Shown here: piece after piece, positions 1 through 28,711 of the stretch | How positions within the stretch are numbered: position 1 is the stretch's first letter | How the letters are laid out: each line of letters begins with the position of its first letter | Virus record (IMG/VR): IMGVR_UViG_3300011987_000012 | Location: 1-28,711 of that record | Source: a virus | Direction: 5' to 3' (one strand) | DNA length: 28,711 bases | Program-made: the position numbers and the translations under genes | Notes under the pieces: generated by a model | Told to the model about the DNA's origin: nothing | Databases searched by the model: none | What the model saw: the letters and a program-made list of their open reading frames with translations, nothing else

Positions 1-2
1 TC

Positions 3-125
3 GACGCCGACCAGGCACTGAACCTCGGCAACGAGCTCCTGAACTGCGCCACCGCCGCCCGCATCGCCAAGTCACGGGCGGCCCACCCCAGCAACCGCAC
101 CACCCTCACATCGGAGACAGCATGA
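3..125 (+). CDS. partial CDS, unknown function (3' end only)
   Basis: An open frame enters from the left edge and ends at a TGA that overlaps the next gene's ATG (ATGA), the coupling used throughout this window. The visible 40 residues begin DADQALNLGNELL and end in LTSETA. The first part looks helical, with a small-residue/Leu pattern, and the tail is polar. No family is recognised and the start lies outside the window. The overlap is the main reason to believe the frame is real. Confidence 0.55.
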   Translation, partial: DADQALNLGNELLNCATAARIAKSRAAHPSNRTTLTSETA

Positions 126-436
126 AGATCCTCATCGACGTCAACGCAGGCCTCGGACTCGTCCCAGACACCATCGACCTCGCCGAGCTCATCGACCCCT
201 TCCACGTGTGGGAGACCGCGGACGCCATGCTCGCCGCCAACCATGACAGGGTCTCCCCCCGCGCTGGGTCCTGCGCCGACCTGACCCTGCTGGAGAACGC
301 CCTCGACGACGCCGCCGACGCGGTCGAGGAGCAGTTCACCACCTGGATGGACGCTGACACCGCCGAAGCCCTCGGACTCCTGATGATCAAGAAGGCCGCA
401 GACCTGCGCTCGTTGCAGAACAGCCACGTCGCATGA
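122..436 (+). CDS. hypothetical protein, 104 aa
   Basis: The ATG sits in the upstream stop (ATGA) with a GGAGA ribosome-binding site about 6 bases ahead. The product is small and acidic, beginning MKILIDVNAGLG. An Asp/Glu/Ala-rich helical middle (about residues 55-75, DDAADAVEEQF) is followed by a Leu-rich segment. It has no Cys pair, membrane segment or catalytic motif. No family is recognised. Its stop overlaps the next, very short gene, so it is probably part of an operon running into the ParB-like gene. Confidence 0.65.
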   Translation: MKILIDVNAGLGLVPDTIDLAELIDPFHVWETADAMLAANHDRVSPRAGSCADLTLLENALDDAADAVEEQFTTWMDADTAEALGLLMIKKAADLRSLQNSHVA

Positions 437-522
437 CCGGCCTCTACATCCTGGCCCTGACCGTGGCCGTGATCTACGCAGCCCTCACCTCCGCAGCGAC
501 CTACAAGACCCCCAACAACTGA
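433..522 (+). CDS. small single-pass membrane protein, 29 aa
   Basis: A 29-codon frame starts in the ATGA overlap with the preceding gene and stops 17 bases before the ParB-like gene. After MTG, residues 4-22 (LYILALTVAVIYAALTSAA) form one hydrophobic helix long enough to span a membrane, followed by a polar TYKTPNN tail. It fills a gap that would otherwise be the only empty one nearby, and the overlapping start supports translation. Function is unknown. Possible roles include a membrane-active small protein or simply a translational-coupling frame. Confidence 0.5.
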   Translation: MTGLYILALTVAVIYAALTSAATYKTPNN

Positions 523-539
523 CCCACCCGGAGCCTGCC

Positions 540-1667
540 ATGCCCAAGACCGCCGTGCACAAAACCACGTTCCTCGAGATCGCCGTTGCGTCCATCGCAC
601 CCCACCCCCGCAACGCCCGCCACGACCTCGGCACCGCAGCCAAGATGGAAGAGCTCGCCGCGTCCATCAAAGAGGCCGGGATCATCGAACCCCTGGTCGT
701 CGCCGCACCCCTGAAGGCCTCGTACCGGTACACGCTCATCGCCGGACACCGCCGCCTCGCCGGAGCCGTCGACGCCGGACTCGACACCGTGCCGTGCATC
801 ATCCGCCATGACCTGGACACCCCCGAGAAGCAGCTCGAGACGATGCTCATCGAGAACGGGCACCGCAAGGACCTGACCGTCACCGAAGAGGCCGACGGGT
901 ACCAGGCGCTCATGGAGTTCCCGAACTACACCCCGACCCTGATCGCGAAGAAGCTCGGCCGGACCCGCACCTACGTCGAAGGCCGGCTGTCCATCGCGCA
1001 CCTGCCTGAGCAGGCCCGCACCGGTGTCGACCACGGCCAGTTGACCATCACTGACGCCCTGGAGCTAGCAGCGTTCACAGACCTGGGAGTCGTCGAAGAG
1101 CTCGCCAAAGCGGTCGGGACCCGCGACTGGTCCTGGAAGCTCAACCAGGCCAAGGGTGACATCGCCCGGGCCAAGGAAGCCGCCGACAACCCTCCCCCAG
1201 CGGAACCAGCCGTCACCAAGAGCGCACCGACCGAGGCCACCCCCGAGCAGGTCAACCAGATCCCCGAAGGCCGCACCGCCCGCGCGACCCTGCTCCGCAC
1301 CCTCGACACCGCAGCCCGCTGCCGCCACCAGCACCTCGCCGAGGTCATCACCGAAGGCGACCCCGACATCGCGTTGACCATCGCTCGGGCACGCGTGCAC
1401 CAGGCAACCCAGGCGATGTTTTACGACCCGGCCATCATGACCAAGGTCCTCGGTGCCGGTTACGAGCGGCGGATCCGCGGCATGACCCTGCCCCAGGCTG
1501 TGATCGCCCTGGATGTCATCGGCGGCCTGCAACGCGACATGGACCTGGCCCGGTCCGCGTCCGCGTGGCGTCAGACCCACACCAAAGGTTGGCGGCACAC
1601 CCTGGGCACGGTCTTCGGGTACGAGTGGTCCCCCGCCGAGCTCGAGCTCATGGGCGACGCGTCGTGA
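540..1667 (+). CDS. ParB-like nuclease-fold DNA-binding protein
   Basis: A 375-residue protein with the ParB/Spo0J N-terminal fold. Residues 11-30 match the usual opening (FLEIAVASIAPHPRNAR), GHRR at 69-72 is the conserved nucleotide-binding box, and ENGHRKDLT at 105-113 takes the place of the ENLQR-type motif. A helix-turn-helix follows at about 133-155 (LIAKKLGRTRTYVEGRL). The C-terminal half is an extended charged region without a recognised domain. The start is ATG with GGAG six bases upstream. No ParA-type ATPase is adjacent, so a transcriptional or DNA-remodelling role is as likely as partition. Phages of actinobacteria often carry such stand-alone ParB-like proteins. Confidence 0.88.
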   Translation: MPKTAVHKTTFLEIAVASIAPHPRNARHDLGTAAKMEELAASIKEAGIIEPLVVAAPLKASYRYTLIAGHRRLAGAVDAGLDTVPCIIRHDLDTPEKQLETMLIENGHRKDLTVTEEADGYQALMEFPNYTPTLIAKKLGRTRTYVEGRLSIAHLPEQARTGVDHGQLTITDALELAAFTDLGVVEELAKAVGTRDWSWKLNQAKGDIARAKEAADNPPPAEPAVTKSAPTEATPEQVNQIPEGRTARATLLRTLDTAARCRHQHLAEVITEGDPDIALTIARARVHQATQAMFYDPAIMTKVLGAGYERRIRGMTLPQAVIALDVIGGLQRDMDLARSASAWRQTHTKGWRHTLGTVFGYEWSPAELELMGDAS

Positions 1668-1876
1668 GCGTCCGCTGCGAACTCTCCGACCTGCCCGTCG
1701 ACCAGTGCGCCTGCCGAAACCACGCACCCAAGCCACCAGTACCTGAGTACGTCATCACGGCGCGCTTCCCGGCCCGGTTCGACTCCGAGTGCGACGGGTG
1801 CGGCAACGCCATGGACCAAGGCGACATGATCGCCCGCACCGACGACGGCGACTACATCTGCGAGGCGTGCTCATGA
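1664..1876 (+). CDS. small zinc-ribbon-like protein, 70 aa
   Basis: I place the start at the GTG overlapping the ParB-like stop (GTGA) rather than at in-frame codons inside that gene. The C-terminal half has CDGCGNAM at about 43-50 and CEAC at 66-69, two CxxC knuckles typical of a treble-clef or ribbon zinc site. The N-terminal part has a further Cys pair (CAC). No specific family is known to me. It is the first of a series of overlapping small Cys-containing genes and may bind nucleic acid or protein. Confidence 0.7.
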   Translation: MSVRCELSDLPVDQCACRNHAPKPPVPEYVITARFPARFDSECDGCGNAMDQGDMIARTDDGDYICEACS

Positions 1877-2106
1877 CGTACCTGGATCGCCGGTACGTCA
1901 GCGGCTACCGCTGCGACAAGCCCGGATGCCCTGCCACCGTCGAGGGCCCTGAACTGCCGTTCTGGTACGGCCTTCGCGAGTACTGGGCCGAAGCGGAGTC
2001 GCTTGGCTGGACGAAATGGAACGGCAGGTCTCAACACACCTACTGCCCCGACCATGGCCCGAGCAAGGGACACAAGATGCGCCTCGTCTCCAAGGCCGCG
2101 TCATGA
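1873..2106 (+). CDS. hypothetical protein with Cys/His pairs, 77 aa
   Basis: The start is the ATGA overlap with the previous stop. The 77-residue product has CDKPGC (about residues 14-19) and CPDHG (about 59-63), which could form one zinc site flanking a Trp/Tyr-rich core (FWYGLREYWAEAESLGWTKW). This arrangement recurs in small actinophage proteins of unknown role. Translation appears coupled on both sides. Confidence 0.68.
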   Translation: MTYLDRRYVSGYRCDKPGCPATVEGPELPFWYGLREYWAEAESLGWTKWNGRSQHTYCPDHGPSKGHKMRLVSKAAS

Positions 2107-2291
2107 CCCTCGTGGTCGGCGACGTCGTTCGCATCGGCAAAGGCAAGACCGAGTACACCGTCACAGGGTTCGCGCAGTTCAAGTCCATTACCGGCAAGGC
2201 ATACGTCACGCTGCACCCGCTCGTCGGGTACACCAGCGCCAGCGCAGCCCCCGAACGACTCACTGTCGTCACCAAGGCCGGTGCGGCATGA
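2103..2291 (+). CDS. hypothetical small beta-rich protein, 62 aa
   Basis: ATG overlaps the upstream stop. The 62 residues open with MTLVVGDVVRIGKGKTEYTV, an alternating beta pattern with GDVVRI and a Gly/Lys turn that resembles a KOW/SH3-like barrel. The remainder (LHPLVGYTSASAAPERLTVV) also looks like strands. No catalytic residues are seen. A small SH3-like fold is an inference only. The 67-residue protein at 13236-13439 has a similar look. Confidence 0.66.
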   Translation: MTLVVGDVVRIGKGKTEYTVTGFAQFKSITGKAYVTLHPLVGYTSASAAPERLTVVTKAGAA

Positions 2292-2485
2292 CGCCCCGCG
2301 AGAAAGATTGCCTAGCCTCGCTCGTCCACCATCTCGACGGCTCCCAGATCATCGAGGCGGACGACCTCATGCGCGACATCGAGTACCTCGCCAAGACCAG
2401 CAGCGGCCCCATCGTCTTCGACGAGGACACCCTGTTCGACACTCTCGCTGAGGTCGGCCAACGCCACGCGGACGCCGGCCGATGA
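2288..2485 (+). CDS. hypothetical helical protein, 65 aa
   Basis: ATG overlaps the upstream stop. The product is acidic and probably all-helical (DLMRDIEYLAKTSSG in the middle, DTLFDTLAEVGQRHADAGR at the end). No Cys clusters or known motif. Its stop overlaps the ATG of the first large helix-turn-helix gene, so it is probably co-translated with it. Confidence 0.62.
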   Translation: MTPREKDCLASLVHHLDGSQIIEADDLMRDIEYLAKTSSGPIVFDEDTLFDTLAEVGQRHADAGR

Positions 2486-3558
2486 GTACCAAACATGTGC
2501 CGATCTGCGACTGCGGATGGCAAGGCTCACCCACCACGCCCGCCCGTGTCGCCTACTCGTTCCGGCAGCACTCATGTGCCCGGCAGATCACCAAGGACGC
2601 AAAGGCCGCGAACGGCCGCGCGATCGCCGCCCGGGTCGACCACACCCCCAAACCGTGCCACCACAAGCAGGTCACTCACGTCCACGGCACCTACGCCTGC
2701 TACGTCCTGGACAGATGCCACTGCACGCCGTGCAGCACCGAGCGCTCCAGGTGGGAACGCACCACATCCCGAGCCAAGGCCTACGGCCGGTGGGACAACC
2801 TCGTCGACGCGACGCCGGCACGTGAGCACATCACCGCCCTGGCAGCGCAAGGGATGGGGCTGAAGCGCATCGTCGCTGTCTCCGACATCTCCCAAGGCTT
2901 GCTGTGGAAGCTCATCTACGGCAAACGCCACAAGGATGGATCCCGGATCCCGTCGGTGCGAATCACCAAGTCAGCCCATGCCAGGATCCTCGCCATCAGG
3001 CTCGACCTCGCAGACGGCGCCAAGATCTCTTCGATCGGCACCACACGCCGGATACAGGCCCTCGTCGCGGTCGGCTGGTCACAGTCGAAAATCGCCGCCC
3101 GCCTCGGCATCGGCCGGTCCAACTTCACCGCCCTCGCACAAGGCCGAACCGGCGTCACCACGGCACGCGCCAAGGCCGTCGCGGACCTGTACGACCAGCT
3201 GTGGAACACGGCGCCACCACGGGCCGAGTGGCGCGACAAGATCGCCTACACGCGCAGCATCCGGTACGCCGCACTGGCTGGCTGGGTTGTCCCGATGGCA
3301 TGGGATGAAGACACCCTCGACAACCCTGAGGCGACGCCTGATCTTGGCCAGGTCTCGCTTCTCAATGGCAGGCCGATGAAGTTCGAGCTTGAGGACATCG
3401 ACTTCATCCTCGACAACGACCCGCTCACCATCGACCAGCTGGCCGACCGCCTGCACGTCACCCGGGACACCATCGAGCACCGCCTAGCCCGGACCGACCG
3501 GCGCGACCTGCTCGCCAGGATGATCCGCAACAAGACCGTGCAGGAGAACGCGGCATGA
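2482..3558 (+). CDS. helix-turn-helix DNA-binding protein, first of a tandem paralogous pair
   Basis: A 358-residue protein. The N-terminus is Cys-rich (C9, C11, C32, C73, and CHCTPC around 79-84), suggesting a zinc-binding head. Three helix-turn-helix-like segments follow: about 115-142, 190-222 (ALVAVGWSQSKIAARLGIGR) and 306-340 (LTIDQLADRLHVTRDTIEHR). The segment GWVVPMAWDEDTLDNPE near 268-284 is a signature of an actinobacterial/actinophage DNA-binding family. The next gene is a shorter copy sharing the CHCxPC head, the middle HTH and the C-terminal HTH. The role is probably transcriptional regulation, but targets are unknown. The dyads in this window are candidates. Confidence 0.82.
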   Translation: MSTKHVPICDCGWQGSPTTPARVAYSFRQHSCARQITKDAKAANGRAIAARVDHTPKPCHHKQVTHVHGTYACYVLDRCHCTPCSTERSRWERTTSRAKAYGRWDNLVDATPAREHITALAAQGMGLKRIVAVSDISQGLLWKLIYGKRHKDGSRIPSVRITKSAHARILAIRLDLADGAKISSIGTTRRIQALVAVGWSQSKIAARLGIGRSNFTALAQGRTGVTTARAKAVADLYDQLWNTAPPRAEWRDKIAYTRSIRYAALAGWVVPMAWDEDTLDNPEATPDLGQVSLLNGRPMKFELEDIDFILDNDPLTIDQLADRLHVTRDTIEHRLARTDRRDLLARMIRNKTVQENAA

Positions 3559-4388
3559 CCGATCAGGTTTGCATCAAACGAGACCTGTCCAGGTGGCCAA
3601 CATGCCACTGCCCACCGTGCAAAGTCCAGCGTCGCCGGATGGCCAAGCTGCGCCGCACCGGGCGCCTACCACGCCCTGACCCGGCCCTGGCGTGGGAGCG
3701 GATCGACGCGTGGATGGGTGCGGGGTACTCGGCGGCGTGGATCGCGACCGCCTGCGGACTGCAGATGCGCAACATTGAGTCCGCCCTGTCGGAGCGCAAC
3801 GCCGGGCACGTGCGCAAGCTTGGGGCGACCGTTACCGGGCGGATCATGGCCGCTGACATCAGGACCGGCACCGCGGGCCACTGCGACGCACTGGTGGCAC
3901 GCCGGCGCCTGCAGGCCCTGGCGTGCCACGGCTTCGACACCAGCCGCCTCCAGGCCGCGTCGGGGATCTCGTTCGTGACGTTGGCTGCGATCCGCCGCGG
4001 CGCCACCACGAACATCACCGCGGCGCGCCACCACCAGATCGCCGACCTGTACGAGCAGCTGTCTGGCCAGTTTGGCACGTCGACGGAAGCCAAACGCAGG
4101 GCAACCCTCGCCGGGTGGGTGCCACCCATGGGTTGGGACAACATCGATGACCCCACCGAAACCCCTGACACCGGTGGCAGTTCAGGGTGGACCAGCAGCC
4201 AAAGGTTCGACCTGGACGACGTCGAGTTCCTCCTGGGCATCACGCCCTACACCCTCGACCAGCTCGCTGAACGCCTGGGCGTCACCAAGTCGGCCATCGA
4301 GCACGCCTGTGAACGCAAGAACCGACGCGACATCCTTGCCCGCCTGGCACGCAACACCACCACCCGTGACCGGGCACAAGCGGCATGA
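3555..4388 (+). CDS. helix-turn-helix DNA-binding protein, second of a tandem paralogous pair
   Basis: A 277-residue paralogue of the preceding gene, starting in its stop codon. Shared landmarks are CHCPPC at 17-22, RRRLQALACHGFDTSRLQAA (about 116-135), IADLYEQL (162-169), GWVPPMGWDNIDDP (187-200) and the final LDQLAERLGVTKSAIEHACE (234-253). Compared with its neighbour it lacks much of the extra N-terminal region. The pair looks like an old tandem duplication, since identity is confined to motifs. It is probably a DNA-binding regulator acting with the WhiB protein encoded immediately downstream. Confidence 0.82.
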   Translation: MTDQVCIKRDLSRWPTCHCPPCKVQRRRMAKLRRTGRLPRPDPALAWERIDAWMGAGYSAAWIATACGLQMRNIESALSERNAGHVRKLGATVTGRIMAADIRTGTAGHCDALVARRRLQALACHGFDTSRLQAASGISFVTLAAIRRGATTNITAARHHQIADLYEQLSGQFGTSTEAKRRATLAGWVPPMGWDNIDDPTETPDTGGSSGWTSSQRFDLDDVEFLLGITPYTLDQLAERLGVTKSAIEHACERKNRRDILARLARNTTTRDRAQAA

Positions 4389-4708
4389 CACCCAACCTGA
4401 GGTCCCTGCTCGACGGGAAGTCAGCATGGACCGCTGACGCTGCGTGCGCGGGCCAGTACGAGCTGTACGACACCGCTGCAGCTCTGCCTGTCCTGGCATC
4501 CGTCAGGAGGGTCACGTTGCGCGCCAAAGCCCTCCAGGCCGCCCGAGCCATGTGCGGGACCTGCGAGGTGCTCCGCCGTTGTGAGGAAGCGTCAGCGACC
4601 GAGAGCGACGGGTTCTGGGCTGGCATGACCGAGGCAGAACGCGACACCCGCTGGTACCACCAACGCCACCCAGCTGGCACCGACGACACCAATGAGGAGA
4701 CAGCCTGA
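4385..4708 (+). CDS. WhiB-family iron-sulfur transcriptional regulator
   Basis: A 107-residue protein with the four WhiB cysteines in canonical spacing: C21, C57, C60 and C66 (C-x35-C-x2-C-x5-C). In this family they hold a 4Fe-4S cluster. GFWAG at 76-80 corresponds to the G[V/I]WGG turn that contacts the sigma factor, with the second-last Gly replaced by Ala, and EAER follows as usual. WhiB proteins bind sigma region 4 and are confined to actinobacteria and their phages, where they can redirect host transcription. Start is ATGA-coupled to the upstream helix-turn-helix gene; the stop overlaps the initiator-like gene. Confidence 0.9.
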   Translation: MTPNLRSLLDGKSAWTADAACAGQYELYDTAAALPVLASVRRVTLRAKALQAARAMCGTCEVLRRCEEASATESDGFWAGMTEAERDTRWYHQRHPAGTDDTNEETA

Positions 4709-5520
4709 TGGCCCGCACCCACGCCCGAATCAAACTTGCCATGTGGGCCGACGAGGACTTCCGGGACCTACCAGGCGAGTCACAGTGGTTGTACATGCTG
4801 CTGATGACGTCCTCAGGGCTGTCCTACGCCGGTGTTGCGGACTGGCGGCCGGCACGCATCGCACCCATGGCTGTCGACGTCTCACCGGACCGCGTCGAGT
4901 CCGCAGCGGTCGAGCTGGAGCAGAACCACTACATCGTCATCGACCGTGACACCGAGGAAGTGCTGGTCCGATCGTTCATCCGCAACGACGGCCTGATGGA
5001 ACAACCCAACGTGGCCGCCGCGATGGTCAAGGCCTACGGCGCGATCGCGTCGAGAACCCTCCAGGCGGTCATCGTCCACGAGCTGAAGAGGCTCTACAAG
5101 GAGGAGCCGACGCTGAAGGCCTGGGCCGCCCGACCCGACGTCAGAGGGCTCCTGAAGAAGCGGGCCATGACCCCCGACCAAGCCCTTGAGGTACTACCTC
5201 CGAACATGGCCGGTTTCCCCTCCGACTGGGGTCACACCGAACCATCGTCAAACCCTTCCGGTAACCCTTCGCCTAACCCTTCGGGAACAGATCAACAAAA
5301 GGGTTCCACAAACCCATCGGTCGATCCCCCCCTCACTCCTACTCCCTCTCCTACTCCCTCTCCCCCAGGTACTCAACTACGTAACACAACCTCACCAGAG
5401 AAACGACCAACACGCGGAGCCCCCTGCGGAGACCTACCCGAACACGACCCCGACAAGTGCTCCGGCTGTATCGCCCTAGCTGATACCAACCCACCCACCG
5501 ACTGGAGAAAACGCGCATGA
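4708..5520 (+). CDS. putative replication initiator / replisome-organiser-like protein
   Basis: A 270-residue protein. The first 130 residues (MARTHARIKLAMWADEDFRD, then ESQWLYMLLMTSS, then VLVRSFIRNDG and QPNVAAAMVKAYGAI) match the winged-helix-type N-terminal region of phage replication initiators. Residues about 180-225 are a Pro/Ser/Thr/Asn linker with NPSx repeats and PTPSPTPSPP. The tail has a compact Cys-rich end (PCGDLPEHDPDKCSGC). The DNA of the linker carries regular direct repeats described separately as a possible origin, as in lambda O. The ATG lies directly at the WhiB stop (TGATG). Function is inferred from architecture; a plain helix-turn-helix regulator is the alternative. 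Confidence 0.68.
   Translation: MARTHARIKLAMWADEDFRDLPGESQWLYMLLMTSSGLSYAGVADWRPARIAPMAVDVSPDRVESAAVELEQNHYIVIDRDTEEVLVRSFIRNDGLMEQPNVAAAMVKAYGAIASRTLQAVIVHELKRLYKEEPTLKAWAARPDVRGLLKKRAMTPDQALEVLPPNMAGFPSDWGHTEPSSNPSGNPSPNPSGTDQQKGSTNPSVDPPLTPTPSPTPSPPGTQLRNTTSPEKRPTRGAPCGDLPEHDPDKCSGCIALADTNPPTDWRKRA
5251..5318 (+). repeat. iteron-like direct repeats, candidate replication origin
   Basis: AACCCTTC occurs at 5251, 5263 and 5275, a strict 12-base period. A one-mismatch copy (AACCCATC) at 5311 is still in phase (36 bases later), and an inverted AAGGGTT lies at 5299-5305. The repeats sit in the linker of the initiator-like gene and all encode Asn-Pro-Ser using the Pro codon CCT, although neighbouring genes prefer CCC/CCG. 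A protein-level NPS repeat alone would not require identical wobble bases. Confidence 0.45.
5338..5361 (+). repeat. 12-bp tandem repeat in a polypyrimidine tract
   Basis: CCTACTCCCTCT is repeated exactly at 5338-5349 and 5350-5361, inside a nearly pure pyrimidine run from about 5325 to 5367. It encodes the PTPSPTPSPP linker. Just downstream (5368-5405) the sequence becomes locally richer in A and T. Together with the adjacent AACCCTTC repeats, this strand-asymmetric, easily melted stretch fits an origin, or just a low-complexity linker. Confidence 0.6.
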
Positions 5521-5759
5521 AACCCAGAGTCAGTCCCAGTCAAGCCCGACGCCTAAACCTCCTCGCCACCCAAGCCGCCCACATGCTGGCCATCCCGCCA
5601 CCCGTCGTCAACGAGCACGGCGACCGGATCAGCGTCGGCTGCGAACCCTGCGGCCTGTCCGTCGACGCATCCAACACCGACTTCGGCCGCGCCCTGGTCA
5701 ACGCCTGGCCAGCCATCCATGCGAAGGACTACAAGCCAGCGAAGGTGAGCAACCCATGA
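5517..5759 (+). CDS. hypothetical protein, 80 aa
   Basis: ATG overlaps the initiator stop. A basic N-terminus (MKPRVSPSQARRLNLL) precedes a predicted helix; CEPCGLSV at about 42-49 is one CxxC pair; the end (ALVNAWPAIHAKDYKPAKVSNP) is polar. A single Cys pair with nearby His residues could form a zinc site or a redox pair. Family unknown. Confidence 0.65.
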   Translation: MKPRVSPSQARRLNLLATQAAHMLAIPPPVVNEHGDRISVGCEPCGLSVDASNTDFGRALVNAWPAIHAKDYKPAKVSNP

Positions 5760-6115
5760 TTATGTCAACCTGTCCGGTGACCTCTGGTAATGAGAACGAT
5801 TCTCAAGTTACCCCTGAGCGCGTCTGGGTCATCACTCGATGGCTCGTCGCCTACACCGGCTTCCCGCTGGACAGGATCGTCCTGCCTCGTGAGCCGGCCA
5901 CCGAGGAAGAGCGGCTGTGGGTCGAGACCGAGCTGCGTACCCGGCTGGTGCCTGGTGGAAAGCTCGAGGTGGCAGTTGAGAACCATTCTCAAGAGCGTCA
6001 CTGTCGTGGCTGTGGCTGCACTGACGACCATGCCTGCCCCGAAGGCTGCTGGTGGGTCGAGAAGGGCCCCAGTCCGCTGTGCTCGTCTTGCGACAACGAC
6101 CGGAGCGCGTCATGA
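5756..6115 (+). CDS. Cys-rich zinc-binding-like protein with two internal palindromes, 119 aa
   Basis: Starts in the ATGA overlap. The C-terminal third is a dense Cys pattern, CRGCGCTDDHACPEGCWWVE and then CSSC, seen in many small actinophage proteins and consistent with one or two zinc sites. The N-terminal two-thirds (VWVITRWLVAYTGFPLDRIV) looks globular. The peptide EN[D/H]SQ occurs twice, at about 13-17 and 75-79, because the same near-palindromic DNA motif is present twice (5791-5805 and 5976-5992). The first 60 bases are unusually A/T-rich for this window. Biochemical role unknown. Confidence 0.72.
   Translation: MIMSTCPVTSGNENDSQVTPERVWVITRWLVAYTGFPLDRIVLPREPATEEERLWVETELRTRLVPGGKLEVAVENHSQERHCRGCGCTDDHACPEGCWWVEKGPSPLCSSCDNDRSAS
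5791..5805. promoter_or_regulatory. 15-bp inverted repeat, Fur/Zur-box-like
   Basis: TGAGAA-CGA-TTCTCA is a perfect 6-bp inverted repeat with a 3-base centre, 35 bases into the Cys-rich gene. Known Fur-family boxes have a 7-1-7 layout with TGA...TCA ends and an A/T-rich core, which this resembles. It is far poorer in G/C than the surroundings. Function is inferred only from shape and from the second copy. Confidence 0.4.
5976..5992. promoter_or_regulatory. 17-bp inverted repeat, second copy of the Fur/Zur-like motif
   Basis: TTGAGAA-CCA-TTCTCAA is a perfect 7-bp inverted repeat. Its TGAGAAC-x-ATTCTCAA core is identical to the copy at 5791 except for one central base. Both copies lie in the same reading frame of the same gene, 185 bases apart. 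Confidence 0.4.
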
Positions 6116-6369
6116 GCGTCAAGTCGATGCCCTACTTCTGGGTCGAGTGCGACGGCGACGGGTGCACCGCCCGGTGCCCGAGCGAGGACTACGACATCAC
6201 AGCCTGGGGCGATGAGTCGCAGGCCATCACGGACGCTGAGGACTCGGACTGGACCATCACCGCGGCGGGTGAGTCCTACTGCGAGGACTGCGTCCCCCAA
6301 GACGCCAAGGACAGCGCGCACCTGGTCTCGGCTGTGCGCGGCGACACGTTGCCCGGGCTGACGTCATGA
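6112..6369 (+). CDS. hypothetical Cys-containing protein, 85 aa
   Basis: I place the start at the ATGA overlap rather than at an in-frame ATG 60 bases upstream within the previous gene. The N-terminus has CDGDGCTARC (about 13-22) and a later YCEDC pair (about 57-61), giving a likely four-Cys zinc site around an acidic middle (ITAWGDESQAITDAEDSDW). Similar small proteins are common in actinophages and have no known role. Confidence 0.68.
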   Translation: MSVKSMPYFWVECDGDGCTARCPSEDYDITAWGDESQAITDAEDSDWTITAAGESYCEDCVPQDAKDSAHLVSAVRGDTLPGLTS

Positions 6370-6845
6370 GGGCCCTGACGATCCGCCAGCCCTGGGCCAC
6401 GTTCTTCGCTCTCGGCGTCAAGCAGATGGAAACCCGCTCGTGGGACACGAAGTACCGCGGACCTGTGGCGATCCATGCCGGGCTGGCGTGGCCGTGTCGG
6501 ATCGGTGACTGGTTCGAGGTCGGCCCCTACCAGGTCGAGCGGGACAAGTCGGGGCTGCTGCTGCGAGGCAAGTCCCTGTCGTGGCCGTACCGGCTGCCCA
6601 TGGGCGCCGTGGTGGCTGTGGGTGACCTGTTCCAGACCCGCTCCACCACGAGCGGCGGACACGCCCCGAGCGACCGTGAGCGGTCCCTGGGCGACCACTC
6701 CCCGGGCCGGTTCGCATGGTCCATCACGTCCATCTCCCGACTGCCTCAGCCGATCCCAGCCAAGGGCGCGCAAGGGTTCTGGAACTGGGACATACCCGAC
6801 GGCCTCAACGAGCAGCTGCGGTACCCGATCCGGGAGGCGTCATGA
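6366..6845 (+). CDS. ASCH-domain protein
   Basis: A 159-residue protein opening with the ASCH signature: LTIRQPWATFFALGVKQMET, then RSWDTKYRGPVAIHA by residue 39. ASCH domains have a PUA-like beta-barrel fold and bind RNA or modified nucleotides; some members have amidohydrolase activity on modified cytidine. The middle (about 60-85) contains VGPYQVERDKSG and a strand LPMGAVVAVGDLF. Start is ATGA-coupled. It lies directly before a DUF4326 protein and near a VRR-NUC nuclease, suggesting a nucleotide or nucleic-acid-modification cluster, though no substrate can be named. Confidence 0.85.
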   Translation: MRALTIRQPWATFFALGVKQMETRSWDTKYRGPVAIHAGLAWPCRIGDWFEVGPYQVERDKSGLLLRGKSLSWPYRLPMGAVVAVGDLFQTRSTTSGGHAPSDRERSLGDHSPGRFAWSITSISRLPQPIPAKGAQGFWNWDIPDGLNEQLRYPIREAS

Positions 6846-7150
6846 GCGCGCCGAAGCGGATCCAGCGCAAGCGCACCAAAGGCTGGCGGATGCCCGAAGG
6901 CGCCATCAACGTCACCCGCCCATCCGACTGGGGCAACCCCTTCAGGGTCGGCGACGCGGTGCTCCCCACAGACGGCCTCAAGGTCACGATCACCCAAGCC
7001 CTGGCTGTCGAGCTGTTCCGCGCCTACGTCGCCCAGTGCGGCTGGGAAGGCCAGATCCGCGACGAGCTCGCAGGCAAGACGCTCATGTGCTACTGCCGGC
7101 TCGACCAGCCGTGCCACGGAGACGTCCTGCTCGAACTGGCGAACCGATGA
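6842..7150 (+). CDS. DUF4326 domain protein
   Basis: A 102-residue protein started at the ATGA overlap, not at the upstream in-frame ATG inside the ASCH gene. It shows the DUF4326 landmarks: GWRMPEGAINVTRPSDWGNPF at about 14-34, and near the end LAGKTLMCYCRLDQPCHGDV, with the CYCxxxxPCH cluster typical of the family. Function of the family is not established; the conserved Cys/His suggests a metal site. N-terminal residues are very basic (PKRIQRKRTK), compatible with nucleic-acid contact. Confidence 0.85.
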   Translation: MSAPKRIQRKRTKGWRMPEGAINVTRPSDWGNPFRVGDAVLPTDGLKVTITQALAVELFRAYVAQCGWEGQIRDELAGKTLMCYCRLDQPCHGDVLLELANR

Positions 7151-7308
7151 GCGCCGACAAGTGCCGCCCTGTCGAGATCGACGGCGAGATCATCCGCGTC
7201 CACGGCGGCGCTGAGATGGATGCTGTGACTCGTGAAGCGTTCGCCGATGTGGTGCGCGCTGCCAAACGCAGGTACGTCGCTGAGCTCGCGAAGAGGGCTA
7301 CGCCATGA
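7147..7308 (+). CDS. hypothetical protein, 53 aa
   Basis: A short frame starting in the ATGA overlap and ending in an ATGA overlap with the VRR-NUC gene. The sequence (KCRPVEIDGEIIRVHGGAEM, then a helix ending YVAELAKR) looks like a small strand pair followed by an amphipathic helix. No family recognised. Both overlaps support translation. Confidence 0.6.
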   Translation: MSADKCRPVEIDGEIIRVHGGAEMDAVTREAFADVVRAAKRRYVAELAKRATP

Positions 7309-7643
7309 CCACCACGGCGGAGTACCAGGTGCAGCTGGCCAAGACCATGACCGAGAACGCGTTGCAGAACCAGTTCGACGCACTCGCCGACGCCCTCGGC
7401 TGGCGTTCATACCACACCCACGACTCACGCAGGAGCCCTGGCGGTTTCCCTGACTCCTGCCTCGTTCACGCCCGCCAACGGCGCCTGCTGTTCGTCGAAC
7501 TCAAGACCATGAAGGGCAAGACCAGCACCAAGCAGCACGACTGGATCGCCGACCTGACCGCGGTCGGTGTCGAGGTTCACCTGTTGCGCCCCATCGATCT
7601 GCTCGACGGCAGCATCGAGCGCATTCTGAGGAGCCCCAAATGA
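7305..7643 (+). CDS. VRR-NUC domain nuclease
   Basis: A 112-residue protein with the compact PD-(D/E)xK fold of VRR-NUC nucleases. The core is GGFPDSCLV (about 46-54, with the catalytic Asp), then LLFVELKTMKGKTSTKQHDW (about 64-83, with the E-x-K pair and the QxxW helix). An N-terminal helix (ENALQNQFDALADALGW) carries the usual conserved Glu and Gln. Stand-alone members act on branched DNA as Holliday-junction-type resolvases or in recombination and repair; the substrate here is inferred. Length is right for a minimal phage member. Confidence 0.9.
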   Translation: MTTTAEYQVQLAKTMTENALQNQFDALADALGWRSYHTHDSRRSPGGFPDSCLVHARQRRLLFVELKTMKGKTSTKQHDWIADLTAVGVEVHLLRPIDLLDGSIERILRSPK

Positions 7644-7804
7644 TCCCAACCTGGACCGACCACGCCCGAGAGCTCGTCCGGTGCGCCCGCCGGGACACCC
7701 GCAACTTTGTCGTGTCCATTGTGCGCTACGTAGCGCACTTATCCGCTACCATCCAAGAACACACCCACTCCAAGCCCAGGAGCACCCCATGGCAACGCTC
7801 ATGA
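7640..7804 (+). CDS. possible small protein, 54 aa (doubtful)
   Basis: A frame opens in the ATGA overlap with the nuclease stop and runs 54 codons, ending 16 bases inside the next gene. The product is basic (MIPTWTDHARELVRCARRDT) with no known motif. It spans an 18-bp perfect palindrome and the ribosome-binding site of the next gene, so the second half looks non-coding in character. Alternatively only the start is used to end translation after the nuclease. Confidence 0.35.
   Translation: MIPTWTDHARELVRCARRDTRNFVVSIVRYVAHLSATIQEHTHSKPRSTPWQRS
7721..7738. promoter_or_regulatory. 18-bp perfect palindrome, candidate operator
   Basis: GTGCGCTACGTAGCGCAC reads identically on both strands. It is followed by a TANNNT-type hexamer (TACCAT, 7747-7752) that could be a -10 element about 37 bases before the ATG at 7789. 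The region 7705-7790 is the only place in the left 9 kb where the gene chain loosens, which fits a promoter/operator for the genes downstream. Confidence 0.45.
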
Positions 7805-7986
7805 CCACGTCCCCAGCAGCAACCCGGTTCGCCACTTACCCGGGAGATGTCACCCACATTGTGGGAGAAGTCAAAGGCCCGAACCTCCTCGGTGAGTGGC
7901 TCACCGCCGTCACCGCCGACTACGACGCTGCCACTGACAAGACCCGCGTCGGCTTCACCTTTCAGACAGTCGCGGTCCCGGCATGA
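7789..7986 (+). CDS. hypothetical protein, 65 aa
   Basis: The ATG follows AGGAG by six bases, one of the clearer ribosome-binding sites in this half, as expected for the first gene of a transcript. The product (VTHIVGEVKGPNLLGEWLTA, then VGFTFQTVAVPA) appears to be a small beta-rich fold. No known family. It is preceded by a palindrome and possible -10 element and followed by an ATGA overlap. Confidence 0.7.
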   Translation: MATLMTTSPAATRFATYPGDVTHIVGEVKGPNLLGEWLTAVTADYDAATDKTRVGFTFQTVAVPA

Positions 7987-8345
7987 CCACCCCAGAAGAG
8001 CGCCACGAAGCAGACCAGGACGACGCCGACCGCGTGCGTGCGTGGCCGGCTAAGGACGCGCAGGAGCCACTGCCAAGTGTGCGCACCGTGACCACGGTGA
8101 ACTCCGTGTATCAGATCAACGAAGCTGACCACACGATCAGGCGCATGAGCGGTGCCAATGACCCCACACCGCGCCAGGGCGCGGATGGCGACTGGCAGGC
8201 ATACGAGATCATCCAACCGCACCTTGGCGGGCTGCTGATCGTGTGGAACCAGACCACAGGCAAGTGCACGTGGACCAGTGACGTGGTGGGGGACGCCAGT
8301 GTCCACCAGAGCCTCAACGCTGCTGACGACCGGCGCGCACTGTGA
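7983..8345 (+). CDS. hypothetical protein, 120 aa
   Basis: Starts in the ATGA overlap. The N-terminus is strongly acidic and disordered (EERHEADQDDADRVR); from about residue 30 beta-type sequence appears (VRTVTTVNSVYQINEADHTI, GGLLIVWNQTTGKCTWTSDV). No recognised domain or catalytic motif. Similar acidic-headed proteins occur in actinophage early regions without known function. Confidence 0.65.
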   Translation: MTTPEERHEADQDDADRVRAWPAKDAQEPLPSVRTVTTVNSVYQINEADHTIRRMSGANDPTPRQGADGDWQAYEIIQPHLGGLLIVWNQTTGKCTWTSDVVGDASVHQSLNAADDRRAL

Positions 8346-8629
8346 TCAGGTGCCCGGTCTGCCGGCGCACCCAACACGGCCCCGAAGCGATGCTCACCCA
8401 CCTCACCACCCACTCCCACCTGGTCCTGGCCGAAACCCTCCTCGAACGCATCATGCCCTGCGGTAAGAAGCGGTTCAGCACCCAGCCCGAAGCCGAACGG
8501 GCCCTGGTCATCAACTCGATCTCGACCAACCCCAACCGCAGGGAGGTCCGCGCCTACAAGTGCGTGCAGTGCCACCCGCCGTGCTGGCACCTCACCAGCG
8601 AAGCGCGCGCCGAGGCGTCGTCGTGCTGA
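8342..8629 (+). CDS. C2H2-finger-like zinc-binding protein, 95 aa
   Basis: GTG start overlapping the upstream stop. The N-terminus, IRCPVC then a helix with HLTTH (about residues 4-24), has the C-x2-C...H-x3-H layout of a classical zinc finger. The C-terminal part (AYKCVQCHPPCWHLTS, about 71-87) is a second CxxC...CxH knuckle of a type common in actinobacterial small proteins. Two metal sites separated by a basic middle suggest nucleic-acid binding. No target is apparent. Confidence 0.7.
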   Translation: MIRCPVCRRTQHGPEAMLTHLTTHSHLVLAETLLERIMPCGKKRFSTQPEAERALVINSISTNPNRREVRAYKCVQCHPPCWHLTSEARAEASSC

Positions 8630-8865
8630 CGTTGGCGCAGCTCGGCGACTACTTCCTGGACATGTCACGCACCGACGAGGACACCAGCCTCCGACAGCTC
8701 TGGGCCAACCTCGCTGCCGACGTCGACTCCTACATGGCCGGGCACGGTCCTGCTGACGCGCCACCGCGCCTGGAGATCAACGTCGCCACCCTGAGGGACC
8801 ATGCGTCAGCCTGTGTCCTGCCCTCCAAGCACACGGGCTTTTGTTTTGCTGACGTGGCGGAGTAA
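8623..8865 (+). CDS. hypothetical protein, 80 aa
   Basis: I place the start at GTG 8623, which overlaps the previous stop by 7 bases. The sequence is an N-terminal helical part (LAQLGDYFLDMSRTDEDTSL) and a C-terminal segment with CVLPSKHTGFCF containing two Cys and one His. Family unknown. It is followed by only 7 non-coding bases. Confidence 0.6.
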   Translation: MLTLAQLGDYFLDMSRTDEDTSLRQLWANLAADVDSYMAGHGPADAPPRLEINVATLRDHASACVLPSKHTGFCFADVAE

Positions 8866-8872
8866 GCCCGCT

Positions 8873-9061
8873 ATGAACGTCCTCGTAGGTCAGGCCGCGA
8901 CCCGGTTCCTCCAACACGTCGACCGGTCCATCATCCAGACCGAAGCCCAGCTGAAGGCCGACATGGAGTTCCTGGCACATGAGGCGTTCCTGGCCACCGG
9001 CATCCCCGTCAACGTCCGCACCGCCCGCGCACTGGAAACCCTGTCCCTGGTCACGGTATGA
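8873..9061 (+). CDS. hypothetical protein, 62 aa
   Basis: The ATG is 7 bases after the upstream stop; its own stop overlaps the next ATG. The product is helical (TRFLQHVDRSIIQTEAQLKA, FLAHEAFLATGIPVNV) with no Cys. No family known. An in-frame ATG at 8801 lies inside the previous gene and is a less likely start. Confidence 0.6.
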   Translation: MNVLVGQAATRFLQHVDRSIIQTEAQLKADMEFLAHEAFLATGIPVNVRTARALETLSLVTV

Positions 9062-9273
9062 AACTCCCCCAGGGTGTGACCCAGATCCCGGCCGTGGTCC
9101 GCAACGTGCCCGCATACCTGCGTGACCGGGCCGACGAGCTGCGCTTCAGCGTCGACCTGACCCGCGCCCAAGCACTGCACGACGGCTACCCACCCGACAT
9201 GGTCGCCCTCATCGGGTCTCTCGAGCTCGGCTGGGCTGACTTCCTCGACGCCCTCGGCGGCCGCCGGCCATGA
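9058..9273 (+). CDS. hypothetical protein, 71 aa
   Basis: Coupled on both sides by ATGA overlaps. Mostly helical, with AYLRDRADELRFSVDLTRAQ and a hydrophobic end (MVALIGSLELGWADFLDALG). No metal-binding residues or catalytic motif. Function unknown. Confidence 0.62.
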   Translation: MKLPQGVTQIPAVVRNVPAYLRDRADELRFSVDLTRAQALHDGYPPDMVALIGSLELGWADFLDALGGRRP

Positions 9274-9683
9274 GGCCCATCCTCCAGACCCAGTTCTACG
9301 ACCCTGACGCGCCCGTCGATGAGCAGCGTGGCAACTGCCTACAAGCCGCCCTCGCGTCACTCCTGGAACTGCCACTAGGCGACGTTCCGCACTTCGTCCA
9401 GGACCACGTCGACCACGACGGTGACAGCGTCAACGAGTGGCACTGGTGGAACCGGATGCTGCTCTGGCTGCACGACCGCGGGCTAAGCGTGACCTCGGCT
9501 GGCGTCCGAGATCCCGAACCCGGTGAGTACGTCCTGGCGATGGGACCGAGCCCACGCGGCAACGGCATCCACCACGTCGTCATCAACCGCGATGGTCAAC
9601 TTGCGCACGACCCACACCCTGACGCAACGGGACTCGTGTCGGTCGAGAGCGTCTACATGGTGCATTGCACTGGTGACGACTGA
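9270..9683 (+). CDS. papain-fold / C39-peptidase-like protein
   Basis: A 137-residue protein with a Cys-His-Asp arrangement expected of the papain fold: RGNCLQAALASLLELPLGDV at about 20-39 puts Cys at the start of a helix, IHHVVINRDGQLAHDPHPD at about 101-119 supplies His and Asp on adjacent strands. The WHWWNRMLLWLHDRGL segment lies between. The same layout is found in small phage and bacterial proteins annotated as C39-like, where it serves as a protease, transglutaminase-like enzyme or inactive fold. Catalysis is unproven here. Start is ATGA-coupled. Confidence 0.65.
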   Translation: MRPILQTQFYDPDAPVDEQRGNCLQAALASLLELPLGDVPHFVQDHVDHDGDSVNEWHWWNRMLLWLHDRGLSVTSAGVRDPEPGEYVLAMGPSPRGNGIHHVVINRDGQLAHDPHPDATGLVSVESVYMVHCTGDD

Positions 9684-9982
9684 TGAACGTCTGCCGCGAG
9701 TGCGCGGTCCCGATCCGCTGGGCGAAAACCCCCAACGGCGTCGCCATCCCACTGGACCGGGAACCATCACCGATCGGCAACCACCTGCTGACCGGGACCC
9801 TGGCTCGGAAGGTCCCCGCCCACCAGCTGCCGATCGAAGACCAGGACGCGTACACCTGCCACCTGGACACCTGTACCCGGAAGCGCACCCTGACCCTCGT
9901 TCCCAGCAAGCCCAGGTGCGCCACGTGCGGGCTCGTCATGGACCCGATCGAGCCTGGACAGACGACCCACCCATGCTGCTGA
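9683..9982 (+). CDS. zinc-ribbon-like protein, 99 aa
   Basis: TGATG overlap with the previous gene. CRECAVPIRWAKTPNG at the start and RCATCGLVMDP near residue 80 are two CxxC knuckles that can make a zinc ribbon. Between them is a strand-rich stretch (VAIPLDREPSPIGN) and an additional CHLDTC pair. The 'CxxC...ARTxNGkxiPLD' start is a recurrent actinophage motif. Role unknown. Confidence 0.7.
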   Translation: MNVCRECAVPIRWAKTPNGVAIPLDREPSPIGNHLLTGTLARKVPAHQLPIEDQDAYTCHLDTCTRKRTLTLVPSKPRCATCGLVMDPIEPGQTTHPCC

Positions 9983-9988
9983 CCCACG

Positions 9989-10019
9989 GTGTGGCATCAC
10001 CCACCCCACACGCCACAAC
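9989..10019. promoter_or_regulatory. dyad with reverse-strand GTGGCGTGT core
   Basis: In the 51-base gap before the next gene, GTGTGG (9989-9994) and CCACAC (10006-10011) form an inverted repeat. On the minus strand 10006-10019 reads GTTGTGGCGTGTGG, exactly the 14 bases found on the plus strand at 12748-12761. Sharing 14 bases between two gaps suggests a real site. Confidence 0.45.
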
Positions 10020-10033
10020 CACAGACTGAGCCC

Positions 10034-10336
10034 ATGGGGAGGACACCCGAGCAGGTACAGGCAGACACGGCACTGACCGCCGCCGTCCAAGCCGCCGCCA
10101 TCGTCTACGGCTTCGCACCCGACGCGATCGTCACCGACTACATCGTGGTCCTGTCCGCCCAAACCTGGGACTCAGCCGGCGACACCACCAGCGACGAAGG
10201 GGTCCTGCTCCGCGACGGGTACATGCCCGACTACCGCGCCCGTGGCCTGGCTCAGCACGGCATTGAGGCACTGGCTGACCAGGACCTGTTCACAGCGTTC
10301 GCCAACACCGACACCGACACCGAAGAGGACGACTGA
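10034..10336 (+). CDS. hypothetical protein, paralogue of 12470-12709
   Basis: The start is taken at the ATG at 10034, which leaves the upstream dyad in non-coding sequence; an earlier in-frame ATG at 9989 would run through it. The core, AIVTDYIVVLSAQTWDSAGD and later MPDYRARGLAQHGIEALAD, aligns with GLITGWVLVVESVG and TPRWRDLGLLQFGIDCLKH in the protein at 12470-12709. The fold is probably a small alpha/beta domain found repeatedly in actinophages. The C-terminus is highly acidic (TDTDTEEDD). Function unknown. Confidence 0.7.
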   Translation: MGRTPEQVQADTALTAAVQAAAIVYGFAPDAIVTDYIVVLSAQTWDSAGDTTSDEGVLLRDGYMPDYRARGLAQHGIEALADQDLFTAFANTDTDTEEDD

Positions 10337-10458
10337 TGCGAGCCCTACTGTGTGTCATCACCCGCCGCCACGACTGGACCCACCGCCCCTGGCACTACCC
10401 CATCTGCACCCGCTGCGGGGCCACCGTCAACGCCCGCGGAACCCTGGTAGCCGCATGA
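10336..10458 (+). CDS. small CxxC protein, 40 aa
   Basis: A 40-codon frame begins in a TGATG overlap and ends in an ATGA overlap, filling the gap exactly. The sequence (MRALLCVITRRHDWTHRPWH, then CTRCGATV) has His/Trp-rich and CxxC elements of a mini zinc ribbon. Small Cys proteins with the HDWTHRPWH-type opening recur in actinophages. Function unknown. Confidence 0.55.
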   Translation: MRALLCVITRRHDWTHRPWHYPICTRCGATVNARGTLVAA

Positions 10459-10715
10459 GTATGTCTCTGGCCGACGCCCTCGAACAGGCCGACCGCAGAC
10501 CTGGCACACCCTGCGCCGTGACCGCCTTGATCGACCAGTTGCGCACCACCAACCCGGACCTCGCCGCCGAACTCCTCGCCGCCTCCCGCGGCACCGCGTC
10601 CATCGCCCAGCTACACCGGGCCACCGCCTACCTCGCCGAACAAGGCGTGCTGACCGAGGCCCTGTCTCAGAACAGCATCGGCCGGCACCGCCGCAAAGAG
10701 TGCCGCTGCCCGTGA
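10455..10715 (+). CDS. helix-turn-helix-like small DNA-binding protein, 86 aa
   Basis: Starts at the ATGA overlap (another ATG two codons later is also possible). SLADALEQADRRPGTPC is followed by helices (VTALIDQLRTTNPDLAAELL), then ASIAQLHRATAYLAEQGVLT and a final IGRHRRKECRCP. This matches a small actinophage family whose last basic, Cys-containing peptide follows a helix-turn-helix. It lies directly upstream of the phosphoesterase, which begins with a related TSLADAI peptide. Confidence 0.68.
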   Translation: MSMSLADALEQADRRPGTPCAVTALIDQLRTTNPDLAAELLAASRGTASIAQLHRATAYLAEQGVLTEALSQNSIGRHRRKECRCP

Positions 10716-11956
10716 CCACCTCCTTGGCTGATGCGATCGCCGCGTCCAACCCGACCCCGGCGCCCACCCCACGGGCCGCCCAGGTCGTCCACCCCAAAGG
10801 CTGGGAACCCGGCTACCAGTGGGACGGCAATACCGGAAGCGTCACCACCGGGCCCCTGACCGAACGGCCCACCACCTGGGATGCCTGGCTGATCGACGCT
10901 GGGATGGACCCTGCCGACGTGGAGGTCATCGAACCGGTCAACGTCCGCGGCTGGGACGGACTGCAAGCGGTCATCGACCCCGACACCAAGCTGCGGGTCT
11001 CCACTGTGGTGCGGATGCACTACTACCGGCTCAACGTGCGCCGCCTCACGTCCACGAATACACCGGATATGAGGCAGTTGTTCCTCAGCGCGCGGGCGGC
11101 CCGCAAAACCTCCAAAGCGGCCGCGGAACGACCTGAAAAGGTGGCCTCAGCGACCGTCGTGCTGTGGGCCGACCCACAAACCGGCAAAGTCGCGAGCCGG
11201 GGCGGCACCGCCCAGCTCATCGAACGCCAACAGGGGTACCTCGAAGGCATCGAGGCGTACTCCCGCAAACACCGCAACGACGCCGCGTACCTCTTCGACC
11301 TCGGTGACCTCGTCGAAGGGTTCGAAAACACCAGCTCCCAGGCGTTCACCAACGACCTGTCCCTGATGGATCAGATCGACGTGGCCACTACCGTCGAGCT
11401 CGAAGCCGTCAAAACGTTGGCCCGGACCCACGGTTCTGTGGTCATGGCCGGTGTCGGGTCGAACCACTGCCGGTGGCGGGCAGGGAAGGGCGCTCTGGGT
11501 CTGCCTGGGGATGACTGGGGGATCTTCGCGCTCAAGCAGATCCGCAAAGCGTTGGCGCTGAACCCGGACCGGTTCGGCCACGTCAGTGTGCTCTGGCCCG
11601 ACAAGCACGAAGAGACGTTGGCGCTCGACGTCGCCGGCACCATCATCGGCCTCGCGCACGGACACCAGGCGAACAGGCCCGAGCAGGTCCCGCAGTGGTG
11701 GGCCAACCAAACCCACGGCGGGCAGGCCATCGCACACGCCGACATCCTGCTGACCGGGCACTTCCACTCGCTGCGGATCCAGACGTCGGGGATGAACCCG
11801 ATCACCGGCCGGTCCAAGTGGTGGTTCCAGGCACCCACCCAGGACAACGGCTCCGACTGGTACCGGCACCGGTCCGGGTCTGACTCTGACCCTGGCCTGC
11901 TCATCTTCACTGTCAACGAGTACGGCTGGGTCCGCGACTCCCTCACCCTCCTCTGA
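10712..11956 (+). CDS. calcineurin-like metallophosphoesterase
   Basis: A 414-residue protein if started at the GTG overlapping the upstream stop (GTGA); a GTG four codons earlier is also possible. The five metallophosphoesterase motifs are visible: WADPQTG (the DxH-type position is Asp-Pro-Gln), LFDLGDLVEG (GD), AGVGSNHCRW (the GNH position), LAHGHQ, and LLTGHFHS (GHxH). They come after an N-terminal region of about 150 residues of unknown fold. Enzymes of this class hydrolyse phosphodiesters with two metal ions. In phages they may act on nucleic-acid ends or nucleotide second messengers; the substrate cannot be told. A 13-base gap separates it from the kinase. Confidence 0.87.
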   Translation: MTTSLADAIAASNPTPAPTPRAAQVVHPKGWEPGYQWDGNTGSVTTGPLTERPTTWDAWLIDAGMDPADVEVIEPVNVRGWDGLQAVIDPDTKLRVSTVVRMHYYRLNVRRLTSTNTPDMRQLFLSARAARKTSKAAAERPEKVASATVVLWADPQTGKVASRGGTAQLIERQQGYLEGIEAYSRKHRNDAAYLFDLGDLVEGFENTSSQAFTNDLSLMDQIDVATTVELEAVKTLARTHGSVVMAGVGSNHCRWRAGKGALGLPGDDWGIFALKQIRKALALNPDRFGHVSVLWPDKHEETLALDVAGTIIGLAHGHQANRPEQVPQWWANQTHGGQAIAHADILLTGHFHSLRIQTSGMNPITGRSKWWFQAPTQDNGSDWYRHRSGSDSDPGLLIFTVNEYGWVRDSLTLL

Positions 11957-11969
11957 TCGGAGACACGCC

Positions 11970-12473
11970 ATGACCACCCTCCTGGGTCTCGCTGGTTACG
12001 CAGGCACCGGCAAAGACGCCCTCGCACAGCTGATGTTCGCCTGGACTCGCGTCGCGTTCGCCGACAAGATCCGCGCCGTCGCCTACGACCTGGACACCAC
12101 TGTCGCCGAAGCCGTCGATGACACCTCTTGGGACGAAGCAAAACGCACCGTGCCCTACGTGCGCGAGTACCTGCAGTTCATCGGCCAGGTCATTCGCACC
12201 GACCTGGGCGCCGACGCATGGCTCAACGCGATCCTGGGCCAGCTGCCGGCCGGGCCTGTGGTCATCACCGACGTGCGCTTGCCCAACGAGGCCGACGCGA
12301 TCAAAGCCCTCGGTGGTCGGGTCATCGAGATCACCCGCCCGGGCGTGGGGCCGGCCAACGGGCACGTCACCGAGCTGGGGTTGGACGGGTACGACTTCGA
12401 TGCGTCGTTCAGTAACGACCGCACCCCGGCCCACCTGGCGCTCGACGTGCTGGGCTGGTTGGAGTCGCAGTGA
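11970..12473 (+). CDS. deoxynucleoside monophosphate kinase
   Basis: A 167-residue P-loop kinase. GYAGTGKD (residues 9-16) is the nucleotide-binding loop; AFADKIRAVAYDLD, EYLQFIGQVIR and especially VVITDVRLPNEADAIKALGG with RVIEITRPG match phage dNMP kinases of the T4 gp1 type, which phosphorylate dNMPs for DNA synthesis. The FD-SFSND segment near the end is also typical. GGAGA precedes the ATG by 7 bases. Confidence 0.92.
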   Translation: MTTLLGLAGYAGTGKDALAQLMFAWTRVAFADKIRAVAYDLDTTVAEAVDDTSWDEAKRTVPYVREYLQFIGQVIRTDLGADAWLNAILGQLPAGPVVITDVRLPNEADAIKALGGRVIEITRPGVGPANGHVTELGLDGYDFDASFSNDRTPAHLALDVLGWLESQ

Positions 12474-12709
12474 GCGGGCAGTCCGGCGCCCTGGAAGCGG
12501 CGATCACCAAAACCCTGCAGGACCACGCTGACGAACCGGCGGAGAAGGGCCTGATCACCGGGTGGGTCCTCGTTGTCGAGTCCGTGGGCATCGACGGGGC
12601 GCCTTACGTGCGGATGTACGCGTCGAACCACACCCCGAGGTGGCGTGATCTGGGTCTGCTGCAGTTCGGCATCGACTGCCTGAAGCACCACCTGTTCGCC
12701 CGCAGCTGA
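12470..12709 (+). CDS. hypothetical protein, paralogue of 10034-10336
   Basis: GTG start overlapping the kinase stop (GTGA). The 79 residues contain GLITGWVLVVESVGIDGA and TPRWRDLGLLQFGIDCLKHH, aligned with the 100-residue protein at 10034-10336 but without its acidic tail. It resembles a small actinophage domain of unknown function. It is the last gene before a 159-base regulatory gap. Confidence 0.7.
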   Translation: MSGQSGALEAAITKTLQDHADEPAEKGLITGWVLVVESVGIDGAPYVRMYASNHTPRWRDLGLLQFGIDCLKHHLFARS

Positions 12710-12747
12710 CCATGCGAAAAGTGGTCCCTGCGAGTACTTTCCACATT

Positions 12748-12773
12748 GTTGTGGCGTGTGGCTTACCACACGC
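12748..12773. promoter_or_regulatory. perfect 8-bp dyad and possible promoter before a gene block
   Basis: GCGTGTGG (12754-12761) and CCACACGC (12766-12773) are a perfect inverted repeat with a CTTA loop. It begins with GTTGTGGCGTGTGG, shared with the minus strand at 10006-10019. TTACCA (12763-12768) lies 17 bases before CATGAT (12786-12791), fair matches to -35 and -10 hexamers. If the dyad is an operator it would overlap the -35. The rest of 12710-12868 holds nothing else I can name. Confidence 0.45.
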
Positions 12774-12868
12774 TCCAGTTTGTGCCATGATCAGAGATGC
12801 ACCCAGGCATCTGGGACCACCGCCCACTGTCTGCCCGACAGGTGAGGCCCATGGAAAGAGAGCATCAG

Positions 12869-13081
12869 ATGACCGTTTACGCAGGCCGGCACCGCAAGAC
12901 GTCCACCGCTGACCACCGCATCCCCCAGATTGTGACCAAGACCGCGTCCGCGGGCCTCATCGGCAAGGGCATCCTCTACGTGTCCCTGACCGACGCGGCC
13001 ACTGGCAACACTGTCGGCATCGACTTCGAGCCTCGCGCCGTCGAAGAGCTGCGGCGCGTGCTCGACCAGGACGCGGCATGA
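12869..13081 (+). CDS. hypothetical protein, 70 aa
   Basis: First gene after the regulatory gap. ATG 12869 is preceded by an AAAGAGAG run; ATG 12851 in the same frame (GTGAGG ahead) is an alternative that adds six residues. The sequence (MTVYAGRHRKTSTADHRIPQ, then GILYVSLTDAATGNTVGIDF and a C-terminal helix) suggests a small alpha/beta protein. Family unknown. Confidence 0.62.
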   Translation: MTVYAGRHRKTSTADHRIPQIVTKTASAGLIGKGILYVSLTDAATGNTVGIDFEPRAVEELRRVLDQDAA

Positions 13082-13239
13082 CCTGCGTCGAGGTCTGGCA
13101 CGCAGGGCAACTCGTGGCAGTCAAGGTCTGCCAGAACGACAGGGAAGCCACGATCTACGGCGTTCTGCAGTGTCGACCAGGGAACGGGAAGAAGTTCCTG
13201 CTCATCCACCCGCGCACCGAGACCGAGCGTGCCGCATGA
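13078..13239 (+). CDS. hypothetical protein, 53 aa
   Basis: A 53-codon frame exactly bridging two ATGA overlaps. MTCVEVWHAGQLVAVKVCQN is followed by strands ATIYGVL and FLLIHPRTETERAA, a compact beta-rich protein with three Cys. No family recognised. Its coupling to neighbours at both ends is the main evidence. Confidence 0.55.
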   Translation: MTCVEVWHAGQLVAVKVCQNDREATIYGVLQCRPGNGKKFLLIHPRTETERAA

Positions 13240-13439
13240 GCGCCCTTGCTCCAGGGACCCACGTCGTCGTCACAGCAGCCGGCGGACTGACCGGCAAGAC
13301 CGGCGTCGTCGTCGAGTGCGCGCGAGTGGGTGACGCCAACTTCGAGTACGAGGTCGCCGTCCTGCTGGATGAGGACACAGTCAGGGATGACATCGCAGCC
13401 CTCGGCTTCTACACCCACGAGCTGCAGGTCGCGTCATGA
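13236..13439 (+). CDS. KOW/SH3-like small protein, 67 aa
   Basis: ATGA-coupled start. LAPGTHVVVTAAGGLTGKTG followed by VVVECARVGDANFEYEVAVL resembles a KOW/SH3-like barrel (GxxVxV...G..G..G.V). The remainder is acidic. Such folds often contact RNA or protein, but nothing further can be assigned. Confidence 0.65.
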   Translation: MSALAPGTHVVVTAAGGLTGKTGVVVECARVGDANFEYEVAVLLDEDTVRDDIAALGFYTHELQVAS

Positions 13440-13639
13440 CCCCCTTGGATGGCACCCGCGTCTTCCTGCCTCGGGGCCGCGTCGCACACATCCTGGACCC
13501 ACTGAAGAGCCCAAACGACTGTAGCGAGGCCGAGTGTGGACTGAGCTCGTCCTGGGCATCCCCATGGCACGGCACTGGCACCCAGGACGAGACCGACCGT
13601 GCGCTCGACCTCCCCACGTGCAAGGGATGCCTGCGATGA
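13436..13639 (+). CDS. Cys-containing protein, 67 aa
   Basis: ATGA overlaps at both ends. The protein has HILDPLKSPNDCSEAECG, then SSSWASPWHGTGTQDETDRA and LPTCKGCLR. The order 'CxxxCG...W.GTG.Q.E...A..LP.C..C' is a recurring actinophage motif that places four Cys for one zinc ion. Function unknown. Confidence 0.68.
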   Translation: MTPLDGTRVFLPRGRVAHILDPLKSPNDCSEAECGLSSSWASPWHGTGTQDETDRALDLPTCKGCLR

Positions 13640-13827
13640 CCACCCCGAAGCCGGAGCGTCAGTTCCCGCCCCGCTGCCCCGACTGCCACCACCTCCTCGC
13701 CGACACCGGCAAACCCCACTGCCCCGACACCAACCTGGCCTGCGACTGGCTGCGCTGCACATGCGGGACCGTCGTCAACCAGGCCGGGACCTGGACCAAC
13801 GGCATCCGTCGAGGCGCAGCGGCATGA
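13636..13827 (+). CDS. zinc-ribbon-like protein, 63 aa
   Basis: ATGA overlaps at both ends. CPDCHHLL (about 14-21) and later CDWLRCTCGTVV (about 36-47) give two Cys pairs of a ribbon. The surroundings are Thr/Pro-rich. No catalytic or DNA-binding element is otherwise visible. Confidence 0.66.
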   Translation: MTTPKPERQFPPRCPDCHHLLADTGKPHCPDTNLACDWLRCTCGTVVNQAGTWTNGIRRGAAA

Positions 13828-14087
13828 GCCTCTACGACCTGTCTCTGGAACCGCCACTCACCCTCGAATGGGCCGACGACCCCGGCACCCACTGCCCCGA
13901 AGGCGAACCGTGTGACGGCCGGCTGTCCTGCCACCTCTGCGACGGTGTCGTCTGCACCAAACACGACGACGTCGCCGACTGTGGTGACGGACCCGCACAC
14001 GAGGAATGCCACCAGCAAGGGTGCGCCAACGTGGGTTGCGAACAAGACCGGGCCGACGACGCGCTCCTCGAACGGGGCGACGACTGA
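13824..14087 (+). CDS. Cys/His-rich protein, 87 aa
   Basis: Starts in the ATGA overlap. The product is dense in Cys and His: HCPEGEPC, LSCHLCDGVVCTKHDD, DCGDGPAHEECHQQGC, CANVGCEQ. Spacing resembles a B-box- or RING-type cross-brace that binds two zinc ions, but no exact family match is evident. Ends acidic (RADDALLERGDD). Its stop overlaps the DUF5131 start (TGATG). Confidence 0.68.
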   Translation: MSLYDLSLEPPLTLEWADDPGTHCPEGEPCDGRLSCHLCDGVVCTKHDDVADCGDGPAHEECHQQGCANVGCEQDRADDALLERGDD

Positions 14088-14986
14088 TGAGCGATAAGAG
14101 TGGGATTGAGTGGACGGACGCGACATGGAATCCGACTGTCGGATGCACCAAGGTCAGCGCCGGCTGCGACCACTGCTACGCCGAGACTCTGGTCAACCGC
14201 TTCGCCGGCACGTCACCGGCGTTCCCCACGACGTTCGATATCGTCAACCTGCGGTCTGACCGTTTCCTGACCCAACCTTTGCGGTGGCGCAAACCACGCC
14301 GCATCTTCGTCAACAGCCTGTCCGACCTGTTCCACAAGGACGTGCCAGACGATTTCATAGCCCGCGTGTTTGCCGTCATGGCCGCGTGCCCGGAGCACAC
14401 CTTCCAACTGCTCACGAAGCGGCATGGGCGGATGCGGTCACTACTGTCGTCCGAGGAGTTCCCACCTGCTGTTCTCGCGCATTGGGTGGGCGGCGGGTGG
14501 ACGCCTCTCGACCCCAACTGGTGGCCGCTCCCGAACCTGTGGCTCGGCGTCAGCGCCGAGGACCAGGACGCCGCTGACCTGCGCATCCCAGCCCTGCTCG
14601 ACACTCCGGCCGCCGTGCGTTGGGTCAGCGCCGAACCCCTACTAGGGCCACTCGACCTGCACTCAAACGACGACGGGCAGAACCACTGGCTGCCGGACTT
14701 CGGTCCGCAGTACGACGACGGGTCCGGTGAACCCGTGTGCGCCGGTCATGGCGTCTCTCGCTGTCGACACTGCTCGTCGATTGACTGGATCGTCGCAGGC
14801 GGTGAGTCAGGCGCGCACGCCCGCCCGATGGAGCACAAGTGGGTGCGCGACATCCGTGACCAGAGCGCGGCAGCCGGTATCTCGTTCCTGTTCAAGCAAT
14901 GGGGCGGCCGGACACCGAAGGCCAACGGGCGCACCCTCGACGGGCGCACCTGGGACGAGTACCCAACGCAACCAAGGACCCCCTGA
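14087..14986 (+). CDS. DUF5131 family protein (phage Gp37/Gp68-like)
   Basis: A 299-residue protein beginning SGIEWTDATWNPTVGCTKVS, then AGCDHCYAE, the hallmark of the family; C20, C27 and C30 resemble a radical-SAM-type iron-sulfur triad. Later landmarks are RIFVNSLSDLFHKDVPDDFI, FQLLTKRHGRM, LWLGVSAEDQDAADLRIPAL, WVSAEPLLGPLDL, and IDWIVAGGESGAHARPM. A Cys-rich insert (CAGHGVSRCRHC) before the last motif may hold a further metal ion. The family's reaction is not known to me. Start chosen at the TGATG overlap. Confidence 0.9.
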   Translation: MSDKSGIEWTDATWNPTVGCTKVSAGCDHCYAETLVNRFAGTSPAFPTTFDIVNLRSDRFLTQPLRWRKPRRIFVNSLSDLFHKDVPDDFIARVFAVMAACPEHTFQLLTKRHGRMRSLLSSEEFPPAVLAHWVGGGWTPLDPNWWPLPNLWLGVSAEDQDAADLRIPALLDTPAAVRWVSAEPLLGPLDLHSNDDGQNHWLPDFGPQYDDGSGEPVCAGHGVSRCRHCSSIDWIVAGGESGAHARPMEHKWVRDIRDQSAAAGISFLFKQWGGRTPKANGRTLDGRTWDEYPTQPRTP

Positions 14987-15723
14987 TGCCCAGGAAACCC
15001 CGCGCGAAACTCCGCCCCGACGGCACCTGCACCAAATGCGACCTCACCCACCCCAAATGCGTCGCACACAACAACCGCCACCTGCCCTGCGGCCGACCCG
15101 CGATGCGCGGCCAGAAGGTGTGCGCCACCCACGGCGGACGAGCTGTCGACGCCAAGAGGAAGGCTGCCAAGGCGATAGCCCAGCAAGAGGCTGACGCTGC
15201 GAAGATCCGCGCCTGCAAGACCCTCGGGGTCCGCTTCGACGGCCTGAACATCTCCCCCACCGAAGCGCTCCTCGAAGAGGTGACCTGGACGTATGTGCAC
15301 GTCCAGTGGTTGCGGACCAAGGTCCAGGACCTCGAAGACCAGGACTCCCAGACCCTCGTCATCGACGAAGATGGCGAGCCGGCGACCATCCAGCGCGGCC
15401 ATGCTCTGGTCTGGGGCACCACTGAACACAAGAACAAGACAGGTGGCGACGACTGGGGTAACACCACCGTCCAACGCGCCGGACCCAACGCCTGGTACGA
15501 GCTCTACTCCCGCGAACGCGACCGCCTGATCAAAGTCTGCTCCGAAGCGATCCGGGCCGGCATCGAGGAACGCCGCGTCCAGTTGGCTGAGCAGCAGGGC
15601 GCCCTGGTCGCTGAGGCGATCCGGCGGATCCTCGACGACCTGAACCTGTCCCCTGAGCAGCTCTCCCAGGTTGCCAGCATCGTGCCCCGTCATCTTCGCG
15701 CCATCGCAGGAGGAGCAGCGTGA
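14986..15723 (+). CDS. terminase small subunit-like protein
   Basis: A 245-residue protein started at the TGATG overlap. The N-terminus is a zinc-knuckle region (C15, C18, C25, C35, C46) ending in CGRPAMRGQKVCATHGGRAV; the 'RPA.RG...C..HGGRA' pattern is typical of small terminases of actinophages. A long alpha-helical region follows, with LEEVTWTYVHVQWLRTKVQD, and the C-terminus (LVAEAIRRILDDLNLSPEQL) resembles the oligomerisation part. It would recognise phage DNA and present it to the large subunit. In most phages the two subunits are adjacent; here a methyltransferase gene separates them. Confidence 0.78.
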   Translation: MPRKPRAKLRPDGTCTKCDLTHPKCVAHNNRHLPCGRPAMRGQKVCATHGGRAVDAKRKAAKAIAQQEADAAKIRACKTLGVRFDGLNISPTEALLEEVTWTYVHVQWLRTKVQDLEDQDSQTLVIDEDGEPATIQRGHALVWGTTEHKNKTGGDDWGNTTVQRAGPNAWYELYSRERDRLIKVCSEAIRAGIEERRVQLAEQQGALVAEAIRRILDDLNLSPEQLSQVASIVPRHLRAIAGGAA

Positions 15724-16721
15724 AGCCCTACTACGCGGACGAATCCGTGACGCTGTACCACGGTGACGCACTGACGGTCCTGACGTCGCTGCCGGACGCC
15801 TCGGTCAACTGCTGCGTGACGAGCCCCCCCTACTTCGGGCTGCGTGACTACGGCGTCGACGGTCAGCTCGGGCTCGAAGCCTCACCCGCCGAGTACGTGG
15901 AGAACCTGCGAGCGCGGTTCGCTCAGGTGCGTCGTGTGCTCGCCGACGACGGGACGCTCTGGCTCAACCTCGGAGACTCCTACGTCTCGTCGAACGGTCA
16001 CACCGATCCCAATGTAACCAGCACCCTGCAAGGACGCAGACAGGCCGGGATGACACCGGGCATCGTCGGCCGCCGCGCCAACCTTCCCCCAAAGAGCCTG
16101 CTTGGGATGCCATGGAGGACGGTTTTCGCGCTGCAAGACGACGGATGGACGCTCCGCAACGACATCATCTGGGCCAAGCCGAACGCCATGCCTGAGAGCG
16201 TGACCGATCGGCTCTCGACCAAGCATGAGCACCTGTTCCTGTTCGCCAAGTCACCGCGATATTGGTTCGACCTCGACCCCATCCGCGCAACCCTGATCCG
16301 ACCCGAGGCGCTGACCGAGGGTCTGGTGTTCGGTGGCAAGTCACCCGACGTCGGTAGGCGTAGAGGTGCCACCTACGGCAAGGCGTCGTCCGCGAACCTC
16401 TCACCTACTGGCACTCGGCACGATGACATCTATGACGCCAAGGGGAGAAACCCCGGCGACGTCTGGTCAATCCCCACGCAACCATTCCCCGACGCGCACT
16501 TCGCCGTCATGCCACGAACCCTGGCAGAGCGGGCCATCCAAGCCGGTTGTAAGCCGGGCGGCACGGTCCTCGACCCGTTCAGCGGCTCGGGCACTACGGG
16601 CCTCGCAGCAGCCCGCCACGGCCGCAAGTACGTCGGCATCGACCTCAACGCCGAGTACCTCGACCTGAGTCTGCGGACACGGCTGGCGCAACCTGGTCTG
16701 GACCTTGGGGACGCGTCATGA
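15720..16721 (+). CDS. DNA (N4-cytosine or N6-adenine) methyltransferase, beta class
   Basis: A 333-residue enzyme starting at GTG 15720 (GTGA overlap) with GGAGGAG a few bases ahead. Motif IV TSPPY (residues 34-38) comes first and SAM-binding motif I DPFSGSGTTG (285-294) comes near the end, which is the beta-class order. GTLWLNLGDSY and WRTVFALQDDGWTLRNDIIW, RYWFDLDPIR, NPGDVWSIPTQP are further family landmarks. It transfers a methyl group from S-adenosylmethionine to the exocyclic amino group of C or A; specificity cannot be read. No restriction endonuclease partner is seen, so it is probably a solitary phage methylase that protects DNA. Confidence 0.93.
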   Translation: MKPYYADESVTLYHGDALTVLTSLPDASVNCCVTSPPYFGLRDYGVDGQLGLEASPAEYVENLRARFAQVRRVLADDGTLWLNLGDSYVSSNGHTDPNVTSTLQGRRQAGMTPGIVGRRANLPPKSLLGMPWRTVFALQDDGWTLRNDIIWAKPNAMPESVTDRLSTKHEHLFLFAKSPRYWFDLDPIRATLIRPEALTEGLVFGGKSPDVGRRRGATYGKASSANLSPTGTRHDDIYDAKGRNPGDVWSIPTQPFPDAHFAVMPRTLAERAIQAGCKPGGTVLDPFSGSGTTGLAAARHGRKYVGIDLNAEYLDLSLRTRLAQPGLDLGDAS

Positions 16722-19230
16722 CCCGGCTGGAGTAGCCCTGAGCACAGGATTCCTCGAAGCCGCAGCCCGCATGTTCGACCCGAACTGGCGGGCTGCCTAC
16801 GCAACCCCCCGAGACCCCGCCGTCAAGCTCGACCCCCGCACCATCCAAACCCCCGCGCTGGACCTGATCGACGCCGCACTGGTCGAAGCTGCGACCACTC
16901 CTGATGCGCGGCTCATCATCTGCATGCCCCCCCAGGAGGGCAAGCTGGTCGATCACAACGAGGTTGTCCCCACACCTGACGGATACCGGCGACACGGCGA
17001 CCTACAGCCCGGCGACTGGGTCTACCACCCCACCGGTCGCCCAATCCGGGTCACAGCCATCAGCCACGACGGCCAGGCCAGCATGCGGGTCACCACCAGC
17101 GAGGGTGGCTCTGTGGTCGTTCACCCGGCACACGAGTGGACCATCTTCGACCGCGCGCGTGGTCAGTGGACGACGGTCGAGACTCGCTCGCTCGCGGCTC
17201 GCCGACTGCAACAGACCAACGGCCGATTCACCGTGCAACTCCCGGACCGCGGGCCGCTCGAAGGACGCCGCTCTGATGACGTCCCCCTGGACCCCTACAC
17301 GCTCGGGGTTTGGCTCGGCGACGGCTCGACGAGCAAAGGCGCTGTCACCCATCACGAGGACGACCACTACGTCCTGCCCTACAAGGTGTCATCTCGACAG
17401 GTCCACCCCACCACTGGCTGCGTCACGACCTACTACGTGGGGCTCTGGGCCGATCTGAAGGCCGCAGGCGTCGCCGGCGACAAGCACATCCCGCACGCCT
17501 ACCTCTGGGGTGACATCCAGACCCGATGGGACGTCCTGTGCGGACTCATCGACTCAGACGGCAGCATCGCCGTCAGTGGCCAGGTTCTGTTCGCCAACAC
17601 GAACACTTTGCTAGCCAAGCAGACGGCCCAACTCATCAGGTCGCTGGGCTACCGGGTCGGTGAGCACGTCGTTCCTCCTCGCACGTCAAGCAGTGGGATC
17701 GTCGGCAAGCTGCCGGTCCACATCGTGACGTACTCGCCCCGTGACGGGATGGTCCCTGCCCGCCTGGCACGCAAGGCCGGAAAGATCAAGGGAACAGCGC
17801 AGCACCGCCGCATCTCGATCGTGTCTGTCGAGCCTGTCGAGCCGCGCCCTGGTCGGTGCATCACCGTGGCGAGCACGGATGGGCTCTACCTCGTGGGCGA
17901 GCAGATGATCCCCACGCACAACAGCTTCCGGTGTTCCAGGTGGTTCCCGCTGTGGCTGCTGCACCGCAACCCAGACACCCGCATCGCGATCATCTCCTAC
18001 GAGTCCAACATCGCCAGGCGTTGGGGCCGCGCCGTCCGCGACACCATCACCCAGCACGGCAAAGCCCTCGGGCTCAGAATCCGCGACGACCTCGCCGCAC
18101 AGCATGAGTGGCAGCTCGACGGCCACGAAGGCGGCGTGTACACCGCTGGCATCGGTGGCGCACTGACCGGCCGCCCGGTGGATTTGCTGATCATCGACGA
18201 CCCGATCAAGGACCGGGCTGATGCGGACTCCCCCACAATCCGGCAGAACGTCATTGACTGGTGGACCGACACTGGATCCACGCGTCTCGCCCCTGGCGCC
18301 CCTGTCGTCCTGATCCAGACCAGGTGGCACCCGGACGACCTGGCCGGGTGGCTCCTGAGCCAGGAGGACGCGCACCGGTGGAAGCTCATCAGCATCCCCG
18401 CCCAAGCCGAGTGCCTGGATCCGGCAGACGACCCGCTCGGCCGGCAACTCGGGGAGTTCATGGCCAGCGCGCGCCGGCGCACCGTGGCGCAGTGGGAGAA
18501 GATCAAGGCCGCCCTACCCGCCCGGACGTGGGCTGCCCTGTACCAGCAGCGGCCGACCCCTGCTGAGGGCACGGTGTGGCAGGAGTCGTGGATCAGCGCG
18601 TTCCGCGGCCGCACCGGCGACTCCATGCACCAGTGGGCGCGGGTCCTGGTCGGTGTCGACCCCGCCGTCACGTCCAAGACGTCCAGTGATGAGACGGGCA
18701 TCGTGGTGACCGCGATGGACACCGAGGGCACCGCCTGGGTGGTCGACGACAGGTCCTTGCGCGGAACCCCCACAGAGTGGGGCGTCGCGGTCTGGCACGC
18801 GGTGTTCGACTGGAACGCGACAGGGATCGTCATCGAGGACAACCAGGGCGGCGAGATGGTCCTGACCGTCCTACAAACCTCTTGGCAGACCGCGATCGCG
18901 TCATACCGCAAGCTGCACCCGTCTTGGCAGCCGCCCCTGGCCCCACCGATCACCCGGGTCCACGCCCACAGGTCCAAGCGGATCCGCGCCGAGTCCGTGG
19001 CTGCGATCTACGAGGTCGGCAAGGTCCGCCACGCAGCTGACGGCACCGACCGGCTGCAGGCGCTTGAGGATCAGATGACGGCCTGGACCGGTGTGGGGGA
19101 TAGCCCGGACCGGATCGACGCATTGGTTCACGCCCTGACCGCGCTGTTCCTGCCCAAGCATGCGGACGCCGGGGTCGGCGCCGCCCGTCAGCAGGCTGCG
19201 TCCCGTCGCCGTGCAGCTGGTCGACGCTAG
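16705..19230 (+). CDS. terL: terminase large subunit with inserted intein
   Basis: The 841-codon frame encodes the packaging motor ATPase/nuclease. The Walker A motif (MPPQEGK, ending at K80, then S407) is split by a 326-residue intein and restored by splicing. Walker B is DLLIIDDP (catalytic Asp498-Asp499). The nuclease part has GVDPAVTSK (D652), IVIEDNQGG, and DRIDALVHALTALF. The start is uncertain: TTG 16705 (used here) has no obvious ribosome-binding site, CTG 16738 follows a GGAG, and ATG 16771 lies within conserved sequence. The first 17 bases overlap the methylase gene. The extein is about 515 residues, normal for the family. Confidence 0.93.
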   Translation: MGTRHDPAGVALSTGFLEAAARMFDPNWRAAYATPRDPAVKLDPRTIQTPALDLIDAALVEAATTPDARLIICMPPQEGKLVDHNEVVPTPDGYRRHGDLQPGDWVYHPTGRPIRVTAISHDGQASMRVTTSEGGSVVVHPAHEWTIFDRARGQWTTVETRSLAARRLQQTNGRFTVQLPDRGPLEGRRSDDVPLDPYTLGVWLGDGSTSKGAVTHHEDDHYVLPYKVSSRQVHPTTGCVTTYYVGLWADLKAAGVAGDKHIPHAYLWGDIQTRWDVLCGLIDSDGSIAVSGQVLFANTNTLLAKQTAQLIRSLGYRVGEHVVPPRTSSSGIVGKLPVHIVTYSPRDGMVPARLARKAGKIKGTAQHRRISIVSVEPVEPRPGRCITVASTDGLYLVGEQMIPTHNSFRCSRWFPLWLLHRNPDTRIAIISYESNIARRWGRAVRDTITQHGKALGLRIRDDLAAQHEWQLDGHEGGVYTAGIGGALTGRPVDLLIIDDPIKDRADADSPTIRQNVIDWWTDTGSTRLAPGAPVVLIQTRWHPDDLAGWLLSQEDAHRWKLISIPAQAECLDPADDPLGRQLGEFMASARRRTVAQWEKIKAALPARTWAALYQQRPTPAEGTVWQESWISAFRGRTGDSMHQWARVLVGVDPAVTSKTSSDETGIVVTAMDTEGTAWVVDDRSLRGTPTEWGVAVWHAVFDWNATGIVIEDNQGGEMVLTVLQTSWQTAIASYRKLHPSWQPPLAPPITRVHAHRSKRIRAESVAAIYEVGKVRHAADGTDRLQALEDQMTAWTGVGDSPDRIDALVHALTALFLPKHADAGVGAARQQAASRRRAAGRR
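16945..17922 (+). mobile_element. class 3-like intein with LAGLIDADG homing endonuclease
   Basis: Residues 81-406 of the terminase frame. It starts with Leu-Val-Asp, not Cys/Ser/Thr, and ends THN followed by Ser+1. The class 3 triad is present: W145 in HPAHEW, C385 in GRCITV (block F) and T404 in PTHN (block G), with H143 as the block B His. LAGLIDADG motifs are LGVWLGDGS (200-208) and LCGLIDSDGS (278-287), each retaining acidic Asp (D206, D285), so the endonuclease may be active. It inserts exactly at the Walker A Lys-Ser junction, a common intein site. Confidence 0.9.
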
Positions 19231-19270
19231 GCGTTGCAGAACTGTTGCTGAAGTGGCGCGACCCTTTTCC

Positions 19271-19315
19271 CACACTGGCCCGATACGGTGTCTCTCGTGG
19301 CGTGCCACACGGCAC
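19271..19315 (+). promoter_or_regulatory. regulatory gap before the portal gene, with dyads
   Basis: The 105-base gap 19231-19335 holds CACACTGGCCCGATACGG at 19271-19288, whose first part (CACACTGGCxCGAT) recurs at 25049-25062. TACGGT at 19284-19289 fits a TANNNT -10 element. GTGGC-GT-GCCAC (19297-19308) is an inverted repeat with the GTGGCGTG core, and GTGCC-ACAC-GGCAC (19302-19315) overlaps it. A promoter for the virion genes is plausible, but not shown by a strong -35. Confidence 0.4.
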
Positions 19316-19335
19316 AATGACGACGGAGGCCCCTC

Positions 19336-20964
19336 TTGCGCACGTTCCTTCACGACCAGTGGTCCCCGCTCTCGCACATCGCAGACCTCGGTGACGGGAA
19401 CCTCGGGACGCGCCCGCTGAATGTCGCGCCGTGGGTGGACGACGTCGATGCCCGCCGGCTCACCGCGTACCGGATCCTGTCCGCCTACGTCGACAACGTC
19501 AGGCGGTACTACCTGCCGGCGAACATGTGGGGCGTCCAAGGCGGCCTGGAGCTCGACTCGTTCGGGAACCTGCCCTCCAGCTCGGACCCGTCCGAAGCTG
19601 CGAAGATGCGTGAGTACGGCCATGCCGGGCTGATCTGCGACGCGACCCGCTCCCTGGTGCTCGGTGAGGACCAGACCATCGTCGTGGTCGACCCCACTCA
19701 GGAAGGTGACACCGAGAACGCCGCCACCGGCAAGGTGAGAGACTGGCTCGAAGCGTGGGCCGCCAAGGAACGCCTGGTCGGCAAGCTCCTCACCGGCGAA
19801 GAGACGACCATCACCGACGGTGACGGGGTGTACGTGCTGGGCTGGTCCCCCCGCGCCGGACGCCCCCGGCTGAAGGTTTACGACCCGGGCTTCTACTTCC
19901 CGGACCTCCTGGCCGCAGACAAGCCCGAGTACGCCGAGTGGGACGACGACGACTTCCCGCCCGTGGTGCACCTGGCGTGGGAGCGCGAAGACGACGACAA
20001 CCACACCATCCTGGTCAGGCACACCTGGCGGATGCGCAAACTCGACCAGGGTGTGTCGGCGCCGTGGGGTGGGGTCCGGGACTGGACGTGTGACTTCACC
20101 GTCGTCGAGGTCCGCACCGACCGCCTCAAGGTCGGCTGGAACATCTACAACCTGCCCGCTGACGGCGAAGCGGTCACCGTGGTCAAGGCGACCGTGGACC
20201 TGGGTGTGGACTTCATGCCCGTGGTCCACGTCCCCAATGACGAGCCGGGCGGGCGGCACTTCGGGCGCTCGACCCTGCTGCGGGTCGCGATGATCCTGGA
20301 CGACCTGATGGGCAGCGACACGGACCTGGCGATTAGCTCGGAGCTGTCCGCACCTGCGGCCACCATTGTCACCGGCGGCGGGTCGCCGACGTTGGATGGT
20401 GGGCCGGGCGTGCAGTGGAACACCCCAGCCGGCTCGAACATCTCGCAGCTGGACACGTCCAAGAGCCTGGATGCGCAGATCAAGCACGGTGACCGGCTGA
20501 TGGAGACGTTGGCCACGAACGTCCGTCTCGCCCTGGTCCTGCTCGGTCGCGCGGATGTGGGTGCGGCACCGTCGGGGTATGCGTTGGAGCTCGGCTTCGC
20601 CCCCACGTCCGCACTGGTGCGTGAGCTGCGCAACGTCCGTGGAGTGAAGTACCCGCTGCTGCTGAAGTTCGCTGTCCGCCTGACTCAGGCCAACGACCCG
20701 ACCCAGATCCCCGCTGGGGCCACACCCGACCTGTCCATTGACCTGGGTGCGGCGTTACCGGCGGACCTGCCCGCGGCGATCGAGGCCGTGAAGGACCTGC
20801 TGCCGATCCGGGCGATCAGTACGGCTACCGCGGTGCGGATGCTGTCGCGGGTCGGGTTGCCGATCGACGACGCGGCCGCTGAGGTGGCGTTGATCGAGGC
20901 GGAGGCGTTGGCCGGCGGTCACATCCTGGGCGCACCGGTGCCACCTGTTCCGCCCGTCGCATGA
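19336..20964 (+). CDS. portal protein
   Basis: A 542-residue protein starting at TTG, with GGAGG 6 bases upstream. It follows the large terminase as portal genes do. Landmarks include an N-terminal helical part with YRILSAYVDNVRRYYLPANM, the middle VYDPGFYFPDLLAADKPEYA, VVHVPNDEPGGRHFGRSTLL, and the typical crown/stem motif GAAPSGYALELGFAPTSALV. The C-terminus is Pro/Val-rich (GAPVPPVPPVA). The dodecameric portal forms the DNA channel at one capsid vertex. Family (SPP1-gp6/HK97-like) is judged from motifs and position; sequence is not closely remembered. Confidence 0.88.
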   Translation: MRTFLHDQWSPLSHIADLGDGNLGTRPLNVAPWVDDVDARRLTAYRILSAYVDNVRRYYLPANMWGVQGGLELDSFGNLPSSSDPSEAAKMREYGHAGLICDATRSLVLGEDQTIVVVDPTQEGDTENAATGKVRDWLEAWAAKERLVGKLLTGEETTITDGDGVYVLGWSPRAGRPRLKVYDPGFYFPDLLAADKPEYAEWDDDDFPPVVHLAWEREDDDNHTILVRHTWRMRKLDQGVSAPWGGVRDWTCDFTVVEVRTDRLKVGWNIYNLPADGEAVTVVKATVDLGVDFMPVVHVPNDEPGGRHFGRSTLLRVAMILDDLMGSDTDLAISSELSAPAATIVTGGGSPTLDGGPGVQWNTPAGSNISQLDTSKSLDAQIKHGDRLMETLATNVRLALVLLGRADVGAAPSGYALELGFAPTSALVRELRNVRGVKYPLLLKFAVRLTQANDPTQIPAGATPDLSIDLGAALPADLPAAIEAVKDLLPIRAISTATAVRMLSRVGLPIDDAAAEVALIEAEALAGGHILGAPVPPVPPVA

Positions 20965-20968
20965 TCGG

Positions 20969-21014
20969 CGTGGCGTGTCACACTCCACGGAGCACACTCG
21001 CGCTCTAGCGTAAG
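20969..21014 (+). repeat. 46-bp intergenic element, copy 1
   Basis: Begins 4 bases after the portal stop with CGTGGCGTGTCACAC and ends with TCTAGCGTAAG. It is 42/46 identical to 27483-27528. CGTGG (20969-20973) pairs with CCACG (20985-20989). TAGCGT near the end fits a TANNNT -10 element. The remaining 65 bases to the scaffold gene contain only GC-rich leader sequence and the ribosome-binding site GGAGG. Confidence 0.7.
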
Positions 21015-21079
21015 CCAATGAACAGCCCCGCATGCGCACCGGCGTGCACGGGCAGACCGACAACGATCTTGGAGGCAAC

Positions 21080-21805
21080 ATGCTCAAGGGCATGAAGCGG
21101 TACAACGGCAAGTACAGTCCCTTCGCCGGGCTGGCCTTTGGCATGCTCTGCAACACGCCCGAAGATGACGGCGGCGCTGGTGGTGGAGGCGGCGACGCAG
21201 CCGCCCAAGCTGCTGCTGCTGCTGCTGCGGCGGCGGCCGCGGCCGCGGCCGACAAGAAGTTCACCCAGGACGACCTGACCCGCATCGCCACCGCTGAGGC
21301 CGCCAAAGGCAAACGTGCCGGCGCCGCCGAAGTCGCCGCCGAGCTCGGCATGACCGTCGCCGAAGCCAAGGCCCTCATCGCCACCGCCACCGCAGCCCAA
21401 GAGGCCGCCAAGACCGAGGCGCAGAAAGCCACCGACGCCGCGACCGCCGCCAAGACCGCAGCTGACGCGGCGACCGCGACCGCAGCGCAGACCATCCTCG
21501 CGTCCAAGGTCACCACGGCGCTGGTCATCGCAGGGATCACCCCGCAGGTCGACGGCAAGGCCAACCCGGCGCTGGCCATGGCGGTCCGCCTGGTCGACGT
21601 GCCCGCCGACGCTGACGACGCGGCGATCACCGCCGCCATCGACATCGTGAAGGCCGCCGCGCCGGCGTTCTTCGCCCCGCCCGTGCCCAAGCCTAACGGC
21701 GAACCGGCGAACGGGCCCACCAAGACCCGCGCTGCTGGCACCACGTTCGGTGCCAAAGGCGCAGCGGAAGCCGCCAAACGCTTCCCACCCGCAAAGGTCG
21801 CCTAG
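21080..21805 (+). CDS. capsid scaffold protein
   Basis: Placed at the ATG that follows GGAGG by 4 bases; an ATG 48 bases earlier in frame is less likely. The 241-residue product has a Gly-rich stretch, a run of 14 alanines (bases 21209-21250), then Ala/Lys/Glu/Thr-rich coiled-coil sequence (AEVAAELGMTVAEAKALIAT, AAQEAAKTEAQKATDAATAA) and a Pro-rich end. Such helical, low-complexity proteins between portal and capsid genes are scaffolding proteins that guide procapsid assembly. There is no protease motif. Confidence 0.85.
   Translation: MLKGMKRYNGKYSPFAGLAFGMLCNTPEDDGGAGGGGGDAAAQAAAAAAAAAAAAAADKKFTQDDLTRIATAEAAKGKRAGAAEVAAELGMTVAEAKALIATATAAQEAAKTEAQKATDAATAAKTAADAATATAAQTILASKVTTALVIAGITPQVDGKANPALAMAVRLVDVPADADDAAITAAIDIVKAAAPAFFAPPVPKPNGEPANGPTKTRAAGTTFGAKGAAEAAKRFPPAKVA
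21209..21250 (+). repeat. GCN microsatellite encoding 14 alanines
   Basis: Six consecutive GCT codons, then three GCG, then alternating GCC and GCG codons encode an uninterrupted alanine run inside the scaffold gene. The identical GCT units are prone to replication slippage in multiples of three. Confidence 0.9.
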
Positions 21806-21944
21806 ACCCCACGAACACACCACGGCCACCCCGCAGCCGCGATACGGGGGACGGGCACCACCGCCCGCAACGGTGGACGACGGCGGCACCTGAGCCCGCA
21901 CGTGCGAGCACAACCAGTTCCCTTTCGCATGTGAGGAGCAAGAC
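21806..21944 (+). other. structured leader of the decoration-protein gene
   Basis: A 139-base gap without a gene. CCACCG (21858-21863) and CGGTGG (21871-21876) form a hairpin with a 7-base loop, and GCACGTGC (21898-21905) is a perfect palindrome. The last 30 bases are less GC-rich and hold GAGGAG (21933-21938) seven bases before the GTG start. No clear -35/-10 pair. It may stabilise or regulate a highly translated message. Confidence 0.45.
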
Positions 21945-22319
21945 GTGGACATTTCTCCCGTCACCACCAGCTACACCCCGGAGGACAACTCCTGGGCAGT
22001 CTCCGCCGACTGGGTTGAGACCGTCACGGTCGACGGCGCCGTCGGCTTCGTTCCCGCGACGCACTTCCCGACCGGTGTTCTGCCGTCCGGGACCGCCCTG
22101 GGCAAGGTCACCGCGACAGGCTTCTACGGCCTGTTCGCCGCCGCAGCCGTTGACGGCACTGGCGTGTTCGTGGGCTTCACCCACGGCGACGTCACGATCA
22201 GCGCGACCAAGAAGGTCGGCGCCGCGATCGTCACCCACGGCCAGGTCAAGGAGTCCGCGCTGCCGTTCGTCGTCGACGCGTCCGCCAAGACCGACGCCCC
22301 CCTCATCCGGTTCGTCTGA
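21945..22319 (+). CDS. head decoration protein
   Basis: A 124-residue beta-rich protein with GTG start and a strong GAGGAG site. The sequence (VSADWVETVTVDGAVGFVPA, FPTGVLPSGTALGKVTATGF, VFVGFTHGDVTI, GAAIVTHGQVKESALPFVVD) resembles lambda gpD-type capsid-stabilising proteins, which trimerise on the capsid surface. Position between scaffold and major capsid gene fits. Confidence 0.82.
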   Translation: MDISPVTTSYTPEDNSWAVSADWVETVTVDGAVGFVPATHFPTGVLPSGTALGKVTATGFYGLFAAAAVDGTGVFVGFTHGDVTISATKKVGAAIVTHGQVKESALPFVVDASAKTDAPLIRFV

Positions 22320-22344
22320 CCCGGCTAGATAAGGAGAAACAGTC

Positions 22345-23370
22345 ATGCAACTTTGGGACATTGTCTCGCCGGCAGACCTCACCGTGTTCGCACGGACCCT
22401 CCCCGACGACCTGCCCGACAGCCTCAACCGGTTCCTTCCGGACCGGGTGCTTTCCGGGATCAAGTCCCGGTCGGCCAAGAAGAGCCGCCAGAACGTCACC
22501 GCCCAGTACCGGGCGTACAACGCAGCGACCCCGCTCGGGATCCGTCCCGTCACGGTCTCGCTCACCGAGGTCACGCTGCCACCTGTGGGCCAGAAGATCG
22601 CACTCACCGAGTGGGACCGTCTGCAGCTGGACGCCGCACAGAACGGTGCGTCCGCACTGGACGCCATGGTCGCCACGATCTACGACGACGTCGAGAACTC
22701 CGTGCGCGCCGTCCGCAACCGTGCCGAGCTGGCCCGGGCGTCGTTCCTGAACACCGGCAAGTTCTCCCTGGTCGCCGAGAACGGTCTGACCATCGAGGCC
22801 GACTTCGTCCTGGACGGCACCCACAAGCCGACCGCGGCGATCCTGTGGGGTGCCGCGAACGCGGTCCCGCTCTCCGACGAGCAGGCCTGGGTGCAGATCA
22901 TCAAGACCGACTCGGGCAAGGCCCCGATCGCGGCGCTCTGCTCCTCCACGGTCATCGGCAACCTGCTGCGCAACGCGGAGTACCGCGCCGCGTACTGGGG
23001 TGGCAACGCTGGCCAACAGCCGAACCTGAACCGGGCGCAGCTCAACCAGGTTCGCTCCGACAACTTCCTCCCGCCACTGGTGGAGTACGACCACCAGCTC
23101 GAGGTCGCAGGGGCGAACACCCGGCTCATCCCGACGACCAAGTTCATCCTGGTCACCGACTCGGTGGGTGAGTCCCAGTGGGGCATCACCGCTGAGGGTC
23201 TGGACTTCGCCACGACCAACGCCGTGGACTTCGTCCTGGCTGACGCGCCTGGCCTGGTCGCTTCCGCATGGAAGACCCCGGACCCGGTCACGGGTTGGAC
23301 GAAGGTCAACGCGACGTTCATGCCGGTCGCGGCCGACATCGCCGGCCTGCTTTCGGCGACGGTGCTCTGA
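22345..23370 (+). CDS. major capsid protein
   Basis: A 341-residue protein with the best ribosome-binding site here (AAGGAG, 11 bases before ATG). The pattern MQLWDIVSPADLTVFARTLP, LTEVTLPPVGQKIALTEWDR, ENSVRAVRNRAELARASFLN, VWGA-type strand region, VEYDHQLEVAGANTRLIPTT and VADIAGLLSATVL matches the E-type (lambda gpE / HK97 fold) capsid family of actinophages. No N-terminal delta domain, consistent with the separate scaffold gene. Very regular codon use suggests high expression. Confidence 0.9.
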   Translation: MQLWDIVSPADLTVFARTLPDDLPDSLNRFLPDRVLSGIKSRSAKKSRQNVTAQYRAYNAATPLGIRPVTVSLTEVTLPPVGQKIALTEWDRLQLDAAQNGASALDAMVATIYDDVENSVRAVRNRAELARASFLNTGKFSLVAENGLTIEADFVLDGTHKPTAAILWGAANAVPLSDEQAWVQIIKTDSGKAPIAALCSSTVIGNLLRNAEYRAAYWGGNAGQQPNLNRAQLNQVRSDNFLPPLVEYDHQLEVAGANTRLIPTTKFILVTDSVGESQWGITAEGLDFATTNAVDFVLADAPGLVASAWKTPDPVTGWTKVNATFMPVAADIAGLLSATVL

Positions 23371-23372
23371 TC

Positions 23373-23594
23373 GTGGCTCGTATTCGGGATGACTTGGACG
23401 GGTCGGTGTTCCTTCACGGGGCACCGGGCGGTCCGGTCATCCTGTTCGCCGGCGACGAGGTTCCGAAGGGTTCCGAGGTGGGCGCGCATCTGCTCGCCGC
23501 CGAAGAGCCCGCTGAAGCTGACAACGAGCAGGGTGGTGCCGCTGACGAATCCGGCGACCCCGCACCTGCGAAGCGGGCTGCACCCAAGGCCTAA
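23373..23594 (+). CDS. small protein after the capsid gene, 73 aa
   Basis: GTG start two bases after the capsid stop; longer in-frame possibilities lie inside the capsid gene. ARIRDDLDGSVFLHGAPGGP and VILFAGDEVPKGSEVGAHLL form a small beta domain, followed by an acidic tail (AAEEPAEADNEQGG) and a basic end. Proteins of this type after the capsid gene are common in actinophages; role unknown. Confidence 0.72.
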   Translation: MARIRDDLDGSVFLHGAPGGPVILFAGDEVPKGSEVGAHLLAAEEPAEADNEQGGAADESGDPAPAKRAAPKA

Positions 23595-23614
23595 GCGCAG
23601 TCCACACCTTGACG

Positions 23615-23657
23615 CGGCCTCGCACACCACTGACCACGAGTCGTGGGTGCGAGGCCG
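23615..23657 (+). terminator. strong hairpin after the capsid genes, possible terminator
   Basis: CGGCCTCGCAC (23615-23625) and GTGCGAGGCCG (23647-23657) are a perfect 11-bp inverted repeat; inside the loop CCACGA-G-TCGTGG extends the structure. It is followed by TTCCC, not a T-run, so it may be a factor-dependent or partial terminator, or a stability element limiting readthrough from the highly expressed capsid genes. Confidence 0.6.
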
Positions 23658-23702
23658 TTCCCACATATCAGCAAGTTCCGGCCGCGACGGAGGATACGAA
23701 TA

Positions 23703-24038
23703 ATGGCGCTCACGACGACCGACCTTGACCTGATCCGTGACGAGGTCGGCGACGCCACCCCGCCCACGGACACCACGCTGCAGGTGTATGCGGCCGCGTT
23801 GGCTGACCGGTGGCGCCTGGTCGCCCTGCGGGTGTTGAAGCGTCGCCGTGCATCTGGTGCCGGCGGGTCCGAAGCGTCCTCGTTCACCCTGACCGGAGTG
23901 CTGTCCGTGTCGAGCTCCAAGACGGACCTGGTCGCGCTCGACGCGCAGATCCTTCGCCTCGAGCAGGACGAGACCGCTGACGTGACCGGGGGCACCTCGA
24001 CCTCGACGCATCTGCGCCGGGTCACCGCCCGTGGCTGA
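23703..24038 (+). CDS. head-tail connector protein
   Basis: A 111-residue protein with GGAGG about 8 bases ahead. MALTTTDLDLIRDEVGDATP and TDTTLQVYAAALADRWRLVA are the opening helices typical of gp6/gp15-like connector proteins that extend the portal. Located just after the capsid genes as expected. The start is the ATG at 23703, leaving the hairpin upstream. Its last 8 bases overlap the next gene. Confidence 0.75.
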   Translation: MALTTTDLDLIRDEVGDATPPTDTTLQVYAAALADRWRLVALRVLKRRRASGAGGSEASSFTLTGVLSVSSSKTDLVALDAQILRLEQDETADVTGGTSTSTHLRRVTARG

Positions 24039-25023
24039 CAACCCCGGCGCCGCCACCGCGATCGCGGACTCCATCGAAGCCCTCACTGTGATCCTGCGCC
24101 GTGACCTGGAAGCGGTGTGGGCCAAGGTGAGCGCCCAGGTCGACCAGCTGGAGGCCGACTGGCCCTCGATGGGTTCGGCGGCCCGCAGACGCCGCCTCCT
24201 CGAGCTGCAGAACCACATCGGGGCACTGGCGGACTCAGCCGATGAGATCGCCGCCCGGCACGTCCTTTCCGGGGTCCGTGACGCCTACCTGCTGGGTTCG
24301 CACGCCACCGCCCTGACCGTGGGTGGTGCGGTGGCCACGACCGGGGTCGACCTGGACGCGATCACCCACCTCGCAGCTGACACCCACCAAGATCTGCTGC
24401 ACGCCACCACGCACATGCGGCAAACCACCAAGGATCTGATCCGCACGTTGGCCCGGGACCACGTCTCGGACCGGCTCTACACCGGCACACCAGCCACGCA
24501 GGCGGGCCGCGCGCTCGCCAAGGCACTCCGCGCCCAGTCGGTGGCTGCGATCATCTACAAGGACGGCTCACGCCACGGCCTGGCCTCCTACGCCGACATG
24601 GTCGTGCGCACCAAGACCGCTGAGGCCTACCAGGTGGGCGGGTTCAACCAGGCCGAGGGCCACCAGGTGAAGTTCATGGAGGTCATGGACGGGCCCAACT
24701 GCGGGTGGCTCTCTCACGACGACACCCGCCAGGCCAACGGTCTGATCCTTCCCATCGCTGAAGCACGCTCTGTTCCCATCAGCCACCCCAACTGCAGGCG
24801 CGTGACAATTCCGCGCCCGGACGTCAAGTCCCTGATCGGTGCTACACCCAAGGGCCCGCAGTTCACCGCCCAGCAGCTCAAGGATGCAGCGAGTGGCTCG
24901 GACGTGGGGTTCCGGAAAGTCGTCGACCGCAGAGGTAACGGCACGATGGCGCCGGCCGCGTCGGTGGCTCGTGGGCCCGCAGCGAAACGCCTGGCAGCGT
25001 TACAGGCACGCCGCGCAGGCTGA
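24031..25023 (+). CDS. MuF-like minor capsid protein
   Basis: GTG start overlapping the connector gene. The 330-residue protein has an N-terminal helical region (ILRRDLEAVWAKVSAQVDQL) and, from about residue 185, the Mu gpF-type core: YADMVVRTKTAEAYQVGGFN, DGPNCGWLSHDDTRQANG, ARSVPISHPNCRRVTIPRPD. In this family the conserved Cys/His/Asp residues shape a small metal or structural site; the protein is packaged with the portal. The C-terminus is basic (AAKRLAALQARRAG). No toxin domain is apparent. Confidence 0.85.
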   Translation: MADNPGAATAIADSIEALTVILRRDLEAVWAKVSAQVDQLEADWPSMGSAARRRRLLELQNHIGALADSADEIAARHVLSGVRDAYLLGSHATALTVGGAVATTGVDLDAITHLAADTHQDLLHATTHMRQTTKDLIRTLARDHVSDRLYTGTPATQAGRALAKALRAQSVAAIIYKDGSRHGLASYADMVVRTKTAEAYQVGGFNQAEGHQVKFMEVMDGPNCGWLSHDDTRQANGLILPIAEARSVPISHPNCRRVTIPRPDVKSLIGATPKGPQFTAQQLKDAASGSDVGFRKVVDRRGNGTMAPAASVARGPAAKRLAALQARRAG

Positions 25024-25048
25024 GCGTGTTATGTCGTAAGCCACGCAC

Positions 25049-25067
25049 CACACTGGCACGATGACGG
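25049..25067 (+). promoter_or_regulatory. CACACTGGCxCGAT motif before a connector gene
   Basis: CACACTGGCACGATGACGG shares its first 14 bases, with one mismatch, with 19271-19284 before the portal gene. Upstream, 25036-25051 reads GTAAGCCACGCACCAC, whose reverse complement resembles the 12750-12766 dyad. The gap 25024-25069 may therefore be a promoter or operator. Confidence 0.38.
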
Positions 25068-25069
25068 GC

Positions 25070-25474
25070 ATGCCCACAAACGAAACGCTCATCGAGACCG
25101 AGCACACCGACCCTGCCCCAGTGCTGCACCCCGTCCATGTCGAGATCGACGCCCTCGGCGCCGGCTCGCTCGAGGTAGACGGGCACGACCTGTCCAACAG
25201 GATCGCCCAGGGTGGCGTGACCATCCAGGCCGGCGACCGGCGACGCCCGACCAAGGTGTACGTCGAACTCATCGGCGGCGTGACCTACGACGGGCCCGCT
25301 GAGGTCACCATCGTCCAGGGTGCGCACGCTGTGGAGTTCCTGCAGTCGGTCAACCCTGACCACCTGGCCAAGGCTGCTCTGACGCGAGGGTTCAACCGCA
25401 ACCCGATCGAGGTCGCGCTCGAGGTCCTGATCGAGATGGCCCAAGCCGTCGAGACTGGGGAGCCGAGCGAGTGA
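25070..25474 (+). CDS. hypothetical virion-module protein, 134 aa
   Basis: I take ATG 25070 because ATG 25061 falls inside the shared regulatory motif; the choice changes three residues. The sequence (LHPVHVEIDALGAGSLEVDG, IAQGGVTIQAGDRRRPTKVY) is beta-rich, then a helical C-terminus (HAVEFLQSVNPDHLAKAALT). It is a repeated actinophage type within head-tail modules, function unknown. Stop overlaps the DUF6093 start. Confidence 0.7.
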   Translation: MPTNETLIETEHTDPAPVLHPVHVEIDALGAGSLEVDGHDLSNRIAQGGVTIQAGDRRRPTKVYVELIGGVTYDGPAEVTIVQGAHAVEFLQSVNPDHLAKAALTRGFNRNPIEVALEVLIEMAQAVETGEPSE

Positions 25475-25902
25475 ACCTCGACCTGGCGTCGGTCTTCGCC
25501 CGAGCCCAGTCCCTGGCCGAGCAGGCCATGACCACGTCCGGGACCACAGTCAAGGGCCAGCGGGGCAAGGACACGGTCATGGTGGACCCGGACACCCTCG
25601 AAGAGGTCGTCGTGGTCGCACCGGTCACCTACCCCGACGTCGTGGCCCTGCTCGTCCCCCAAGCCGGTGGGTCGAACGGGCAGCCCTACCCGGGCACGGT
25701 GCGCTCCGACACCAACTGGCGTCTCCTGCTGCCGGTTGCGGTCACCAACGTCCTGATCGGTGACGTGTGGACTGTGCTGACCTGCCGTGACCCGAGGCTC
25801 GCCGTGGCCCGCCAGTTCGTCATCAAGGCCATCCCCGACAGCTCAGCGGGTGCGATCCGTGACCTGACCGTCGTCGCGTTCCCTGAGACCGGGCAGGTCT
25901 GA
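25471..25902 (+). CDS. DUF6093 family head-tail protein
   Basis: GTG start coupled to the previous gene (GTGA). A 143-residue product with KGQRGKDTVMVDPDTLEEVV and VTYPDVVALLVPQAGGSNGQ, then LLLPVAVTNVLIGDVWTVLT; this resembles DUF6093, a head-tail connector/stopper-like family of actinophages. Position before the tail genes agrees. The precise role is not established. Confidence 0.75.
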   Translation: MNLDLASVFARAQSLAEQAMTTSGTTVKGQRGKDTVMVDPDTLEEVVVVAPVTYPDVVALLVPQAGGSNGQPYPGTVRSDTNWRLLLPVAVTNVLIGDVWTVLTCRDPRLAVARQFVIKAIPDSSAGAIRDLTVVAFPETGQV

Positions 25903-26297
25903 TGGCGATGATGGCTGAAAAAGAGCGCGAAATTATGCCGAATAATATTCCGGCCTCAGTCCGCATCGGGGCCGTGACCTACACGGTGACCATCGACCCC
26001 GACACCTGGTTGCGCTACGAGCACGAGGCCCAGTCCAAGGGCTACTACGGCCATACCGAGCACCGCACGGCCACGATCCTCATCAACCCCGAGGCGACGC
26101 CCGACGTAGCACGCCTGACCCTCTGGCACGAGATCCAGCACGCACTGTGCGAAACCACGATGGGCTCGCCTGACTGGCTCAACATCGGCGAAACCAAGGT
26201 CGACCGCGAGGAAGCGGTCATCCGTGCGTTCGAGTCACCCACCCTGCTCGTGCTGCGTGACAACCCCGACCTCGTCGACTACCTGACTGCACGCTGA
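25902..26297 (+). CDS. HExxH metalloprotein in the head-tail module
   Basis: A 131-residue protein with LWHEIQHALCE at about residues 74-84, the HExxH zinc signature, plus possible third ligands E99 or E106-type acids further on. It resembles small ImmA/IrrE-, SprT- or minigluzincin-like metallopeptidases. Beta strands VRIGAVTYTVTIDPDTW and ATILINPEA precede the active-site helix. The first 60 bases are unusually A/T-rich with rare codons (AAA, ATT, AAT). ATG 25935 is an alternative start. The role may be processing of a virion protein, or attack on a host protein. Confidence 0.75.
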   Translation: MAMMAEKEREIMPNNIPASVRIGAVTYTVTIDPDTWLRYEHEAQSKGYYGHTEHRTATILINPEATPDVARLTLWHEIQHALCETTMGSPDWLNIGETKVDREEAVIRAFESPTLLVLRDNPDLVDYLTAR

Positions 26298-26785
26298 TGG
26301 CTTCCGAATTGGCCGTTGAGGTGTCCTTCACCGGGACCCTGATCGACCTCGAAGAGGTCGGCCACCAGGTCGGCCAAGCCATGGAGACCACGATCCGCGA
26401 GTACGGCATGCACCTGCAGAACGAGGTGCGGATCAACGCGACCACCGGCTATCACAAGCCCGGCCGCCCGCACATCCCCGGTACAGGTCCGGGCCCGAAC
26501 CGCGCCACCGGTGACTACGTCCGCTCCATCAGCCTGTCGTTCAGCTCGGGCACCCTTAATGGTGAGCGCTCAGTGGACGCTGACGTGTATACGAACTCGT
26601 TACAGGGCAACCGCCTGGAGTACGGGTTCGTCGGCGTCGACTCTATTGGGCGCGTGTACAAGCAGTCGGCGTTCCCGCACTGGGGACCAGCCGCGGACAC
26701 CATCGAACCGGCATACCAGGCCGCGGCCGTCGACGCGGTCGAGGGCGTCCTGGCCCGTGTGAGAGGAAGTGCCACCAATGGTTGA
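26297..26785 (+). CDS. HK97 gp10-like head-tail/tail completion protein
   Basis: TGATG overlap. The 162 residues have EEVGHQVGQAMETTIREYGM near the start, INATTGYHKPGRPHIPGTGP with the GRPH pattern, ATGDYVRSIS, and GNRLEYGFVGVDSIGRVYKQ, PHWGPA; these are typical of HK97 gp10 family proteins that sit at the head-tail joint. The downstream tail terminator gene agrees. Confidence 0.85.
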   Translation: MASELAVEVSFTGTLIDLEEVGHQVGQAMETTIREYGMHLQNEVRINATTGYHKPGRPHIPGTGPGPNRATGDYVRSISLSFSSGTLNGERSVDADVYTNSLQGNRLEYGFVGVDSIGRVYKQSAFPHWGPAADTIEPAYQAAAVDAVEGVLARVRGSATNG

Positions 26786-27224
26786 CCCGATCTGGCAGCC
26801 CAGTGTTGTCGTGGCCGAGCTGAAGACGTGGCTGGGCACGGTCCTGCCTGCGACGGTGGGCAGTAAGCCGTTGACGATGTGGCAGGACACCCCGCCACCT
26901 GAGACGCTCCTGCCGTTCGTGGTGTGCTCGGCGCTGCCCGGGTCCACCCCTGTCGCAGCTGCGGCCGTGTCGGACTACCACGACATCCTGTACCTGCAGC
27001 TGGGTATCCAGGCCCTGTGTGCCACGGAGACCGAGGCCCGGGCCCTGTTTGACATCATCCGCCTGAAGGTCGCAGCCCGGGCCCGCGTCGGGTACGTCAC
27101 ACCCATGGCCCTGACCACGGCGCGAGTCATGACCCGCAAGGCCAACTACGACGGCGCCCCCGACTTGGTCGGTGGGCTGTGGCAGCAGTTCGAGACGTTC
27201 GAGATCACCTACCAACGCCCCTGA
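26778..27224 (+). CDS. tail terminator protein
   Basis: The start is ATG 26778, eight bases after AGAGGAAG; GTG 26769 is an alternative. The 148-residue product (MVDPIWQPSVVVAELKTWLG, PFVVCSALPGSTPVAAAAVS, YLQLGIQALCATETEARALF, QFETFEITYQRP) matches the small alpha/beta tail terminator/completion proteins that follow gp10. It overlaps the previous gene by 8 bases. Confidence 0.8.
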   Translation: MVDPIWQPSVVVAELKTWLGTVLPATVGSKPLTMWQDTPPPETLLPFVVCSALPGSTPVAAAAVSDYHDILYLQLGIQALCATETEARALFDIIRLKVAARARVGYVTPMALTTARVMTRKANYDGAPDLVGGLWQQFETFEITYQRP

Positions 27225-27238
27225 AGGAGCACCCCACC

Positions 27239-27469
27239 ATGAGCATCACAGCCAAGATCAAGGTCACCGGCAAGACTCCCGTCACCGACGGACAGACGAC
27301 CCTCAACTTCCTCCCCGACTACCTCACCGACGAGGGCAAGGCCCAGAACAAGGAATGGGCTAAGTACACCCCTTGCCTCCAACTCTCGATGACGGTGCTC
27401 GACTCCGTCGCCGAGCAATTCGAGCTCGGGCAGCCGTTCACTCTGACTTTCACCCCCGAGCCCACCTGA
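27239..27469 (+). CDS. small tail-region protein, 76 aa
   Basis: The ATG is preceded by GAAGGAG (spacing about 9). MSITAKIKVTGKTPVTDGQT and LNFLPDYLTDEGKAQNKEWA are visible, then CLQLSMTVLDSVAEQFELGQ; a beta-rich small protein. It lies between the tail terminator and a copy of the 46-bp element. Function unknown; possibly a tail accessory protein. Confidence 0.72.
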   Translation: MSITAKIKVTGKTPVTDGQTTLNFLPDYLTDEGKAQNKEWAKYTPCLQLSMTVLDSVAEQFELGQPFTLTFTPEPT

Positions 27470-27471
27470 CC

Positions 27472-27508
27472 TGTCCCGCTATCGTGGCGTGTCGCACTCC
27501 ACGGGACA
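27472..27508 (+). terminator. inverted repeat overlapping the 46-bp element, possible terminator
   Basis: TGTCCCG (27472-27478) can pair with CGGGACA (27502-27508), and CGTGG (27483-27487) with CCACG (27499-27503), competing for the same bases. The first repeat begins three bases after the upstream stop, so a terminator or processing hairpin is possible. No T-run follows. Confidence 0.35.
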
Positions 27509-27528
27509 CACTCGCGCTCTAGCGTGAG
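27483..27528 (+). repeat. 46-bp intergenic element, copy 2
   Basis: CGTGGCGTGTCGCAC... to TCTAGCGTGAG, 42/46 identical to 20969-21014 after the portal gene; all four differences are A/G changes. It also holds the TAGCGT hexamer near its end (27520-27525). Its location between two tail genes, again just after a stop codon, argues against chance. Confidence 0.75.
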
Positions 27529-27582
27529 GTTTTGAGAGCGGACCGCGCCCTCCCAGCACCACCGAACCACGCGGACGACGGC

Positions 27583-27631
27583 GTACTCCGAGATCGGGGC
27601 CGTGGCTGAGACCGGCCCACCACGGGAGTAC
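27583..27631 (+). promoter_or_regulatory. nested hairpin covering a ribosome-binding site
   Basis: GTACTC (27583-27588) pairs with GAGTAC (27626-27631) and CCGTGG (27600-27605) with CCACGG (27620-27625), giving two adjacent stems with a left bulge. The GGGAG ribosome-binding site (27624-27628) of the gene at 27634 would be inside. It may act as a translational switch. Confidence 0.45.
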
Positions 27632-27633
27632 CC

Positions 27634-27825
27634 ATGAGCACCGTCGTCATGACGAACCCTTCGCTTGCAGGCGAAGAGCGCGCCGTCACCACCACCGAAG
27701 CCTTCGAGCAGGTCTGGTCCGACAAGGGCTGGGTCATCGTCACAGACGAGCCCGCCGTCGAGGCACTGAAGTTCCCAAGCCCGCCCAAGGCACCCATCGT
27801 GACCGATCCCAAGATCGGAGCCTGA
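27634..27825 (+). CDS. small protein before the major tail gene, 63 aa
   Basis: ATG five bases after GGGAG, itself in a hairpin. The protein (ERAVTTTEAFEQVWSDKGWV, then ALKFPSPPKAPIVTDPKIGA) has an acidic helix and a Pro-rich end. 'AFEQVWSDKGWVIV' is a recurring motif of small actinophage proteins next to tail tube genes. Role unknown. One base separates it from the next ATG. Confidence 0.72.
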   Translation: MSTVVMTNPSLAGEERAVTTTEAFEQVWSDKGWVIVTDEPAVEALKFPSPPKAPIVTDPKIGA

Positions 27826-27826
27826 C

Positions 27827-28318
27827 ATGGGCATGTTCTTCCGCCGCGGCACCACCGGCGTCCGCTTCGTCCCCACCATCGTCGACATCGCCTCACCCAC
27901 CGCAGTTGAGATCACCGCCGGCACGGACCTCGGCGCCGCCCTCGCAGCCATGGAGGGCTTCGAGACCAAGCTCAACCGGATCAACCAGCCCCTCCTGAAG
28001 TACAAGCAGGAGGTCCAGATCGACGGCCCGCAACAGTTCGGTGACGCGAAGCTGACCCTCATCGAGGACGACGGCACCGGCGCGACCGGTGACGACCTGG
28101 CCCGCAAGACCATCTACACGGCCCTGCCTGAGCAGGCCACCGGGTTCATCGTCATCAACTCGACCGGTCAGACCTTCGCGGCCGCGGCCAAGGTCGAGGT
28201 CTGGCCGATCCGGATCGGTTCCAAGAACCGGGACTTCTCCCTGGGTACCGAGCCGGGCCGCTACATCTGCGAGCTGGCGATCACCGGGGCTCAGGAGAAG
28301 AACGCGGTCGTCGCGTAA
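27827..28318 (+). CDS. major tail (tube) protein
   Basis: A 163-residue protein: FFRRGTTGVRFVPTIVDIAS, PTAVEITAGTDLGAALAAME, DAKLTLIEDDGTGATGDDLA, KVEVWPIRIGSKNRDFSLGT and a final ICELAITGAQEKNAVVA. This is the phage tail tube fold of many siphoviruses. It follows the tail terminator region in order. The hexameric rings it forms make the non-contractile tail. The ribosome-binding site is weak, so translational coupling to the preceding gene is likely. Confidence 0.85.
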   Translation: MGMFFRRGTTGVRFVPTIVDIASPTAVEITAGTDLGAALAAMEGFETKLNRINQPLLKYKQEVQIDGPQQFGDAKLTLIEDDGTGATGDDLARKTIYTALPEQATGFIVINSTGQTFAAAAKVEVWPIRIGSKNRDFSLGTEPGRYICELAITGAQEKNAVVA

Positions 28319-28360
28319 CCCACCAACTCCCGGCCTCACCTCGTTCAGCGCGCGTCTACC

Positions 28361-28457
28361 GCGCCCCTGCAGTCGCTCGTCCGTCGGTCATCGGGACGTC
28401 AGCAGGGGCGCCGGGTAGCGCCACAGGCACCGCTTGCGGGCACACGCCGCCTGTGGC
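28361..28457 (+). other. two strong tandem hairpins after the major tail gene
   Basis: GCGCCCCTGC (28361-28370) with GCAGGGGCGC (28402-28411) is a perfect 10-bp stem; GCCACAGGC (28420-28428) with GCCTGTGGC (28449-28457) a perfect 9-bp stem. They lie in the 217-base gap 28319-28535. No T-run and no clear promoter. A terminator, a stability element, or a leader structure for the next gene is possible. Confidence 0.55.
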
Positions 28458-28535
28458 CTGACGCCGCTGGGGTGGGGCCGGGAAGCACCACCAACGCCCG
28501 TTCCTGACCGGCCCGCAGCAACCAAGGAGAACGCC

Positions 28536-28652
28536 ATGGCAAAACCCAGCAAGGGCACACCCAAAGACATGCGCCTCAAGGCCAACCAGCCCAAGAAGGC
28601 CGCAGCGCTGAAGTTCGGCTCACCAGCCTGGCGTGCCAAGTACGGCAAGTAG
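28536..28652 (+). CDS. small basic protein, 38 aa
   Basis: ATG with AAGGAG eight bases ahead, a strong site. The product (MAKPSKGTPKDMRLKANQPK, then AALKFGSPAWRAKYGK) is very Lys-rich and probably unstructured. Tiny basic proteins after the major tail gene are seen in other actinophages. Function unknown. Confidence 0.65.
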   Translation: MAKPSKGTPKDMRLKANQPKKAAALKFGSPAWRAKYGK

Positions 28653-28686
28653 CCCACCGCCCACCACCACGCAAGGAGCCCCGCGC

Positions 28687-28711
28687 ATGACCGCACCGAA
28701 GAACCCACAGG
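28687..28711 (+). CDS. partial CDS at right edge, possibly tail assembly
   Basis: ATG at 28687 follows AAGGAG (about 10 bases upstream). Only MTAPKNPQ is inside the window. By position, after the major tail gene, a tail assembly chaperone would be expected, but no sequence supports it. Confidence 0.4.

What the first reader, a model, noticed from the sequence alone, without database searches (positions are those of the whole stretch)
5251..5405. Possible replication origin inside the initiator-like gene
Seen: three exact AACCCTTC repeats with 12-base period (5251, 5263, 5275), a one-mismatch copy in phase at 5311, an inverted AAGGGTT at 5299, then an exact 12-bp pyrimidine tandem repeat (5338-5361) and a locally A/T-richer stretch. 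Known: lambda-type origins lie as iterons within the O initiator gene. Inference: the protein at 4708-5520 binds its own coding sequence. The repeated use of the uncommon CCT codon for proline supports constraint at DNA level, not only an NPSx protein repeat.
Basis: partly seen in the sequence, partly recalled or inferred. Interest (0 to 1): 0.62.

Follow-up and report, generated by a model that had tools for sequence, protein, structure and literature searches.

The report
Phage replication origin inside initiator gene
Short 12-base DNA repeats inside a phage's replication-starter gene are very probably the DNA docking sites where that same protein starts copying the phage genome, because distant relatives keep the DNA repeats even when reading frame or orientation changes the protein text.

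Summary
Three AACCCTTC repeats lie at 12-bp period (5251, 5263, 5275), with an inverted AAGGGTT (5299), an in-phase near-copy (5311) and an exact 12-bp pyrimidine tandem repeat (5338-5361). All lie in ORF 4708-5520, a phrog_3171 'replication initiation protein' with a confidently modelled winged-helix N-terminus. In this gene alone the repeats are only moderately surprising given the NPSx peptide.

Comparative evidence is decisive for DNA-level constraint. Among 51 dereplicated relatives chosen by protein, codons 110-stop hold 99 AACCCTT/AAGGGTT copies (synonymous null 28.8, maximum 44) and codons 0-110 hold none. All six frame/strand combinations occur (NPS, KGS, EPF, EGF, ETL...). Spacing is mostly 12 or 24, occasionally 11, 22 or 23. 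A DNA-pattern scan with no protein input found this gene family next to 20 of 120 hits, against 2 of 120 for a 13-bp control.

A second element follows: a strand-specific ACTCC/CTCCTA tract at 6- or 7-bp spacing, probably the opening/loading site. GC skew is uninformative. Best reading: a lambda-like origin within its initiator gene, in a family outside Phage_rep_O. It is a new variant of a known kind. Binding and origin activity remain untested.

The parts
4708..5520 (+). Initiator gene (270 aa), phrog_3171 'replication initiation protein'
   Evidence: PHROG hmmscan E 8.9e-66; 334 phage records with homologues, many annotated RepA-like/replication initiation protein
4708..5187 (+). N-terminal winged-helix domain (residues 1-160), putative iteron-binding domain
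   Evidence: AlphaFold2 on a 55-row alignment, pLDDT 92, pTM 0.87, winged-helix order of elements; Foldseek viral matches named replisome organizer, E 5.5e-7
5002..5010 (+). Codons 99-101 (Q-P-N) at the start of helix 100-111: candidate base-reading residues
   Evidence: N101 in 23 of 24 genes with at least 2 AACCCTT copies, against 13 of 31 without; phylogeny not resolved
5251..5262 (+). Iteron 1 (AACCCTTCCGGT)
   Evidence: conserved in L003-L007
5263..5274 (+). Iteron 2 (AACCCTTCGCCT)
5275..5286 (+). Iteron 3 (AACCCTTCGGGA)
5299..5305 (-). Inverted iteron core, on the 12-bp grid (24 from 5275)
   Evidence: inverted copies on the same grid are common in relatives
5311..5318 (+). Degenerate iteron AACCCATC, in phase
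5335..5365 (+). Pyrimidine-strand ACTCC/CTCCTA tract (encodes TPTPSPTPSPP); proposed opening/helicase-loading element
   Evidence: TRF; family-wide CTCCTA 39 against null 6.6 (max 16), complement 0, ACTCC spacing 6 or 7 bp
5378..5383 (.). TACGTA palindrome, shared by a subset of relatives in another frame
   Evidence: 10 of 51 relatives; function unknown
5392..5398 (+). TCACCAG motif shared by a subset of relatives in another frame
   Evidence: 9 of 51

Best explanation
The stretch at about 5251-5400 is the phage's replication origin, placed inside the gene of its own initiator. Shown: a 12-bp iteron array of AACCCTT cores, in either orientation, is conserved at the DNA level in this family directly downstream of the DNA-binding domain's coding sequence, and is followed by a strand-specific CTCC/CTA-rich tract. 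Inferred: the winged-helix N-terminus binds the iterons cooperatively in register on one face of the helix, the adjoining tract opens, and the exposed pyrimidine strand plus the protein's C-terminal part recruit the replicative helicase. The disordered NPSx/TPSPTP linker is the coding shadow of the origin DNA.
For: Initiator family and replisome-organizer fold. In 51 dereplicated relatives chosen by protein: 99 copies in codons 110-stop against synonymous null 28.8, sd 4.6, max 44 of 1000; 0 copies in codons 0-110; all 6 frame/strand combinations; spacing 12 (52 times), 24 (10), 36 (2), also 11, 22, 23. DNA-only scan: 20 of 120 loci have the gene family within 1 kb, against 2 of 120 for 13-bp spacing. 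In Arthrobacter phage Mufasa8 most iterons lie beyond the initiator's stop codon. Relatives without AACCCTT mostly carry other 12-bp-grid motifs such as TTACCCC, GACCCCTT, AACCCC, CCAATCCGA. The second tract is strand-specific and has 7-bp spacing that breaks codon phase; (CTN)4 occurs 49 times against null 1.0. Some relatives carry C-terminal matches to 'replication initiation' and 'primosomal protein' PHROGs.
Against: No binding, footprint or origin-mapping data. GC skew shows no turn there. The A/T-rich opening region is weak in this window. The window copy has only three perfect direct repeats plus one inverted. No significant PDB fold match. The window protein's own C-terminus does not match the primosomal domain seen in relatives.
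Confidence: 0.85

Rival explanations
1. The repeats are only the coding trace of a repetitive NPSx peptide linker; the DNA has no function of its own.
For: In the window alone the peptide makes such repeats fairly likely ('some 7-mer at least 4 times' about 5%).
Against: The 7-mer is kept in all six frames and orientations with different peptides (KGS, EPF, EGF, ETL), with non-triplet spacings, and beyond the stop codon in Mufasa8.
Confidence: 0.03
2. The repeats are an operator: the initiator binds its own gene to control its transcription, and replication starts elsewhere.
For: Autoregulating initiators are known in iteron plasmids (general knowledge); the binding sites are intragenic.
Against: The sites lie 540 bp inside the gene, far from a promoter, and are followed by a conserved strand-specific tract that an operator does not need.
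Confidence: 0.08
3. The repeats are a parS-like centromere for the ParB-like protein encoded at 540-1667; short direct repeats form parS in mycobacteriophage RedRock (PMC7157519).
For: A ParB-like gene lies 3.6 kb upstream and parS arrays can be direct repeats.
Against: Phages Whack, Bran and the records behind L289 and L304 have the same iterons but no ParB_N match; repeats track the initiator gene, not ParB.
Confidence: 0.02

Closest known systems
Phage lambda O protein and ori-lambda (iterons within the O gene)
   Same: Initiator gene carries the iterons just after the DNA-binding domain's coding sequence, with an opening region downstream and a C-terminal part for helicase recruitment (lambda details from general knowledge; the position within gene O is stated in PMC7157519).
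   Different: No Pfam match (Phage_rep_O included) and no O-like PHROG hit; 12-bp grid with a 7-bp core in either orientation; the downstream tract is C/T-rich, not strongly A/T-rich.
phrog_3171 'RepA-like replication initiator' / 'replication initiation protein' of actinobacteriophages
   Same: The window protein is a member by profile score, with relatives in Gordonia, Mycobacterium, Arthrobacter, Rhodococcus, Microbacterium and Corynebacterium phages.
   Different: I found no description of an origin or iterons for this family in the searched literature.
phrog_1701 'DnaD-like helicase loader' phage proteins
   Same: Same gene position and 12-bp grid of AAGCCTT or AACCCTT iterons; weak profile hit to the window protein (E 6.5e-4).
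   Different: Different core base, linked to S versus N before PNVV; followed by an EQEQEQ tract for which DNA-level constraint is not shown.
Mycobacteriophage Miko/Jeeves RepA (PMC7157519)
   Same: Phage initiator named RepA-like; its authors suspected an origin at or in repA, like lambda.
   Different: Its authors found no repeats. Relation to this family not established: related Mycobacterium plasmids were not hit by this protein.
B. subtilis oriC unwinding region: DnaA-trios (3'-GAT-5') and DnaD Recognition Element (5'-TnnT-3') (PMC8287927, PMC10201434)
   Same: A strand-specific tract beyond double-stranded initiator sites; 6-bp-period members read as repeated TnnT on the pyrimidine strand.
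   Different: Members with 7-bp period, and partly the window, do not keep a continuous triplet phase; no evidence that DnaA or DnaD acts here.

Membership tests
phrog_3171 replication initiation protein | Profile match over most of the protein | tested here: met
   E 8.9e-66, residues 1-255
Lambda O family (Pfam Phage_rep_O, O-like PHROGs) | Profile match of the N-terminal domain | tested here: not met
   No Pfam family at E<=0.1; no O-like PHROG at E<=0.001
Lambda-type origin (works like) | Iterons inside the initiator's coding sequence after the DNA-binding domain | tested here: met
Lambda-type origin (works like) | Initiator binds the iterons | not testable with these tools
   Needs purified protein; only correlative residue/iteron data
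Lambda-type origin (works like) | Easily melted region next to the iterons | tested here: inconclusive
   Weak A/T rise in the window but a conserved strand-specific C/T tract
Lambda-type origin (works like) | Replication starts at the site | tested here: inconclusive
   GC skew uninformative
DnaD Recognition Element / DnaA-trio-like element | Tandem TnnT (complement 3'-NAN-5') in continuous triplet phase | tested here: inconclusive
   Family (CTN)4 49 against null 1.0 (14 of 51 genes), but the window tract shifts phase
parS centromere | A cognate ParB gene accompanies the repeats | tested here: not met
   Whack, Bran and the L289/L304 records lack ParB_N

The most novel reading that the evidence does not exclude
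Phage winged-helix initiators of the phrog_3171 and phrog_1701 families share one origin grammar: 12-bp iterons whose core changes with one or two residues of a [N/S/Q]-P-[N/K/R/H] motif, followed by a strand-specific TnnT/CTN tract acting as a phage version of the DnaD/DnaA single-strand loading element. Low-complexity peptides such as NPSx and TPSPTP in these proteins are shadows of origin DNA, so origins can be read directly from sequence in hundreds of phages.
Probability: 0.35. Interest if true: 0.75.

Novelty: new variant of a known kind. Interest (0 to 1): 0.58.

Why it matters
I found no described origin for actinobacteriophages with this initiator family in the papers I could search. 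This gives an exact, recodable origin candidate in several hundred sequenced phages (334 records have a homologue), useful for origin plasmids. It also offers a natural series of initiator/iteron pairs for learning how a winged-helix initiator reads DNA, and explains repetitive peptide linkers in phage initiators.

Tried and rejected
GC skew of the window, the 49-kb contig containing it (99.96% identical) and complete phages Whack and Bran: no turn at the iterons. PDB sequence and fold searches: nothing significant. Pfam and NCBIfam: no family for the initiator. Genome-contig scan: no relative. DnaA boxes near the window origin: none. parS idea rejected. Residue 101/iteron link corrected for phylogeny: direction consistent but too few independent pairs. 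EQEQEQ tract of phrog_1701 as DNA-constrained: not above the synonymous null. Text search for the iteron letters: nothing relevant. Whether Miko/Jeeves RepA belongs to this family could not be settled.

Full report
What was checked. They lie in ORF 4708-5520, which matches phrog_3171 'replication initiation protein' at E 8.9e-66 and has homologues in 334 phage records of Gordonia, Mycobacterium, Arthrobacter, Rhodococcus, Microbacterium, Corynebacterium and Thermobifida phages. The window is part of a 49-kb virus contig (99.96% identical) that also carries a phage-integrase match.

Chance and peptide. Resampling synonymous codons for this linker from the phage's own codon usage gives four or more AACCCTT/AAGGGTT with P=3.5e-4, but four copies of some 7-mer arise in about 5% of samples. 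The single gene is therefore suggestive, not proof.

Relatives. Close relatives L003-L007 keep the AACCCTT units, often with T at the wobble of the preceding codon and CCT for proline. L007, 51% identical overall, has five. In more distant phages, Whack has 9 copies, Bran 8 and Mufasa8 13. In Mufasa8 most copies lie beyond the initiator's stop codon, in another annotated frame.

Unselected test. Eighty relatives were chosen by the N-terminal protein alignment only, giving 51 representatives below 80% identity. Codons 110-stop hold 99 copies, against a synonymous null of 28.8 (sd 4.6, maximum 44 of 1000); codons 0-110 hold none. Copies occur in all six frame/strand combinations: NPS 42, KGS 16, EPF 4, EGF 4, and ETL/LTL and others. 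Distances between neighbours are 12 (52 times), 24 (10) and 36 (2), with some at 11, 22 and 23, which are not multiples of three. 21 of 51 genes have at least two copies; most of the rest show other motifs on the same 12-bp grid, such as TTACCCC, GACCCCTT, AACCCC, CCAATCCGA, GGCTAACC.

Reverse test. Of these, 20 have a phrog_3171-like gene within 1 kb, against 2 of 120 for the same pattern at 13-bp spacing. Some of the remaining hits with three or more copies are other phage initiators: DnaD-like phrog_1701 (L110, L132) and an O-like protein (L252).

Second element. After the iterons comes a strand-specific pyrimidine tract. In the 51 relatives CTCCTA occurs 39 times against 6.6 expected (maximum 16) and its complement never; ACTCC occurs 85 times against 35; ACTCC spacings peak at 6 and 7 bp, and 7 bp breaks codon phase. 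(CTN)4 occurs 49 times against 1.0, in 14 genes. On the pyrimidine strand this is tandem TnnT, the motif that B. subtilis DnaD recognises opposite the DnaA-trios (PMC10201434, PMC8287927). The likeness is a lead only: 7-bp members, and partly the window, lose triplet phase. A TACGTA palindrome (10 of 51) and TCACCAG (9 of 51) follow in some members in different frames.

Protein. The AlphaFold2 model of residues 1-160 (pLDDT 92) has the winged-helix order of elements. Foldseek finds viral 'replisome organizer' proteins (best such E 5.5e-7) and no significant PDB match. Residue 101 is N in 23 of 24 genes with at least two AACCCTT and in 13 of 31 others (Fisher 3e-5); K accompanies TTACCCC or GACCCC. 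The tree-based test points the same way but lacks power. In phrog_1701 relatives, SPNVV members carry AAGCCTT and NPNVV members AACCCTT or AACCGTT. The helix beginning at residue 100 is thus a candidate reading helix (inference).

Mechanism proposed. Initiator copies bind the iterons on one helix face, the neighbouring tract opens, and the pyrimidine strand and the protein's C-terminal part take in the helicase machinery. The iteron array and tract and their DNA-level conservation are shown; binding, opening and origin firing are inferred. GC skew does not help.

Known or new. An origin within the initiator gene is a known kind (lambda O). This is not a Phage_rep_O member by profile. For mycobacteriophage RepA of Miko and others, authors found no repeats and guessed at an origin in or next to repA (PMC7157519); whether that RepA belongs to this family is unproven. 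No paper found here describes these iterons.

Noticed in passing
L356-L387 (relatives of L110/L132): phrog_1701 DnaD-like initiators carry 12-bp iterons AAGCCTT when the protein reads SPNVV, and AACCCTT or AACCGTT when it reads NPNVV: a possible one-residue, one-base recognition code.
   Followed up: partly
L294, L296, L297, L303, L307, L309, about +658 to +665 from the initiator start: Members close to Microbacterium phage R1 lack AACCCTT iterons but share an exact DnaA box TTATCCACA at the same place; most also have CTA-rich repeats upstream of it, which suggests a DnaA-dependent variant.
   Followed up: partly
window 16705-19230: The terminase-like ORF appears to contain an intein between ...PPQEGK and ...HN/S. 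It seems to start without Cys/Ser and to have HEW and CITV blocks, perhaps a class 3 intein (read by eye).
   Followed up: no
window 540-1667: ParB-like protein encoded 3 kb upstream of the initiator; no ParA partner was looked for.
   Followed up: no
window 2482-3558 and 3555-4388: Two adjacent paralogous helix-turn-helix proteins of phrog_1590 (unknown function) just before a WhiB-like gene and the initiator.
   Followed up: no
window 5425-5469: The initiator's C-terminus has a Cys-rich C-x10-C-x2-C stretch; many relatives show CxxH...CxxC there, perhaps a zinc finger, where others carry a primosomal-type domain.
   Followed up: no
L012 (Mufasa8) 1942-2241: Thirteen iterons in two clusters, most beyond the initiator's stop codon, followed by 8-bp CTCCTTAA repeats.
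   Followed up: partly
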